From: Pseudomonadota bacterium
Lineage (GTDB): Bacteria; Desulfobacterota; Binatia; Binatales; Binataceae
Assembly (NCBI GenBank): GCA_021323945.1
Contig: JAJPKA010000017.1
Span: forward strand, 157,990-221,989
DNA length: 64,000 nucleotides
Direction: 5' to 3'
Every line of letters begins with the position of its first letter. Within the stretch, counting starts at the first letter, position 1. The notes beneath the pieces were generated by a model. That model saw nothing but the letters and a program-made list of their open reading frames with translations, did not search any database and had not been told where the DNA came from. Positions 1-64,000 of the stretch are shown piece by piece. The position numbers were made by a program, and so were the translations under genes.

Positions 1-4
1 AAAT

Positions 5-640
5 TTACTCTCTGGGGGCGACGGATACATAGCGATTACCGCACTCGTAAAAGCGCCAAAGCTTTTGCGCCCACTCTCCCGCGTAATCCACGTTGATTCT
101 GCGCGAGCGTCCGATCCGGCCGGGTGGTTCGGCCGGCTCCTCTAAGAAAAGGCTGTCACCGCATAGGTCCGCTCCGTACATGGCACCGGTGATGCCCAAT
201 GCCTGTGTTAACTTCCCCGGTCCGTTGGTCAGCTCGCGCGAATCAGCCGGTTTACCGCGACGACGGGCCATCAACTCCAATCCCCACGCTGGCTCAAGTG
301 CGCGAATCAACACGGCATGTGGTTCCCCCTCGGCTGCAGCAACTAGATTCAACGCCCAGCTCACGCCATAGAGCAGATAGATGTAGGCGTGTCCGGCCGG
401 GCCGAACATTGCCGCAGTCCTTTTGGTCAACCCACGCGAGCTATGAGCCGCTTGATCATCTGGTCCCCGATATGCCTCGGCCTCGACAATACGGCCCGCC
501 GCCTCACCTTCAGCGGTCCGTGAGACGAGCAGTTTCCCAATACATCCGCGAGCAACCTCAAGAACAGGCTGCGCGTAGAAGTCGCGAGGGAGCTTGCGAC
601 CGGTTCTGGATACTCCTGCGTGCTTAACTGTCAATCTCAT
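5..640 (-). CDS. DNA-3-methyladenine glycosylase (AAG/MPG family)
   Basis: Base-excision repair enzyme that removes alkylated purines (3-methyladenine, hypoxanthine) from DNA. The 211-residue protein carries the family signature: EAEAYRGPDD at residues 53-62, a histidine at 66 and MFGPAGHAYIYLLYG downstream. Glu55, Tyr57 and His66 match human AAG Glu125, Tyr127 and His136 in both identity and spacing. I start at the ATG at 638-640. The frame stays open back to 781, but the extra 47 residues match nothing in the family. The stop codon lies 5 bases from the window edge, so the gene is complete. It heads away from selD, and the ku/ligD repair genes lie about 2 kb away. Confidence 0.93.
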   Translation of the reverse strand: MRLTVKHAGVSRTGRKLPRDFYAQPVLEVARGCIGKLLVSRTAEGEAAGRIVEAEAYRGPDDQAAHSSRGLTKRTAAMFGPAGHAYIYLLYGVSWALNLVAAAEGEPHAVLIRALEPAWGLELMARRRGKPADSRELTNGPGKLTQALGITGAMYGADLCGDSLFLEEPAEPPGRIGRSRRINVDYAGEWAQKLWRFYECGNRYVSVAPRE

Positions 641-914
641 CTTTAGGATAAAGACTACAGTGGCATCTGCCAATTGCAGCGACTCGGCCACACCACGAAA
701 TGACCTGGCTCCTGAATTCATCCGGCCGAAGGTCTCGCTCAGTGACTTGTGCCAGCCGGTGCAGCAATGCCGCAAATGCATTTGAGAACGTGCGGAGTCA
801 AAAGTTTTGGGCGGCAGCGGTAAAGGAGTGATCCGGGTACAGTCGATGGGTTGAAAGGTAGCCCATTTTGTCGAGTTGAGCGTTAAAGACTGAGGCTATA
901 GAGTTAAACGCGTA

Positions 915-1985
915 ATGGCCCAGGACCGCAATGCTAACGCCTCCCGCGACGCGCTACTTCGCTTGACGGCGCGCTGCAAGGCGGCGGGTTGAGCCGGAAA
1001 GCTGGGTCCGGCGGACCTGCAGGCAGTTCTCTCCAAGCTTGATTTCGCCACCTCGCCGCAAGTTCTCGTCGGCTTGGCGACCGGCGATGACGCTGGGGTG
1101 TACCAACTGCGTGATGATCTCGCGATCGTAAATACGGTGGACTTCTTTACCCCCGTCGTCGATGATCCGTTCACCTTTGGCCAGATTGCCGCGGCGAACG
1201 CACTCTCGGATATTTATGCGATGGGCGGAATCCCGCAAACTGCGCTCAATATCCTCTGTTGGCCGCAGACCGGACTGCCGCTCGAAATGCTTGAACAAAT
1301 CCTTCGAGGCGGCAGTGAAAAAGCCGGCGAGGCCGGTGTCTTTGTCATCGGCGGGCACAGTGTTGCCGATGAAGAAGTCAAGTACGGGATGGCCGTCACC
1401 GGCGTCATCGACCCGCAGCGAATCATCCGCAACGTCGGAGCCCGTGTCGGCGACGCATTACTGCTGAGTAAACCCTTGGGTACGGGCATTTTAATGACGG
1501 CCTTCAAGCGGGATCAGCTTGCAGTCGACTACTATACGGCAGCTGTGCGCTGGATGACGCAACTAAATGCGATCGCGGCGCAGGCCATGCTGAAATATGA
1601 GGTTCATGCTGCGACGGACATCACAGGCTTCGGCTTGGCTGGGCATGGAGCGAAGATGGCCGATGCCAGCGACGTCTCCTTCATAATTGACGAATCGGAC
1701 TTGCCCTTATTACCTGGGGCTCTCGAACTCGCCAAAGAGCATGTACCTGGTGGAGGCAAGCGCAATCGAGAGTTCTTCGGCCCCGCTGTGCGGATCTCTG
1801 AGGAGGTAGCCGACGAAATTGCAACAATCCTGTTTGACCCACAGACCTCCGGTGGGCTTTTAATTTCGCTCGCGGAGAAAGATGCGCTGGCTTTGCTGGC
1901 CGACCTGCAAAACTCCGGTAACACCGAGGCAGCTATCGTCGGGCGCGTTGTCCCGCGAGAGCGTTACTCAATCGAGCTGATCTAG
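915..1985 (+). CDS. selD: Selenide, water dikinase (selenophosphate synthetase), selenocysteine-containing
   Basis: Makes selenophosphate from selenide and ATP, the selenium donor for selenocysteine. The open frame alone begins at a TTG at 1074 and lacks the active-site segment. Reading back in the same frame gives an ATG at 915 and, through one TGA at 990-992, the motif KAAG-U-AGKLGPADLQ. This is the family's G-C/U-xxKL-P-DL active-site motif with Sec at residue 26 and the essential Lys at 29. With TGA read as Sec the protein is 356 residues, the usual SelD length. Later motifs fit: GDDAGVY, TVDFFTPVVDDP, AMGG, GGHS, TDITGFGLAGH and FDPQTSGGLL. A downstream start would remove the catalytic residue. 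The next in-frame stop upstream is at 891-893. No clear Shine-Dalgarno site precedes 915, so the exact start is less certain than the recoding. Confidence 0.93.
1003..1019 (+). promoter_or_regulatory. Candidate bacterial SECIS hairpin in selD
   Basis: Directly after the in-frame TGA (990-992) a short hairpin can form. GGTCC at 1005-1009 pairs with GGACC at 1013-1017, extended by two G-U pairs, with the loop GGC at 1010-1012. The loop begins 17 bases after the TGA and starts with G. Both agree with what is generally described for bacterial SECIS elements bound by SelB. A competing stem, GCCGG 993-997 with CCGGC 1008-1012, also exists. The assignment rests on position and pairing only. Confidence 0.5.
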
Positions 1986-2496
1986 GTCAGAGATTTCTCC
2001 TCTCAGCAGCTAGATGGCTGCGAGCGCTTAAGACGGCGATAACACGCAAGTTCGAGAATCTGACTTAAAACGCCGAGAGCGCCGGGGGCAACCTTCCATT
2101 AAGCCGTCAGGAATCCCGTCCTCAGTTTGTACGAATTACAGGCCGAACCCCGCCATTTTTGTACATGTTACAGAAAGTTAGTTCCGAGTGACCCCTTATT
2201 ACACGGTCGAGACGCCAGAACGCCGGCCGAAAGTGGTTCGCATTCCGGGCTTATTGTTGCACTGGTCGCCATTGACTCACTACTTGTGCCAACTAGCCAA
2301 CAGAGAATTTGGGGCAGCCGGACGGCACAGCCGTTGCGATAACTTCTAGTTGACAACTGCAAATGATACGGCAGCGCGGTCCCCCCCACGCGCTCACGTA
2401 TCCAAAAGCGAGGCGGCGGCGGGAGCATTCCCGCCGCCGTTTCGTCGTCGCTCAGCTCAAGGATTTCGCAAACGGCCTTGATTGTTTAGTCGGTGC
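1986..2496. other. Intergenic, no supported gene
   Basis: This lies between the convergent selD and ku genes. The short open frames here (for example 2127-2342 plus and 2168-2428 minus) show no family motif and no convincing start site. The only clear structure is the hairpin at 2414-2439. No tRNA-Sec gene is visible despite the Sec-containing selD next door. Confidence 0.6.
2407..2439 (-). terminator. Intrinsic-terminator-like hairpin after ku
   Basis: A perfect 11-bp GC-rich inverted repeat (2414-2424 with 2429-2439) encloses the 4-base loop GCAT. Read on the minus strand, the direction of ku, it is followed a few bases later by a run of four T. It lies 58 bases past the ku stop. Confidence 0.6.
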
Positions 2497-3381
2497 CTAC
2501 TTCCGTCCGCCTGCCCGCCGCCGCTCCGAGGAGGGACGGGAGGACCGAGGCGACCGGGCCGGCGCTGCTTTGGATTCAGATGTGGATTGGGCTTCGCTGG
2601 CAGTAGCTCCACGCTTCTCGAGCGAGGCTTTAAGTGCCGACATGAGATCAATTACCTGACCCCGGCGCGGCTCGGGCGCCGGTTCGGTAACCTCCTGACC
2701 CGCAACTTTTTGTTGCGCCAGTTGGAGGACTCGTTCGCGGTAATGGTCGTGATACTTCGAGGGATCGAACTCCTTTCCAGTCAGTTCGTCGATGAGTCTC
2801 TTCGCTAATGTGAGTTCCGCTTCCTTAACGGCTTCATTTTCGGCCTGATTAACGTCTTCAGCCGGCCGTACTTCGTCAGCATAGTAAACCGTGTGCAGCA
2901 TCAGACCTTTTCCGTAAGGACGAATTAGAACGAGATGCTCTTTGCCGCGCATGGTATAACGGCCGAGTGCTACACGCCCACTCTGCCGCATAGCATCAGC
3001 CAGCAGGCGGTAGGCCTTGGCCGCGCTGGGTTCGGCCCCGAGGTAAAAAGACTCCTCAAAATAGACAGGGTCGACCTGTTCAAGTGGGAGGAACTCCGTT
3101 ATCTCAATCGCATGTTCGTTGCGCGCCTCTAAGTTCTTAAGTTCTTCATCGGTAAACGTAACATAGCGTCCCTTCTCGATTTCGAAACCGCGCACTAATT
3201 CGCTACGATCGATTATGGCGTCGTCGACCGGGCAATAGATTTTTTGCTGAATGCGACTCTGGTCTTTTTTATGAAGCAAATTAAAGCTGACAGACCGAGA
3301 ACGGGTAGCCGAGAAAAGCTTTACCGGGATAGAAACTAACCCGAACGAGATGTTGCCGGTGCCGATCGGCCGTGAAGCCAT
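2497..3381 (-). CDS. ku: Ku protein, non-homologous end joining
   Basis: Homodimeric ring protein that binds broken DNA ends and recruits LigD. At 294 residues it is the normal bacterial Ku length. The N-terminus (MASRPIGTGNISFGLVSIPVKL) and the SVSFNLLHK, GRYVTFTDEEL and GRVALGRY-like blocks are characteristic of the Ku core. The last 45 residues form a basic, low-complexity Ser/Arg/Ala/Pro tail, as in many bacterial Ku proteins, where such tails aid DNA or ligase contact. GGAGG lies about 10 bases before the ATG. It is divergent from ligD with only 95 bases between the starts, so the pair probably shares a control region. Confidence 0.97.
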   Translation of the reverse strand: MASRPIGTGNISFGLVSIPVKLFSATRSRSVSFNLLHKKDQSRIQQKIYCPVDDAIIDRSELVRGFEIEKGRYVTFTDEELKNLEARNEHAIEITEFLPLEQVDPVYFEESFYLGAEPSAAKAYRLLADAMRQSGRVALGRYTMRGKEHLVLIRPYGKGLMLHTVYYADEVRPAEDVNQAENEAVKEAELTLAKRLIDELTGKEFDPSKYHDHYRERVLQLAQQKVAGQEVTEPAPEPRRGQVIDLMSALKASLEKRGATASEAQSTSESKAAPARSPRSSRPSSERRRAGGRK

Positions 3382-3476
3382 AAGCTAAGGATCCTCCACT
3401 CTTGAGTCTGCACGGTGGATCTGGCCTGACACAAGTCTAAACTTAGCACTATTTTCGGTGCCAGGCGGGATGGACT

Positions 3477-6164
3477 TTGCCCTTAGACAAGTATCGGGAA
3501 AAACGACAAATTGACCGTACTCCGGAGCCCTTCGGACGAACGCAGGTCGATAGCGGTCCCGCTCGCGCGGGTATGTTCATCGTCCAAAAACACGCTGCGC
3601 GCCGGCTGCACTATGACTTTCGGCTGCAGATGGAAGGCGTCCTGCGTTCGTGGGCAGTACCGAAGGGTCCCTCACTCGACCCAAGTCAGCGAAGGCTAGC
3701 CGTAATGGTCGAAGACCATCCGATTGAATACGGTGACTTCGAAGGCGTTATTCCTGACGGAAACTATGGGGCTGGCACCGTCATCGTGTGGGACCGCGGG
3801 GAATACTCGCTTCTAGACCCCGTCGGTGGGAATGCCGCCGATGCGGTGCGGCAGGGAAAGCTCGATATCGAGATGCGCGGATTTAAGCTCCGCGGCGCCT
3901 TCACGCTGGTTCGCACGCGAGGCGCTCCTTCAGCGCAGCGCGACTCCAAAGAACAATGGTTGCTCATCAAAAAGCGAGATGGCTACGCTGACGATGCCGA
4001 CGTCCTGGAGGCCCATCCCCGGTCTGTGTTGTCGGGTTTGACCATTGACGAGATGCGGGAGGTGGCCCACTTTGGGCGCAGTGCTGAACAATTACTACGC
4101 AAGAAAGGCGCTCGGGTGCTCAGCTGCGACCTAACGGCCGATTCTTTCCCTCTAAGTCTTGCAAAGACTTCAGAGGAGCCGTTTGATGGCGAGGATTGGC
4201 TATTCGAGCTCAAATACGATGGTGTCCGCACTCTTGCCATCCGCGACGGTAATCGCGTAGCCCTGTTTGGGCGTAACCGACGCGAGATCACCTACCGGTA
4301 TCCGGAAGTCGCTCTGGCGCTATCGAAGTTGCCCTTTGAGCGGTTTGTTATCGACGGTGAAATCGTAGTGCTTGACGACGAGGGCCGTCCCAGTTTCCAA
4401 CTGCTTCAGCGCCGAATGCATTGCGAGGATGTCGGACAAATCGACCGTTTGAGCCTCTCGTTGCCAGTTACCTTTTGGGTTTTTGATGTGCTCGCCTTCG
4501 GGAATTATGACGTTCGACCCTTACCGCTTGACGACCGCAAGCAAGTACTCGCCCGGATGATTCAGGGTGAGGGGCCGGTCCGTTACTGCGACCACGTTGT
4601 CGGTCAGGGTCGTGAATTTTTCAAGCTCGCGGCCGAGGCCCGTCTCGAGGGTATTGTTGCGAAGCGTCGAGCCGCTCCGTACCGAGGCACACGGACTAAT
4701 GACTGGCTCAAAATAAAGTGCCCTATCTCTCAGCAATTTGTCATCGGTGGCTGGACCGAGCCTTCCGGAACGCGAACTCACTTTGGTGCGTTGCTGATAG
4801 GGCAGTACGAACAGTCGGGGGAGCTACGCTTCGTCGCTCGGGTAGGCAGCGGCTTCGACGAAACTACACTGAAGGAGATCTCACAGCTGTTGAATGAGCG
4901 TAAGCGTGCGACTTCTCCCTTCCGGCCTTCGCGCCCCGGTGAAGCCGCACCACCTAGAGCCTCGCATTTTTGCGAGCCCGAACTGGTTTGTAGCGTTCGT
5001 TTCAGCGAATGGACAGAAGATGGTGGTATACGGCACCCAGTCTTTGAGGGATTGGTTTCTGGTATCGGCGCTCGGTCCTGCCTATATGGTGGCGCCGAAA
5101 AGACTTCGAGTGCTGCGAGCGATTTAGCCTCGCATGGCATTTCTCAGCCAAAAGTCAGCGCCACAGGGCATTCGTCGCCAACAAAAGTGGACAAGGAGCA
5201 CAGGCCAACCAGCCTTGGATCAAGTCGAAGCTCCGGCAACGGTCTGCGGCTTGCAGTTGAGCGGCAATTCAAGCTTACGAATCGCGATAAGGTGTTTTGG
5301 CCCGAGCAGGGCTATACCAAGGGTGACCTGCTCGAATACTACTGGTCGGTCGCAAAATGGATGCTGCCATATCTCAAGCAGAGACCGGTAGTGTTGACAC
5401 GCTATCCAGACGGCATTGGGGGCAAAAGTTTTTTTCAAAAAGACGCGCCACAATTTGTCCCCCGATGGCTTCGCACAGAAAAGATTTATTCACCCGATTC
5501 TCAGCGGGACATCGCTTATTTCATCCTCGATAGTGCCGAGGCGATCATGTATGTGGCTAATATGGGATCGATTCCGATCCATATTTGGTCGTCGCGTCTG
5601 CCTCATCTAGAGCGCCCAGACTGGCTTTTGTTCGACATTGACCCCAAGCTTTCTACTACCAAGCAAGCCGTGATCGTTGCTCGCGCGGTAGGAAGCGTCT
5701 TGCGCGAAATAGGCATGCGGCCCTACGTAAAAACGTCAGGGCAGATGGGTATTCACGTCGTCGTCGGCCTCGAGCCGCGTTATACCTACGAGGAGGCCAG
5801 GATGTTCTCGGAGCTGGTAGCCCGGGTAGTGCTTGGGCGCGTCCCCGAATCCGCGACGTTGATCCGCGACCATAACGCTCGGAAAGGGCGCGCTTACATC
5901 GACTACATGCAACTGGGCTACGGCAAAACTATTGCGGCGCCGTTCGCGGTGCGGCCGGTTTCAGGTGCTCCGGTTTCCACACCTTTGCGATGGGATGAAC
6001 TCCAACCGCATCTCGAGCCTATCAACTTTAATATCAAAACCGTGCCAGCGCGCATGGAGCAGTTGAGAGCGGACCCGTTTCGGGGCGCTATCGATGATCC
6101 GCAGCGGCTTGAAGAGGCTTTGCCCAAACTGGAAGAGCTTGTGCGCGAATCAAAGAACTCGTGA
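3477..6164 (+). CDS. ligD: ATP-dependent DNA ligase LigD (phosphoesterase-ligase-polymerase)
   Basis: Multidomain end-joining enzyme of 895 residues. Residues 1-165 are the 3'-phosphoesterase domain. His39, His45, Asp47, Arg49, His81 and Tyr85 reproduce the spacing of the Pseudomonas LigD active site with a constant offset of three. Residues about 190-535 are the ATP-dependent ligase, with the nucleotidyl lysine at 246 in KYDGVR, followed by the OB fold. A polar linker rich in Ser, Thr and Lys covers about 540-597. Residues 600-895 are the primase-like polymerase domain, with the catalytic pair Asp720 and Asp722 in FDIDP. The domain order PE-LIG-POL is the Pseudomonas type, not the mycobacterial one. 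The start is a TTG with a weak ribosome site; no better start precedes the conserved PE domain. Confidence 0.96.
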   Translation: MPLDKYREKRQIDRTPEPFGRTQVDSGPARAGMFIVQKHAARRLHYDFRLQMEGVLRSWAVPKGPSLDPSQRRLAVMVEDHPIEYGDFEGVIPDGNYGAGTVIVWDRGEYSLLDPVGGNAADAVRQGKLDIEMRGFKLRGAFTLVRTRGAPSAQRDSKEQWLLIKKRDGYADDADVLEAHPRSVLSGLTIDEMREVAHFGRSAEQLLRKKGARVLSCDLTADSFPLSLAKTSEEPFDGEDWLFELKYDGVRTLAIRDGNRVALFGRNRREITYRYPEVALALSKLPFERFVIDGEIVVLDDEGRPSFQLLQRRMHCEDVGQIDRLSLSLPVTFWVFDVLAFGNYDVRPLPLDDRKQVLARMIQGEGPVRYCDHVVGQGREFFKLAAEARLEGIVAKRRAAPYRGTRTNDWLKIKCPISQQFVIGGWTEPSGTRTHFGALLIGQYEQSGELRFVARVGSGFDETTLKEISQLLNERKRATSPFRPSRPGEAAPPRASHFCEPELVCSVRFSEWTEDGGIRHPVFEGLVSGIGARSCLYGGAEKTSSAASDLASHGISQPKVSATGHSSPTKVDKEHRPTSLGSSRSSGNGLRLAVERQFKLTNRDKVFWPEQGYTKGDLLEYYWSVAKWMLPYLKQRPVVLTRYPDGIGGKSFFQKDAPQFVPRWLRTEKIYSPDSQRDIAYFILDSAEAIMYVANMGSIPIHIWSSRLPHLERPDWLLFDIDPKLSTTKQAVIVARAVGSVLREIGMRPYVKTSGQMGIHVVVGLEPRYTYEEARMFSELVARVVLGRVPESATLIRDHNARKGRAYIDYMQLGYGKTIAAPFAVRPVSGAPVSTPLRWDELQPHLEPINFNIKTVPARMEQLRADPFRGAIDDPQRLEEALPKLEELVRESKNS

Positions 6165-6216
6165 AGGTCATTGGGGCGTCCACTTCCTACTTCAGAGAAT
6201 CCAGAGGAGCCTCGCG

Positions 6217-7800
6217 GTGCGCACTGACTTCGCAACCGCTATCGTCACCGTGCTGTACGTCTCGCTCATCGGCTCGCCAATCCTGGCCGTCGAGTATCCG
6301 GTTGTCAGGACGCAGGATGGCGCGGTGCGTGGCATCGCAAAGGGCGGCGTGCGTGAATTCCTCGGTATCCCGTACGCGGCAGCTCCGACCGCAAATCGCC
6401 GTTGGCGCCCGCCAGCGCGTCACGCCGCGTGGACCACGCCGCTCGATGCGACCCACTTTGGCGCCTCTTGCCCGCAGCCGTCGATGCTGGAGCGCAATTA
6501 CTCAATATCCGAGGGTTGCCTGTTTCTTAACGTCTTCACCCCCGATCCGCCCGGGAAGTTCTTGCCCGTGATGGTGTGGATTCACGGCGGTGCATTCGTA
6601 ATCGGTTCCGGATCCAGCTATGACGCGAGTACGCTCGCGTCAAAGCATCGGATGGTGGTGGTTACGATCAACTACCGGCTGGGTGCGCTGGGCTTTCTCG
6701 CCTGGCGCGAACTCGATCGGGAAAGCCCAGAGGGCGTGTCGGGGAACTATGGACTGCTCGATCAGCAAGCCGCGATAAAATGGGTCAAACACAATATCGA
6801 CACATTCGGCGGCGATCCGAAAAACATCACGCTCGCGGGAGAGTCGGCGGGCGGGATGAGCGTGTGCATGCAACTTGTGTCGCCGCAAGCTTCGGGGCTG
6901 TTCCAGCGCGCGATCATCGAAAGCGGCCCTTGCCTCTACGAGCCTACGCTCGCCGAGGCAGAGCGGCACGGTGATCAACTCGCCGCCAAGCTCACCTGCG
7001 ACAAGAACAAGGACAAGGTCGCCTGCATGCGTGCAAAGCCGGCCGATCAAATTGTGGCTGCGATGCCCGCCAGCATCACCGGTCCGCTGCTGTGGGCTCC
7101 CGTAGTCGATGGGCGTGTGATTCCCCAGCAGCCGGCCGAGGCATTCCGCGCAGGAGTGTTCAACAGGGTGCCGGTGATGAACGGGTCGAACCGCGATGAG
7201 GGGACGCTTTTCGTCGCCATGGGTGGCCCGCTCTCCAAAGCAGATTACTCAAAAGCAATCGCCGGATTTGCGAGTCGTTCGCCTACCGCCAGGCGCAATC
7301 CGCAGGATGCCGCCAAAGTCGTTGGCGCATATCCGCTCAAAGATTATGCATCGCCAGCCCAGGGTCTGGCTGCGGTGCTCGGCGATGCGATCTTCAGTTG
7401 CCCGGTGGAGAGGGCCGGCCAGCTGCTGTCGCAGCACGTGTCGGTGTTTGAGTACGAATTCAACGATCGCGATGCGCCCCTTATTTTCATGGTGCATCCA
7501 CCGTTCCCGCTCGGTGCCTATCACGCATCGGAGATTCAGTACGTGTTCCAAACCGGCTTTCCGGCCGAGCGCAGGTCGACGCCGGGCTTCTCGCCCGCCC
7601 AGCAGAAACTTTCGGATGACATCGCAGGCTACTGGGCCGGGTTCATCGCATCGGGCGAACCAGGCGCAGCCTCACCAAAGTGGGAGCCGCAGAAGCGGGG
7701 AGACACGAAGATTCTGTCGCTCGCGCCCGATGGGATCCGATATGAATCCGACTTCGATACGACGCACCATTGCGCGCTGTGGAACTCGCTGCTCCCGTAG
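6217..7800 (+). CDS. Secreted type-B carboxylesterase (alpha/beta hydrolase)
   Basis: Serine esterase of the para-nitrobenzyl-esterase / cholinesterase fold. The catalytic triad is visible: Ser210 in GESAGG, Glu328 in NRDEGT and His436 in GAYHASE. The oxyanion segment WIHGGAF is also present. I start at the GTG at 6217, which follows AGAGGAG at 6203-6209 and opens a hydrophobic signal peptide of about 24 residues. The longer open frame back to 6094 would overlap ligD and add sequence out of character for the family. The product (527 residues) is therefore probably exported. It lies 52 bases after ligD, but no functional link to end joining is apparent. The substrate is unknown. Confidence 0.9.
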   Translation: MRTDFATAIVTVLYVSLIGSPILAVEYPVVRTQDGAVRGIAKGGVREFLGIPYAAAPTANRRWRPPARHAAWTTPLDATHFGASCPQPSMLERNYSISEGCLFLNVFTPDPPGKFLPVMVWIHGGAFVIGSGSSYDASTLASKHRMVVVTINYRLGALGFLAWRELDRESPEGVSGNYGLLDQQAAIKWVKHNIDTFGGDPKNITLAGESAGGMSVCMQLVSPQASGLFQRAIIESGPCLYEPTLAEAERHGDQLAAKLTCDKNKDKVACMRAKPADQIVAAMPASITGPLLWAPVVDGRVIPQQPAEAFRAGVFNRVPVMNGSNRDEGTLFVAMGGPLSKADYSKAIAGFASRSPTARRNPQDAAKVVGAYPLKDYASPAQGLAAVLGDAIFSCPVERAGQLLSQHVSVFEYEFNDRDAPLIFMVHPPFPLGAYHASEIQYVFQTGFPAERRSTPGFSPAQQKLSDDIAGYWAGFIASGEPGAASPKWEPQKRGDTKILSLAPDGIRYESDFDTTHHCALWNSLLP

Positions 7801-8188
7801 CGCCGGCAGGTGATCGTCACCCGACAATCTATGGGGCGGAAATGCCTTTCCGCTTGGCGCCATCCACAGCGAATTGAGCAAGCGACGCAAACCGCCCGTA
7901 TTTAACAGATGACCTTCTTCACTGTTGTCCTGCGCCGCCGGGAGCGTTGGTCAATCTTTCTCACCCGCTCGGCGCCGTGCACGCCGAGGCTGCGCATTGG
8001 TTTCCGGCCCAGAGGGTCACACCGAGTCCACATCGACCTGAGGTTTGCGAGCCAATGCGGTTTTCTCAGCGCCGTAGGAATGGATGGCGCGGGGCGAGAT
8101 CTGTGAATGACGTACTCATCCTGTTGAGGAAGTGCGGTAACTGGGCTGCGCAGAGGACATCGCAGGCAGGGCGGCTAGAAAATGAAGA
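7801..8188. other. Intergenic, no supported gene
   Basis: Lies between the esterase and the convergent amidohydrolase. Short open frames (7909-8106 and 7947-8237, plus strand) show no motif or ribosome site. Two hairpins bracket the stretch: 7836-7853 after the esterase and 8189-8217 after the amidohydrolase. Confidence 0.6.
7836..7853 (+). terminator. Hairpin after the carboxylesterase
   Basis: GCGGAAA and TTTCCGC form a perfect 7-bp stem with the loop TGCC, 36 bases past the esterase stop. A second small stem (7809-7821) precedes it. There is no T-run, so termination by this hairpin alone is uncertain. Confidence 0.35.
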
Positions 8189-8217
8189 ATGGGCAGCATG
8201 TCACGCATGCTGCCCAT
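8181..8217 (-). terminator. Intrinsic terminator of the amidohydrolase gene
   Basis: A perfect 12-bp inverted repeat (8189-8200 with 8206-8217) with a 5-base loop. Read on the minus strand it begins 13 bases past the amidohydrolase stop and is followed by a run of four T near 8181. The arms are perfect and the placement is typical. Confidence 0.72.
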
Positions 8218-8229
8218 ATCAGGCAAAGA

Positions 8230-9456
8230 CTAATTAATCGCCGTGTTGCGTCTTTGCAGCAGGCGATCAACGTCGAACTTGAAGATGCGCGCCGCGTTCA
8301 AACCCAGTATTCGGGCGCGTTGATCGTCGGTCAGATGCTGCATTTGACGTTCGATCGACTGAGCCGAGTGGGGCCAGGAACCCTCATGATGAGGATAGTC
8401 GTTGGCCCACAGGAAATTGTCGACCAGGTCGTGCTTAACCGCCAGCTCCAGCCCGATTGGATCATCTTGAAACGACGCCGCTCCGTGTTCGCGGAAGTAC
8501 TCGCTCGGCAGCTTTTTGAGCTTCGGCAGCGCCCACATGTGGTGTTTGCGGTAAGCCTCATCCATGGCTTCCAATGCCCAAGGAACCCATCCGATGCCGC
8601 ATTCTATCAGGGCGAATCGAAGCTTGGGGAACCGCTCCAGCACGCCCGATGAGCACAGGGCAGCCATAGGTTCAACTGTCGGAGCGAGGGCATGGGCTAC
8701 ATAGTTGATGACGGCGCCACCATCCTTGCGCGCCGCACGGGGGTCGCGTCCAGTCGAGATATGAAAGGTTATGGCAAGGTCACAGTCTTGGATCACCGCC
8801 CACAGGGGGTCATAAAGCGCCATGTTGTAGTTCGGGTGGCGCGCATCGTGGGGGCCAAAAATCGGCTTGCATGGCAGGTTAACCCCACGAAATCCTAGTT
8901 TGGCAACGCGTTTAACTTCCTCGACGGCAAGTTCGACGTCGGCCGTCATGATAGCCGCGATCGGCGACATGAAGTCGTTATACTTACCGAAAGTTTCCCA
9001 CGCCCAGTCATTCCATATCCGGCACTGCATCGCGCCGAATTTGGCATCCTGTGTGGCCCACATGCTGAGGCCCTTGTTGGGGAAGATTATCTCGGCGTCG
9101 ACGCCGTCGCGGCGATGGTCCTTCATTCGCTCGACCGGATCAGCACCTGCTGTATTACGGAGCTTGTCCTCGCCTTCGAGATGGCTGTCGAGCAAGCGCG
9201 AGCGCTGCATTCCTTCGGCGACGACCCACTTGACGCCATTGGCATCGACTTCGATACGCGGGAGACGCTTCTGGTATTCTTCGGGCAGGTATTTGTGCCA
9301 CAGGCCGCTTGGCTCCTGACAATGACAATCCGCCGAGATCATCAGGTACTTGTTGGGATCCCCGGGCCGAGCGGTGCGCGGCCAGCCATCATGGCCGGGT
9401 GTTTCGAGCCGCCATCGATTGGGCTCATCTATGTCGGTTAAGGTTTCCTCGATCAT
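8230..9456 (-). CDS. Metal-dependent amidohydrolase (amidohydrolase 2 family)
   Basis: TIM-barrel hydrolase/decarboxylase of the COG2159 type, 408 residues. The N-terminal metal motif appears as ISADCHCQEP (D-x-H) near residue 42, and the C-terminal metal aspartate lies in WANDYPHHEGSWP. The ATG at 9454-9456 is preceded by GGAGG at good spacing. Relatives act on many carboxylated or ring-cleaved substrates, so the substrate cannot be named. A 6-bp inverted repeat with a 4-base loop (9478-9493) lies just upstream and might be an operator. The gene appears monocistronic, closed by a strong hairpin. Confidence 0.88.
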   Translation of the reverse strand: MIEETLTDIDEPNRWRLETPGHDGWPRTARPGDPNKYLMISADCHCQEPSGLWHKYLPEEYQKRLPRIEVDANGVKWVVAEGMQRSRLLDSHLEGEDKLRNTAGADPVERMKDHRRDGVDAEIIFPNKGLSMWATQDAKFGAMQCRIWNDWAWETFGKYNDFMSPIAAIMTADVELAVEEVKRVAKLGFRGVNLPCKPIFGPHDARHPNYNMALYDPLWAVIQDCDLAITFHISTGRDPRAARKDGGAVINYVAHALAPTVEPMAALCSSGVLERFPKLRFALIECGIGWVPWALEAMDEAYRKHHMWALPKLKKLPSEYFREHGAASFQDDPIGLELAVKHDLVDNFLWANDYPHHEGSWPHSAQSIERQMQHLTDDQRARILGLNAARIFKFDVDRLLQRRNTAIN

Positions 9457-9493
9457 TGCTCCCTCCGAAAAAGGCTTTGGATCGTAGGATCCA

Positions 9494-9855
9494 GCATTTT
9501 ACAGAATAGCAAGGCCAGCAGTTCGGCCGAAACAGGCCATCGGACGCCCAATGGCGCGTCGTTCTGCCAAATTTTGCCCGTCGGCCGAACCGTCCATGTT
9601 CGAACCAAGCAACAGTTTTTCATGCTGGTGCAATTATCCGCCTGAGCCGCGGGAGCAAACCTTGATCCTTTCTGATCATTGCTTTCCGCGGTCGTTCGCG
9701 CTAATTAGCGGCGATGATAGCTGCCAGCATCAGCGAATAAACAATCAGCTATCAGGATTCACACACGGGAATTCCCATCGCCTGGAACCTGCTGGCAGTC
9801 GTGACTAGTGCTCTCACTGAAACCATGAGGCACCTGCTGCCGCGAACGTGACGAA
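9494..9855. other. Intergenic, no supported gene
   Basis: Upstream region of the amidohydrolase on one side and of a doubtful small frame on the other. An 85-codon plus-strand frame (9551-9808) is Cys/Ser-rich, lacks a ribosome site and matches nothing I recognise, so I do not call it. Confidence 0.5.
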
Positions 9856-10086
9856 GTGTGCGCGGTGCTGGGACGTAAGACGGACAAGCTTACCTACCTT
9901 GTCTTCGAGCGGAAAGAATTGATTGCCGCGTTCGCGATGCGCGATGACGCCCGGCACTGGATTGAGGAATGCGGTAATCAGGCCATGCGGCTTCGCCACA
10001 CGCAAGAATTGAATTCACCGAGGTTCAAAGTCGCGCCCGGCAAAAAGAATCCCCAGCGGCGACGGGCTGCTGGGCGCAAGCGCTAA
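9856..10086 (+). CDS. Possible small basic protein of unknown function
   Basis: I do not recognise this 76-residue frame. Its first half (TDKLTYLVFERKELIAAF, then MRDDARHWIEECG) looks like a compact alpha/beta domain. Its last 20 residues are strongly basic (KNPQRRRAAGRKR). The GTG start at 9856 has no clear ribosome site; the frame is open back only to 9829. Its stop overlaps the convergent dapA stop by four bases. The third-position base pattern looks coding-like, but this could still be a chance frame. Confidence 0.35.
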   Translation: MCAVLGRKTDKLTYLVFERKELIAAFAMRDDARHWIEECGNQAMRLRHTQELNSPRFKVAPGKKNPQRRRAAGRKR

Positions 10087-10964
10087 AACAACCCCAATTG
10101 CCTCATGACCTTGTGGAGACGGTCGGCTGCTCCCTGTGACATGGGGACCAGCGGCATACGCATCTCGTTGGTGCACTTTCCCATGAATGCGCAGGCCTGC
10201 TTGACGGGGATAGGGTTGGTCTCTTGAAAGAGCGCGCGGACCAGAGGTAACAGCTTAAAGTGCATAGCCCGAGCGTTGGCAAAATCACCCGCCAAGGCAG
10301 CTGCGACCATATCGTGAACTTCGCGTGGCACTACGTTAGTCGCGACCGAGACCACTCCTTTGGCGCCGATCGCCATCAGGGGCAACGTGAGCGAGTCATC
10401 TCCCGAGAGCAAGGTCAGACGATCACCGCACAGGTGGAGGATATCCGAACATTGATCGAGAGAGCCGGAAGACTCTTTGACGCCGACTATGCGTTCAATC
10501 TCGCACATTCGTGCAAAGGTCTCTGGCAGGATGTTTGATGCAGTGCGGCCCGGGATATTGTAGACGATGAGCGGTAAGTCGACGTTGGCCGCGATCATCT
10601 TGTAGTGCTGGTAGATACCGTCCTGGGTCGGCTTGTTGTAGTACGGTGACAGGAGCAATGCGGCATCTGCTCCCGCCTCTCGCGCGAACATGGTCAACCG
10701 AATCGCCTCCGCGGTGCTGTTGGAGCCAGTTCCCGCGATGACCGGGACCCGTCGCCGAGTTTGTTCGATGACCAGCTTGATGACATGTTCATGCTCGGCA
10801 TGGGACAAGGTTGCCGACTCACCGGTCGACCCGCATGGCACGAGGCCATCGACGCCTGACTGTATCTGCCATTCGACCAGTTCTCGCAAGGCGGCTTCGT
10901 CGACCATGCCATCACGAAAAGGAGTGATTAGCGCAGAAATGGCGCCGCTGAACATTGGTTCCAT
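10083..10964 (-). CDS. dapA: 4-hydroxy-tetrahydrodipicolinate synthase
   Basis: Condenses pyruvate with aspartate semialdehyde, the first committed step of lysine and diaminopimelate synthesis. The 293-residue class I aldolase has the Schiff-base Lys163 in GVKESSG, Tyr135 in VYNIPGR and Arg140. The usual GTTGE loop reads GSTGE (45-49). Ser-Thr at this position also occurs in related lyases such as N-acetylneuraminate lyase, but the location directly after lysA and dapF supports the DapA call. It is the third gene of the lysA-dapF-dapA operon, 63 bases after dapF. Confidence 0.94.
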   Translation of the reverse strand: MEPMFSGAISALITPFRDGMVDEAALRELVEWQIQSGVDGLVPCGSTGESATLSHAEHEHVIKLVIEQTRRRVPVIAGTGSNSTAEAIRLTMFAREAGADAALLLSPYYNKPTQDGIYQHYKMIAANVDLPLIVYNIPGRTASNILPETFARMCEIERIVGVKESSGSLDQCSDILHLCGDRLTLLSGDDSLTLPLMAIGAKGVVSVATNVVPREVHDMVAAALAGDFANARAMHFKLLPLVRALFQETNPIPVKQACAFMGKCTNEMRMPLVPMSQGAADRLHKVMRQLGLF

Positions 10965-11027
10965 CCTCGTGATTTATCAAGCCCGATGGTTGCAGCCGAC
11001 ATCCTGTTGCGCCGATCCTCGGAAATT

Positions 11028-11918
11028 CTATCGAGGAGCGCCGATCAATTCGCGGTCATCCAACTCGATTTCTCCGCGGAATACTTCGATCGCCTCACCG
11101 GTCATAAAGACATGATTTGCGCTCGGACCGCTTTCACGCCATTCGATCTCCAGGTTTCCGCCTCGCAACTCGACGGTTGCCTGACGTGAAGCGCGCCCAG
11201 TCAAAACGCCCGCGACGAGGGCGGCGCAGGCACCTGTGCCGCAGGCGAGCGTCTCGCCAGAACCTCGTTCCCACACCCGCATCCGCAGCCGGTTCGGGCC
11301 CAGTGGCCGAACGAACTCAGTGTTAACGCGACGCGGAAAAAATGGATGATGCTCGAAGCGGCGGCCGATCCGGGCGAACTCCTGTGAGTCAAGTGCGAAA
11401 ATTCGGTCGTCATCGACGAATACCACACAATGCGGGTTACCCATGGAGAGCGCCGTGATATGCTCAAGGCGTTCGCCCACCCTTAACGCAAAATCGACCA
11501 CTTGCCCATCCCAGTCGGCGGGAATCTGGCGGCCTTCGAGGATTGGCTCGCCCATGTCTACGGTGGCTAACGCGTGCTCGCCGTCGAGCTTAAGCTCGAC
11601 TGTTTTGAGCCCCGCGTCAGTGGCAACCGTCAGCGGATTGGTCCTCTTGCCAGCAGTTTCGTAATGCAATCGCGCCAGGCATCGGATGCCATTCCCACAC
11701 ATCTCGCCGCGACTGCCGTCTGCATTGTACATTTCCATTCGAACATCTGCCTCGTTAGTCGGGCAGAGCAAAATGAGCCCGTCAGCCCCAATACCGAAGC
11801 GGCGGTCTGAGAGACGGCGCGCCAAGCCTGCAGGATCGGCAAAGCGGAAACGATCGGTGATGATAAATACGTAGTCGTTACCGCACCCGTGCATCTTGAC
11901 GAAGGGGACCTTACGCAT
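11028..11918 (-). CDS. dapF: Diaminopimelate epimerase
   Basis: Cofactor-independent epimerase converting LL- to meso-diaminopimelate for lysine and peptidoglycan. The two catalytic cysteines are present: Cys74 in MCGNGIRC and Cys226 in LACGTGACA. The N-terminal block KMHGCGNDYVFI and the length of 296 residues are typical. Its ATG lies within the last 8 bases of lysA, so the two are probably translationally coupled. Confidence 0.97.
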   Translation of the reverse strand: MRKVPFVKMHGCGNDYVFIITDRFRFADPAGLARRLSDRRFGIGADGLILLCPTNEADVRMEMYNADGSRGEMCGNGIRCLARLHYETAGKRTNPLTVATDAGLKTVELKLDGEHALATVDMGEPILEGRQIPADWDGQVVDFALRVGERLEHITALSMGNPHCVVFVDDDRIFALDSQEFARIGRRFEHHPFFPRRVNTEFVRPLGPNRLRMRVWERGSGETLACGTGACAALVAGVLTGRASRQATVELRGGNLEIEWRESGPSANHVFMTGEAIEVFRGEIELDDRELIGAPR

Positions 11919-13179
11919 CGGGCCCCTCCCGCAAGGGCACGATCCGCTCGCCCCGTATCAGGTCCTCATAGCTCTCACGCTCGCGGACCACATGGAAACG
12001 CGTCCCATCGACAATCACTTCGGGAGCGCGAGGCCGTGAATTGTAGTTCGAAGCCATCACGAAACCATAAGCGCCCGCGCCCATTACGGCCAGCAAGTCG
12101 CCCGCCTGGACCTCTGGTAACTCTCGCTCCCGAGCAAAGAAATCGCCACTTTCGCAGATGGGCCCGACGACATCGGCGATCTGAACCGCAGACCTTTGTC
12201 GCTCTTCAACTGGGCGAATTTCATGATAGGCCTCATACAGAACCGGCCTAATCAGGTCATTCATGGCGCCGTCTACCACCACGAACCGTTTTACGTCGGT
12301 CTCCTTGACATAAAGCACACGGGTTACGAGTATCCCCGCGTTGCCGACCAGAACACGCCCGGGTTCGATGATTATGGTCAGCTCCAGGCCGCGCAGAGGA
12401 CCGAGGAGCGCGGCTGCATATTCCGCAGGAAGCGGAGACTGCTCCTGATAAGGTATCCCCAGGCCACCACCCAGGTCGAGAAATTTCAGCGCGATGCCAT
12501 CGCGACGAAGGTCGCGCACGATTGTGGCAAGTTTCTGCGCGGCCTCAACAAACGGTGAGGTCTCGGTAATTTGCGAGCCGATGTGAGTGGTTAGTCCGAT
12601 CAACTTGAGGTTGGGCAGGCCACGCGCTTCGGCATAATAATCGCGCACCTGTGACAAGGGAATCCCGAACTTACTGTCACGGTGTCCGGTCGAAATATGC
12701 GGATGGGTGGCGGGGTTCAAATCCGGGTTGACTCGCAAGCTCACCGGTGCCGTGAGGCGCAAGCGTTGAGCGACCTCTGAAACCCGGTACAGTTCCGGAC
12801 GCGACTCAACATTGAGCATCAAGATGCCGGTCCTCAGCGCCATCTCGATTTCACTGTCGGTCTTGCCCACTCCCGAGAAGACGATCTTGCTTGGGTCTGC
12901 ACCCGCCGTCAGGCAACGCATGAGCTCACCGCCAGAGACGATGTCGAACCCCGCACCCAGGTCACTGAAGAGCTTAAGTACGCTCAGGTTCGAGAGCGCC
13001 TTCATCGCGAAGCAGATGATCGTGTCGGTTCCGGCGAAAGCCTCGCGGACAACGCGCAGATGGCGCCGCAGGGTACGGGCGCTGTAGATATAAACTGGAG
13101 TTCCGACCCGTTCAGCGATCTCGCTGACTGACACCCCCTCGGCCAGTAAACGGCCGTCTCTGTACTCGAAGTAATTCAT
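11911..13179 (-). CDS. lysA: Diaminopimelate decarboxylase
   Basis: PLP enzyme (fold type III) that decarboxylates meso-diaminopimelate to lysine. With the ATG at 13177-13179 the protein is 422 residues and starts in the usual place (MNYFEYRDGRLL, then GTPVYIYS). The frame continues open to 13278, but that extension is not family-like. PLP Lys60 lies in FAMKALSN, and the glycine-rich HIGSQ and LDLGGGLGIPY blocks follow. It is the first gene of the lysA-dapF-dapA operon. Confidence 0.96.
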   Translation of the reverse strand: MNYFEYRDGRLLAEGVSVSEIAERVGTPVYIYSARTLRRHLRVVREAFAGTDTIICFAMKALSNLSVLKLFSDLGAGFDIVSGGELMRCLTAGADPSKIVFSGVGKTDSEIEMALRTGILMLNVESRPELYRVSEVAQRLRLTAPVSLRVNPDLNPATHPHISTGHRDSKFGIPLSQVRDYYAEARGLPNLKLIGLTTHIGSQITETSPFVEAAQKLATIVRDLRRDGIALKFLDLGGGLGIPYQEQSPLPAEYAAALLGPLRGLELTIIIEPGRVLVGNAGILVTRVLYVKETDVKRFVVVDGAMNDLIRPVLYEAYHEIRPVEERQRSAVQIADVVGPICESGDFFARERELPEVQAGDLLAVMGAGAYGFVMASNYNSRPRAPEVIVDGTRFHVVRERESYEDLIRGERIVPLREGPDA

Positions 13180-13428
13180 ATTGCCATAGCGCGGGCGATC
13201 CCTGCGGCTTTGAGCCTTACAGCTGGCTTCGCCAGCGTGATAGACAGCTTTTTTATCACAGGCAGAATTCACTCCCAAACGTTAATCGAGGACCTTTTGG
13301 GCCGAGGCTGGTCAGCGTCATGTGGTCGCTATGATTTGCAAACGCGCCGTCGCAATGCGATTCTTTGTCATTCCGCACTAATCAGGAGTTTCGGACTTAG
13401 CCATAGCCGAAAATGAGATAGGTCTAAG

Positions 13429-15189
13429 ATGGATAATTCTCAGCAAAAGCCTCTCATTCAAACCATGAGACCCAGCGGCAGGCCCCGCCATCCGCAGGAG
13501 TACTACGAGCAAATCAAGCGTAAATTTGCCGAAGAGCGCGACCTGCGATTGAGATACCGGCCTGAAGGAACCAAACAGTACACCTCGGATCTAAGCGGCT
13601 GGATGGCCAAGTACGAAATCGACCCTTATGGCGGTGAAGTTCGGCCACGGCCGGCGATCAGCGACACGGTCGAGTGTCTGTTCATAGGGGGTGGCTTCTC
13701 GGCCCTGCTGACCTCCGCGCGGCTGCGCCAATACGACGTGGAAAGTATCCGGATTGTTGAACGCGGCGCTGATGTTGGCGGTACATGGTATTGGAACCGC
13801 TATCCCGGGGCGGCCTGCGACGTTGTCGCCTACGATTATTTGCCTTGCCTGGACGAAACCGGTTATGTCCCCTCGCGCCATTATGCCAAGGCGCCCGAAA
13901 TTTTTGCTTACTGTCAGTTGCTGGCGCGCAAGTTCAATCTTTACGAGCTTGCCATCTTCCAGACCACGGTAACCTCGACGGTTTGGAACGAAGACGAAAA
14001 GATGTGGCATGTGGGGACAGATCGGGGCGATCAGCTGAGAGCCCAATTTGTAATCTGTGCCAATGGCACCCTGGCCAAACCAAAGCTGTCCAAGATCAGG
14101 GGTATGGAAACCTTCAGGGGCCATTCGTTCCATACCTCGAGGTGGGATTACGATTACTGCGGACCCGACCTTTCCCGTTTGTCGGACAAGGTTGTTGGGA
14201 TCATCGGCACTGGTGCCACCGCTGTCCAGGCGATTCCACGACTCGCCGAAGCCGCGAAGGAATTGTACGTATTTCAGCGCACGCCTTCTTCGATCGACAT
14301 CAAGGATGATTGGCTGACCGATCCGGAATGGGCCAGCAAGCTCAAACCAGGCTGGCAGGCGCGGCGGCGTGAGCGGGCGCGTCTCGAGGCACGGCGCATC
14401 GAGGAGGGGGCCGAGCTCTCCGGTCTCTCGCGAGAAGAAAAAATCCGCCGCCAGGAAAACGCGAACATTGATTACATGATGCGAATTCACAAGCGCATCG
14501 AGGAAATCGTTAAGGACAAGGCCACTGCCGAGGCGCTCAAACCATGGTACATGTTTATGTGCAAGCGCCCATGCTTCGACAACGATTATTTGCCCACCTT
14601 CAATCGACCGAACGTTCATCTGGTTGATACCCACGGCAAAGGCATTACCGAGATCACTGAGAAAGGCCCGGTCTTCGAGGGCAAACAGTATGAGTTGGAT
14701 CTGCTTATTTACGCTACTGGTTTCGAGGTCCAAAAAACCGGCATCTACAATCAAATCAAAGGGCAGGGTGGACTCGATCTCAACGACAAATATCGCAATG
14801 GCATCCGAACATTGCTCGGAATCCACTCGTATGGCTACCCGAATCTGTTCATCATGGGCGGTTACCAGGCATCATTTCAGTTCAACCTGACAGACATGCT
14901 GCAGTCCCAAGGCGACCATATCGCGGCCTGCATCGACTACGTACGGCGCCATGGTTACCAGACGATCGACGCCCGCCCCGAGGCTGAGGAATGGTGGGTT
15001 CAGGAAGTCATCAAACATCGTGGTAAAACAACCCGCAACCAGGACTGCACGCCCGGTTATTATAATTTTGAAGGTGAGTTTCAGCGTCGCCAGGATGGCA
15101 ACTATAATGGCGGCTTCAATCGCTATTGCACCCACATGGAAGAGGTTAGAGCGCGGATGGAAAGCTATTACCTTTTCAGTAAGCGGTAG
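13429..15189 (+). CDS. Flavin-containing monooxygenase, Baeyer-Villiger type
   Basis: FAD/NADPH-dependent oxygenase related to phenylacetone and cyclohexanone monooxygenases, 586 residues. The first Rossmann motif (IGGGFSA) is at 86-92. The BVMO fingerprint F-x-G-x3-H-x3-W-D occupies 229-240 (FRGHSFHTSRWD), and a second nucleotide motif (GTGATA) starts at 260. The segment VGGTWYWNRYPGAACD is also typical. It is probably soluble and oxidises a ketone or sulfide, but the substrate is unknown. It stands alone on the plus strand between the lysA and dnaB units. A 411-codon antisense frame inside it is a shadow. Confidence 0.92.
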   Translation: MDNSQQKPLIQTMRPSGRPRHPQEYYEQIKRKFAEERDLRLRYRPEGTKQYTSDLSGWMAKYEIDPYGGEVRPRPAISDTVECLFIGGGFSALLTSARLRQYDVESIRIVERGADVGGTWYWNRYPGAACDVVAYDYLPCLDETGYVPSRHYAKAPEIFAYCQLLARKFNLYELAIFQTTVTSTVWNEDEKMWHVGTDRGDQLRAQFVICANGTLAKPKLSKIRGMETFRGHSFHTSRWDYDYCGPDLSRLSDKVVGIIGTGATAVQAIPRLAEAAKELYVFQRTPSSIDIKDDWLTDPEWASKLKPGWQARRRERARLEARRIEEGAELSGLSREEKIRRQENANIDYMMRIHKRIEEIVKDKATAEALKPWYMFMCKRPCFDNDYLPTFNRPNVHLVDTHGKGITEITEKGPVFEGKQYELDLLIYATGFEVQKTGIYNQIKGQGGLDLNDKYRNGIRTLLGIHSYGYPNLFIMGGYQASFQFNLTDMLQSQGDHIAACIDYVRRHGYQTIDARPEAEEWWVQEVIKHRGKTTRNQDCTPGYYNFEGEFQRRQDGNYNGGFNRYCTHMEEVRARMESYYLFSKR

Positions 15190-15402
15190 AGTCTTTCCGA
15201 AGATCAGGCGAGCGACAGTCTTCGCGCCGGCGTCAGCGCCCGGCATTTGATCGTTTTTGATGCCGCCCATTTTATCCGACGCCAGGCGGCCGCCGCGTCA
15301 ACGAGGAGCGCGACCGGCCAGTGCCAGTTGACCGGTGACCAGCCCGGCCCCGATGGGGCGAAATGTTGCTTGCTGGCTTTGTCGATAATGATGTGATTTT
15401 CT

Positions 15403-16785
15403 TCAATCTTCCGCTTCGCTGAAGAGGTCTTCCTCAGGAGCGTAGTTCTCGAAACGGGTGAACTGGCTCAGGTAGGTGAGTTTGGCCGTCCCGGTCGGCC
15501 CGTTACGTTGTTTAGCGACGATAATTTCCGCCACTCCCGGCTCTTTGCTTTCGCGATGATACATTTCGTCGCGATAAATAAACGCGATTACATCGGCATC
15601 CTGTTCGATTGCTCCCGACTCACGCAGGTCAGCGAGTAATGGCCGGCGGTCTGGACGGGTTTCGACCTGGCGATTTAATTGCGAAAGAGCAACTACCGGC
15701 ACCTTCAATTCCTTGGCCAACGCCTTGAGCGAGCGCGAGATCTCAGCGATCTCTTTTTCACGAGACTCTCCGGGCCTGGCCGAGCGCATCAACTGCAGAT
15801 AATCAACGATGATGAGGCCGAGATTGACGTCGCGTTCGCGCATGAGCCGCCGGCACTTGGCCTTGAGCACGATGGGAGAGGTATCCGAGCTATCGTCGAT
15901 AAAGATCGGTGCCTCTGACAATCGTGCAGCAGCCTGCGCCAGTTTGGGGAAATCACGCTCGCCGAGATAGCCTGCGCGCGCTCTTGAGCTGTCAACGCGA
16001 CCCTCGGCGCACAGCATCCGCAAAACCAGTTGCTCCTTTGACATCTCCAGGGAAAAGATCGCTACGCCCACTCGCGGTTCGCATTCCGTGGCAGCGTGAG
16101 CTGCGATATTAAGGGCGAGCGCGGTTTTGCCCATACTCGGGCGGGCGGCGATGACGATCAGGTCTGAGGGCTGGAGTCCGGCGGTGAGGCGATCGAGATC
16201 GAGAAAGCCGGTGGGTACGCCAGTCACCAGTTCCTTTCTCTCGTACAACCGCTCAAGCAGTCGAATCGATTCACGGGTCAACTCAGGCATCGTGTGAAAA
16301 GATTGGCGGATGCGCCGTTCGGAAATTTCGAAGATCTTATGTTCTGATTCGTCGAGGTATTCGTCGACGTTGGCCGGTGAGTCGTAGGCGCCCGACGCGA
16401 TTTCAGTCGCGACGGAAGCGAGGTTGCGCAGCAGGGCCTTTTCCCGCACGATGCGAGCGTAATAGCCCGCGTTAGCGGCGGTTGGAACGCATGCTGCCAG
16501 CTCTGCGATGTAGCCAGCGCCGCCGACGGCTTCGAGCACGCCGGCGGAGCGCAGAGCGTCGGTCAGAGTTATCGCATCGACCGGCTGGTTGCGTTCACTC
16601 AGCGCTATCATTGCTCGAAAGATCTCGCGATGAGAATCGCGATAGAAGTCTTCTGGCGTTAGGATTTCGATAGCTTGGTTTATAGCGTCGTTGTCCAACA
16701 AAACGGCGCCCAACACCGATTGTTCGGCCTCGAGATTTTGTGGAGGGACTCGCTTGAGGATGTCTCCCGCCGCCTCCGCCGCCAT
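15403..16785 (-). CDS. dnaB: Replicative DNA helicase
   Basis: Hexameric 5'-3' helicase of the replication fork. The ATG at 16783-16785 follows CAGGAG and gives 460 residues beginning with an N-terminal domain that contains PPQNLEAEQSVLG. The frame open to 17004 is longer but atypical. The RecA-like domain has Walker A ARPSMGKT with Lys220, the Walker B region LGLIIVDYLQLM, and SQLNRQVE. No intein is present. A cluster of DnaA-box-like sites lies about 220 bases upstream. Confidence 0.97.
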   Translation of the reverse strand: MAAEAAGDILKRVPPQNLEAEQSVLGAVLLDNDAINQAIEILTPEDFYRDSHREIFRAMIALSERNQPVDAITLTDALRSAGVLEAVGGAGYIAELAACVPTAANAGYYARIVREKALLRNLASVATEIASGAYDSPANVDEYLDESEHKIFEISERRIRQSFHTMPELTRESIRLLERLYERKELVTGVPTGFLDLDRLTAGLQPSDLIVIAARPSMGKTALALNIAAHAATECEPRVGVAIFSLEMSKEQLVLRMLCAEGRVDSSRARAGYLGERDFPKLAQAAARLSEAPIFIDDSSDTSPIVLKAKCRRLMRERDVNLGLIIVDYLQLMRSARPGESREKEIAEISRSLKALAKELKVPVVALSQLNRQVETRPDRRPLLADLRESGAIEQDADVIAFIYRDEMYHRESKEPGVAEIIVAKQRNGPTGTAKLTYLSQFTRFENYAPEEDLFSEAED

Positions 16786-17007
16786 TCGCCACTTCTCCTG
16801 TAAAACATAGACTGAGCACCGTAAGTTTTTAACTCGGCTGATCGGTGCTCCGGTCCGTTCAGTACGTTTCGCGCCGTTGCCGCCGGGCTCTGGCGGACGC
16901 CGCATCAACGCCCTGCCCATAGAATTTATACAAGGCCAAAGAGGACTGACACTGGTATTGCTCTTACGTGCCCGCCATGAACTCTCGATGAACCGCAGGC
17001 TCACAAA

Positions 17008-17040
17008 CTGTCCACAGGGTTATCCACAGACTGTGGATTA
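17008..17040. promoter_or_regulatory. Cluster of DnaA-box-like sites upstream of dnaB
   Basis: Three 9-mers lie within 33 bases. TTATCCACA (17020-17028) is an exact DnaA-box consensus match. TGTGGATTA (17032-17040) is the reverse complement of TAATCCACA, one mismatch. CTGTCCACA (17008-17016) has two mismatches. They sit between the divergent-side start of dnaB and the 3' end of the rhomboid gene. They could regulate dnaB or be part of a replication origin. Confidence 0.55.
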
Positions 17041-17113
17041 AATTTGCCCAACAAAGTCCGATGTGGCGAGTGACCGAAGGCAGGGCGTCAGGGTCCAAAA
17101 CACGCTCTGGAAA

Positions 17114-17821
17114 TCAGCGTCGCCTGCTAACTCGCACCCTGGTTCGGCGCCGCCTTCCGGTTCTCCCTGTCATCAGCGGAACCGCGGCCACACCGAATAG
17201 AAATCCGCCGACGTGTGACCACCAGGCTACCCCTCCCATGTGGGGATCGCCGGAGCCCGATGCGATACCGAAATAGAGCTGCGCGGCGAACCAAAGAAGC
17301 AGATAAACGATGGCTGGCACCTGCACGGGCCGGAGCCCGAAAACTCCGGGCAGCAGAGTGCGAATTCGACCTCTCGGATACAGGACGAAGTATCCTCCGA
17401 GCACTCCTGCTATCGCTCCGCTGGCGCCGATGACCGGTATGCGGGATTGCGGTGCCATCGAGACCGTGGCAAGGCCGGCGGCTATGCCGGCACTAAGGTA
17501 AAACTTGATAAAACGAAAATGACCGAGGTGCTCCTCAACCGCGGGACCAAACACGAGCAAATAGAGCATATTTCCCGCGATATGTAATACCCCGGCATGA
17601 AGAAAGAGCGAGCTAAGCAATGTGAGGAGGGCCGAACTGGCGGCTACCGGATGTGTCCATTGGACATGTGAAATTCGCTCGGGCACGAGCGCGAATCGAA
17701 GCAGGGGGATGGAGCCAGCACCCCAGAGTTCCACGCCGAAAATCGCAAGATTAGTGACGAACAGAGCGGTGTTAGCGGGCGAAAGCCGCCTTGCCGCTTC
17801 GCTATCGCCCAACGGTATCAT
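17114..17821 (-). CDS. Rhomboid-family intramembrane serine protease
   Basis: Integral membrane protease of 235 residues with about six to seven hydrophobic segments. The catalytic dyad is present: Ser134 in GASGAIAG and His203 in WWSHVGGF. The HxxxN motif that supports the oxyanion hole is His80-Asn84 (HIAGN). A short Arg-rich tail (GRRRRTRVRVSRRR) ends the protein and should face the cytoplasm. It lies upstream of dnaB on the same strand, but the 328-base gap argues for separate transcription. Confidence 0.92.
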   Translation of the reverse strand: MIPLGDSEAARRLSPANTALFVTNLAIFGVELWGAGSIPLLRFALVPERISHVQWTHPVAASSALLTLLSSLFLHAGVLHIAGNMLYLLVFGPAVEEHLGHFRFIKFYLSAGIAAGLATVSMAPQSRIPVIGASGAIAGVLGGYFVLYPRGRIRTLLPGVFGLRPVQVPAIVYLLLWFAAQLYFGIASGSGDPHMGGVAWWSHVGGFLFGVAAVPLMTGRTGRRRRTRVRVSRRR

Positions 17822-17906
17822 GAACCGCAGCTATAGTACCGACGCCGCTTGGACGGAGCGATACGAGCTCCGGATCCCACTCTTGCGGTCAATTGGTACC
17901 ACCGTT

Positions 17907-17938
17907 CTTGGCGATAACTTTGCTACGCATGTTAAAAT
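17907..17938 (+). promoter_or_regulatory. Possible sigma70-type promoter of the dehydrogenase operon
   Basis: TTGGCG (17908-17913) and TAAAAT (17933-17938) resemble -35 and -10 boxes, four and five matches to consensus, but with a 19-base spacer. They lie 115 bases before the E1-alpha start. This is a visual match only. Confidence 0.3.
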
Positions 17939-18053
17939 TGAACCAAGTTACTTCTCATTGGAACCGTTTTCGCTGGTTACCACGAACGATTCATTTCGCT
18001 GTCAGCAATGGCTGACGAAAGTTGAGTATCCAGTGAGAGAGCAGGAGGTCCTG

Positions 18054-19094
18054 ATGGGTGAGCCGGACGGCGCCGCTCCCGCATCGCCGGCAGAAGGGAG
18101 CGCGCGAATCGAATACGAGCTGAATTTGTATTTCCAGATGAAGCTTATTCGTGCCTTTGAAGAGCGCGTCTCGCGGCTTCATCGGCAGAATAAGATTCTC
18201 GGAGGCGTTTACTCGGGAACTGGCCAGGAAGCTATAGTAACGGGGATTTGTGCGCCATTGCGCGACGGTGATTTCGTTGCTCCGCTCCATCGCGATTTGG
18301 GCGTCTTCCTCATGCGCGGGGTGGATCCCGGACGCCTAATGGCTCAGTTGATGGGAAAAGAAACCGGTCTCTCGCGCGGCAAGGATTCTTTCCTGCATGG
18401 CGGCGATCTCGAACATGGAATTTTTGGGTCCACCTCCATGCTTGGCTCCTCTTTGCCGGTCGCCGTCGGCGCTGCGTTAAAGTTTCAGATAAGGGGCGAA
18501 AAACATGTTGCCGTCGCCTTCTTCGGCGAGGGCGCGTCGTCGCGAGGCGATGTCCACGAAGCAATGAACTTCGCCGGTGTCCGCAAGCTGCCGGTTATTT
18601 TTGTTTGCGAAAATAACCGCTACGCATATTCAACGCCGCTGGAAAAACAAATGGCGATCGAGAACGTTGCCGATCGGGCTGCAGCCTATGGCTTCAGGGG
18701 ACATGTAGTTTCTGGCAACGATTTGCTCGCCGTGGTTCAGCTCAGCGAACGAGTTATCGAACGGGTTCGCGAGGGCGGTGGCCCAGCGCTAATCGAATGC
18801 AAGACTTATCGTTATCGCGGACATAGCGAGCATGATCCGGCTCTCTATCGTGACAAGGACGAGTTGATCGAGTGGGAGAGCAGGGACCCCATTCCGCGCT
18901 ATGAATTCTATCTGGAAAAAAGAGGGCACGACATTCGCGCCATCCGCGAACAGATCGACGAGCGTACCAGACGAATCGTCCAGGAAGCGGTCGATTTTGC
19001 CGAAAACAGTCCGTGGCCGGCGCCGGAATCTGCCATGGAAGATCTCTATGCTCCATCCATGCTGCCGAGCAGCTCAAACGGAAAGCGCCAATAG
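18054..19094 (+). CDS. 2-oxoacid (pyruvate-type) dehydrogenase E1 component, alpha subunit
   Basis: Thiamine-diphosphate subunit of a pyruvate or branched-chain 2-oxoacid dehydrogenase complex. I start at the ATG at 18054, which follows AGGAGG at 18043-18048, giving 346 residues. The frame is open from 17622, but that segment overlaps the rhomboid promoter region and is not protein-like. Family features include YSGTGQEA, the HRDLGVFLMRG block, and the ThDP-binding region GEGASSRGDVHEAMNFAG ending in ENN. The phosphorylation-loop-like YRGHSEHDP follows. With E1-beta and E2 downstream this is a three-gene complex operon lacking an E3 gene; E3 is probably encoded elsewhere. Confidence 0.93.
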   Translation: MGEPDGAAPASPAEGSARIEYELNLYFQMKLIRAFEERVSRLHRQNKILGGVYSGTGQEAIVTGICAPLRDGDFVAPLHRDLGVFLMRGVDPGRLMAQLMGKETGLSRGKDSFLHGGDLEHGIFGSTSMLGSSLPVAVGAALKFQIRGEKHVAVAFFGEGASSRGDVHEAMNFAGVRKLPVIFVCENNRYAYSTPLEKQMAIENVADRAAAYGFRGHVVSGNDLLAVVQLSERVIERVREGGGPALIECKTYRYRGHSEHDPALYRDKDELIEWESRDPIPRYEFYLEKRGHDIRAIREQIDERTRRIVQEAVDFAENSPWPAPESAMEDLYAPSMLPSSSNGKRQ

Positions 19095-19237
19095 CAATGG
19101 AATCAAGCCTTACGAGTCAGTGATGAATTGCGCTTAAGGTGCACGCGTATAGGTCTTCGACCCGATCGTGCAGCGGCAGAATTTAAACGAGAAACTGCCA
19201 ACATGCTGAAACAGAGGAGCAAACCAGGGCCAGTTTC

Positions 19238-20218
19238 ATGGAAGTTACCTATCTGACCGCAATCAACCAGGCTCTCCACGAGGAGATGCGACGTGACGAA
19301 AGTGTCTTCATTATGGGCGAGGATGTCGCCGAACTTGGCGGCGCTTTTAAAGTGACCGAGGGACTGCTCGACGCCTTTGGCGAAAATCGCGTGATCGACA
19401 TGCCCATTTCGGAATCGCTCATCGTCGGTGCTGGGATCGGGGCAGCAATTCTCGGGATGCGCCCGGTGGTGGAGATGCAATTCAGTGATTTCATCGCTTG
19501 CGCGTTCGATCAAATCGTCAACACGGCCGCCACTTTGCGTTATCGGCATGGCGGGCGGGCGGCTTGCCCACTGGTGATTCGTTCGCCGTCCGGCGCCGGC
19601 GTTCATGGAGCATTGTTTCATTCGCAAAATCCCGAGGCCTGGTTTACTCGCGTGCCTGGCCTGAAAGTGGTCGCTCCGGCCACGCCCTACGATGCCAAGG
19701 GGCTGCTGAAATCCGCCATCCGTGACGGCAACCCCGTACTTTATTTCGAGCACAAGCGCCTATATCGCAGTATCAAGGAGGACCTACCGGAAGGGGATTT
19801 TACGGTGCCGATCGGAGTCGCGGAACTCCGTCAGAGTGGTAAGGACCTTTCGATAATCACTTACGGTGGTACGCTCAACCAGTGTCTTGACGCGGCCCGG
19901 ATCGTTGAGAAGGAGGACGGTCTGTCAGTCGAGGTGCTCGATTTGCGCACCCTGCTGCCCCTCGATCGGGAAGCGATTTTGGCGACCGCACGCAAGACCG
20001 GCAAGGTCCTGATTGTGCATGAAGACCGTGTAACAGGGGGCATCGGTGGCGAGGTCGCTGCGATTATCGCCGAGAATGCGTTCGACTCACTCGACGCACC
20101 GATCCGCCGGGTCGGCGCCGCCGACACCCATCTCGCTTTCAGTCCGCCGATGGAGGAGTTCATCCTACCCAATAGCAATAAGATAGTCGAAGCCATCCGA
20201 AGCTTGGCCGCCTACTGA
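19238..20218 (+). CDS. 2-oxoacid dehydrogenase E1 component, beta subunit
   Basis: Partner of the alpha subunit in the E1 heterotetramer, 326 residues. It shows the transketolase-like pyrimidine-binding domain (MGEDVAELGGAFKVTEGL, ISESLIVGAGIGAA) and the C-terminal transketolase domain (VLDLRTLLPLD, HEDRVTGGIGGE). It lies 143 bases after E1-alpha, an unusually wide gap for this operon; the gap contains nothing I can name. It ends 9 bases before E2. Confidence 0.95.
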   Translation: MEVTYLTAINQALHEEMRRDESVFIMGEDVAELGGAFKVTEGLLDAFGENRVIDMPISESLIVGAGIGAAILGMRPVVEMQFSDFIACAFDQIVNTAATLRYRHGGRAACPLVIRSPSGAGVHGALFHSQNPEAWFTRVPGLKVVAPATPYDAKGLLKSAIRDGNPVLYFEHKRLYRSIKEDLPEGDFTVPIGVAELRQSGKDLSIITYGGTLNQCLDAARIVEKEDGLSVEVLDLRTLLPLDREAILATARKTGKVLIVHEDRVTGGIGGEVAAIIAENAFDSLDAPIRRVGAADTHLAFSPPMEEFILPNSNKIVEAIRSLAAY

Positions 20219-20227
20219 GCGTAATCG

Positions 20228-21574
20228 ATGAGCCTTGAAGTCACTATGCCCCAGATGGGCGAGAGCGTGGTTGAGGGTACCGTCACCAAATGGTTGGTTA
20301 AAGAAGGTGACCGCGTTAGCGAAGACCAGCCCCTCTGCGAGATCTCAACCGATAAAGTCGACACGGAGATCCCGTCGCCGGGTTCGGGGATTATCGTCCG
20401 ATTGATTGCTGCCGAAGGGCAAACCCTGCCGGTCGGTGCGCCCTTGGCGGTGATTGAGAGCGAACCGGCGGCACAAGAGACGCCGGCGCGACAAGCTGAA
20501 CCCCAGCGTCATTCAGCCCCATCCCCGGCGCCGCTGCCTCGGCAGGCTCCACCGCCTCCCCCGCGCGGAGAGACAACCGCGACCGCTAGCGGAGCGCAGT
20601 CGGCGACCGCGGGTACCGTTGCGCAGAGTTCGCGGCCACGGCGTTACTCGCCGGTAGTCATGCGCATGGCCGAGGAGCACAACATTGACCTGAGCTTGGT
20701 GCCCGGTACGGGTATCGGGGGGCGCGTCAGTAAGCGAGACGTTGAGCGCTATCTTGAGAACTTGCGTAGTGGTCACGAAGCCAGCCAAGCTGCCGCCGCC
20801 GCTACCACGGTAGCCGCGCAGCCGGCGCCGGCAGCCCCTTCTGCCTATCGCCCTCCCGTATATCAACCGCGCGAAGGGGACGTGGTTGAGCCATTCTCAC
20901 GTCGGCGCAAGCTCATCGCTGAGCATATGGTCTATTCCAAAACTCATTCGCCCCATGTGGGGACGGTCGCGGAAGTAGACCTGACCAGGCTGATGGCGCT
21001 ACGGGAGGCTCACAAAGAAGCCTTTCAGAGGCGGGAGGGCTTTTCGCTAACCTTGCTGCCGTTCGTCGCTATGGCGACAGTGCGTGCCCTCAAAGAGTTT
21101 CCCCGCATGAACGCGTCGGTCGCAGGTGATTCTCTGGTGATCCGGCGCGACATCAATTTAGGGATAGCAATGGACGCCGAGGAGGGGCTCGTTGTCCCAG
21201 TGATCAAAGCTGCCGACACCTTCACCGTCATCGGCCTGGCACGCGAGATTGAGCGACTTCGAGTTAAGCTTCAGAACCGCTTGTTAAACGCCGACGATTT
21301 GGCCGGTGGCAGTTTCACCCTTTCGAATCCGGGGCGTGAAGGGAATCTTTACGGATTTGCCATAATCAACCAGCCGCAGGTCGGAATTCTTCGGATGGGA
21401 GAGGTCAAAAAGCGTCCAGTCGTCATCGAGGTCGGCGGTACGGAGGCGCTCGCGATCCATCCAATGATGTATCTGGCGCTTTCTTACGACCATCGAGTTA
21501 TCGATGGTGTACTGGGTAATCGTTTTCTATACCGAACAGCTCGCATCCTGGAGGAGGCCGACTTCGATTTGTAA
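20228..21574 (+). CDS. Dihydrolipoamide acyltransferase, E2 component
   Basis: Core acyltransferase of the dehydrogenase complex, 448 residues. An N-terminal lipoyl domain (residues 1-78) carries the lipoylated Lys43 in STDKVDT. An Ala/Pro-rich hinge (80-135) leads to the E3/E1-binding domain (about 138-176, PVVMRMAEEH to GTGIGGRVSKRDV). A second Ala/Pro hinge precedes the catalytic domain (about 215-448), whose active-site His422 and Asp426 lie in DHRVIDG. There is one lipoyl domain only. Whether the complex acts on pyruvate, branched-chain 2-oxoacids or another substrate cannot be decided from the motifs. Confidence 0.95.
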   Translation: MSLEVTMPQMGESVVEGTVTKWLVKEGDRVSEDQPLCEISTDKVDTEIPSPGSGIIVRLIAAEGQTLPVGAPLAVIESEPAAQETPARQAEPQRHSAPSPAPLPRQAPPPPPRGETTATASGAQSATAGTVAQSSRPRRYSPVVMRMAEEHNIDLSLVPGTGIGGRVSKRDVERYLENLRSGHEASQAAAAATTVAAQPAPAAPSAYRPPVYQPREGDVVEPFSRRRKLIAEHMVYSKTHSPHVGTVAEVDLTRLMALREAHKEAFQRREGFSLTLLPFVAMATVRALKEFPRMNASVAGDSLVIRRDINLGIAMDAEEGLVVPVIKAADTFTVIGLAREIERLRVKLQNRLLNADDLAGGSFTLSNPGREGNLYGFAIINQPQVGILRMGEVKKRPVVIEVGGTEALAIHPMMYLALSYDHRVIDGVLGNRFLYRTARILEEADFDL

Positions 21575-21828
21575 GCTCTTTGAGGGCTCATGATGTATGC
21601 AGGGCGATGAGGCAAACTCCTGGCACTCCGATCCCGACAGTCACGACAGAACCTTTGAGAGAACCAGCTGCGTTGCATGCGTGCATCTGTCGAGGACGGA
21701 AAATTACACCGTTGCCGTCGTTTCGTGGCTGGGCTGCCGCAGCAACAACACCGGCCAATTCGGCGCCCGATGAAATAACTGAGACGGGTGATCCGTAATA
21801 ACGCTCATCGAGGTCGAGGAGACGCAAA

Positions 21829-22908
21829 ATGCGGTTTTCGATTCTTACGCTGGGGGACAACTACGCCGAGTTGCGCTCGCATGAACGCTTTTACCAGGAG
21901 GTCCTGGAGGAGGCTGAGTATGCAGAAGAGCTCGGCTTTGACGGTTTCTGGGTCGGTGAGCATCATTTTCAGCCCAGCTATCGAGTGTTCCCATCCCCGC
22001 AGATGATGCTGGCCGCGATTTCGCAGCGTACCCGCAGAATCCGACTCGGGACCGGGGTCAACATTCTGCCGCTCAACGATCCGATTCGATTAGCGGAGGA
22101 CTTGGCGGAACTCGACTTGTTGAGCCACGGCAGAGCCTGCTTGGGTGCCGGACGCGGCTATCAACCACACGAGTTTGCGGGCTTCCACATCTCCATGGAC
22201 TCGGCACGGGAACGTTTTTGGGAATGCCTGGAGATAATCCGGCGCGCATGGACCGAGGAACAGTTTTCCTACCACGGCAAATACTATCATTACGAAAATA
22301 TCGCACTGTTGCCGCAGCCAGTGCAGAAGCCCGCGCCCCCAATCTATGTCGCGGCGGCGTCTCAAGGTTCGGCGGAGGAGGCAGGGCGGCGAGGTTATCC
22401 ATTCGCGTGTGCGCAATTCGCAGCAGCGCCGACACCGCAGGAGGTAGCTAGCCAAATCGAGCGCTTCAATCAGAGCTATATTGAAGCGGGTCACGGAGAG
22501 CCTCCCGACGACCTGCCACATGTGTTTTGGACCCATGTGGCTGACAGCGCAACCCAGGCGCTAGACGAGGCCGATTTGGCTATGAAGCGCAAGCTCGGTA
22601 GCTCAACCCGACAATGGGTTAAACCGGGCGTTGCCGGTTACGAAGCTTTTGCTCGATTGGGACAGTTTCTGGCCACCGCTACGATCGAACAACTTGATGC
22701 ACTTTCGATTTTCGGGGATCCCCCGCGATGTGTCGAAAAGATCCGCAAATACTGGCAGATCGGCCTTAAGCATCTAATGGTTATGTTCGACTGGGGTGGA
22801 ATGCCGCAGCGAACTATCTTCCATTCAATGGAGCTGTTCGCAAAGTACGTAATGCCCTATTTCACCGATGAGGAGCAGCGGGCCGACTCCGCCAGTCACG
22901 TAAAATAG
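21829..22908 (+). CDS. LLM-class (luciferase-like) flavin-dependent oxidoreductase
   Basis: TIM-barrel flavoenzyme of the bacterial-luciferase superfamily, 359 residues. Recognisable blocks are GFDGFWVGEHHFQPSY near the N-terminus, TRRIRLGTGV, and AEDLAELDLLSHGRACLGAGRGY. GGAG lies about 10 bases before the ATG. Members use FMN or F420 to oxidise or reduce varied substrates, so no reaction is assigned. It is convergent with the CoA-transferase gene; a small hairpin GGCCT-aacg-AGGCC (22942-22955) sits between them. Confidence 0.9.
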   Translation: MRFSILTLGDNYAELRSHERFYQEVLEEAEYAEELGFDGFWVGEHHFQPSYRVFPSPQMMLAAISQRTRRIRLGTGVNILPLNDPIRLAEDLAELDLLSHGRACLGAGRGYQPHEFAGFHISMDSARERFWECLEIIRRAWTEEQFSYHGKYYHYENIALLPQPVQKPAPPIYVAAASQGSAEEAGRRGYPFACAQFAAAPTPQEVASQIERFNQSYIEAGHGEPPDDLPHVFWTHVADSATQALDEADLAMKRKLGSSTRQWVKPGVAGYEAFARLGQFLATATIEQLDALSIFGDPPRCVEKIRKYWQIGLKHLMVMFDWGGMPQRTIFHSMELFAKYVMPYFTDEEQRADSASHVK

Positions 22909-23020
22909 TCACGGACTGCAGCTGCCCCTGGCAGTATTGTCGGCCTAACGAGGCCACGGAATTTCAGCCCTGTCCTCAGTGGCAGTCGCGCTTATCCTCG
23001 CGGGTCAGGCTCGGAGCACA

Positions 23021-25336
23021 TCACAACCCGACCTGTAGCGGCTCTGTGCATTTGAACGGTAGACGGATGACCGGAATATCCGTGCCCGGTTCACGCACGA
23101 TTATTCCGAGACCTTGCACTTGTGGATGATTGACCACCTGCTGCAGATCGAGAGCTGGCAGAATCGTCCCCCCGTACTTACGCACGATTGGCTCCAGTTC
23201 AGCCAGCGACTTGCATGCCAGGGTTGGGTTCAGCAGATGGGGCAAATGTCGCTTGTTGTTGCGAATGAGTTGGACCGTATTGAAGCGGGGATCTGCGAGC
23301 AGGTCAGGCCGGCCGATTTCAGCAAAGAACAGGCTCCAGCCTTCCTCATGGCCGAGGAAGTCAATCAGGCAGCTGCCATCGGCACATCGGAAACCGTGAT
23401 CCGGAAACCACTCGTAGGATTCCAACTGAATCCCCGGCGACACCGTATTTTGTTCGACGGTTTCAGACTCCGCGACGATGTCCCACTGGTTGATCGCGAG
23501 GGCGCTCGCTAGCATCGAGACTTCGACACGCTGGCCCTCGCCGGAGCGCAAGCGCCAATAAAGCGCAGCGAGTATCGCCTGTGCCGCTGCGATTCCTGTG
23601 GCGACTGATACCATATCAAAACCCTGCCGGACCGGAGGACTGCCTTTCGTTCCAAGATGTCGGGTCAAACCCGCCATGGCCTGCACAGCTAATTCGGTTG
23701 CGGGTTCATCGGCCATAGGACCGCTGCTGCCCCAGCCGGTGATCTGGCAATAGATCAAGCGCGGGTTGTCGCGCCTCAAATCGCGGTATGAGATCCCGAG
23801 ACGATCGAGCTTGCCCGGTCGATAACCAACGATTACCACGTCTGCCCAACGGGAGAGATCGGCCAGCTGAGCACGCCCAGCGACGGTCTGTAGATCTATG
23901 ACCCTCGTCTGCTTACCCGGATTTAGCTGGATGAAAAGCGAACTTGTGGTTCCAACTTTGGGCGGTAGTTGACGCAGCCAATCCCCCCAGGGTGGTTCGA
24001 TCTTGTTTACCTGAGCTCCCAGGCGCCGCAGGATCATTCCACACAACGGCCCGGGAACGCCTTCAGCTATCTCCAGCACTCGAAGATCGCCAAGGGCGCC
24101 AGCCGCGCGCTTCTCCGAGCTGGCTGTCAGGGGTGGGGTAACGAGGGGCATTGATACATCGCGTCGGAGCGCCGCAAAGACGCGCTCTGTATCCTGACCG
24201 AGCAGGGGGCATCCACGTGTTATCGTGGCTGGAGTTTTATCGAATCTCCAATGCGGCGCGCTGGATCGGATCTCGCCGTGGGGCGTTTCAACGCGTTCCA
24301 GCATCCCATTGCTGCGCACTTGCGGATGGGCTGCCAGGAAGTCGGTCTGCCGCTGGTGCAATTCATGGACACCGCAAGGCACACCGGCTTCGCGTAGCAG
24401 CTTCATCCAGTCAGCGTTGCTGCGAGAGCGAAAGATATTAGCCAAGATCGAAATCAGCGCTTGACGATGGACGATTCGAGATTGGTTGTCGCTGAACTGG
24501 GGTGTCTCCAGGGCTGGATCCTTCAAGACCTCGCGCAATCGGCGCCAGAACTTCTCGCTGGGCGTGCAGACGTTGATGTAGCCGTCGGCGGTTCGGAAGC
24601 TTTGATCCGGGACGATGTTTGGGCGTGCGGATCCCATCGGTCCGGGTATGACGCCATTGGCAAATAGCTCGGCGAAACGGGTGATTCCAGCAAAAATTGA
24701 TGAGCCCAGCTGAGCGGTTTCAATCATCATGCCGCGTCCCGTCTGCTCGCGCCACAACAAGCCGGCCAGGACAACGACCAGGTTTACCATCGCTCCATTC
24801 CAGTCCTGGTTCGCCGTAGCGCGCGACCATTCGGGTCCACCGTCTTCGCTACCCGTGAGGCTGACAAACCCGCTGACGGTTTGCGCCACCCATTCATGGC
24901 TGAACATGCCTACCCAGGGTCCCGTTCGTCCGAACGCTGACGCTTGGACATAGATGAGCCGAGGGTTCAGGCTGGCCATCACTTCATAGCCCAGGCCCAG
25001 CCGCGCCATAATCGCGGGGCTGCGGAAGTTTTCAATCAGCACATCGGCGTGCGCGATTAAATCGCGAGCTTGTGCGAGTCCGCTGGCACTCTTGAGATCG
25101 ATGACGGCCCCGAGCTTGGTTAGATTGTTGCCAATGAAGGTAGTGCCCATCCCGCCGATGAGGGGCGTGGCCCAGCGTACGAAATCGCCTTTGGGCGGCT
25201 CTACTTTAATAACGGTGGCTCCCAACATTCCGAGCCATTCCGCGGCGATGGGCCCGACCGCCGCTTGGCCGAAGTCCAGCACGATTAGACCGCGTAACGG
25301 CCCCGTAGACCTATCCGACAATTCGTTGAGCGCCAT
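23021..25336 (-). CDS. Tandem CaiB/BaiF-family CoA transferase (two domains fused)
   Basis: Class III CoA-transferases move CoA between carboxylic acids. This 771-residue protein holds two copies of the family: residues about 1-395 (from LRGLIVLDFGQAAVGP, with KVEPPKGD and NPRLIYVQASAFG) and about 405-771 (from LGDLRVLEIAEGVPGP, with KIEPPWGD and NPRLIYCQITGWG). I start at the ATG at 25334-25336; the frame also offers a TTG at 25391-25393. It follows a 2-hydroxyacid dehydrogenase and an MFS exporter on the same strand, suggesting a catabolic unit for a carboxylic acid. The acid is unknown. Confidence 0.9.
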   Translation of the reverse strand: MALNELSDRSTGPLRGLIVLDFGQAAVGPIAAEWLGMLGATVIKVEPPKGDFVRWATPLIGGMGTTFIGNNLTKLGAVIDLKSASGLAQARDLIAHADVLIENFRSPAIMARLGLGYEVMASLNPRLIYVQASAFGRTGPWVGMFSHEWVAQTVSGFVSLTGSEDGGPEWSRATANQDWNGAMVNLVVVLAGLLWREQTGRGMMIETAQLGSSIFAGITRFAELFANGVIPGPMGSARPNIVPDQSFRTADGYINVCTPSEKFWRRLREVLKDPALETPQFSDNQSRIVHRQALISILANIFRSRSNADWMKLLREAGVPCGVHELHQRQTDFLAAHPQVRSNGMLERVETPHGEIRSSAPHWRFDKTPATITRGCPLLGQDTERVFAALRRDVSMPLVTPPLTASSEKRAAGALGDLRVLEIAEGVPGPLCGMILRRLGAQVNKIEPPWGDWLRQLPPKVGTTSSLFIQLNPGKQTRVIDLQTVAGRAQLADLSRWADVVIVGYRPGKLDRLGISYRDLRRDNPRLIYCQITGWGSSGPMADEPATELAVQAMAGLTRHLGTKGSPPVRQGFDMVSVATGIAAAQAILAALYWRLRSGEGQRVEVSMLASALAINQWDIVAESETVEQNTVSPGIQLESYEWFPDHGFRCADGSCLIDFLGHEEGWSLFFAEIGRPDLLADPRFNTVQLIRNNKRHLPHLLNPTLACKSLAELEPIVRKYGGTILPALDLQQVVNHPQVQGLGIIVREPGTDIPVIRLPFKCTEPLQVGL

Positions 25337-25404
25337 TGTTGTGACCCATCGGCAGCCATTTTTTGGGTTTGTCCGGTAGCGAACGAGAGTCAACCCTGAA
25401 CTCT

Positions 25405-26406
25405 TCAGGCGGTCGCAAACAGGTCACGCATTTCCGGAATGATCCACAGTGGTGACTGTCCGTTAGCGACGCGTTGAATATTGAGATAGCCATTACCGAA
25501 CCGTTTGCGATAACTGTCGACGGTCGGCCCGGCGTTGTGCGGCGTCAAAGTAACATTGGCCAGTTTGAGCAACGGATTTTGGGGATCGGCGGGTTCTTTC
25601 TCTTGACAATCAAGGCCGGCAGCCATTAGTCGGCGCTCCTGAAGAGCCGCGACCAGTGCTGCCTCATCCACTACCTCGCCTCGGCAAGTATTGATCAAAA
25701 CTGCCTTGGGCTTCATCCGCCTGAGCTCGGCCTCGCCTATCAAGTGGCGCGTGGTTTCATTCAGCGGGACATGGAGGGTGACGATGTCGGCGGTTTCCAG
25801 CAGCACGTTCAGCGGCACGTACTCGACACCTAACGCTGCCTCTTCGGTAGGGCTCCGCCGGAACAGATCGTAGTAAATCAAGCGTGCATCGAATGCACGA
25901 AGCCGTTTGGCAACCTGTTGGCCGATGTTGCCGAGACCGATAATTCCCACGGTTTTGCCCTCGATCTCGTAGATATCTTCGGTCCGGGGAATGCCCCGAT
26001 GCCAACGGCCGGCAGCGACGTTTTGATGAAATGCGACGAGCTTACGGTAAACTGCCAGCATCAACATAATCGCATGTTCGGCGACGGCTACGGAATTGGC
26101 GCCCCCGTTGGAGCAGATCGGAATGCGGGCCTTGCGTGCTCCCTCGATATTCAGCATGTCGTAGCCTGCGCTCAGAACCTGTATTAGTTTCAAACGCCGA
26201 GCGTTCAGATAAGCCTCATCAGGCAGAAAGCGCAGGAAGCCAAGCAGATAGTCAGCTTCGCGCATCGCAGCAGCGATCTCCTCCGCTGTCGCGCGCGGCG
26301 GCAGCATTTGTAGATCGAAGTCAACCGGTTTCATCTGGCGCGCCTGTTCGACGATTTCAGGCGGCATTTCGATACCCTGAGTAAAGAGGATCTTTTCTCG
26401 TGACAC
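25405..26406 (-). CDS. D-isomer-specific 2-hydroxyacid dehydrogenase
   Basis: NAD-dependent dehydrogenase related to phosphoglycerate, glycerate and formate dehydrogenases, 333 residues. The dinucleotide motif GIIGLGNIGQQ lies near residue 150. The catalytic triad is suggested by NTCRGE (Arg), the following Glu and TPHNAG (His). It lacks the C-terminal ACT domain of serine-pathway enzymes. It is the middle gene of the MFS - dehydrogenase - CoA-transferase group, 33 bases after the transporter, so it probably serves the same pathway. Confidence 0.92.
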   Translation of the reverse strand: MSREKILFTQGIEMPPEIVEQARQMKPVDFDLQMLPPRATAEEIAAAMREADYLLGFLRFLPDEAYLNARRLKLIQVLSAGYDMLNIEGARKARIPICSNGGANSVAVAEHAIMLMLAVYRKLVAFHQNVAAGRWHRGIPRTEDIYEIEGKTVGIIGLGNIGQQVAKRLRAFDARLIYYDLFRRSPTEEAALGVEYVPLNVLLETADIVTLHVPLNETTRHLIGEAELRRMKPKAVLINTCRGEVVDEAALVAALQERRLMAAGLDCQEKEPADPQNPLLKLANVTLTPHNAGPTVDSYRKRFGNGYLNIQRVANGQSPLWIIPEMRDLFATA

Positions 26407-26439
26407 GTTCGACTCCCGGTAGGCAGATGGTGCGCCCGG

Positions 26440-27690
26440 CTACCAATCGTTGGTGGTTGAGGGCGAGCGAAGTGAACTCTTGGTCATCGTCGGGCGTGCG
26501 ATCTCACCGACGGTTTCGTGCAGGCTCAAACTCATTACAAATGCCAGCGCGGGTATTAAAGCCACAAGCAACATTGCGGTGCTCAAGCCGTAGCGGTCAG
26601 CAACGGCCCCTAGGATCGGCGTCAACATTCCACCCACCGTCATAGATAGGCCGAGTGTGACGCCCGCGGCAAGACCTACTCGGTTCGGCAAATAGTCCTG
26701 ACCCATTACCACCACCACGCTGTTTGCCGCTGCCACGGCGATTCCGATCGGCACGAGCATCAGGGCGGCGAGAGCTATGGGCGAATTGAGGAAGAGCAAC
26801 AGGAGTGGCACCAAGCTGCCAAGCGATGCCGCGATGACAGTCTTGCGGCCGTAAAGGTCAGCCAGCCTGCCACCGACCAAAGTACCAACCGCAACTGAGC
26901 TGGCCAAAGTAGCCAGCGCGATGCCGCCACCTGCCTTGGTTCCATGCAGGTTGGTCGTCCAGTACAGGGGAAGAAAAGTATTAAGGCCGAAAAATGCGAT
27001 TGAGCGCAGGACAACCACTGCGGTGAGCCGCGCAAAGTCAGCCCAGCGCTCGGCCGCTGCGATTAACCCGCCTTTCGTCACACCTGTGGATGGCGGCTCC
27101 ACGGCGCTGATTCGCGGCAGGTTAGGTACCAGCACGAGAGCCATGACCAACACCGGGACACTCAAAATGATGGCGCCGTGCATGCCCATCATCATCAGCG
27201 TCGGCGTTATTATCAGCGGACCGATTGCAAAGCCGAGCATCCCACCGACCGTGAAAAGACTCATGGTGGTGGCTTGCCGAGAACCGCTCAAGTATCTAAC
27301 ACGACGCGCAGCCTCCGGATGAAACGCTGAAACGCCGAGGCCGCTGAGTGCAATGGAGATAAAGATTAAGCCATAGCTCGGCGCGAAGCCTGCCAAGGCG
27401 ACACCCAGTCCGGCCAAACTCATCCCGGTTGGGATAAGCCAAGGAGAAGAGCGTCGGTCCGCCAGAAAACCGAACAGGGGCTGCACGACGGAAGACGACA
27501 GGGTTTGCGCTAGAACCAGGCCAGCCGCGGCGGCGTAACTGAGGCGATATGTTGAAATAAAAAAGGGTAACATCGCGGGCAGTACGCCCTGATTGATGTC
27601 ATCGCAGAGATGTGCCGCAGACAGGAGCGCGATCGATCGATAATCGATGCGCTCAACGCCTGCGGGAGCGCGATTTGGTGGTGAACTCAT
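26440..27690 (-). CDS. MFS transporter, fosmidomycin-resistance (Fsr)-like
   Basis: Twelve-helix major-facilitator exporter of about 416 residues. The first helix region SAAHLCDDINQGVLPAMLPFF and the block GLGVSAFHPEAARRVRYLSG are characteristic of the Fsr branch. A GFLADRR loop follows helix 2. I use the ATG at 27688-27690; a GTG at 27700-27702 is also possible. It starts a minus-strand group with a 2-hydroxyacid dehydrogenase and a CoA transferase. It is divergent from a second, 14-helix exporter across a region holding a 39-bp direct repeat. Confidence 0.92.
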   Translation of the reverse strand: MSSPPNRAPAGVERIDYRSIALLSAAHLCDDINQGVLPAMLPFFISTYRLSYAAAAGLVLAQTLSSSVVQPLFGFLADRRSSPWLIPTGMSLAGLGVALAGFAPSYGLIFISIALSGLGVSAFHPEAARRVRYLSGSRQATTMSLFTVGGMLGFAIGPLIITPTLMMMGMHGAIILSVPVLVMALVLVPNLPRISAVEPPSTGVTKGGLIAAAERWADFARLTAVVVLRSIAFFGLNTFLPLYWTTNLHGTKAGGGIALATLASSVAVGTLVGGRLADLYGRKTVIAASLGSLVPLLLLFLNSPIALAALMLVPIGIAVAAANSVVVVMGQDYLPNRVGLAAGVTLGLSMTVGGMLTPILGAVADRYGLSTAMLLVALIPALAFVMSLSLHETVGEIARPTMTKSSLRSPSTTNDW

Positions 27691-27732
27691 GCTGCGTGCC
27701 ACAGTCTACGCCGCCAGAGGGCCCGAGTTGCG

Positions 27733-27845
27733 GGCCTGATTCCTGCGATTATCGACGAATCTGTTCTTATAATCGTGAAGGGCGTCGGCTGCGCCGCGCT
27801 CAGCGTGGCCTGATTCCTGCGATTATCGACGAATCTGTTCTTATA
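27733..27845. repeat. Pair of 39-bp direct repeats between two MFS genes
   Basis: The stretch 27733-27771 recurs without mismatch at 27807-27845, offset 74 bases, with a 35-base spacer. Each copy contains the inverted pentamers GATTC and GAATC. The first copy also has GATTAT facing ATAATC, which the second lacks because its right flank differs. The pair lies in the shared control region of two divergent exporter genes, so a regulator-binding role is plausible. A local duplication is the alternative. Confidence 0.85.
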
Positions 27846-27950
27846 GCCGGAAAGCCGCATGGAACGACAGTGCCGATTGAGCAGAATTGGCCGGCGAATT
27901 GCGATAGAAAAGCCGAATAAACCTGTTCAACCTCCGGAGCTGTAAATTGA

Positions 27951-29459
27951 ATGAGTGGGTCCGGATGGGGTACTTCTGAACCAGTGATGAATCCAGAGCC
28001 TGAGCCGGCGAACCGGTTTTCATTCGCCGTACCACTAATCGTTGGTTGCGCCTTGTTCATGCAAACGCTCGATTCCACCGTGATCGCGGTAGCGCTGCCT
28101 GCGATAGCGAAATCGATGCATCAAGATCCGATTCGGCTCAATCTGGCGATTACTTCGTATCTCTTGAGCCTGGCGGTTTTTATTCCGATTAGTGGTTGGG
28201 TGGCAGACCGTTTTGGAGCGCGCACGGTCTTTCGTGCGGCAATAATTATATTCACGCTCGGTTCGGCATTGTGCGCGCTGGCGACCAGCCTCTCACAGCT
28301 GATTGGCGCTCGCGTCGTGCAGGGTTTCGGGGGCGCGATGATGGTGCCGGTCGGCCGCATCCTGGTCCTCAAAAGCGTGTCCAAGACCGATCTGGTCGAT
28401 GCCATGTCATACCTGACGGTGCCGGCCGTATTTGGCCCGGTCGTTGGGCCTCCCGTCGGTGGTTTCATCGTAACTTATGCTTCATGGCGTTGGATTTTCC
28501 TGATTAACGTGCCAATTGGAATCCTCGGTGTGGCACTGGTCACAATTTATATTAGTGACTTTCGCGAGGAAGGAGTTTTTCCGCTCGATCTTCAAGGGTT
28601 TTTGCTGACCGGGTTGGGACTGGCCGGCTTGATGTTCGGTATCGAGACGATCGGCCGCGGCATGTTGCCGGTTTGGGTCGTGGCGGGCGCTTTGGTGAGC
28701 GGGACGATGTGTCTGACCTTGTACGTGTTTCATTCAAGGCGCGTCTCGAATCCAATTGTTGATTTAAGTCTGATGCGTATACCGACCTTTGCCGAGGCTA
28801 CCGTTAGTGGTTCCCTGGCGCGAATGGGCATAGGTGCGCTGCCTTTCCTGCTTGCAATGTTGCTGCAGATTGTTTTTGGCCTTACGCCGTTCGGTTCAGG
28901 CATGATAACCTTCGCAAGCGCCGCTGGTGCCCTGCTGATGAAACCGACCGCCGCTCCTATAATCCGACGATGGGGGTTTCGGCGAGTGCTCGTGGGTAAT
29001 GGCCTCATCAGTGGACTAATTTTGATGACTTACGCGCTGTTCCGGCCATCGACGCCCTACATCGTGATCATCCTGACACTGTTCATAGGCGGGTTTTTTC
29101 GGTCTTTGCAATTCACTTGTCTCGGCACCCTGACCTATGCGGATGTGCCCCCTTCGATGATGAGCAGCGCGAGCACGCTCGCCAGCATGGCCCAGCAGTT
29201 GTCGCTGAGTTTCGGAGTTACGACTGCCGCAATAATGCTTCATCTCAGCCTCCATCTGCGCGGTGCGCGTACGTTGGAGACACGCGACTTTATTGCGGCT
29301 TTTATTTTGACCGGAGTATTGGCGCTCATTTCAGCATTATTGTTTCTTCGACTCTCCTCCGATGCTGGCTGGGAGTTAAGCGGACACGAGCAAATTGCGG
29401 TCAGAGAAACAACGGAGGTCGCCGAGGCGGTGACGGAGGCGGCGGCGGAAGCCGATTAG
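27951..29459 (+). CDS. MFS multidrug exporter, DHA2 (EmrB/QacA) type
   Basis: Proton-driven drug efflux protein of the 14-helix class, 502 residues. Helix 1 carries the DHA2 motif LDSTVIAVALPAI, the loop after helix 2 reads GWVADRFGAR, and helix 5 has the antiporter motif (GPVVGPPVGGFI). A 17-residue acidic/Pro-rich leader and a Glu/Ala-rich tail lie in the cytoplasm. GGAG precedes the start. It is divergent from the Fsr-like exporter; the substrate is unknown. Confidence 0.92.
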   Translation: MSGSGWGTSEPVMNPEPEPANRFSFAVPLIVGCALFMQTLDSTVIAVALPAIAKSMHQDPIRLNLAITSYLLSLAVFIPISGWVADRFGARTVFRAAIIIFTLGSALCALATSLSQLIGARVVQGFGGAMMVPVGRILVLKSVSKTDLVDAMSYLTVPAVFGPVVGPPVGGFIVTYASWRWIFLINVPIGILGVALVTIYISDFREEGVFPLDLQGFLLTGLGLAGLMFGIETIGRGMLPVWVVAGALVSGTMCLTLYVFHSRRVSNPIVDLSLMRIPTFAEATVSGSLARMGIGALPFLLAMLLQIVFGLTPFGSGMITFASAAGALLMKPTAAPIIRRWGFRRVLVGNGLISGLILMTYALFRPSTPYIVIILTLFIGGFFRSLQFTCLGTLTYADVPPSMMSSASTLASMAQQLSLSFGVTTAAIMLHLSLHLRGARTLETRDFIAAFILTGVLALISALLFLRLSSDAGWELSGHEQIAVRETTEVAEAVTEAAAEAD

Positions 29460-29493
29460 GGCGGCCCAGGAACGCTGAAGTGCAAGCGAAGAT

Positions 29494-29952
29494 ATGAGAA
29501 TCAGTGAGAAAATCGAGGGCCTGTTTTTGCCGCGCAAGCGGATGGTGAATCGGTTGGCCGAGGTGGCTGCCGACGTGGAAACGCTTGCTTCCAACTTAAC
29601 CCGTCACGCTGAGATGTGCAGCTATTCCGGGATTCGAGCGAGTCTCAGTGAGCTAGCTGCGGCTGAGGCCCAGCAGGCCAACGCTATTCGCGAATTGTTG
29701 CTGCACGAAGGTATCTCGCTCGGGATGCATCAGAAACCGGTTAAAGAAGGGTCAAATAATTGGGAGCGGCTGCGGAATGACCTGGCGCTTCAGAGCAAAA
29801 TTCTACGTGCGCTCCATTCTCTATTCTCCGAATGGAGTGGAATAGACCCCCAAGTCGCCGAACGGTTGCGTGAGTGCGCCGTCGAAGAAGAGCGACGAAT
29901 AGAGCGACTCCGCGATTTAACCTTGCGCTGCGACCCGCAGGCGCTAGATTGA
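29494..29952 (+). CDS. Helical protein of unknown function
   Basis: I do not recognise this 152-residue protein. It is predicted almost wholly alpha-helical, with charged heptad-like stretches (RLAEVAADVETLASNL, AAAEAQQANAIREL, ERLRECAVEEERRIERL). The overall look is that of a ferritin-like or four-helix-bundle protein, but no metal-binding ExxH set is evident. It begins 34 bases after the drug exporter and may be co-transcribed with it. It ends at a strong hairpin. Confidence 0.75.
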   Translation: MRISEKIEGLFLPRKRMVNRLAEVAADVETLASNLTRHAEMCSYSGIRASLSELAAAEAQQANAIRELLLHEGISLGMHQKPVKEGSNNWERLRNDLALQSKILRALHSLFSEWSGIDPQVAERLRECAVEEERRIERLRDLTLRCDPQALD

Positions 29953-29961
29953 CCCGGGCCA

Positions 29962-29994
29962 GCGGAGAGATGAGGTCGTCGACCTTCTCTCCGC
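29962..29994. terminator. Two-part hairpin between convergent genes
   Basis: GCGGAGAGA (29962-29970) pairs with TCTCTCCGC (29986-29994). Inside, AGGTC (29973-29977) pairs with GACCT (29981-29985), leaving a 2-base bulge and a 3-base loop. It lies between the helical protein and the convergent cyclase gene and could stop transcription from both sides. There is no T-run on either strand. Confidence 0.5.
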
Positions 29995-30012
29995 GTGGCT
30001 CAGCGGCCTGAA

Positions 30013-31206
30013 CTACTTGATCGCCAGTGCGTTGGGAGGTGAACCGACCCCTCCCGGAATATTCAATGGGGCGGAGGTGAAAAAGAATTCATAGCAGTTG
30101 TCATTGGCACAGTCGTCAGCCAATTCCTCGAGATTCCACATTTCACCGATAGGCATGCCGAAGAATGACAACATATGAAAATGGAGCAGGTCTCGAGCCT
30201 GCATGAAATCGGCGGCCTGCGGTGGTGGAATCGCTTCGAGCCCGGGCGAATCGGAACCAACCGCTGCGATATGCTGTTCCCACAGCCATCGCGCGGTCCG
30301 CTGCGAGCCCTCAAGTCCTGGTGACTTTGTGTCGCGAGCGAGTTCTGCTCTTTGGTCGTCGCTCATCGAAAGATAAGCCTTGGTCCAGCCTACTCGCACG
30401 AGCAAGATATCCCCGGGCCATACCTGCGTGCCCTGTGCCTCGAGGGTGGCCAGCAGATCTTCAAGCGGGATCACGTCATTGGTCGTACAGTCAAGATGTT
30501 TACCCTGCCGCTCGTAGTATCGAGCGACATCAGCAAGGATCCCGCGGCCGGCGATTCCGCGCCGCGCCAGATTATCGATGCCTAACTTGGAGCCCCCGTA
30601 GCCTGTTACTTGGTCGTCAGGGATGCCGTTGTAAGCGCCATATTGGGGGTGCTTGACGTGCGAGAGCGCATCCCATTGAGACGAGGCTTGTGGATAAAAG
30701 TTATCGAGATAGTCATCGAGGATGTAACTCGCGAAGCGTTTAATCTCGTGACGATGTTTGCCTCGCGTGAACAAGGGCGGGTCGGGAATGTTAATCGGCA
30801 AATTGAGTGCAAAGACTCTGCCTTTGCGAATGAACTTGGATGCCAGCACGACCCGCTCGGGGGTCAAAAGATTAATCGTGCCGAGTTGATCGTCGTTACC
30901 AAATACTCCCCATGCGGCACCGGCCGGCGCACCTTCGCGAATAGGCAACTGATCGTACGAAGGTACTTCTGCGGGAATCGGCCGAAGTTCCGGCGCGCTG
31001 ACTTGAGGTTGGCTGACAGGTTTGCGTGATCGCGCCTGCGGTCGCCTCGATGTCCTGCTGGAAACCATTTTCTTTAAGGCTTTGGCCTTGGGTCTGGGCA
31101 TTGCCTTCGCCTTGGGCATGGGCTTCTGCTTTGGCTTTGCCTTAGCCACTGTTCTGCTCCGCGCCGCAGCCTTCGGGGAGCGAGTCTTAGTCATCGTTTT
31201 GGCCAT
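30013..31206 (-). CDS. Cyclase-family (kynurenine-formamidase-like) hydrolase with a histone-like N-terminal tail
   Basis: Residues about 84-397 form a cyclase-family domain (PF04199 type): AWGVFGNDDQLGTINLL, then QWDALSH with Trp178, Asp179 and His183 as the probable metal site, and late blocks GSDSPGLEA and FFFTSAPL. Members hydrolyse N-formylkynurenine or related amides and esters. Residues 1-72 are unlike the family: 23 Lys/Arg in the first 62 residues, no acidic residue before Glu73, and repeated KAK/KPM/PRPK units as in histone H1. The ATG at 31206 has GGGGG at good spacing. No in-frame start codon exists between Met47 and the domain, so at least part of the tail must be translated. Confidence 0.9.
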   Translation of the reverse strand: MAKTMTKTRSPKAAARSRTVAKAKPKQKPMPKAKAMPRPKAKALKKMVSSRTSRRPQARSRKPVSQPQVSAPELRPIPAEVPSYDQLPIREGAPAGAAWGVFGNDDQLGTINLLTPERVVLASKFIRKGRVFALNLPINIPDPPLFTRGKHRHEIKRFASYILDDYLDNFYPQASSQWDALSHVKHPQYGAYNGIPDDQVTGYGGSKLGIDNLARRGIAGRGILADVARYYERQGKHLDCTTNDVIPLEDLLATLEAQGTQVWPGDILLVRVGWTKAYLSMSDDQRAELARDTKSPGLEGSQRTARWLWEQHIAAVGSDSPGLEAIPPPQAADFMQARDLLHFHMLSFFGMPIGEMWNLEELADDCANDNCYEFFFTSAPLNIPGGVGSPPNALAIK

Positions 31207-31261
31207 CGATTACCCCCGTAGCGATTTTCGACATCCGCTAACCATGCTTTCTTCTAAATAC

Positions 31262-31271
31262 TATCGCGATA
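31262..31271. promoter_or_regulatory. Short AT-rich palindrome between the cyclase gene and rpsF
   Basis: TATCGCGATA is a perfect 10-bp palindrome inside an AT-rich stretch (31245-31310) with several TATA-like boxes. It is the only promoter-like region in the 267-base gap between these divergent genes. An operator or promoter is plausible but not shown. Confidence 0.25.
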
Positions 31272-31436
31272 TACTATACAAGAGCCCCCTTTATATTGTT
31301 TTGACTATGCGCCCCGAGGGCTGACTGGCGAGCCCGAACCCCATGACCGTTTGCGCTGAACCACATCAGGGGAATAGCTAACTACGCCGCTTGTCAGGCT
31401 GAGATCCTCTTGGTAGCATCCTTGTGCTCCTTGCTC

Positions 31437-31466
31437 CCTTCGGGGGGCTTTAGCCGAAAGGAGGTG
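31437..31466 (+). promoter_or_regulatory. rpsF leader hairpin overlapping the ribosome-binding site
   Basis: CCTTCGG (31437-31443) can pair with CCGAAAGG (31454-31461) with one bulged A. The right arm overlaps the strong ribosome site AAAGGAGGTG (31457-31466). rpsF leaders in many bacteria hold a structure bound by S6:S18 with an exposed CCG; this hairpin contains CCG but I cannot show that it is that motif. Confidence 0.4.
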
Positions 31467-31473
31467 CGCGCAA

Positions 31474-31974
31474 TTGCGCCGTTACGAGACAATCTTTATT
31501 CTCCGCACAGATCTCGGCGAATCAGTCCAGAAAGAGTCCATTCGGCGGTTCGAAAACATCATTCGAGCCAGTGGCGGTGAGATCATTGAGACCGACGAAT
31601 GGGGACTCCGTGACCTTGCCTATCCAATTAAAGGCGAACGTCGCGGGTATTACGTACGGCTGGATTACGGCGGCAACGGCGCCACGATGAACGAGATCGA
31701 GCGCAATCTGAAACTTTCCGACGGTGTCCTGCGCTTTCTTTCCGTGTTGGTTGACCGTGAGATCGACCCTGCGGCAGTTCGTGCTGATCTGGAAGCACAT
31801 CGTCGACGGAGTGCCGAGGCTCGCGCGGCGGCTGAAGCCGCTCGCGCCGCGGCCGAAACCTCCCATGCTGCTGGTGTCGATGCCACTCCCGAAGAGGAGC
31901 AGCCTGGCGCGGAGGAGGATCAGCTCGCAGGTGATTTGGAGACCACTGAGACATCGGGAGAAGGAGAGTCTTAG
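31474..31974 (+). CDS. rpsF: 30S ribosomal protein S6
   Basis: Small-subunit protein that pairs with S18 on the platform. The core (residues 1-100, RRYETIFILRTDL, WGLRDLAYPIKGERRGYY, RFLSVLVDRE) is typical. A C-terminal extension of about 60 residues rich in Ala and Glu brings the length to 166; acidic tails occur on S6 elsewhere. The start is TTG at 31474, eight bases after the near-perfect ribosome site AAAGGAGGTG. It heads the rpsF-rpsR-DUF2232-rplI cluster. Confidence 0.97.
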   Translation: MRRYETIFILRTDLGESVQKESIRRFENIIRASGGEIIETDEWGLRDLAYPIKGERRGYYVRLDYGGNGATMNEIERNLKLSDGVLRFLSVLVDREIDPAAVRADLEAHRRRSAEARAAAEAARAAAETSHAAGVDATPEEEQPGAEEDQLAGDLETTETSGEGES

Positions 31975-32113
31975 GTCGCTACGAGGGCAAATTGAAGTCT
32001 TGACGGGTGTTGAACTGGCTAGGTTGAAATTTGGCGATTGGATTGGCGAGGAGCTAACTCAAATTCGCTTTAGAACACGCCTTGGCTAGTCCTTTAACAA
32101 CCAAAAAACGAAG

Positions 32114-32443
32114 ATGGCCGATCAAGAATCCGATGAAGCCGTTGGCTTAGGTACGGAGATATCCGAATCGCGTGCTCAACGTGTCCGTAGCGAGGCTGAG
32201 AGCCGTGCACCGGGACGTCGGCGGCCAGGCGGACGCCGGAAAGTGTGCAGGTTCTGTGCCGACAAGACACTTGCGGTTGACTACAAGGATGTTCGAACGT
32301 TGGGAAGCTTTATTACCGAGGGAGGTAAGATCGTTCCTAGCAGAACTTCCGGCAACTGCGCCAAGCATCAAAGACAACTAGCAGTCGCGATAAAACGCGC
32401 ACGCATCCTGGCTTTGCTGCCATTCTCGACACTGGGACTCTGA
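32114..32443 (+). CDS. rpsR: 30S ribosomal protein S18 (zinc-binding type)
   Basis: Binds S6 on the 30S platform. It has the zinc-type ligand set Cys45, Cys48, Cys82 and His85 (CRFC and CAKH). The core from residue 43 (KVCRFCADK to [17 protein letters not shown]) is conserved. An Arg/Glu-rich extension of about 40 residues precedes it, giving 109 in all. The 139 bases between rpsF and rpsR hold no ssb gene, which often sits there. Confidence 0.97.
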
Positions 32444-32463
32444 CATCGAATCCGCCGCGTCTC

Positions 32464-33423
32464 GTGCGAGTAAGGAACATCGTGGCCATCGCTCGGGCAT
32501 CATTCGCATCAGCTTTGATGTTTTTGGCAGGGGCAACGGTGCCCCTCCTGGGCGGCGTCATAATGATCTTCGCGCCCGCTCCACTACTGACCTATGCGAC
32601 CGGTTTTCCCCATGCGCTTTCTCGCATTAGCATAGCAATTGCCGTGGCCACCTCGCTGGTGGCCTTGAGTGCCGGATTCGCACCGGCGCTCGGATATCTC
32701 GTCATCTTCGGCCTTGGCGCCGTATCTATGTGCTTCATGCTGCAGCGCAGGCTCGCGTTCGAATTGATCGTCTTCGGGGTAACCATGTTGCTGGTGGCAG
32801 CGGGAGTAGTTTTGGCGTTGCTCTGGGCTGGTTCCTTCGATGCGCTGGCGCATCTAATCCGTCGTGAACTAGCGGGGGCAATGGCTTGGGCGGAGGGGTT
32901 CTACAAGGATTTGGGTGTCGAGACCGCACTTACCCCCGAAAGCCGCGCCTATATTTTGGAGACGGCCAAGTGGTTAGCGCCGGCTCTAAGCGTGATGCTG
33001 GTAGCGCTGATGGTTTTGCTCAATTTAGCAGTCTTTTGGCGACTGACCGGAAAGGAGCAGCGGGTTGGCTACGCTCTCTTCGGCGACCTAGCACGATGGT
33101 CTGCACCAGAGTGGTTGGTGTGGCCCTTATTGGTTAGCGGATTCGGGTGGTTTATTCCAATCCAATGGATTGCTAATGTCGCTTTAGATTGCTTTCTTTG
33201 TATAATGGCGGTTTATCTTGGTCAAGGGTTTGCCATAATGGCGTTCTACTTTAGACATTTAAGAATGCCGGCGCTTGCGCGAGGCTTGATTTATTTTGTC
33301 ACAATGGCTCAACCGCTCTTAGTTGGTCTGACTGCGATCGTTGGTCTTTTTGATCTATGGTTCGATTTCCGCCGTTTGAAGGGTCCTGATGCGGCGACTC
33401 GCAACGTGGGAAATTTCTTGTAA
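32464..33423 (+). CDS. DUF2232 membrane protein
   Basis: Integral membrane protein of 319 residues with about eight hydrophobic segments, of the YybS/DUF2232 type. Such genes are often found between rpsR and rplI, exactly as here. The start is a GTG at 32464, 20 bases after rpsR. The function of the family is unknown. Paired position with two ribosomal genes implies co-transcription. Confidence 0.85.
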   Translation: MRVRNIVAIARASFASALMFLAGATVPLLGGVIMIFAPAPLLTYATGFPHALSRISIAIAVATSLVALSAGFAPALGYLVIFGLGAVSMCFMLQRRLAFELIVFGVTMLLVAAGVVLALLWAGSFDALAHLIRRELAGAMAWAEGFYKDLGVETALTPESRAYILETAKWLAPALSVMLVALMVLLNLAVFWRLTGKEQRVGYALFGDLARWSAPEWLVWPLLVSGFGWFIPIQWIANVALDCFLCIMAVYLGQGFAIMAFYFRHLRMPALARGLIYFVTMAQPLLVGLTAIVGLFDLWFDFRRLKGPDAATRNVGNFL

Positions 33424-33447
33424 GAATAAAGCGTCCGTGAGGCAGGG

Positions 33448-33903
33448 ATGAACGTCCAAGTAATCCTAAATGAGGATTTGCCGAACTTGGGACGCCCGGG
33501 AGACGTGGTCAAAGTGCGTGCAGGCTATGCTCGTAATTATTTGCTGCCGCGCAAGCTCGCTGTCGAAGCAAATCCACGCAATCTTCGGGCCTTTGAACAT
33601 CAGAAGCGGCTGGCGATGGCGAAGAGGGAGGCTCTGCGAGCCCAAGCCATGAGCCAAAAGGAAAGGATCGAAGCGCTGCATCTAAAACTGACTGCTCATG
33701 CAGGTGAGGAAGGTAAGTTATTCGGTTCCGTCACCAACCTCGACCTTGAACGTGCGCTGCATCAACATGGCTTTGTCGTTGACAGGCGCCGAATTCTATT
33801 AACGGAACCAATCAAACAGCTCGGAGACTATAGTGTAACGATTAGGCTGCAGCCCGAAGTGGATGCCAAGTTAAAGTTCAGCGTTATTGCCTCGACCGAT
33901 TGA
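33448..33903 (+). CDS. rplI: 50S ribosomal protein L9
   Basis: Elongated 151-residue large-subunit protein. The N-terminal rRNA-binding domain (MNVQVILNEDLPNLGRPGDVVKV, then YARNYLLPRKLA), the long connecting helix and the C-terminal domain (GKLFGSVTN to GDYSVTIRL) are all intact. It ends the ribosomal cluster. Confidence 0.98.
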   Translation: MNVQVILNEDLPNLGRPGDVVKVRAGYARNYLLPRKLAVEANPRNLRAFEHQKRLAMAKREALRAQAMSQKERIEALHLKLTAHAGEEGKLFGSVTNLDLERALHQHGFVVDRRRILLTEPIKQLGDYSVTIRLQPEVDAKLKFSVIASTD

Positions 33904-33919
33904 ACCGCCGATAAAAAAG

Positions 33920-34555
33920 ATGAAGCTTTATGACTTCCTACCTTGCCCGTTCGGCCAGAAAGTGCGAATTGTGCTGGCCGAAAAGGGCCTTTCCTACGAG
34001 CTTGTTGAGATTGATCTCACTCAAGGTGACCAACGACGACCCGAATTCAGGCGTCTAAACCCCTTCGGGCGTGTTCCCGTCCTGGTCGATGAAGACACGA
34101 CAGTCTATGACTCAACCATTATCGCCGAATATCTCGAAGACGAATATCCTGAGCCACCGCTCTTGCCGGCAGTCGGTTCGAGCGCCCTGCGGGCCTTGGC
34201 GAGGACGTGGGAGGATATTGCTGATACGTCCTTTACGGTTCAAGTTGGCCAGCTGATGCTTGAAATGAGCAAGCCCGAGGGCGAGCGCGACGCCAATCGG
34301 ATCCAACGCTTGCAGCAATGGATTGAGCAGATGCTCACGTTTTTGAACCATCAACTTCAGGGTCAGGATTTTTTGGCCTCCCAATTCTCGGTGGCAGACA
34401 TTGGCTTCGTGCCGCGTTTGCTCATTTTGAAGGAATTGGGCCTGGACCCGGCGGCCAATCGAGGCAATATCGATGGTTGGATAAAGCGCATGCTTGAGCG
34501 GCCCAGCATCCAAAATTTGCAAGGTGTTACAGTCCAGCCGATAGCCGGAATATAA
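33920..34555 (+). CDS. Glutathione S-transferase family protein
   Basis: Two-domain GST-like protein, 211 residues from the ATG at 33920. The thioredoxin-like N-domain has DFLPCPFGQKVRI, with Cys in the position used by beta/omega-class or CPxC-related members, and NPFGRVPVL and DSTIIAEYL for glutathione contact. The all-helical C-domain includes FSVADI. An earlier start at 33887 would overlap rplI and is less likely. It may be co-transcribed with rplI, but a functional link is not evident. Confidence 0.9.
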   Translation: MKLYDFLPCPFGQKVRIVLAEKGLSYELVEIDLTQGDQRRPEFRRLNPFGRVPVLVDEDTTVYDSTIIAEYLEDEYPEPPLLPAVGSSALRALARTWEDIADTSFTVQVGQLMLEMSKPEGERDANRIQRLQQWIEQMLTFLNHQLQGQDFLASQFSVADIGFVPRLLILKELGLDPAANRGNIDGWIKRMLERPSIQNLQGVTVQPIAGI

Positions 34556-34588
34556 AGCAGGGTTGCAACGGGGGTCAGGAAATTAAGA

Positions 34589-34613
34589 CGCCGCCGGGGA
34601 AGTACCGGCGGCG
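34589..34613 (+). terminator. Hairpin after the GST gene
   Basis: A perfect 9-bp GC stem (34589-34597 with 34605-34613) with a 7-base loop, 34 bases past the GST stop. No T-run follows, so factor-independent termination is not assured. Confidence 0.5.
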
Positions 34614-34685
34614 CTCAACCGAAAGCTCTAACCGCATTCGCGGCCAAGTGAGTTTCTCAGCTCTCGTCCCTTTCAGTCAGAGCCT

Positions 34686-34988
34686 TTACCTCAGCTCGCC
34701 AACCTCTGAGAGCTCGTCCTCATCGATACGAGGCGCGACCCCCGTCAAGCGGAAAACGAGTTTGGCCGAGAATAGCTTATTTCCGAGCCGCCCCTGGGGC
34801 TTCAGCATTCCGCCATGGCGTCGGCATCTGGGACAGGCCATGGTACCACTCAATAGGCTGGCATTAGCGGGAGTGACCCGTAAATCGAACGTATGGCCAC
34901 AACCCGGGTTCTGGCAAGTGGTACGGTAAACAACGCCACCCTCGGACTTGTTCCTATGGGTTTCGTGAGTGACGGGTTCGCACTGCAT
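34686..34988 (-). CDS. Small zinc-ribbon protein of unknown function
   Basis: A 100-residue protein with four cysteines spaced as a zinc ribbon: Cys25 and Cys30 (CQNPGC), then Cys52 and Cys55 (CPRC). The rest is polar. I do not recognise a named family. It is very likely a real gene because GGGAGGGAGG lies directly upstream of its ATG at good spacing. A 26-bp palindrome lies about 70 bases upstream, between it and glgC. A role in nucleic-acid or metal binding is possible. Confidence 0.75.
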   Translation of the reverse strand: MQCEPVTHETHRNKSEGGVVYRTTCQNPGCGHTFDLRVTPANASLLSGTMACPRCRRHGGMLKPQGRLGNKLFSAKLVFRLTGVAPRIDEDELSEVGELR

Positions 34989-35055
34989 TTTCTTTACCTC
35001 CCTCCCTAACCGGAAAGGGTCTGAAGTGTCAGCTCGCCATTTTCAGGTAGCTGCA

Positions 35056-35081
35056 CATTAGACGTAAATATACGGCTAATG
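35056..35081. promoter_or_regulatory. 26-bp operator-like palindrome
   Basis: The dyad runs from CATTAG at 35056-35061 to CTAATG at 35076-35081, with CGT (35063-35065) facing ACG (35072-35074). Eleven of thirteen base pairs match across the centre. It lies in the 372-base gap between the divergent zinc-ribbon gene and glgC and has the form of a site for a dimeric regulator. Confidence 0.6.
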
Positions 35082-35360
35082 TTTCGAACGCAATGATTGT
35101 GCCGAACACAACTTATAGCGAAGGCAAGAAAACCTCGATGCTTTCGAGCCAGGAACAGGAGAGGGGAGGCGCGTCGACTCTGCAAATTGGCCAAAGCGCA
35201 TCAAGTCAGAGACATTTGCAACACTCAAGAATCGAGCCCGGCGCCAGACGACCCGGCACGAGTTTCGTTGGGCAGAGTCCGCACGGTTTAGGCGTTGCGC
35301 TTACTCTTCGCGCTAAAGATTCTATATTCTGAATGATGAACGGGATTCAGCAGCACGACC
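35082..35360. other. glgC upstream region, no gene
   Basis: No supported gene in this part of the 34989-35360 gap. TATATT (35323-35328), with TTACTC (35301-35306) 16 bases earlier, is a weak promoter candidate for glgC. The short plus-strand frames here have no family features. Confidence 0.45.
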
Positions 35361-36590
35361 ATGAGAACCTTGGCACTGATAATGGCAGGAGGTCAGGGAA
35401 CCAGGTTATTTCCACTGACACGCGACCGGGCGAAACCTGCGGTACCATTCGGTGGCAAGTATCGGATCGTGGACTTCGTCCTATCCAACTTTGTCAATTC
35501 GCAAATATACTCGATTTACGTCTTGGTCCAGTGGCGGTCGCAATCTCTGATCGAGCATCTCAAAGACGGTTGGCAGCTGGGCCGTATCATTCGTGACCAT
35601 TTCATCATCCCCGTTCCCGCACAAATGCGGATGGGGGAGAGTTGGTATCAGGGAACGGCAGACGCAATTTTTCAGAACCTTAATCTGATTGACGACTATG
35701 CCCCGGATTTGGTGGCGGTGTTCGGCGCCGATCATATCTACCGCATGGACATACGCCAGATGATTGAATTCCATGTCGAACGCAAAGCGTCAGTGTCAGT
35801 CGCGACGTTGCCTGTCCCCCTCGAAGAGGCAAGTCAGTTTGGTGTGCTCGAGGTCGACTCCGGGATGCGCGTGCTAAGCTTCGACGAAAAGCCGACCAAC
35901 CCGAGACCGATGCCGGGTGCACCTGGCAAATGTCTCGCCTCGATGGGAAACTATCTTTTTGACCCGCAGGTTCTGCGAAACGCGCTCATTGAGGATGCGT
36001 CGAACAGTCGCAGCCAACACGACTTCGGCAGGGACCTGATTCCTGCTCTAATCGAACGCGTCCCGGTTTATGCTTACAATTTCATGACCAATCACATTCG
36101 TGGGGATTCCGAGGAGAACCTCAGTTATTGGCGGGATGTGGGTACGATCGACGCTTATTATGAAGCCAATATGGACCTGCGCGACGCCCGTCCTCGCCTC
36201 AACCTATACAACCAGTTCTGGCCGCTGCGTACGGCTTATTTTGACCAGCCACCAGCAAAATTTGTGTTTAATGAGGACCTGCGACGTGGCCAGGCGCTTC
36301 ATTCGATCGTTTCGGAAGGTAGTATCATCTCGGGGGGCAGCGTTCGTAATTCAGTTTTGGGCAGGTCGGTCTTTGTCCATTCTTACAGTCAGGTCGATGA
36401 CTCTGTAATCATGGACCATTGCGATATCGGTCGTTATGCCAAGGTCAGACGAGCGATTATAGACAAGAACGTCCACGTGGCTGAGGGCGACGAGATTGGC
36501 TATGACCTCGAGCGCGACCGAAAGCGGTTCTTTGTCACCGAATCCGGCATCGTAGTGATCCCCAAAGTGGCTCGTTCGATGCCCAACTAG
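35361..36590 (+). CDS. glgC: Glucose-1-phosphate adenylyltransferase
   Basis: Makes ADP-glucose, the glycogen precursor. The 409-residue protein starts with the nucleotide-binding motif LALIMAGGQGTRLFPLT, followed by KPAVPFGGKYRIVDFVLSN. FGADHIYRMD and the substrate loop with FDEKP follow, and a left-handed beta-helix of hexapeptides forms the end. No glycogen synthase gene is in the window. The end of the gene lies 45 bases before an acyltransferase. Confidence 0.97.
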   Translation: MRTLALIMAGGQGTRLFPLTRDRAKPAVPFGGKYRIVDFVLSNFVNSQIYSIYVLVQWRSQSLIEHLKDGWQLGRIIRDHFIIPVPAQMRMGESWYQGTADAIFQNLNLIDDYAPDLVAVFGADHIYRMDIRQMIEFHVERKASVSVATLPVPLEEASQFGVLEVDSGMRVLSFDEKPTNPRPMPGAPGKCLASMGNYLFDPQVLRNALIEDASNSRSQHDFGRDLIPALIERVPVYAYNFMTNHIRGDSEENLSYWRDVGTIDAYYEANMDLRDARPRLNLYNQFWPLRTAYFDQPPAKFVFNEDLRRGQALHSIVSEGSIISGGSVRNSVLGRSVFVHSYSQVDDSVIMDHCDIGRYAKVRRAIIDKNVHVAEGDEIGYDLERDRKRFFVTESGIVVIPKVARSMPN

Positions 36591-36635
36591 GCGAGATTTT
36601 TGATTTCAGCCTCTGTCTCCTAAGCTGCGGTTCAG

Positions 36636-37760
36636 GTGCAGTTGACTACCGGCGCGTCGTCATCAGGTCAACAACGGGATTCAGTCCCTGCCAACAGTCC
36701 GTCTTTGACTTTCACTACCGGTGAGCGCAAGGTCGCCACCCCGGCTGGCACGTCTCCGGCGACCTTGGCAACCTCGACTAAGGCGGCGCCAAACCGGCAG
36801 GCAAGCAAGCGCCGCCGTCATCAGGGTTCAACCACCAGGCTGACTCTAACGCGCAGTGACAAGGCCGTCTTTTATGGCTTGGTTGCGGTACTGCACTTGC
36901 TCAGCCTTCTTCCCGATTTTGTGTTGTCTGCCGTGGGCCGGATCGGAGGGCTGCTCGGCTATCTATTTGATGTACGGCATGTGCGCATCGGACTTCGAAA
37001 TCTGGAGTTTGCCTTCCCTGAAAAAAGTCTTGCAGAACGAAAGCGCATCCTGAGGGCATCGTATATAAATCTGGGGCTCAGTGCGGCCGAGTACATAAGG
37101 CTCGGCGGCTTCTTTTATCGGCGGCTGCGAGCGCGAGTGACATACAGCCGTTTTGAATATTGGGATGCGATGAAGCGCCGTTACCCTGGAAAAGGGGCCA
37201 TCATTCTTACTGCGCACTTCGGAAATTTTGAATTGCTGCCGGCTGCTCACGCCTTACACGGTCATCCAATTACGCTGGTCCATCACACCCAGCGCTTTCT
37301 GGCTGGAGACGCATTACTGACCTATGTGCGCGAACGGGTGGGGATTAAAGTGATTCGCAAACATACAGCTGCGCGTGCTGTCCTTAGGGCGCTGCGGGAC
37401 GGCGAATTGGTCGGTATTCCGTTTGACCAAAATGCGAAGCGCAGTGAGGCGGTTTTCGTTCCTTTTTTTGGCGAGACAGCAGCTACATCCAGCGGTCTTG
37501 CGCGGCTGGTTGCGATAGCTGAAGTTCCGGTTGTGCCCGTCTTTTTGGTCCGCCAGCCTAATCGACGCCAGCATCGCATTGAGATTCTGGATGAAATTCC
37601 AGTTCAGCGCACGGGTAACCCCCGCGCGGATATTGAGGAAAACACCCGCCGTTTTACCCGCGTGATCGAAGACTTCGTCAGGCGATATCCCACTCAGTTT
37701 TTATGGACTCATCGGCGTTACCGGACCCGACCGCGAGGTGCGCCGCCGATTTATGATTAA
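36636..37760 (+). CDS. LpxL/HtrB-type lysophospholipid / lipid A acyltransferase
   Basis: Inner-membrane acyltransferase adding acyl chains to lipid A or a related lipid. The catalytic HX4E motif is His194-Glu199 (HFGNFE). The membrane anchor is at about 78-112, and later blocks such as GIPFDQN and PFFGETAATSSG match the family. The first 70 residues (Thr/Ser/Ala/Pro-rich, then KRRR) are not family-like; the GTG at 36636 has no good ribosome site, so the true start may lie further in. The presence of this gene suggests a Gram-negative envelope. Confidence 0.85.
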   Translation: MQLTTGASSSGQQRDSVPANSPSLTFTTGERKVATPAGTSPATLATSTKAAPNRQASKRRRHQGSTTRLTLTRSDKAVFYGLVAVLHLLSLLPDFVLSAVGRIGGLLGYLFDVRHVRIGLRNLEFAFPEKSLAERKRILRASYINLGLSAAEYIRLGGFFYRRLRARVTYSRFEYWDAMKRRYPGKGAIILTAHFGNFELLPAAHALHGHPITLVHHTQRFLAGDALLTYVRERVGIKVIRKHTAARAVLRALRDGELVGIPFDQNAKRSEAVFVPFFGETAATSSGLARLVAIAEVPVVPVFLVRQPNRRQHRIEILDEIPVQRTGNPRADIEENTRRFTRVIEDFVRRYPTQFLWTHRRYRTRPRGAPPIYD

Positions 37761-37799
37761 AAAGTGAGCGCCCGGTTTCCTGGCTGGTGCCGGCGCTCA
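37756..37799 (-). terminator. Intrinsic terminator of the CPBP-SDR unit
   Basis: TGAGCGCC (37765-37772) and GGCGCTCA (37792-37799) form an 8-bp stem. Read on the minus strand the stem is followed at once by a run of five T, in the last bases before the end of the facing acyltransferase gene. Stem plus T-run make this the clearest terminator in the window. Confidence 0.8.
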
Positions 37800-37840
37800 A
37801 AGGCGATGGGGCGCTGCGAATGCAAGCCGAAGTCGATGGT

Positions 37841-38779
37841 TCAGCTCGGGCGCCTTCCGCTAATTTCATTGCGTGCGCTCCATAGGTAAAGTATTGCGAA
37901 GATAGTGACCGACAAGGCCCAGGCCGCTGGGGCAGCGAGGAGCGGAATCGCACCCGGCCCCGCCAGCCATCGGGGAATTACACCGCGTACCGCCGAGCGC
38001 CAGCTTTTTGCACCCATCACAAATCCAGCATGCAAGCCTAGCGGGAGATACACGCCACGCCCGCCGATAAATGCCTGACCTAGCACCATGCCGAGCAGGA
38101 ACAACCCGATCATGGGCACCACCGCGTGAACATCCAGCAGTCGGCCAGCGCAGGCTGCAAGGGTCTCCGCGCCTGCCCGCGGCTCGAAATCTACGACATA
38201 GAAGCGGGCAGGCGAGCGGATTACGTGCACGCCCGCGTAGATGCCTGAACTCAGGAGGAGGGCACCACACGCGCCGATTTCCCGCTGAAGCCCAGCGAGC
38301 AAAAACGCGCGAAAGAAGGTTTCTTCGATCAGTGCAATCAAAATCGCTGCCGGAAGATAGCGAACGCACGAGACGACGATGATGTGAGTATCAAGAGTTG
38401 CTCCGGCAATTCTGGCCATTCCAAACAGGGCCGCGACCGCACCAAACGACAGTCCGAAGCCACCGAATACATGCCAGATGCCGCGCTTCGGCCCATCAAA
38501 GCCCTCCCGCAACAAATCGAACAGCTCCAACCGTGGCGCCAGCATCAACAGGATCGCAAACAACGTCACGACCAGGGTGCGGTCGAAGATGCGTGGGAAT
38601 GGAAACCGATAACCCGCCAACGCCACCGCGACTGCGACAATCGGTGCGACGGCGACCGTTATGAGCAATGTCGTGCATAACGCTACGATTAGGCAGGTTA
38701 TCAGCCGGGGCGTAGCCGAGGTTTTTCCTTTACTGAACAGGTGAGCGACCAGATCAAACAACTTATCAATCGCTGACAT
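37841..38779 (-). CDS. CPBP-family intramembrane metalloprotease
   Basis: Polytopic membrane protein of 312 residues related to type II CAAX prenyl endopeptidases. Signature residues are Glu152, Glu153 and Arg157 (EETFFR), His185 in GVHV, and a further His in LGLHAGFVM. About eight hydrophobic segments are present. Substrates of bacterial members are mostly unknown. It lies 30 bases after an SDR gene on the same strand and is followed by a strong terminator, so the two form a unit. Confidence 0.9.
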   Translation of the reverse strand: MSAIDKLFDLVAHLFSKGKTSATPRLITCLIVALCTTLLITVAVAPIVAVAVALAGYRFPFPRIFDRTLVVTLFAILLMLAPRLELFDLLREGFDGPKRGIWHVFGGFGLSFGAVAALFGMARIAGATLDTHIIVVSCVRYLPAAILIALIEETFFRAFLLAGLQREIGACGALLLSSGIYAGVHVIRSPARFYVVDFEPRAGAETLAACAGRLLDVHAVVPMIGLFLLGMVLGQAFIGGRGVYLPLGLHAGFVMGAKSWRSAVRGVIPRWLAGPGAIPLLAAPAAWALSVTIFAILYLWSARNEISGRRPS

Positions 38780-38809
38780 CTCTTGGTTAATGACGACCTG
38801 GGAGCTGCG

Positions 38810-39586
38810 CTAGGGCCGCATTGGATCGCGCGCGGGCTCCACCACAATCTCAACCGGACACGCTCGAGGTGGGCTGTTGACTACATTCATCACCGCCTCA
38901 GCGACGTCCGTCGGTTGTAACATAAGGCTACGTTCCAGTCGCCTGTTAGGCGGAATCAACGAAGTGTCGGTCAGACCGGGCAGAATAACTGAGGTGCGGA
39001 GGTGATGGCTTCGAAATTCCGCTGCACACGAATGTGTGAAAGCGACAAGCCCCGCTTTAGTGGCAGCATAAATGCTCTCGCCCGCCGGGCTGTGGCGGGC
39101 CGAACTGGAAGCAATATTTATGATCAATCCACCTTGCGCCTGCCGCATCATCTGCCGCGCCGCCAAACGCGCAAGGGCGATCGGCGCGCGCAGATTTACC
39201 GCCAACATCCGATCCAGATCTATTGGGCTTACTCTTACCAGCGGGGTCCGTGGTGGTGCAAACCCGGCGTTGTTGATCAGGATGTCCAGGCGACCGAAAT
39301 GCTCCATGATTGCGGTCATAAGATCGTCGGGGGCTTCAGGTCGGGCTAGGTCCACCAGTACGATAAGTGAGAGCCTGGGCTCCAGACCGCTGAGGTCTCT
39401 CGTCTCGGCGAGTTGCGCCTCATTTCGAGCGGCCAGACATAGCGCATAGCCGGCATGTGCCAGCTTAACGGCTACCGCCCGGCCGATTCCACGCCCGGCC
39501 CCCGTGACTAATGCGACAGGCTGTTGAAAATTTTGTTCGGCCACAATAATCAATCCGTGCTTGGATTGGCGAATACTGCTGCTCAA
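38810..39586 (-). CDS. Short-chain dehydrogenase/reductase (SDR)
   Basis: NAD(P)-dependent oxidoreductase of the classical SDR class, 258 residues. The cofactor motif VTGAGRGIGRA, the structural NNAG and the active-site Tyr-Lys in YAATK (with IASSS upstream) are all present. The first 15 residues (MSSSIRQSKHGLIIV) may be extra. The substrate is unknown. It is divergent from the phosphomannomutase gene. Confidence 0.93.
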   Translation of the reverse strand: MSSSIRQSKHGLIIVAEQNFQQPVALVTGAGRGIGRAVAVKLAHAGYALCLAARNEAQLAETRDLSGLEPRLSLIVLVDLARPEAPDDLMTAIMEHFGRLDILINNAGFAPPRTPLVRVSPIDLDRMLAVNLRAPIALARLAARQMMRQAQGGLIINIASSSARHSPAGESIYAATKAGLVAFTHSCAAEFRSHHLRTSVILPGLTDTSLIPPNRRLERSLMLQPTDVAEAVMNVVNSPPRACPVEIVVEPARDPMRP

Positions 39587-39666
39587 ATCGCATCATAGCG
39601 GCCCCCGGAGAGTGGTGGGAACTCTCAGTTGATTCGGTGTACGTTGCCAGAGAGAATTGGATCCCG

Positions 39667-41022
39667 ATGAACCCACAAGTCTTCCGCGAATATGACATTC
39701 GAGGCATTGTCGAGGACGATTTCGACGACGAGTTTGTGGTGAATCTCGGACGCGCCTACGCCACGCTTTTGATAGAGGCAGGTAAGCGTAACATCACGCT
39801 TGGGCGAGATTGCCGGCTGTCATCTGATCGGCTGCGGGAACTTCTTCTCGAGGGGCTGCTGCCTGCTGGTATCAACGTAACTGACATTGGTGTAGTTCCG
39901 ACCCCGCTGCTCTATTTTTCGATGTTGCACTGGAGAATGGATGGCGGCGCCATGATAACCGGTAGTCACAACGCTGCCGAATACAACGGTTTCAAGCTCG
40001 GGGTCGGGTCCAGTACGATCTTTGGCGAGGAAATCCAGCGCGTCAGGCGAATAATGGAATCACGCGCTTTTAAGCAGACCGGTAGCAAGGGCACTCTAGG
40101 TTACCGGCCAGTGCTGCCCGATTACCAGCAATATATCAAGCGTGATATCAAGCTGTCCCCGATCAAGGTCGCCGTTGATGGTGGCAATGGTTGTGGCGGT
40201 GCGGTGGCGGTCCCGCTCATGCGCGAGATGGGAGTGGAGACAGTCGAACTTTATGTCGAGATGGACGGCCGCTTCCCGCATCATCATCCCGACCCGACCG
40301 TCGAGGACAATATGCGCGACCTGCAAGCCGCGGTCAGAGAAAGTGGCGCGCGAGTCGGCATTGCCTACGATGGTGATGCCGATCGCATCGGAGCGGTTGA
40401 TGAAAACCAAAGAATCGTGTGGGGCGACGAGCTGATGGTCGTCTTCTCGCGGTCCATCTTGAAGCAGCGTCCTGGCGCGACAATTATTGGCGACGTGAAA
40501 TGCTCCAGCCGGCTTTACGACGATGTTGCGCGCCACGGCGGTCGTCCAATCATGTGGAAGACCGGCCATTCACTAATCAAGAACAAACTCAAGCAGGAAA
40601 ATGCGGCTTTGGCCGGCGAAATGAGCGGTCACATGTTTTTTAATGATCGCTACTACGGCTTCGATGATGCGATATATGCCTCATTCCGGTTGTTGGAAAT
40701 TCTCGCCAAAGAAGGACGCGGTCTTGCCGAGTTACTCTTAGACTTGCCCAAAACCGCGTTTACGCCCGAGATCCGACTGGATTGTCCCGACGATCGCAAA
40801 TTCGAGGTGGTGCGCAGAGCCGCCGATTTCTTCCGTCAACACTATGAAACGGTCGATATTGACGGCGCTCGTGTGTCTTTTCCGGGCGGGTGGGGGTTGG
40901 TGCGAGCCTCCAATACCCAACCGGCACTGGTGATGCGCTTTGAGGCACGTGATGAGCAGACGTTAAACGAGATCCGGTTGCTGTTTGAAGGTAAACTCAA
41001 AGAGTTCGGCGCCGCATTGTGA
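39667..41022 (+). CDS. Phosphomannomutase / phosphoglucomutase
   Basis: Interconverts hexose 6- and 1-phosphates (AlgC/ManB type), 451 residues from the ATG at 39667. The N-terminal FREYDIRG is characteristic, the metal loop DGDADR covers 235-240, and the sugar-specificity loop GEMSGHMFF and the C-terminal phosphate loop SNTQPALVMRFE follow. The phosphoserine loop reads TGSHNA (98-103), with Ser100 the phosphorylated residue; most relatives have TGSHNP. The next gene makes GDP-mannose, so mannose-1-phosphate is its likely product here. Confidence 0.95.
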   Translation: MNPQVFREYDIRGIVEDDFDDEFVVNLGRAYATLLIEAGKRNITLGRDCRLSSDRLRELLLEGLLPAGINVTDIGVVPTPLLYFSMLHWRMDGGAMITGSHNAAEYNGFKLGVGSSTIFGEEIQRVRRIMESRAFKQTGSKGTLGYRPVLPDYQQYIKRDIKLSPIKVAVDGGNGCGGAVAVPLMREMGVETVELYVEMDGRFPHHHPDPTVEDNMRDLQAAVRESGARVGIAYDGDADRIGAVDENQRIVWGDELMVVFSRSILKQRPGATIIGDVKCSSRLYDDVARHGGRPIMWKTGHSLIKNKLKQENAALAGEMSGHMFFNDRYYGFDDAIYASFRLLEILAKEGRGLAELLLDLPKTAFTPEIRLDCPDDRKFEVVRRAADFFRQHYETVDIDGARVSFPGGWGLVRASNTQPALVMRFEARDEQTLNEIRLLFEGKLKEFGAAL

Positions 41023-41107
41023 AAGCTTCGCAGGAGCGGTCTCGACCAACGGTGCGGCATAGCTGCAAAAAGTTGGCTAATCAATTCATAGGAAGAGGAC
41101 TGTCTGC

Positions 41108-42328
41108 TTGCCAGAGCAATCTCGTAGCACACCGCGTGCGTCGCCGGTCAACGACGCAGCGGCGCTAATCATTGCCGGCGGGCGCGGCACGCGCTTCTGG
41201 CCCGAGAGTCGTATCAACCATCCGAAGCCACTTTTCGCGATTGATGGCAAGACGTCGCTGCTGGAGGCCACGGTATCGAGGCTGCAGCCACTGATTGAGG
41301 CCCAGCGCGTATTCGTGCTTGCCGCGGCTGAGCAGGCAGTTTTCTTTCGGCCGATCCTGCAAAGACTCATACCGCCGGCCAACCTGATAGTAGAGCCCGA
41401 AGGACGCGGGACGGCGGTGGCTATCGCCTATGGTGTGGGAGTGATCGCCAGACGTCTGAGCCACCAAACCGTCGTCGCTGTCATGCCCGCCGACCATCAC
41501 GTGTCTCCGCCCGCCGCTTTTCGACGAACGCTCAAAGTGGCTATTGAAACCGCCGCAAATCACGCATCAATCGTCGTTATCGGCGTCGAGCCCAATAGGC
41601 CAGAGACGGGTTATGGGTATCTGAAAGTCGGAAATCCGCTCCCCGCGGCACGGATAGGTCGTGAGAATTCAGGCGTTGGTTTCTTAGCAGACGCTACAAG
41701 ACGGGTGTATAAGACCGCAACCAGCCGCCGTTGGACTGCCCGGAGTGACGATCGAGAAACTAACGAGTCCACAGCTGCCTTCCGACTTGATCGTTTCGTT
41801 GAGAAACCGAACGCCGCCACCGCTGCGAAGATGATTCAATCGGGCAGTTACTTGTGGAATGCGGGTATGTTCGTAATGAGAGCAGCGACTCTCCGGGCCG
41901 AACTGGCCAAGCATGCTCCGGCTCTGGCCGAGGTCATGCGCTCATTTCCGTCGATGGCGTCGACGCGGCTGAAGCAGGAATACCGGAAACTCAAATTCGA
42001 CTCCTTTGATCGCGTTGTAGCCGAGAAGAGCCGAAATGTGCTCGGGGTCCGTGCTCGATTCGCATGGCATGACGTTGGCAGCTGGGATGGCTTGTGGGAG
42101 GCTTTGCGCGGTCACGGACGCAACGTTTTAAGTGGTAAGGTGCTGAATATTGGTGGCGACGGAGTGTTGGCGCGCGCACGCGACCATTTGGTCGTGCTGC
42201 TCGGTGTACGCGATATAATCGCGGTCGAAACTGGTGACGCCATCTTGATTGCGGAGCGTCGTCAATCGCAGGATGTCCGTAAAGTGATTGATGAACTGAA
42301 GCGCCGCGGATTAGGACGATATCTGTGA
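41108..42328 (+). CDS. Mannose-1-phosphate guanylyltransferase
   Basis: Forms GDP-mannose from GTP and mannose-1-phosphate. The nucleotidyltransferase motif IIAGGRGTRFWPESR, then PKPL, VMPADHH and ETGYGYLKVG, and the FVEKPN loop identify the family. At 406 residues it has a partial C-terminal region and lacks the isomerase domain of bifunctional ManC. The start is TTG at 41108, preceded by GGAAGAGGA. It follows phosphomannomutase by 85 bases, giving the GDP-mannose branch for surface polysaccharide. Confidence 0.95.
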   Translation: MPEQSRSTPRASPVNDAAALIIAGGRGTRFWPESRINHPKPLFAIDGKTSLLEATVSRLQPLIEAQRVFVLAAAEQAVFFRPILQRLIPPANLIVEPEGRGTAVAIAYGVGVIARRLSHQTVVAVMPADHHVSPPAAFRRTLKVAIETAANHASIVVIGVEPNRPETGYGYLKVGNPLPAARIGRENSGVGFLADATRRVYKTATSRRWTARSDDRETNESTAAFRLDRFVEKPNAATAAKMIQSGSYLWNAGMFVMRAATLRAELAKHAPALAEVMRSFPSMASTRLKQEYRKLKFDSFDRVVAEKSRNVLGVRARFAWHDVGSWDGLWEALRGHGRNVLSGKVLNIGGDGVLARARDHLVVLLGVRDIIAVETGDAILIAERRQSQDVRKVIDELKRRGLGRYL

Positions 42329-42426
42329 TCCCGGTTCTCTTACCGCTGCCTCCTTGAGCACTTGTCGCGCCGAGGCGCTTGCTCGCGGCAGAAGATTTGA
42401 ACGCATTCGACCAACGGAGATGAGTC

Positions 42427-43356
42427 ATGCCTGAGTTAGCCAAACGAGCACTAGGACGAACCGGCCTCGAGGTTACGATACTTGGCTTCGGCGCGATGGA
42501 ATTACGCGGCGAACCAGGCGGGCCCGCCATCAGCGACCATCAAGCCGAGCAGGTTCTAAATGCCGTTCTAGACGCGGGAATCAATTTCATTGATACGTCA
42601 ATCGACTACGGCCGCAGCGAGGAGCTAATCGGGCGTTTCATCGCCCATCGCCGCAGCGAATATTTTCTTGCTTCGAAATGCGGCTGCGTGCCAGGCGCTC
42701 CAATGGGAGCCGAGCACGTTCATACGGCGGAAAACATCCGGGCCGGTGTCGAACAGAGCTTGCGGAGGATGAAGACTGACTATCTCGATCTCGTCCAGTT
42801 CCATCGGAGTTTGACCCGTCGCCAATTCGAAGAGCACGGTGCCCTGGAGGCCGCACTGTCCCTCAAGAAGGCAGGAAAGGTGCGGTTGGTGGGCGTCTCA
42901 GCAGTTCTCCCACAGCTTATCGAGCAGATTGAGATGGGCGTCTTCGACGCCTTCCAGATTCCTTATTCGGCATTGCAGCGCGAACACGAAGCCGCGATTT
43001 CACGGGCCTCAGCCGCAGGGGCCGGCATAATCATACGAGGAGGTGTTGCCCGTGGAGCACCGACTGATTGGCAGCGTAGTTACTACATGTTACCGGGCAA
43101 TACGATGCGCGAGCGATGGGAACAAGCAGGTCTTGACGAACTGCTTGACGGAATGACGCGGGCTGAGTTTATGCTGAGGTTTACCTTGTCAAATCCGGAC
43201 CTCGACACCACCATCGTGGGCACCAAGGATCTGGGCCATCTACGCGAGAACGTCGCAGCTGCATTGAAGGGGCCGCTGCCTGAGAGTGTCGTGCGCGAGG
43301 CCAAGCGCCGGCTCGACAAAACCGGCTCCCGCCCTCTCCCTCTCAATCAAACCTGA
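42427..43356 (+). CDS. Aldo/keto reductase
   Basis: NADPH-dependent (beta/alpha)8 oxidoreductase, 309 residues. The catalytic tetrad is visible: Asp56 (FIDTS), Tyr61, Lys84 (LASKC) and His126 (LVQFHRS). GGAG lies at good spacing before the ATG. The closest look is to the AKR group with GRTGLEVTILGFGAM. The natural substrate cannot be read from the sequence. Confidence 0.93.
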   Translation: MPELAKRALGRTGLEVTILGFGAMELRGEPGGPAISDHQAEQVLNAVLDAGINFIDTSIDYGRSEELIGRFIAHRRSEYFLASKCGCVPGAPMGAEHVHTAENIRAGVEQSLRRMKTDYLDLVQFHRSLTRRQFEEHGALEAALSLKKAGKVRLVGVSAVLPQLIEQIEMGVFDAFQIPYSALQREHEAAISRASAAGAGIIIRGGVARGAPTDWQRSYYMLPGNTMRERWEQAGLDELLDGMTRAEFMLRFTLSNPDLDTTIVGTKDLGHLRENVAAALKGPLPESVVREAKRRLDKTGSRPLPLNQT

Positions 43357-43479
43357 GCGCCCAGCATGCGGTTACTAGCGCCGCGTTAGGCCCAATCTTC
43401 GGCTCTCTCAGCAGCCGCTTAAGTCTGCTACAGTAGCGGAGTCGTAGTCGGATGATACTGATCGACAGGACATGCGAAG

Positions 43480-44274
43480 ATGGCAGGAAAGCTCCAAAAC
43501 AAGATCGCAATAGTTACCGCCGGCGGGTCTGGGATTGGCGCGGCCACGGCGCGCCGCTTCGCGCGTGAAGGCGCCGCGGTAGTGATCGCTGATCTCAGCG
43601 GTTCGCGCGCCGAGCGGGTGCGCTCCGACATAGTTTCGGCCGGTGGGCGTGCGGTCGCATTCAAAATGGACGTTGCCGATCCAGAGGCGGTTGAAGCAAC
43701 TGTGAAACTTGCCATTGATTCGTTTGGCCGCCTCGATATTCTCTTCAACAACGCCGGCATGGCGGAAGTATCGCTGATTCACGAGACCAGCCTGGAGAGC
43801 TGGCAACGCGTTTTGGCCGTGACGCTAACCGGGACCTTTCTTGGCATGAAGTACGCCATTCCGGTCATGCGCCGGCAGGGCAGCGGAGTGGTGGTCAACA
43901 CGGCCTCGATTTCCGGTATTCGCGGCGATTACGGTATGGGCTCGTACAACGCGGCGAAGGCCGGTGTGATCAATCTGACAAGAACTGCCGCACTGGAGAA
44001 TGCCCGGCATGGCATCCGCGTCAACTGCGTTTGCCCGGGCGCTATCAATACTCGCGTTGCAGAGATTCTGGGTAAAGGACATCCTGATGAGTTTCGTCAG
44101 AGGATGGGCGCCGCGCACCCTGTTGGCCGAATGGGGGAGGCGGATGAGATCGCGAATATGGTGACGTTCCTTGCTTCTGACGAAGCCTCGTTCATCACGG
44201 GCGCAAGCTTCGTAGTCGATGGCGGTGTGACTGCCAGCACCGGCCTGCCTCAAATGCCAGGGATCCAATCATAG
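43480..44274 (+). CDS. Short-chain dehydrogenase/reductase (glucose-dehydrogenase or FabG-like)
   Basis: Classical SDR of 264 residues. Cofactor motif TAGGSGIGAA, NNAG at 90-93, and the active site Ser143, Tyr156, Lys160 are spaced as expected. The end FITGASFVVDGGVTAS is typical of FabG/glucose-dehydrogenase-like members. The substrate is unknown. It converges on the amidohydrolase gene. Confidence 0.94.
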   Translation: MAGKLQNKIAIVTAGGSGIGAATARRFAREGAAVVIADLSGSRAERVRSDIVSAGGRAVAFKMDVADPEAVEATVKLAIDSFGRLDILFNNAGMAEVSLIHETSLESWQRVLAVTLTGTFLGMKYAIPVMRRQGSGVVVNTASISGIRGDYGMGSYNAAKAGVINLTRTAALENARHGIRVNCVCPGAINTRVAEILGKGHPDEFRQRMGAAHPVGRMGEADEIANMVTFLASDEASFITGASFVVDGGVTASTGLPQMPGIQS

Positions 44275-44335
44275 CTCGTACGGCCTGCGCGGGGGCTTGC
44301 TGGTTTTCCGTCTGCATTTCCTAAGCCGCAGCTGG

Positions 44336-45145
44336 TCAGTTGGGCTGCCGCGGCCAGCGGAGCAGCTCACGGGCGGAGCGTCCGAGCAGCCATTCCTTGT
44401 CCGTTTCCGAGAGGCGATCCGAGCCTCGAATGCAAAAGAGTGATTCACCATATGTATGGTTATCGACGGTCACTGTATAGTCGCTGGCCCACATGATCCG
44501 TCGCACCCCGAAAGCGTCGATCACCCTGCACAGCTGAGCTAGCAGATCGTGGTATGGAAAGGGCTGCCGCGAGAGGCGCGGCGCATGTCCCCACTTGACC
44601 GCGACGTGGGGATACCGAGCGTACCCCAGCAATCGATCAATGGTGGCTTCCAGTGGATCAGGCTGGCCGCCCAAGCCAATCGTCATTCCAACGTGGTCGA
44701 TAACAAATTGAACGCTGTCGAACTTTTCCACATATCCGCGCACGGCATCATGCTGGTCGCCGGCGAAAATCATCACCGGCACGTCGTACCTGGCGGCGGC
44801 TGACAAGATATGTTTGTGTGCGGCTGACGCTAGGGCTTTGATATCCAGACCTGAGGCAATGCGTATACAAAGGCGGTTCGGTGCCTGACGCAGCTGAGCC
44901 ACCTGCTCTTCGACTTCACCATCGTATGGGTCAAACCGTACCACGTAGGCGAAGCGCCGAGGAAAGCGGCTCACTGCTTCTTCGGCGAACTTGTACGTAT
45001 AGCGATTTATGCCGTTGGGGAGTTTGGTGCGTTCGGGAGGCCAGACGTCGATGATAGCTGCATTGACGCCGAGCGCATCCATGATCGCGATCGACGAATC
45101 AATCCCACGCTGATTAGCATGAACCTGAGCGTCAACAATTTCCAT
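44336..45145 (-). CDS. Amidohydrolase-family protein (TIM-barrel hydrolase)
   Basis: COG2159-type amidohydrolase, 269 residues, shorter than the one at 8230. The N-terminal metal motif is seen as IVDAQVHAN and the late aspartate in WASDYTV. The middle block FVIDHVGM provides another likely metal histidine. A decarboxylase or lactonase activity is typical for the family, but the substrate is not known. Confidence 0.87.
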   Translation of the reverse strand: MEIVDAQVHANQRGIDSSIAIMDALGVNAAIIDVWPPERTKLPNGINRYTYKFAEEAVSRFPRRFAYVVRFDPYDGEVEEQVAQLRQAPNRLCIRIASGLDIKALASAAHKHILSAAARYDVPVMIFAGDQHDAVRGYVEKFDSVQFVIDHVGMTIGLGGQPDPLEATIDRLLGYARYPHVAVKWGHAPRLSRQPFPYHDLLAQLCRVIDAFGVRRIMWASDYTVTVDNHTYGESLFCIRGSDRLSETDKEWLLGRSARELLRWPRQPN

Positions 45146-45402
45146 CGTCTTGCTCCCTATTGCCCCAGGCTGGATTGTATAACGGAGGCCAGCTCGCAGG
45201 TGAAGTCAAACGTTGAGCACGGATGACTGTCGTTCAACCCGGGTGTGCTCGAGGCCGGCATACCTTGAGCATGACATGCATAGCCTCCATCAGCGAAGGA
45301 CGAGATGGTCGTCGTCGACTCAGAGAAGCGCTGCACGAAGACCCTGATGTTTCTGCTGAAGGCGGTAGAGCAAACACTGCTCGGTCGCCAAGCTCCTTGT
45401 CG

Positions 45403-46044
45403 TCAAACGCGCTGATTATAGACAGTACTGGCGCGCTCGATACCATCCTTCATGATGGCCAGCACGGCGTCGCCAGCACGCTCGAGTACGGGTCGCAGCA
45501 AACGCAGCTGTTCGTCACTGAGCGGCTGCAGCAGGTAATCGATGCTTTCTTGGCCTGTCGCCGGGTGAGCAATGCCGATGCGCACTCGAACGAAATCGGT
45601 TGTGCCGAGAGCTTGCGAAATTGACCGAACACCTCGATTTCCGGCGTCGCCACCGCCGCGTTTGAGGCGGAGCTGGTGCTCTGGCAGGTCCATTTCGTCA
45701 TGAACCACGATCAACCGTTCCGGCCCAAGGTGGTAATACCCGAGCATCGCCCCGGCGCAGTCGCCGCTGCGATTGTAAAATGTCTGCGGGGCCACGAGGA
45801 TCGCATTACCTGCCTCGGTGGTTATCTCGCAATAGAGGCCGTTGAACCTACGCCGCGTTAACTCAGAGTTGAGGCGACTGGCGAGAAGTTGTACCGTCAT
45901 GAAACCGAGATTATGCCGCGACCGGCGATATTCCGCTCCTGGATTGCCCAGACCCATGACGACCCATTGAATGGAGCGTTCCGGGGCCTGCGTGTGTTGG
46001 CGCGCTGGGCGAAAGCGTTCAAACAGATGACTTAGCCGACTCAT
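45403..46044 (-). CDS. pth: Peptidyl-tRNA hydrolase
   Basis: Recycles peptidyl-tRNA released from stalled ribosomes. The catalytic His44 (RHNLGF), Asn91 and Asp116 (HDEMDLP) are in place, with GLGNPG at 31-36. The protein is 213 residues, with about 22 more at the N-terminus than E. coli Pth. I start at the ATG at 46042-46044. The frame runs on to 46485, but that part is a shadow of hisC. The start lies inside the last 26 bases of hisC, so the two are probably coupled. Confidence 0.95.
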   Translation of the reverse strand: MSRLSHLFERFRPARQHTQAPERSIQWVVMGLGNPGAEYRRSRHNLGFMTVQLLASRLNSELTRRRFNGLYCEITTEAGNAILVAPQTFYNRSGDCAGAMLGYYHLGPERLIVVHDEMDLPEHQLRLKRGGGDAGNRGVRSISQALGTTDFVRVRIGIAHPATGQESIDYLLQPLSDEQLRLLRPVLERAGDAVLAIMKDGIERASTVYNQRV

Positions 46045-47230
46045 CAGAGGCGCTTCTCGAGTAGGATCCGGGGCGCCGATTGCGGAGCTGAGCCGCGCCC
46101 AAGGGGCGCAAAAGAGCGCCCGCCGCTCCCGCTGCCATTGTTGGGTTCTTGCCATCAGTTTGCGCTGAACGGAGCCGCCTGACGAGCGGTTCGAGCGCCT
46201 TAAACAACGTCGCCATCTCGGCCGGTGTCCCGATCGAGATACGCAGCGCATCGCGGAACACGGAATGTGGGAAATGCCGCACCAATACCCCTCGCCGACG
46301 CAAGGCCGCTGCGACCGCGCCCATATCATGTCCCGGCATCCGGGCGAGCACGAAATTTGCGTGAGACCGCGGAACTTCGAAACCCATCTGACGCAGCCTG
46401 GTCTCGGCAATTCTCCGCTCTCGTTTGATCCGCTCGACGTTGCGTCGCATCCAATCCATATCGGTGAGCGCCGCAGCACCTGCACTGACCGCGAGGCGGC
46501 TCAGATTGTACGAATCCTTAACCTTTAGCAATTCCTGGATTACGGGTGGCTGGGCGAAACAGAGCCCGATACGCATGCCGGCAAGGGAGAACGATTTGGA
46601 CAGACTGCGCAGTACAACTACATTTGGATGTTGCTTGACGAGTGACAAAGCATTGGTGTCGGCGAAATCGACATACGCCTCGTCAATCACCAGCAGGCGG
46701 TGTTTCAGGCGGTCGGCCAGGGATTTGAGTTCGGCGATCGGCGCCAATGATCCGCAAGGCGAGTTGGGGTTGCAAACGATGGTGAGGTCGGCTTGTTGAG
46801 CCGCCAGCGCGGCAAGAGGTTGGATGAAACCGGGTTCAAGTGGAACAGCGGCGACGCGGGCCTCTTGGATCGCGGCGAGCGTGTCGTAGAGCGAATAGGT
46901 AGGCAGGGCATAAGCAACTTTATCGCCAGGCGCGAGAGTGGCGCGAAAAAGCATCCCTAGCAACTCGTCCGAGCCATTACCGGCCAAAATCATCTTGCTT
47001 GGGATCCGATAGGTACGAGCTGCCGCCTTTACTAAATCATCCGCTCGGGGGGGCGGATAAAGCCGCAGCGCGGCTCCGGCTGCCCGCACGATCGCATTTC
47101 GAACCAGTGGCGATGGGGGATAAGGATTTTCGTTGGTATTAAGCTTCACCAGGCGTTGGCCGGGGCGCGGCTGCTCGCCTGGCGTATATGCCACCATCCG
47201 TTCAATCGCTTCACGAAACATTCTTTTCAT
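46019..47230 (-). CDS. hisC: Histidinol-phosphate aminotransferase
   Basis: PLP-dependent class I/II aminotransferase of histidine synthesis. Start at the ATG at 47230 (or 47221) gives about 403 residues. Typical blocks are LNTNENPYPPSP, AGNGSDELL, NPNSPCG, VIDEAYVDF and the PLP lysine in SLSKSFSLAGMRIG (Lys212). The last 40 residues, rich in Ala, Arg and Ser, exceed the usual end and overlap the pth start. The gene stands apart from any other his gene. Confidence 0.93.
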   Translation of the reverse strand: MKRMFREAIERMVAYTPGEQPRPGQRLVKLNTNENPYPPSPLVRNAIVRAAGAALRLYPPPRADDLVKAAARTYRIPSKMILAGNGSDELLGMLFRATLAPGDKVAYALPTYSLYDTLAAIQEARVAAVPLEPGFIQPLAALAAQQADLTIVCNPNSPCGSLAPIAELKSLADRLKHRLLVIDEAYVDFADTNALSLVKQHPNVVVLRSLSKSFSLAGMRIGLCFAQPPVIQELLKVKDSYNLSRLAVSAGAAALTDMDWMRRNVERIKRERRIAETRLRQMGFEVPRSHANFVLARMPGHDMGAVAAALRRRGVLVRHFPHSVFRDALRISIGTPAEMATLFKALEPLVRRLRSAQTDGKNPTMAAGAAGALLRPLGAAQLRNRRPGSYSRSASDESAKSSV

Positions 47231-47243
47231 TGATCTTTTGTTT

Positions 47244-47441
47244 TCAGCCACGAGCGGAGGCAAAATAGCACAGCCGACGGCGGATCTTCGATCTATTAGC
47301 GGTCTGAATACGCCAGGAAAAAGAGCTGATGATTAAGGTAGTCCATTTGCTAGGGACGTCCGCAATCTCTTCGAAAGGCGATTGAAATGTCTTGTTCTTA
47401 TCCTCCTCCGCAGCTGGCTTGTCGTTGTCGCCCGGATTCAT
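47244..47441 (-). CDS. Doubtful small frame upstream of hisC
   Basis: A 65-codon frame beginning at the ATG at 47439-47441. It starts with an acidic segment (MNPGDNDKPAAEEDKNK) and ends with an Arg-rich part. I do not recognise it, and the ribosome site GGCGAGG abuts the ATG. It lies in the 484-base gap between cutA and hisC, which otherwise holds nothing I can support. Confidence 0.2.
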   Translation of the reverse strand: MNPGDNDKPAAEEDKNKTFQSPFEEIADVPSKWTTLIISSFSWRIQTANRSKIRRRLCYFASARG

Positions 47442-47714
47442 CCTCGCCGCGCCCAACGTTCGTTCGGTTCCGCAACAAGTCGCGGTGCTTCGTTCATCGA
47501 TGCCTGCAGTCTGTTGACGCTGGTCGAGAAGCAGCAGCGGGCACCAAAAGGAAGTCGGTTCGGAAATTTTTGCGCCCATTGTTTTGATGAGGAAGGAGAC
47601 TGGCTCGATCGTCCGAGCCAATGCGACCAACAAATCTCGCAGGCTGAAGCACTCCAAGATCGGAGCGCTGCGGTGTGGCGCCGGATACTGCCGGAGCGCC
47701 TGGGAACGAATCCC

Positions 47715-48095
47715 TCAAGCCCGAGCGCTTTGGCGGCCGCGACGTGACGATGGAGTTTTTGGCGGCGTAACAACGGATTCCGCTATCCAGGCGAGATACG
47801 GCTGCGAACCACCAGCGAGCTTTACGGCTACAATTTCGGGCACTTCGTAACTGTGAAGTTCCCGCACTCTGCGTTCCACCCGGACAACGAGCCGGGACGA
47901 GGTCTTGATCAAGAGCAGGTACTCGCTGGCTTTTTCGATCGCTCCTCGCCATCGATAAATCGAGCTCACGGGACCGACAATGTTGACGCAGGCGGCCAGC
48001 TTTTCCTGCACCAGGCACTGGGCGATGCTGGTCGCTTCGACGTCGTTGGCCGCCATCACGAACATTATGCTGAAATCACGTGCCAGACGATTCAT
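47715..48095 (-). CDS. cutA: CutA divalent-cation-tolerance protein
   Basis: Small trimeric protein of the CutA1 family, 126 residues. Blocks EKLAACVNIVGPVSSIYRW and HSYEVPEIVAV are diagnostic. The C-terminus runs about 15 basic residues past the usual end. Its start overlaps the end of the TIGR04282 gene by 20 bases, so it is read as the last gene of the AsmA-TIGR04282-CutA unit. Confidence 0.93.
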   Translation of the reverse strand: MNRLARDFSIMFVMAANDVEATSIAQCLVQEKLAACVNIVGPVSSIYRWRGAIEKASEYLLLIKTSSRLVVRVERRVRELHSYEVPEIVAVKLAGGSQPYLAWIAESVVTPPKTPSSRRGRQSARA

Positions 48096-48825
48096 TAAGT
48101 TGACCCTGGCGGTAATCTAGCGGCCGTCTCGGCAGGAGTCCAAGCTGCATCAGTACCTTGGCAGTTGCCGGACAGCGAGCAGTCTCGGACCTGTCCATGC
48201 GGCGGAGATGTTCGCTCAGCAGTAGCAAGTCGTCCCAAGTATCGACGTCATACCACGTCGGCGCATAGGCTGGTTGGATCCCGAATCTTGCCAACCGCGC
48301 CACAGTTTCCCGCAGAACTCGCGGCCCACCCCAGCGAACCGCGCGAAACATGTCTGGGAGGTTTCCATTAACACCCACGAGGTAGTAACCGCCATCAAGG
48401 GTCGGTCCGAGGACGACAGAGTTGCGGTCCAGCAGAGAAACGGCTTGCTGAATGGCCGATGTGGGCAATGAGGGAATGTCGGTACCAATGAGCACGACAC
48501 CAGACGAGACGAAGGGGGCCATCACTCGAGCCATACGCTGGCCCAGATGTCCCTGCCCCTGATCGACGAGCGTCGCCGCGAACCGCCGCGCTAACAGGCG
48601 AAAGTACCTATTGGTGTGCACCGGGCTAGCGGCGCTTCCCGCCAAAACTATCGGCAGTCTAAGCTGGCAAACTTTGGCCAATGCGTCGCAATTAAATGCC
48701 TCTGTCAAAGCAGCGGCGTTGCGCGCGCCGATTCGGCAGGCCAATCGTGTCTTGGTCCTACCGATAGCTGGCTCGCGTGCAAAGACGATCAGGGACGGGG
48801 TAAAACGATGTATCGGACGGCGCAC
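48076..48825 (-). CDS. TIGR04282-type (DUF2064) glycosyltransferase-like protein
   Basis: Nucleotidyl/glycosyltransferase-fold protein of 249 residues. It has LIVFAREPAIGRTKTRL, GTDIPSLP, LGPTLDGGYYLVG and the late segment YDVDTWDDL, all typical of the family named for arsenosugar synthesis in some bacteria. Whether that role applies here is unknown; no radical-SAM partner is adjacent. The start is GTG at 48825. It lies 14 bases after the AsmA-like gene. Confidence 0.88.
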   Translation of the reverse strand: MRRPIHRFTPSLIVFAREPAIGRTKTRLACRIGARNAAALTEAFNCDALAKVCQLRLPIVLAGSAASPVHTNRYFRLLARRFAATLVDQGQGHLGQRMARVMAPFVSSGVVLIGTDIPSLPTSAIQQAVSLLDRNSVVLGPTLDGGYYLVGVNGNLPDMFRAVRWGGPRVLRETVARLARFGIQPAYAPTWYDVDTWDDLLLLSEHLRRMDRSETARCPATAKVLMQLGLLPRRPLDYRQGQLNESSGT

Positions 48826-48839
48826 TGGCGAATTTAGCG

Positions 48840-51800
48840 TTACTCGATCGTGTTGGGAGCCACGATATTGATTGGCAAAGTCAAGGTTCGAAACACGAAT
48901 TCTGCTACCGACGTCAATGGCTTGGGCCAGATGGCCGGATCATCGGTTGGCCCGCGGACCTGGAAGTATGCTCCCACCAGGTGCTTCGTCGCATCTCCCA
49001 GATGTTTGCCGATCAACGGGATATTGTTGATCAGCCAGTTGACTGTCTGTAAGGCCAAGAGGTCGATCTCCATGTCGATCGTATTGTTGGCCAGATTGAT
49101 GTTGCCGCGAGCGGTGATATCCATCACTGGGCCATTCAAGCGCAGATTGTCGGTGTAGAATTCCCCATGCACTGCCCGAAAATCGGCATCAAGGGTTTTG
49201 AAAGGAAGCCCGGCTTGTCGTGGATCCGGAAATTGCGCCGTCAGGTAATTCTTGAGATTCACCAGGCTAAGGATGCGCTTCATCAGAGTGAACCGGTTCA
49301 AATTGCCATCAGTGATTGTGATCGACACGGTGCCGGCGAGGGTGTTGAAAAAGTCGCTGTTGGTATCGGCCCATAAATCACCGACCGCAGCTAACTTGCC
49401 CATAATCGGCGGCTCCTGGGTACTGCCCGATAGCAAAAACAGCGGACCTACATCCATGTGAGCAATCGAACCTTTTATGTTGACCCAGTCGTCGCGCGCT
49501 CTTCCCGATATAGTCAGCGCGACAACCCCATTAAAGGCGATGGCGTGGAAATTGGTGACATGCCAGATCTGACTATCATGGTAAAAATCAGCCGCGATTG
49601 CCGTCATCGCCAACTTATCAAAACTGCCAGCTTGCGCCTCGATATGGCCCGATACCGGGAACGGGACGGAGACCGGGGGTGTGCTCGGCGACCAAGGCAG
49701 ACGGATGAATCGCATCACCTCAAAGTCGATGCGAGCCACGGCTGCGGTGATGCGCACCCGCGGATGATTCAGGTCCGCGATGGTCATTCGAAAGTGCAGC
49801 GGTTCACCTTCCAATAAGGCTGCGGGAAGGTCGAACGTGAGGCCCTTTCCGTCGAGCACCAGAGTAGCTGACTGTTTGACTATCATCGGATTGCGCAGGA
49901 AGCCGGGCTGCACCGAGCCGCGCTCCAAAGCCAACCTTCCCACCGCGATCGGCAATTTGCGGCCTGTCATGCTGTTCAGTGTCAAGCTGCCATCAAGGGA
50001 TCCGGATACGGAAAGCTGGTCCCGACTGACAAAAAGCGGAACCCATTTCTCCGGAGCGATCTGATGGAGTTCCACCCTAAGATCGCGAAACTGAAGGCTA
50101 CCCTGCCGCGTTTCTAACCTCTGCGCCGCAGAGGTGCCAGGCGCACGTGGCGGTTGCCACAGAACTGCGCCGCTTAAGACGAGGTTGCCAGACTGGTCAA
50201 GTGGCATCGCCGTTACCCTGTTCAATAAGATGCGGGCAGGGTCTACTTCGATGCGGCCGCTGCTTAACCAAATCGCGGTCGGTAGTTTCTGTAACTCAAA
50301 TTCTATATCTCCCAGGTCGGCAGTTACCAAGTAATCTCGCGGAATCTGCAGATTGAGCTGCTCAACCGTGCCGCTTGCGCGCAATCGAATCCAAGAGTGC
50401 CCCTGCAGCCACAGCACATGGTTCGAGAGCTCTGGGTGAGATTTTCGGACAAGCGGGACTGCCGCCTCATAGGCTTCTCCCACATCGAGCCAACTCCTCA
50501 AATCGATGCGATAACCGATTTTGGCGGGAGCCCTCGACAGGTCTACTGCAGCCACTATATCGGAGATTGAGGTGGCACCTGCCTGGCCACTGGCCTGACT
50601 AATTCGAGCGACACCGTTCGAGTAATTAATTCTTGCGTCGAACCGGTAGAGTGTCGGAAGGTGCGTCTCGGGTGCGGGCACGTACGCCAGACCGTTGACC
50701 GAAGCCGCGGCTTGCAATTTCGTCCAAAGCTTGTCGAGCCTAAGCCCCTCCAGCGGTTGAGGCTCCTTCAGTGCAATTTCGTTTACCGCAAAGGTGCCGG
50801 ACCTTATGCCCTCGGTCATCTGCAGGAGTCGAGCGGGGAATTTGGGCAACCGACGAAGCCATCCGTTGGCATCGGCCAAGCGAACATTTATTCCGCTCGC
50901 CGAAAATGAAATCGCTGGCGTTGAACCAAACGGGTCGAAAATCGCGGAACGACCTTCAAGGAGAGGGCTGTTGCCACGGTAGAGCTCGACACTCGACAGC
51001 TCAGCTCGGCTTTGTGACAGGAAGTACGCGCCGCGTGACCAAAGGTCATCTGGGCCTGCGAATCTGCCGACGGAGGGCCACTGCAAAATCAAATCCTGCG
51101 TCGCAATCGTGAACCTGCCTCTCAGCTCTGCGTCCACAGAAAGCGCCAGGGTTACCTCGCCAGTGAGGTGCGCCGAAGCATTGACATATGCAAGCCCCAG
51201 CTGAGCCAGAGGAAGCTGCCAAAATCTCACCTGCCCCTGCGCCAGCAACGTCGGATTGTCCAGATGTCCAATCTCCACTCGGGCGGAGAGTCGGGTCCCT
51301 GAGACTGAAAAAGGTCTCAGTCGCGCGTTAAGGCCAACGACCCAGGGCCAGCTACCGTGACGATAGTGCTGACGATATGCTTCAGCTGTGACATGGTCAG
51401 CCAGAGGCTGATTATGAGGACCTAGCAGAGTGATATTGATAAGGGCAAAGCTCCGCGAGAAATCGGTGAGGGCGTTGAGATAGCGCGACAGGGTCTGCAG
51501 CTGGGCGATTGGAGACTCGGGTGACGCACGGCCGAACGGTGCAAGGTTTAGATTGATTGTCCCCCCGTCGAAAACCAGGGCGTATAGCGGAAGACCCCGC
51601 CGTTGCAACAGGTTCCAATAGCTGAAGACCGCCCGCAGAACACGGATCCGAGCGGCCTCTTGACCGTGAACTGCGAGACGGGTTGTCTCGAGCACGACCA
51701 CTAGTCGAGTACCCAATCCCAGTCGAACGCCGGAGGTTTGGACCTCGAACCCCGTGCGCGCGGCAATTTGGGCCAGGATGAGGTTGGCGAGCTCATTTTC

Positions 51801-51884
51801 GTGTTGAACGGCGTACCAGATGCCGAGGCCGATCGCCCCGATAATCAGCAGCGATCCAATTGCCAACACTCGGAGAGGTCTCAT
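48840..51884 (-). CDS. AsmA/YhdP-like (DUF3971) envelope protein
   Basis: Very large protein of 1014 residues with one N-terminal membrane anchor (residues 5-27) and an otherwise periplasmic, beta-rich repeat body. The last 200 residues carry the AsmA-C-like features: GTVSITITDGNLNRF, then ARGNINLANNTIDMEIDLLALQ and an end that reads GAYFQVRGPTDDPAIWPKPL. Members bridge inner and outer membranes and may move phospholipids, which fits a diderm envelope. It lies 59 bases after typA and is followed closely by the TIGR04282 gene. Confidence 0.88.
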   Translation of the reverse strand: MRPLRVLAIGSLLIIGAIGLGIWYAVQHENELANLILAQIAARTGFEVQTSGVRLGLGTRLVVVLETTRLAVHGQEAARIRVLRAVFSYWNLLQRRGLPLYALVFDGGTINLNLAPFGRASPESPIAQLQTLSRYLNALTDFSRSFALINITLLGPHNQPLADHVTAEAYRQHYRHGSWPWVVGLNARLRPFSVSGTRLSARVEIGHLDNPTLLAQGQVRFWQLPLAQLGLAYVNASAHLTGEVTLALSVDAELRGRFTIATQDLILQWPSVGRFAGPDDLWSRGAYFLSQSRAELSSVELYRGNSPLLEGRSAIFDPFGSTPAISFSASGINVRLADANGWLRRLPKFPARLLQMTEGIRSGTFAVNEIALKEPQPLEGLRLDKLWTKLQAAASVNGLAYVPAPETHLPTLYRFDARINYSNGVARISQASGQAGATSISDIVAAVDLSRAPAKIGYRIDLRSWLDVGEAYEAAVPLVRKSHPELSNHVLWLQGHSWIRLRASGTVEQLNLQIPRDYLVTADLGDIEFELQKLPTAIWLSSGRIEVDPARILLNRVTAMPLDQSGNLVLSGAVLWQPPRAPGTSAAQRLETRQGSLQFRDLRVELHQIAPEKWVPLFVSRDQLSVSGSLDGSLTLNSMTGRKLPIAVGRLALERGSVQPGFLRNPMIVKQSATLVLDGKGLTFDLPAALLEGEPLHFRMTIADLNHPRVRITAAVARIDFEVMRFIRLPWSPSTPPVSVPFPVSGHIEAQAGSFDKLAMTAIAADFYHDSQIWHVTNFHAIAFNGVVALTISGRARDDWVNIKGSIAHMDVGPLFLLSGSTQEPPIMGKLAAVGDLWADTNSDFFNTLAGTVSITITDGNLNRFTLMKRILSLVNLKNYLTAQFPDPRQAGLPFKTLDADFRAVHGEFYTDNLRLNGPVMDITARGNINLANNTIDMEIDLLALQTVNWLINNIPLIGKHLGDATKHLVGAYFQVRGPTDDPAIWPKPLTSVAEFVFRTLTLPINIVAPNTIE

Positions 51885-51943
51885 AAACCGAATAGAGGTG
51901 TCCTCAACGTTTGAGGACCAAGTAGCGGATTGTCACAGCAAGG

Positions 51944-53824
51944 TCATGCCTGGAGCGGAGTCTTATCGGTCCAGGCTGCACGATGTTTGCTCCGTGACGC
52001 GGTTTGCAAAATTCGATGGCGAATTCTCACGGATTTGGGCGTCAATTCGACCAGTTCTTCCTCATCGATCCATTCTATGGCATTATCCAGCAGCATCAGT
52101 CGAGGCGGGCTCAGGCGTATTGCTTCGTCGTGACCAGCGGCACGCACGTTAGTTAATTTCTTCTCGCGACAGACATTGACGGGCAGGTTGGTTTCGCGCG
52201 AATACTCACCTACGATCATGCCTTCGTAAACTGGTTCGCCAGGTCGAATGAAAAATTGGCCGCGCCCCTGCAAGTGAAATAGCGCGTAGGGGGTGGCGAT
52301 TCCTTCACGATCCGAAATCATCGCTCCATTCTGGCGCGAGCGAATAGCGCCACGCCATGGCGCGTAGCCGTTGAAGATCGCGTGCATCACTCCCAGGCCA
52401 CGGGTCTCGGTGAGGAAGCGTCCGCGCAACCCGATAAGTCCACGCGCTGGAACATCGTACTCCAGTCGCACGACGCCGCTGGCCTTCGTCTCCATCGCGC
52501 GCATCTTGCCCTGTCGCGCCGCAAGTAGCTGAGTCACGCTACCGATGAATTCTTCGGGTAGGTCCACTACCAGGAACTCCATCGGTTCTAGGATCGCGTT
52601 CCCGTCCTGGCGTGTAATGACGGTCGGCTTAGATACTTGCACTTCAAAGCCCTCGCGGCGCATCGTCTCGAGAATCACGGCGAGCTGCAACTCTCCACGC
52701 GCCATGACTCGCCATGCCTCGGGGCTGAGTTGCTCTACTCTAACGCTGACGTTACGGCGGGCTTCTGCCAGGAGACGCTCGCCTAGCTTGCGTGAAGTGA
52801 CAAAGGTCCCCTCGCGGCCAGCCCAAGGAGAGCTGTTGACCGAAAAGGTCATCGCGACAGTCGGCTGGTCGATTAAAATCGGAGGGAGCGGGCGCGGATC
52901 TTCGAGGTCTGTAACCGTGTCACCGATCTCGATGTCGGCTATGCCTGCAATCAAGACGATGTCTCCGGCATAAGCTGCCTCACGCTCGACCCGCCGCAAT
53001 CCTTCCCACCCATAGATTCGCGTAACCCTACAAGCTGAGCGAGTAGAGTGACTGGCCGAACCATCGGTCGGCGCTCGCTCGCACTGGCTGTTATGCGGGC
53101 GACACCTCGTGTAATTATGGCCCGCGCGGATCGTTCCGGCGACCACGCGTCCGAGCGCGAGACGACCTACATAATCGTCATAGTCAAGGTTATTGACCTG
53201 AAACTGAGGTGTGGCTTCATCCGAGACTTCCGGCCCAGGCAGGTGGCGGATGATCGCTTCAAACAGCGGGGTCAGATCCCGAGCATCATTTCCAACTTGA
53301 CGACCGGCAGTTCCAGCCCGGGCATTGGTGTAGAGTACGGGGAAATCAAGCTGGTGTTCATTTGCGTCCAGGTCGATAAAGAGATCGTAAATTTTGTCCA
53401 GGACTTCCGCCGGACACGCTTCGGCCCGGTCGATCTTGTTGATACAGACGACCGCCGGTAGTCCAGCTTCCAGCGCTTTTTTCACCACGAAACGTGTTTG
53501 GGGAAGCGGGCCTTCGCAGGCATCGACCAGCAGCAGAATGCCATCGACCATCGAAAGCGCGCGTTCCACCTCTCCACTAAAATCGGAATGGCCCGGAGTA
53601 TCGACGATGTTAATGCGCACGCCGTTCCATAGAATCGAGGCATTTTTGGCGATAATGGTTATTCCCCGCTCGCGCTCAAGCGCAAAAGAATCCATGACAC
53701 GTTCGAGCATCTGCTCGTTAGGCCGGAAGGCACCCGACTGCCGCAGCAATGCATCGACCAGAGTCGTCTTGCCGTGATCGACGTGAGCAACTATGGCGAT
53801 ATTGCGAACGTCCTGCCTGCGCAT
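51944..53824 (-). CDS. typA: TypA/BipA ribosome-binding GTPase
   Basis: Translation-factor GTPase of the EF-G group that acts on ribosomes under stress. Start at the ATG at 53822-53824 gives 626 residues; the frame is open to 53929 but that part is not family-like. G1 is AHVDHGKTT (Lys19), then GITI, DTPGHSDF (G3) and NKIDR (G4). EF-G-like domains and the C-terminal ARGLIGLRG region follow. In the second domain, residues about 236-272 hold an insertion of about 15 residues rich in Ser, Arg and Cys, which most BipA proteins lack. Confidence 0.95.
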   Translation of the reverse strand: MRRQDVRNIAIVAHVDHGKTTLVDALLRQSGAFRPNEQMLERVMDSFALERERGITIIAKNASILWNGVRINIVDTPGHSDFSGEVERALSMVDGILLLVDACEGPLPQTRFVVKKALEAGLPAVVCINKIDRAEACPAEVLDKIYDLFIDLDANEHQLDFPVLYTNARAGTAGRQVGNDARDLTPLFEAIIRHLPGPEVSDEATPQFQVNNLDYDDYVGRLALGRVVAGTIRAGHNYTRCRPHNSQCERAPTDGSASHSTRSACRVTRIYGWEGLRRVEREAAYAGDIVLIAGIADIEIGDTVTDLEDPRPLPPILIDQPTVAMTFSVNSSPWAGREGTFVTSRKLGERLLAEARRNVSVRVEQLSPEAWRVMARGELQLAVILETMRREGFEVQVSKPTVITRQDGNAILEPMEFLVVDLPEEFIGSVTQLLAARQGKMRAMETKASGVVRLEYDVPARGLIGLRGRFLTETRGLGVMHAIFNGYAPWRGAIRSRQNGAMISDREGIATPYALFHLQGRGQFFIRPGEPVYEGMIVGEYSRETNLPVNVCREKKLTNVRAAGHDEAIRLSPPRLMLLDNAIEWIDEEELVELTPKSVRIRHRILQTASRSKHRAAWTDKTPLQA

Positions 53825-54080
53825 CACCTTAGGCAGGAACAACCCGCGGGGCCGATGACTGAGCTGGATCCAACATGCCGAGATACAAAAGACGCGACCG
53901 AATCCGATTGGTGTCTCGGCTGCGCTCAATCAAGTTTACCGGCCGCCTGATAGGATGTAAACGAACAAGCCAGCTTGGCGAGTAGACCAGCCAGCCAAAG
54001 TTTTCGCTGAGACCGCGGCGGAACTGGATGACCTAACGCGGTAAATAAGTGGCACCGCACGATCAAAGTCCGATGCTGGC

Positions 54081-54650
54081 TTAAGGAGAGGGGCTGGCGG
54101 GGGGATTTTCCCGCTGATGTTTGAGTTTTTCCAGCAATTCCGCGACGTTCTTCACCTGCACGATTTTCCAGCCGTCGGCCTCTCGTTCCATCCGGACCTC
54201 CCATACCTGCCCTTTATGGTCGGTCCATTGAGTGTACGCCGTACCGTCGTTTCGATGGAGCAGCAATACCGCTCCGACCACGGCGGCTGTAGGCATCTGG
54301 AGCTGCTGTGCCCCGTCGTTGACTTGTTGTACGCACCATTGCTGCAGCAAAGCGGCCATCGGCCCCGAGAACAAGTCGACTGCACCTCTACCGACGAATT
54401 GTGCGATGATGCTTGACGGATCGGTGCCGGCGGCGGAGCTATTGTGGCCTTGCAGCGCTTCGTACCCCGCGTTCTGCACGACCTTTTTGAAGTCTACATA
54501 AGAGGCAGCGACGTTACCGTTGCGCGCATCGACCGCCTGCTTCAACTCAAAAATTGCGTATGAGGGAGTTCCGGGCAGGTAAAAAACCGCCCAGCCTGCA
54601 AACAGCAAAATCAACAGAATGGCGGTCCAATGACGAAGAGCAAACTGCAT
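54081..54650 (-). CDS. DUF2939 protein
   Basis: Membrane-anchored protein of 189 residues with one helix at residues 8-25 and a periplasmic body. The start of the body (FELKQAVDARNGNVAASYVDF) is typical of DUF2939. The function of the family is unknown. I start at the ATG at 54650; an ATG at 54686 is possible. A polar Pro-rich tail ends it. It lies 51 bases after pgl on the same strand. Confidence 0.85.
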   Translation of the reverse strand: MQFALRHWTAILLILLFAGWAVFYLPGTPSYAIFELKQAVDARNGNVAASYVDFKKVVQNAGYEALQGHNSSAAGTDPSSIIAQFVGRGAVDLFSGPMAALLQQWCVQQVNDGAQQLQMPTAAVVGAVLLLHRNDGTAYTQWTDHKGQVWEVRMEREADGWKIVQVKNVAELLEKLKHQRENPPASPSP

Positions 54651-54701
54651 GGCATTATTTCGCCTCACGCCGTCTACCCGGTGCAAGATTAAGGCGAGTT
54701 C

Positions 54702-55442
54702 TCATGTCAGCTGACTTGCTGCCGCCCTATCAATCAGCCATACGATCTGGCCGTTGCGCGGTTTCACGAGTTGAGCTGGGTATCGCTCAGGATCCGATGG
54801 GCCTTGCAGCACCTGCTTCACGGCTTCCGCTTTTTTTTCACCGCTTACCATGAACATGATGCGATCGGCATTGTTGATTACGGGCAAGGTAAGCGAGACC
54901 CGTTTGCTGGGAGTTGCCTCAACGTCCACTGCAACCACCAGACGCGTTTTCTCCCGCAAAGCTGGGTCGTGCGGGAACAGCGACGCGATGTGAGCGTTTT
55001 CACCTAATCCCAACAGCAGCAAATTGAATGACGGTAAATCACTGGAGTCGGTCAGTCCGAACGACCGTCTCAATTCATTCTCGTACTCAGAGGCGGCCTT
55101 GGCTGGGTTGTCCTCGCCGTGAATGCGGTGAATTTGCTCGGGTCGCAGGGGCAGCTTGGAGAGCATGGTACGGTAGGCCATCCCGTAGTTGCTGGCAGGA
55201 TCGTCGGGTGGCACGCATCGCTCATCTCCCCAGAAGAACTGTACCTCTTTCCAGTCGACACTAAGTTGGAACCGACTCGCCATCAATTCGTACGCTGCAG
55301 TGGGTGTGGTCCCACCCGTCAGGCACAGTGTGAACTCGCCATTGGTACAGATTGCCTCTCCGGCAAGGTGAACAATCTCCTCAGCGGCGCGCACACAAAG
55401 CGCTTGCGCGTCATCCAAGACCACTAGCTGTGCTTGATTCAT
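54702..55442 (-). CDS. pgl: 6-phosphogluconolactonase
   Basis: Hydrolyses 6-phosphogluconolactone in the oxidative pentose phosphate pathway, 246 residues. Blocks LTGGTTP, FFWGDERCVPPDDPASN and GLGENAHIASLFP identify the family. In the last block the usual Asp-Gly before the catalytic His151 reads Asn149-Ala150. It follows tal-pgi by 112 bases and ends a sugar-phosphate group with tkt. zwf and gnd are not in the window. Confidence 0.94.
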   Translation of the reverse strand: MNQAQLVVLDDAQALCVRAAEEIVHLAGEAICTNGEFTLCLTGGTTPTAAYELMASRFQLSVDWKEVQFFWGDERCVPPDDPASNYGMAYRTMLSKLPLRPEQIHRIHGEDNPAKAASEYENELRRSFGLTDSSDLPSFNLLLLGLGENAHIASLFPHDPALREKTRLVVAVDVEATPSKRVSLTLPVINNADRIMFMVSGEKKAEAVKQVLQGPSDPERYPAQLVKPRNGQIVWLIDRAAASQLT

Positions 55443-55554
55443 GTTTCAGGTCGGTTTGGAACCGTCCCGCGTCGCCATCCGAAGGAAGATAGTGCGGGTA
55501 GGGCCAAATTTGATTCATTCCGGGCACTTGCTGCTTCGGCTGAGGCCAGTTGTG

Positions 55555-58404
55555 TTATTGTCCTACAGCTTCCGCCAACGCCTGTCTCAGCACGCCAATC
55601 GCAGTGTCGGTATCGCCGTGCAAATGGACGCGAATCAATCGCCGGTGATGATTTTCAAGTGACTGGTAGTCACCAAGGTACTGAGCCTGGTTCAACGTGG
55701 CAAAGCCGTAAGACGCGCCAGGAATTGCGGGATCTTCGTCGTGGTCCTGCGTAATCTGCAGAAACAGACCCTTGTTCGGGCCTCCTTTGTGTAACTGGCC
55801 GGTCGAGTGGAGGAAACGAGGACCGTAACCAAATGTGGTTGCGAGCTTTAAATGGTCGCGAACCGCGATCCGCATACGGGCTACCTCGCGTTCGACGGTC
55901 GCATCCCGGGCCGTGTAAGCCATAATGGCGAAATAGTCGCCAGCCCGGGCCAAGTGGAAAAAGCCGCGCAGCAAAGCGTCGAAGTCGGAGCTATTGCCAG
56001 CGGCATTTCTTACTGACTCAGGACAGTACAACGAGAGGATGCCGTGCTCGGCGGTGGGTGCTGGGTGTGGTAGTCGGTGGTTTTTTTCGAACTCCCTTAA
56101 CGCCCGGCCGGTGTTATCCTTACTTTCCTGGACGTTGGGCTGATCAAATGGGTTAATACCTAACGCCGCTCCGACGGTCGCGGTCGCAATCTCCCAGCGC
56201 ATAAACTCGTCGCCCAAGTCGATCAGATCTGCGAGCGAGATTCGGATGACCGGGGCTCCTGCATGCTCTAGTGCCTCGACCGCGCTATCCTGCACCGGAT
56301 CCGGGCAGGTACTGAGTCTCAGGTACACAAAGACTCGGTCGCTGCTATAATTCTCCGGGCGGCCAACCGGTTCGTCGCAGATCGGAATCAGTCCTTTGTC
56401 TTCTTTGCCGGTGCTCTCGGCAATTAGTTGCTCCAGCCATGACCCGAGGCTGGCAATACGGGGTGAGACGATGAAGGTCACCTTGTCATGGCCGGCCCGA
56501 TACAAGACGCCGAGCGCAGCCCCCAGACTGACGGCGGCATTAGCTGCGGCCCGAATGCATCCGGCGGAACTGTGCTGCATTCGAATTGCGCAATCGAGCA
56601 ATCGGCCGATATCCACGCCGATCAATGCGCCTGGGACAAGTCCAAAGTACGACAATGCAGAATAGCGACCGCCGATGTCGTGCGGGTTAACAAAAATGCG
56701 GCGGAAATTCTGTTCTTTGGCGAGTTTTTCAAGCTCCGTCCCCTGGTCAGTTATGGCCACAAAGCTGCGACCTGCGAGGCTTCCTTGTCGCTCTTTCACC
56801 CGTTCGAAAAAATAGGCGCAATGAGAGAGGGTTTCGACCGTACCTCCGGATTTGCTCGAAACAATGAAGAGCGTCCGTCCAAGATCGATTTTCTTTTCTA
56901 ACGCGCGCAAGTCAGCCGGTACAGTAGAGTCGAGGACGTGCAGCCGCGGGTACCCGGCTTGGCTGTAGAAGGTGCGCGCCAACACTTCAGGACAAAGGCT
57001 CGACCCGCCCATCCCGAGCAAAACCACATCCATGAAGCGCCGCCGGATCTCGTCTGCGAATTCGCGCAGCGCGGCGACCTGTTCAGTCATCACTTCGGGA
57101 ATTGTGAGCCAACCCAGTGCATTACGGATAATGGCCTGATGCTCTGGCTCCTTCTTCCACAGTGTGGGGTCCTTACGCCATAGACGCGCTGCGAATTGTT
57201 GGTCATCGAGCTGCTGCCAGGCTTCGCGCATCTGCTGTTCATAAGTGGCCGCCTTGATCATCATCCGGTCAGAAGAACCCGCAATCAGCGCGGCACGGCG
57301 GCCTTCGATCGTTTTAAGTAGGTCGGCAAAAGACTTGTCAAACAACTCGACTCCTTCTTGTTGCAAGGTTTCACCAACTTCGATCAAATCAATCCCTGCC
57401 TGCTTGAGCCGCTCCAGCGTCTCCGCGGCTTCGCTCAGCCCTTGTTCGAGCGTAGGCCGAGGCTGACCATGGTCGCGAAAGGCGTCCATCGTTGTCGGCG
57501 GCATTGTGTTAATGGTGTCCGGGCCGATGAGTTCTTCAACGTACTTGATATCGCTATATGCCGGATTCTTGGTGCCAGTGGATGCCCACAAAGGGCGCTG
57601 AACGCGAGCCCCTTTTGCCTTTAGTCGCAGGAACCGATCACTGCCGAAGATCTGGCGAAATCTTTGATAGATGAGCTTGGCATTGGCGACAGCTGCCGTT
57701 CCGCGCAGGGCCGCCAAGGCCTCATCCGGAGCCGTTTGGAGTTTTTCCTCAAGCCGTTTGTCAACGAGGGTATCGACCCGACTCACGAAGATGCTGGCAA
57801 CAGAGGCGACCCGCCCCAGCGGGAGACCTGCAGTCGCGCGACTCTCCAAGCCGCGGATGTACGCCTCGGCGACTGCCTCATAATGCTTGAGCGAGAACAT
57901 AAGCGTGACATTGATGTTGCGACCTTCGCTGATTAGCTGTTCGATTGCCGGCAATCCGGCTGGCGTCGCTGGCACCTTTACCATCAGATTCGGGCGGTCG
58001 ATCAGCTCAAAGTAGCGCCGCGCGGCAGTGAGAGTTCCGTCAGTATCGTTGGCTAGACGTGGTGAGACCTCGTAGCTGACGTAGCCATGAAGGCCATCAC
58101 TTTGGTCATAGAGCGGCCTGAGTGCATCAGCGGCCCTTCGAATATCTTCAATCGTGAGCGACTCGTAGAGTTCCTCGACGCTCTTTTGGGACCGCGCTAA
58201 TTCGCTCAATTGCTCGTCGTAATCATCGGAGCCGCCGATCGCTTTTTCGAAAATCGTCGGATTCGAGGTCATACCTTTCAAGCCATCTTCTTCGATGAGG
58301 CGGCGAAATTCAGAAGAGGCAAGGAGATGGCGCCGTATATAGTCAAGCCAGATACTCTGGCCAAAGTTCTCCAGTTGGCGAAGGGGATTATTCGACGTAG
58401 TCAT
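55555..58404 (-). CDS. Bifunctional transaldolase / glucose-6-phosphate isomerase
   Basis: One 949-residue protein joins two sugar-phosphate enzymes. Residues 1-370 are transaldolase (NPLRQLENFGQSIWLDYIRR, catalytic Lys in MVKVPAT, then NINVTLMFSL). Residues about 395-949 are glucose-6-phosphate isomerase (LLGMGGSSLCPE, VSSKSGGTVET, HDIGGRYSALSYFGLVP). I start at the ATG at 58404; a TTG three codons earlier is possible. The fusion is known in several bacterial phyla. Together with tkt and pgl it links hexose- and pentose-phosphate pools. Confidence 0.96.
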   Translation of the reverse strand: MTTSNNPLRQLENFGQSIWLDYIRRHLLASSEFRRLIEEDGLKGMTSNPTIFEKAIGGSDDYDEQLSELARSQKSVEELYESLTIEDIRRAADALRPLYDQSDGLHGYVSYEVSPRLANDTDGTLTAARRYFELIDRPNLMVKVPATPAGLPAIEQLISEGRNINVTLMFSLKHYEAVAEAYIRGLESRATAGLPLGRVASVASIFVSRVDTLVDKRLEEKLQTAPDEALAALRGTAAVANAKLIYQRFRQIFGSDRFLRLKAKGARVQRPLWASTGTKNPAYSDIKYVEELIGPDTINTMPPTTMDAFRDHGQPRPTLEQGLSEAAETLERLKQAGIDLIEVGETLQQEGVELFDKSFADLLKTIEGRRAALIAGSSDRMMIKAATYEQQMREAWQQLDDQQFAARLWRKDPTLWKKEPEHQAIIRNALGWLTIPEVMTEQVAALREFADEIRRRFMDVVLLGMGGSSLCPEVLARTFYSQAGYPRLHVLDSTVPADLRALEKKIDLGRTLFIVSSKSGGTVETLSHCAYFFERVKERQGSLAGRSFVAITDQGTELEKLAKEQNFRRIFVNPHDIGGRYSALSYFGLVPGALIGVDIGRLLDCAIRMQHSSAGCIRAAANAAVSLGAALGVLYRAGHDKVTFIVSPRIASLGSWLEQLIAESTGKEDKGLIPICDEPVGRPENYSSDRVFVYLRLSTCPDPVQDSAVEALEHAGAPVIRISLADLIDLGDEFMRWEIATATVGAALGINPFDQPNVQESKDNTGRALREFEKNHRLPHPAPTAEHGILSLYCPESVRNAAGNSSDFDALLRGFFHLARAGDYFAIMAYTARDATVEREVARMRIAVRDHLKLATTFGYGPRFLHSTGQLHKGGPNKGLFLQITQDHDEDPAIPGASYGFATLNQAQYLGDYQSLENHHRRLIRVHLHGDTDTAIGVLRQALAEAVGQ

Positions 58405-58554
58405 CTTGGTCAATCTCCAGTCGATCGATGTCTACTATCAGCTATGCCGAGCATGGTTGTTCCGGAGGAGCTAACCGTCCCGCTAGCGGTCTATCGAAAG
58501 TGACTCATCCTTCACCATCAACGCGACCCTCATGCCAGTTGGGAGGATGCCAGC

Positions 58555-60585
58555 TTAACGAGCCAATAGCTGCAGTGCGCGCTCGACCACATGGTCAACA
58601 GTAAAATTGAAGTATTTGAGCACCTCCGTGTACGGACCCGACATCCCGAACCGGTCAAGCCCCACAATATCGCCATCCAATCCCACCCATCGATACCACG
58701 ACAAGGTTGCTCCAGCTTCGATCGCCAGGCGGCGCCGGTTGGAGGGCGGAAGCACAGAATCGCGATAGCTGGCGTCCTGCTGCTCGAATAACTCAAAGCT
58801 GGGCATGCTGACGACTCGGACGGCGAAACCACGCTTTTCCAGCTCGGGCTTGGCACCAACTGCAAGTTGAACCTCCGAACCGGTTGCAATGAGAATTATA
58901 TCGGGTGGACGCCCGGCTGTTTCTGTCAGTACATAGGCGCCTCGTGCCAGCCCGCTTGCTGGCGCTACTTGCGTGCGATCGAAGGTAGGCAATTTCTGGC
59001 GCGATAACGCGAGCATTACAGGGCCTGCTTTGTGGGTCATTGCCACGCGCCACGCTTCCACGGCTTCGTTAGCGTCGGCCGGTCGAATCAGCGTCAAATC
59101 CGGGATAGCGCGTAGAGCCGTGAGGTGTTCGATCGGTTGGTGGGTGGGCCCATCTTCGCCCAGACCGATGGAGTCATGGGTGAAGACATAAATAACGTGG
59201 AGCTTCATGATCGCCGCCAGGCGAATCGAAGCGCGGCAGTAATCGGTAAAGACCAGGAAGCTCGAGCCAATCGGTATCAGCCCGGTCAGGGCGATACCAT
59301 TGAGAATCGCGCACATTCCGTGTTCGCGAATGCCGAAATGCAGATTGCGCCCGGCGTAATTGTCGCGCGCGAAATCTCCGCCATCCGTGATATCTGTAAA
59401 GGTGGATTCATTCAGATCCGCTGCGCCCCCAAACAGGGCCCAAACGCGCCGCGCGATTGCTTGTTCGGCGCGCGAGGCGGATTCGCGCGTGGCGAGTGAA
59501 TCACGAGCGGTAAATTGCGGCAAATCCTGGTCCCATCCCGCGGGTAAGTCACCGGCCAGCAGAGCGCGAAATTCAGCGGCCATTTGCGGATTTTCTCGCG
59601 CGTAAGCGTCGAACCTGCGGTTCCAGTCCTTCTCGTATTCAGCTCCGCGCTCGACACAGCGGCGAAACTCCGTGAGCGCTTGCTCCGGGACGTAAAACTC
59701 GGGTTCGGTCGGCCAACCATAGAATTGTTTGGTTAGTTTCACCTCCTCGGCACCGAGCGCTTTACCGTGCGCTTCCGCAGTGTCTTGCTTATGTGGGCTT
59801 CCGTATCCAATATGGCTTCGCACTCGAATCAATGAAGGACGATCGGTTACTGCAATTGCCTTTTCGACTGCGCGCGAAATACTGTCAAGGTCATTCGCGT
59901 CTTCTACCGCCTGAGTGTGCCAGCCGTATGCCTCGAAGCGTTTGCAGACGTCCTCGGTTGAGAATGAGAGGTCGGTACTACCATCGATTGTGATGTGATT
60001 GTCATCGTATAAGTAGATAAGATTACCGAGACCCAGATGACCGGCGATCGAGGCTGCCTCGCTCGCCACACCTTCCATCAGATCGCCATCGCTGACAATG
60101 GCAAAGACACGCGGCTCGAATAGTGTGGTGTCGCCACGCGCAAAGCGGGCGCTGATATGCTTCAAGGCAATCGCCATGCCTACGCCGTTGCCAAAGCCTT
60201 GACCCAGCGGCCCAGTAGTCGTTTCCACTCCCGGAGTTAGATAGTTCTCGGGATGTCCCGGTGTCTTGCTGCCGACTTGACGAAAACGCTTGATGTCATC
60301 GAGACTCAGGTCGTAACCGCTAAGATAGAGGACTGCATAAAGCAGCATCGATCCGTGACCGGCAGACAGCACGAACCGGTCACGCCCGTACCACTGCGGA
60401 TTACGCGGGTTATGGCGCAGGAAGCGAGTGAACAGCAGATAGGCCACCGGTGCCATGCCCATCGGCATTCCGGGATGGCCAGAATTTGCTTTCTGGACCG
60501 CATCCATAGCTAGCACGCGAATGGAATTAATGCACAGTTGATCGAGCGTAAGACGTGAGAGCTGATTCTCGGGTGCGAGCGCCAC
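58555..60585 (-). CDS. tkt: Transketolase
   Basis: Thiamine-diphosphate transketolase of 676 residues, the usual length. It has [34 protein letters not shown], the ThDP motif [13 protein letters not shown] ending in DDNH, and FREHGM-like [10 protein letters not shown]. The start is GTG at 60583-60585 with AAGGA at good spacing. It opens the minus-strand tkt, tal-pgi, pgl group, separated by gaps of 150 and 112 bases. Confidence 0.97.
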
Positions 60586-60776
60586 GATAGCTTGTCCTTC
60601 GGCTAATCTTAAGGCGATAGGTTCCTACTTCGTCGACAGGCGCAGGGCCGTCGCGAACTTGTGTTTTGTTGCGGGTCGTAAGGGGTCCGGCACACTACGA
60701 CTGGGCCTTGGTCTCGGATTTCGCACTACACCAACCACGCGGGCGTTGTGTTTGGTTGCCGCCTCCTCCCCTCAAG

Positions 60777-61145
60777 TTACCAGTCGCTGTTTGGCTCGTC
60801 GGATGGGTCGCCTGCCTTATGCCGCATGGTATTGATTGCACTCTTTGCGGCAGACTTGTCGCCGAGCCGCAACGCCGTCGTGAAGCGGTCACTCAGCGAC
60901 TTCATCAGGGCCGCTTCCATCGGATCGAGGGTGCCGGCCAAAGACGCCAGTCGGTCCATTGCAGCGCGAATGGTCTCGAGCGCTCCGGGCGTGTCACCGC
61001 TGCTTTTCCGACCCGCCGCTTCCACCAGCCGCGTTCTAATTTCCGCGATTGCGGGACGCGCGCACGGCCCGACCGTGACTTCGAGTTCAGCGAGACTCTC
61101 ACTGAGCCTCAGCAAGGAATCAACGCTGCCGGAATCCGTCACCAC
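60777..61145 (-). CDS. Small helical protein of unknown function
   Basis: A 122-residue protein, not recognised. It is predicted helical, with an Ala/Leu/Arg pattern (LLRLSESLAELEV, ALETIRAAMDRLASLAG, LMKSLSDRFTTALRLGDKSAAKSAIN) and a polar, acidic end. The layout resembles small tetratricopeptide-like or helical-bundle proteins, but no repeat is clear. The start is GTG at 61145. It lies 191 bases before tkt on the same strand, so it may precede the sugar-phosphate group in one transcript. Confidence 0.6.
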   Translation of the reverse strand: MVTDSGSVDSLLRLSESLAELEVTVGPCARPAIAEIRTRLVEAAGRKSSGDTPGALETIRAAMDRLASLAGTLDPMEAALMKSLSDRFTTALRLGDKSAAKSAINTMRHKAGDPSDEPNSDW

Positions 61146-61555
61146 TTTAAGATTCTTTCATCTAACTGCGCGCTTAAGCAAGTCGCGACGCGGCGCCACG
61201 CGCGAGGCCGGCCGATGATGATCCATATTCCTTACCTGAAAGATGCGATTGCGACAGGGCGATCGGCCTCAGTTCGTGGCTGGGAAGTTTAAAGACTAAA
61301 ATTGCTGTGCTCTCACTAACTACGATTATTCCGGCGAATATCAAGAGGGGCTGGCGGTAGCTGACATGCACATAAGTGAATGGTCAAAGCTACACGTAGC
61401 GCCAGGCCAGAAAAAACGCCGGGCTAAGCTCAAGGCTGGTGATTGGCGAGGATTCACGACTTCTTTGCATCGAGCCGCTCTCCAGGCGGGGTCCGATTCG
61501 GGCATCTGGATCTCCCCTAATGAGCCAGCGGAGCCTCGGCGTGAACCCGTGATTG
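61146..61555. other. Intergenic, no supported gene
   Basis: Lies between the DUF523-DUF1722 gene and the small helical protein. An 86-codon plus-strand frame (61366-61626) is basic and Pro-rich and runs into the opposite-strand gene; I do not call it. No hairpin with a T-run stands out. Confidence 0.5.
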
Positions 61556-62554
61556 CTAGACGTGATTGCGCAGCATCAGCTCCTTTGGATGCGGCGCCAA
61601 GTAAACCTGATCCTGCAAGTAAGTGATGTTGAACTTTGTGACGTAGTGGCGAATGAGCGTGATAGGGACGATTAGGGGCACGAGGCCGGCCCGAAAATCA
61701 GCTATCACTCCCTGGAGCTCGGCGCGTTCGGCCGGGTCGAGGCGGTCCTTGAAATAGCCCGCTATGTGTTGCAGCACATTAACGTTGCGCTGCGGTGTCG
61801 TAACAACGCGCAACGCGTCCATGAATTGAGCCTCGTAGCGCCGGGCGAGCTCGGCTTGGCCGAGGTGGCGAGCGTTGGCGACGAGCCGACCCAGACGCTG
61901 ACACGCGGCGTTGGAATGGGCTAGAAGTTGCAGTTTATGCCTGCTGTGAAAGGCGACGAGCTGGCCGATGTTCCATCGGTTATCGAACAGACGCCGCAGC
62001 TCGTGATAGGCGAAAACGCGTTCGATGAAATTCTCCCGCAAGTGCGGATCGGTCAGCCGTCCCTCTTCCTCAACCGGGAGGCTGGGATAGGCACTGATTA
62101 GAGCATCGGCAAACAAGCCGCGGCCGCTGCGGCGCGGCGTCATGTTCTTGCCATAGAGGCGCACGCGCTCCATCCCGCAGCTTGGTGAGTCTTTCTTGAG
62201 CACGTAGCCGGAGAGATTCATCCCCGCGATCCAACGCATCTTGCGCTGCGCCCATTCGCGCATCGTGTGAGTGTGGTCGGCACCACCGGCTTGTCCGGCA
62301 CGACCCTGCGGTGCTTCGACGAGCCGGACTTCGCCGTCCGCTTCGACCAGGCGCAGCGTCGGGCGTGGGATCCCGAGCCCGATCTCGACTTCGGGGCAAA
62401 TGGGCACCCAGGTAACGAACCGGCTTAGCGTGTTGGTAAGGAAATCGTTTTTCTTGTGGCCGCCATCGTAGCGCACCTTGCTGCCGAGCAGACAGGCGGA
62501 GACGCCAATGCGCACTTCGTCGTGGTCCGCTCGCGACAAAGTATCCCGTTCCAT
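61556..62554 (-). CDS. DUF523 - DUF1722 protein (YbgA type)
   Basis: Two-domain protein of 332 residues. The N-terminal DUF523 part (about 12-160) has the Cys-containing block SACLLGSKVRYDGGHK, PICPEVEIGLGIPR, and KKDSPSCG. The C-terminal DUF1722/YbgA part (about 190-310) contains FHSRHKLQLLAHS. The function of the family is not settled; the conserved cysteines suggest metal or redox chemistry. The gene stands alone, heading away from fabF. Confidence 0.92.
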   Translation of the reverse strand: MERDTLSRADHDEVRIGVSACLLGSKVRYDGGHKKNDFLTNTLSRFVTWVPICPEVEIGLGIPRPTLRLVEADGEVRLVEAPQGRAGQAGGADHTHTMREWAQRKMRWIAGMNLSGYVLKKDSPSCGMERVRLYGKNMTPRRSGRGLFADALISAYPSLPVEEEGRLTDPHLRENFIERVFAYHELRRLFDNRWNIGQLVAFHSRHKLQLLAHSNAACQRLGRLVANARHLGQAELARRYEAQFMDALRVVTTPQRNVNVLQHIAGYFKDRLDPAERAELQGVIADFRAGLVPLIVPITLIRHYVTKFNITYLQDQVYLAPHPKELMLRNHV

Positions 62555-62938
62555 CTTGTAAAAATGTACTTTTTTATTCCGCTGTTTGCAGCAGAATCAC
62601 GACAAAGAGGACACAGGCGCTGGTCGCTGAGACCTTCGTAGAGTATAAATTCGCAGGTCTGAACACGTACCGCAGCTGTGGTCGGCTGCTCCTTGAGCGG
62701 CGCGACCCAAAAGACGGCGTCAGGGAAGGACAGCTGGCGCCTTGGATGCGGCGATCGCGTCTGTCCTGTTTTGCCGGCGTTAGTCCATCAAGACGGCTCT
62801 CAAGCTGTTTGGGTTATTGACGAGCCCAGTTAAGCAAGAAAAATAAGACCGCTTAGGACAGGTAGGCGATGTTTTTGCCGCTTTTATTCTGATAATTAAG
62901 AACCATACACAGAGTTACGGAGGACTGCGGTTTCCGCG
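62555..62938. other. fabF upstream region, no gene
   Basis: No supported gene. GATAAT (62891-62896) in an AT-rich patch is a possible -10 box for fabF, but no convincing -35 lies at the right distance. GGAGG (62920-62924) is a ribosome site, set somewhat far (14 bases) from the ATG. Confidence 0.45.
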
Positions 62939-64000
62939 ATGAGACGCAACGTTGATCGGCGAGTTGTGGTTACCGGTCTGGGCTTGGTTACCCCGCTTGG
63001 AACCGGCGTGGAAAAGAACTGGGAAGCGCTGATGGCGGGTCGTTCGGGGATCGGCATGATTACTCGCTTCGAAGCATCGGACTACCCGACGCGGATCGCA
63101 GGTGAGGTTCGAGACTTTAATCCGCTCGACTTCATTGAAAAAAAAGACATTCGCAAAATGGATTTGTTTATCCAGTATGCGGTCGCCTGCGCCGAGCAGG
63201 CTATGCAGCAATCAGGGCTGAAGATTGATGAATCTAACGCCGATCGGGTTGGGGTTTTAATTGGTAATGGCATCGGTGGGCTCTGCACAATCGAGGAAAA
63301 TCACCTGATTTTCCTTCAGACTCGGCTCAAGCGGATTACTCCTTTTTTTATCCCGAAGCTCATCGGTAATCTCGCTTCGGGGCAAATCTCCATCCGCTTT
63401 GGCGCACGCGGCGAGAACATTGTGACCACCAGCGCTTGTGCCTCAGGTAGCCACGCTATCGGCGAAGCTTATCGCATGATTCGCCATGGCTATCTCGACG
63501 CGGCGATTACAGGCGGTACGGAAGCCGCACTCACCTCACTCGGCTTGGGTGGCTTTATTGTGATGAAGGCACTCTCCCAGCGGAATGATGATCCTACCGC
63601 CGCCAGCCGACCGTTTGACCGGGAGCGCGACGGATTCGTAATGTCGGAAGGGGCCGGCGCCCTGATCCTGGAGGAACGTGATGCGGCGATTGCGCGGGGC
63701 GCGCCGATCCTGGCTGAAATCGCGGGTTATGCATCGAACTCCGACGCTTATCACATCACCTCCCCGTCGCCCGAAGGGCAGGGGGCAGCCAAGTGCATGC
63801 GGATGTGTCTCGAAGACGGTGACATTGACCCGACCGAAGTTGATTACATCAACGCTCACGGGACCTCGACTCCTCAAGGTGATGTGGCCGAAACCCAGGC
63901 GATTAAGCACGTATTTGGCGAACATGCTGCCAAGATCGCAGTCAGTTCGACCAAGTCAATGACTGGTCACACTTTGGGGGCGGCCGGCGCGATTGAATCA
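62939..64000 (+). CDS. fabF: Beta-ketoacyl-ACP synthase II (partial, runs off the window)
   Basis: Condensing enzyme of fatty-acid elongation. The first 354 codons are present; the frame is open to the last base, so the gene continues beyond the window. Start [15 protein letters not shown] is typical. The catalytic triad is visible with a constant offset of four from E. coli FabF: Cys167 (TTSACASG), His307 ([11 protein letters not shown]) and His344 (TGHTLGAAG). KSMTGH confirms a KAS II type. The missing end should be about 60 residues. Confidence 0.96.

Follow-up and report, generated by a model that had tools for sequence, protein, structure and literature searches.

To our knowledge, the bacterial proteins that carry polycationic disordered tails are mainly those that organise chromatin or granules. 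AlgP of Pseudomonas carries a tail rich in Lys, Pro and Ala that is needed for the spacing of polyphosphate granules, and a fragment of this tail and KPAA peptides bind DNA; the tail of PhaF is thought to bind DNA as well (available text of PMC9239181). As given in the same text, both tails are C-terminal and sit on proteins with helical N-terminal parts, and the KPAA repeat region of AlgP comprises 154 residues. Among hydrolases of the cyclase family (PF04199), MGS0169 was described as a metal-stimulated esterase from a metagenome with detectable isatin hydrolase activity, in which the classical metal site has Gln in place of its first two His; crystal contacts gave a tetramer, and gel filtration a trimer or tight tetramer (available text of PMC5341072). 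The metal motif of the isatin hydrolase/KynB type is HxG[T/A]HxDxPxH (available text of PMC6117287). The gene described here, located in a window of 64,000 nucleotides (the whole stretch of DNA that was analysed), joins a tail resembling the former proteins to an enzyme resembling the latter (Table 1).

Table 1. Positions of the tailed cyclase gene, its parts and adjoining features in the window.
Feature	Position	Strand	Basis
PF04199 cyclase-family hydrolase gene with basic N-terminal tail	30013..31206	-	397-aa ORF, ATG start
Tail, residues 1-78: basic, H1-like, predicted to be disordered	30973..31206	-	Composition, pLDDT, presence in 26/26 orthologs with intact 5' end
Hydrolase body, residues 79-397	30013..30972	-	Alignments, structure match, active-site residues from the available text of PMC5341072
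Shine-Dalgarno-like run CGGGGGT (coding strand) ahead of the ATG	31212..31218	-	Sequence
24-nt tandem duplication, 75% identical, within the tail coding sequence	31079..31126		Sequence repeat
Divergent neighbours rpsF, rpsR, DUF2232, rplI, GST	31474..34555	+	Pfam; conserved context

Enzyme body and tail of the window protein

The PF04199 profile matched residues 170-324 (E 1.1e-14, 55.3 bits against a gathering score of 23.1). An AlphaFold model built with 43 aligned sequences was confident from about residue 81 onward, apart from loops around 140-148 and 333-337. Compared with solved structures, its body matched 5ibz_D best (Z 33.9 over 266 residues, 38% identity), 5IBZ being MGS0169, and shared its fold with isatin hydrolases and the kynurenine formamidase KynB (Z 15.3-17.7); the swivelling beta/alpha/beta fold of PF04199 was thus recovered at Z 33.9 to 15.3. 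Residues of MGS0169 were mapped by counting on the printed alignment, where chain index and published number were offset by 18 at all seven positions. Q127/Q131/D133/H137, R87, H286 and E299 of MGS0169 correspond to Q173/Q177/D179/H183, R148, H342 and E355, so that all seven motif and substrate-binding residues are kept; in 43 aligned rows D179, H183 and H342 were invariant and the other four pocket positions were conserved in at least 90%. The window protein therefore carries the Gln motif Q-x-x-x-Q-x-D-x-x-x-H together with the pocket Arg, His and Glu. At residues 173-183 it reads QASSQWDALSH, in place of the HxG[T/A]HxDxPxH site: where isatin hydrolase and KynB have His-x-x-x-His-x-Asp-x-x-x-His, the first two His are Gln. 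The protein is predicted to be metal-dependent and to belong to the Gln-motif (MGS0169-like) group of PF04199, and is likely to be an active hydrolase. It differs from MGS0169 at the N terminus, since the 323-residue PDB chain has no partner for window residues 1-98 and the alignment starts at chain residue 20.

Residues 1-78 comprise 14 Lys, 10 Arg, 12 Ala, 12 Pro and a single acid (Glu73), for a net charge of +23. The most positive 62-residue stretch was determined for each of 51 window ORFs (100 aa or longer, non-overlapping); the cyclase ranked first (+23), followed by two ORFs at +12. Residues 1-80 were predicted to be disordered (pLDDT block means 41-51). The original prediction had counted 23 Lys/Arg in the first 62 residues and no Asp or Glu before residue 73, both correctly. 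Of the units that it called repeated, KAK occurs three times; KPM and PRPK occur once each and so are not repeated units. Its boundary, a 72-residue tail with the domain from residue 73, has to be moved, as the folded domain of the AlphaFold model begins near residue 81. Besides the 24-nt duplication, which suggests how changes in tail length may arise, a second 12-nt pair was found; the window tail has no regular repeat and nothing of the KPAA type. Four tails searched against Pfam at E up to 1 gave no family. With neither a Pfam match (four tails) nor a regular repeat (window tail), the tail does not appear assignable to a described tail family. It resembles those of AlgP and PhaF in being rich in Lys, Ala and Pro and strongly positive, and that of AlgP also in being disordered by prediction. 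Unlike them, the cyclase tails are N-terminal, 35-106 residues long, 11% Arg and attached to an enzyme.

Further tails of this kind were sought in the same genome. A general habit of Lys-rich tails was rejected, since a search with the tail alone returned itself and one match at E 0.2, and the DNA pattern for K[AP]K[AP]K occurred at 6 places, fewer than in the reversed control (17), with the cyclase as the only N-terminal tail of this kind. An HU protein with such a tail was likewise not found in the two of five HU matches that were read, neither of which carries a K/A/P tail. These searches within the genome are consistent with the earlier statement that such tails are not usual on metabolic hydrolases. 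A literature search (titles and abstract openings) returned no report of such a tail-hydrolase fusion; tail and enzyme are each of a known kind, and it is their combination for which no report was found in the literature searched. Outside the window, a 72-aa frame with PRARGGEP-type repeats (L077; G000 contig C21 near 4968) was noted, whose sequence suggests a translated CRISPR-type array.

Orthologs and history of the tail

Orthologs were collected at E 1e-100 or better and were found in 27 of 41 genomes of Candidatus Binataceae (9/17 genera), the orthologs proper being 27 distinct sequences with a domain identity of at least 60%. Among named records, the best protein match (81% identity) was in JAMXLL010000083.1, 'Candidatus Binataceae bacterium'. 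Domain anchors were placed from HSPs (79 to 84 by row; 99 for L003 and L005). The 27th ortholog locus (L043), cut by a contig edge, was excluded from Shine-Dalgarno, tree and pooled counts, and the split, distant L006/L007 from the tree and charge tables; contig C4 contributes one of its two tandem paralogs, since L004 and L003 resolved to a single gene.

The fusion proved to be shared. A K/R/A/P-rich tail stands at the start of 26/26 orthologs with an intact 5' end and is present across the nine genera having the gene. Tail length ranged from 35 to 106 residues (median 76.5) and net charge from +11 to +27 (n=26), the shortest tail (35 residues, +11) being found in genus g4 (L027). Relatives whose gene starts behind the tail, which the original prediction had named as a refuting case, do not occur within the ortholog clade; such starts were confined to relatives at 53% domain identity or less (n=18), of which 16 have an ATG 1 to 9 codons ahead of the aligned domain. 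In L003 and L005, distant paralogs from the window's own genome, the ATG lies 19 codons before an alignment that itself starts only at residue 99. The ribosome site at the near-domain start was weak (run of 2 or 3) in 3/18 tail-less relatives (L033, L060, L071). Two of the 27 genomes (G004 and G028) carry a second, tail-less copy each (L070, L071; 52-53% identity). Wider searches were run at E 1e-90 against 148 genomes of the class, with at most 12 candidates scored per genome, and at E 1e-85 against 395 phylum-level genomes, with at most 4; at least 27 and at least 6 genomes matched, respectively, those found all belonging to this family. In G014, the one non-tail owner among the E 1e-85 matches found, the match begins at residue 80. 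Plasmid records gave 151 matches, the best 10 of which begin at residue 62 or later.

In a tree of 44 domain sequences a single branch separated all 26 tail rows from the other sequences, with one change (92% of bootstrap trees). Support for this branch, 93/80, lies just below the star of the tree tool (95/80); long-branch warnings concerned outgroups. This topology fits a single gain of the tail in an ancestor within Candidatus Binataceae, the simplest history.

Pooled tails of the 26 orthologs (1812 residues) contained 21% Lys, 11% Arg, 27% Ala, 13% Pro and 1.5% Asp plus Glu, with 1% Leu and 2% Ile; Phe, Tyr, Trp and Cys were absent. The H1-like composition noted at the outset (rich in Lys, Ala and Pro, few acids) thus extends to the pooled ortholog tails, and disorder, the other mark of H1-like tails, is present by prediction. 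The longest Pro-free stretch measured 8-26 residues in 24/26 tails and 52 in L020 and L052. In these two g15 loci (L052:2865-4097 and L020:1360-2625) the stretch separates the basic tail from the enzyme, and in L052 it was predicted with moderate confidence as one 47-residue helix (46-92). As read from its sequence, L015 keeps what look like only the two ends of this stretch, as if most had been deleted, which argues that the helix is not essential.

Neighbouring genes and possible roles of the tail

Flanking genes were compared for 26 orthologs with enough flank, the cut locus L043 being omitted. A divergent rpsF lies upstream of the cyclase in 23/26, the three exceptions being the g4 genomes, and rpsR, DUF2232, rplI and a GST-like gene follow beyond rpsF as far as the fetched flanks extend. 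In 20/20 complete copies beside a tailed cyclase, the S6 protein encoded by rpsF (31474-31974, + in the window) ends in an acidic C-terminal extension; measured from residue 98 of the window copy of S6, it comprises 62-100 residues, 14-20 of them acidic. In rpsR (32114-32443, +; 109 residues) the match to the S18 domain does not begin until residue 52 and is preceded by about 50 charged residues. A 152-aa ORF convergent with the cyclase (29494-29952, +) has no Pfam match, and a relative occupies the same place in the genome of a genus mate (L037). A tRNA search across the window returned none.

We consider it somewhat probable that this singly gained, disordered K/R/A/P tail provides a Gln-motif hydrolase with the arms of a tetramer, by which the enzyme is tethered to a polyanion, most likely nucleic acid. 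The enzyme would form a tetramer like MGS0169 and would thus present four arms of about +23 each. These arms would bind the polyanion non-specifically, by avidity. Nucleic acid (nucleoid DNA, RNA or ribosomes) would be the most likely partner, because it is always present and because a tail conserved in composition alone suits non-specific binding. The tail would hold the enzyme there and take no part in catalysis. If this is right, it would work like the tails of AlgP and PhaF. A tail on a small-molecule hydrolase in which charge rather than sequence is selected suggests that metabolism is targeted in space through non-specific electrostatics, and within the little characterised Gln-motif PF04199 group it offers a clue to where one member acts.

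The body of the protein is more acidic in tail owners (median net charge -11) than in tail-less relatives (median -6). The tail might thus act for its own protein, a possibility that was counted against tethering to nucleic acid. It might neutralise the acidic body, aid assembly or solubility, or dock on an acidic partner, for which the extended S6 encoded by the divergent rpsF would be a candidate. We regard action within or between proteins as rather unlikely. MGS0169, with at most about 37 residues before the aligned part, is tetrameric nonetheless (available text of PMC5341072); tail-less relatives (L030, L033, L059) have bodies as acidic as -12 and -19; and a tail of +23 overshoots the charge of the body, leaving 26/27 whole proteins net positive, with the cut row L043 as the exception.

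Anchoring to a storage granule of polyphosphate or polyhydroxyalkanoate, which AlgP and PhaF tails help to place, is a little less plausible still. AlgP with its KPAA tail localises to polyphosphate granules (available text of PMC9239181), the window's genome carries PhaC and PPK1, and the long Pro-free stretch of the two g15 orthologs, one of them with the predicted helix, lies between tail and enzyme. With presence of PhaC cut at E below 1e-20 and G057 (fragments only) scored absent, PhaC was found in 20/27 tail genomes and 5/14 others (p 0.023, uncorrected for kinship), a weak association. PPK1, found in 22/27 tail genomes, was equally common without the tail (11/14, p 1.0). Three g4 genomes have the tail and no PhaC match better than 1e-5, and one 94%-complete tail genome in about 180 contigs (G011) gave no match to PPK1, PhaC or PPK2, the last of which was searched in five genomes; this makes either granule a weaker target than nucleic acid. 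The conserved neighbourhood allows a further picture, which we regard as speculative and improbable: a ribosome- or nucleoid-tethered small-molecule hydrolase whose tail would sit on rRNA or on the acidic S6 extension, which would cleave a metabolite or adduct at the translation machinery, and whose gene would be kept by rpsF-rpsR-rplI for joint control.

Polybasic stretches can bind membranes, and by binding anionic lipids the tail could make the protein a peripheral membrane enzyme. The best 18-residue helical hydrophobic moment exceeded 0.6 in 8/26 tails, mostly due to Arg and Lys, and the predicted helix of L052 follows the basic part. A membrane role is nevertheless very doubtful: the pooled tails, with no aromatic residue and little Leu or Ile, offer nothing obvious to insert in a bilayer, and Pro interrupts all but two of them at the short intervals given above.

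Selection on the tail and its translation

Rates of change were determined separately for tail and body. Tail dN/dS was 0.18-0.65 and below 1 in 12/12 pairs, which are not all independent; body dN/dS was 0.04-0.33 in the 11 computable pairs, the synonymous sites of the window pair (L001/L008) being saturated. The tail evolved faster than the body in 10/11 comparable pairs, the exception (L015/L018) having the lower value in the tail. Single-base amino-acid differences in the tail were then counted in nine pairs whose paths through the domain tree do not overlap, with columns taken from a BLOSUM-based alignment. Under a simple mutation model, 0/71 differences involved Asp or Glu against 5.3 expected (p 0.004) and 11/71 altered the charge class against 19.7 expected (p 0.011), both p-values being somewhat generous since the alignment favours conservative pairings. 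Judged by these sequence comparisons, the positive charge of the tail is under selection, while its sequence and length drift. Alternatively, slippage at repeated K/A/P codons could have produced the tail, which would then persist only because it is harmless, as the 24-nt duplication in the window tail, the wide range of lengths and a tail dN/dS mostly above that of the body would allow. Retention across nine genera, without exception among orthologs whose 5' end is intact, dN/dS below 1 in all pairs, dependent ones included, and the exclusion of acid residues make slippage alone quite improbable.

Starts of the orthologs were chosen from the encoded peptide, as the first ATG/GTG/TTG after which Ala and then Lys, Thr or Arg are encoded, the ribosome site not being used. 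Shine-Dalgarno runs of at least 5 bases against AGGAGG, G being allowed for A, preceded 21/26 tail starts, 0/52 internal tail starts and 7/377 ATG/GTG/TTG codons of the domain, and a full-length AGGAGG-type run stood ahead of the tail start in 14/26 orthologs. In the window gene the CGGGGGT run is acceptable as the ribosome site proposed earlier for the first ATG; it is weak, matching AGGAGG over 5 bases only when G may stand for A. In-frame ATG/GTG/TTG codons of the window gene are 1, 5, 20, 30, 36 and 47, with none from there to the domain anchor at 79, as the original prediction had it, and 18/26 orthologs, the window gene among them, have no start codon within 15 codons of the domain. In 9/12 tail pairs, differences were most numerous at the third codon position of the sense frame. 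The tail is thus part of the protein, being present in 26/26 orthologs with an intact 5' end, with ribosome sites at most tail starts and at no internal ones, and the claim that at least part of it must be made is borne out. A mis-called start, with an untranslated tail and a true start near the domain, is barely credible and was rejected: the weak ribosome site of the window gene and the 8/26 orthologs in which an in-frame ATG/GTG/TTG lies no more than 15 codons from the domain are outweighed by the start-codon, Shine-Dalgarno and third-position counts, and tail-less starts are confined to distant relatives.

A hydrophobic antisense gene of 100 aa overlapping the tail (31022-31324, +) was also considered. 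Across the full length of the tail, no antisense frame stays open in the window gene (L001) or its genus mate (L008), but each of the remaining 25/27 rows has one or more open antisense frames, so openness alone is not decisive. The antisense gene was ruled out by the ribosome sites of the sense strand together with the third-position excess (9/12), which decide for the sense frame.
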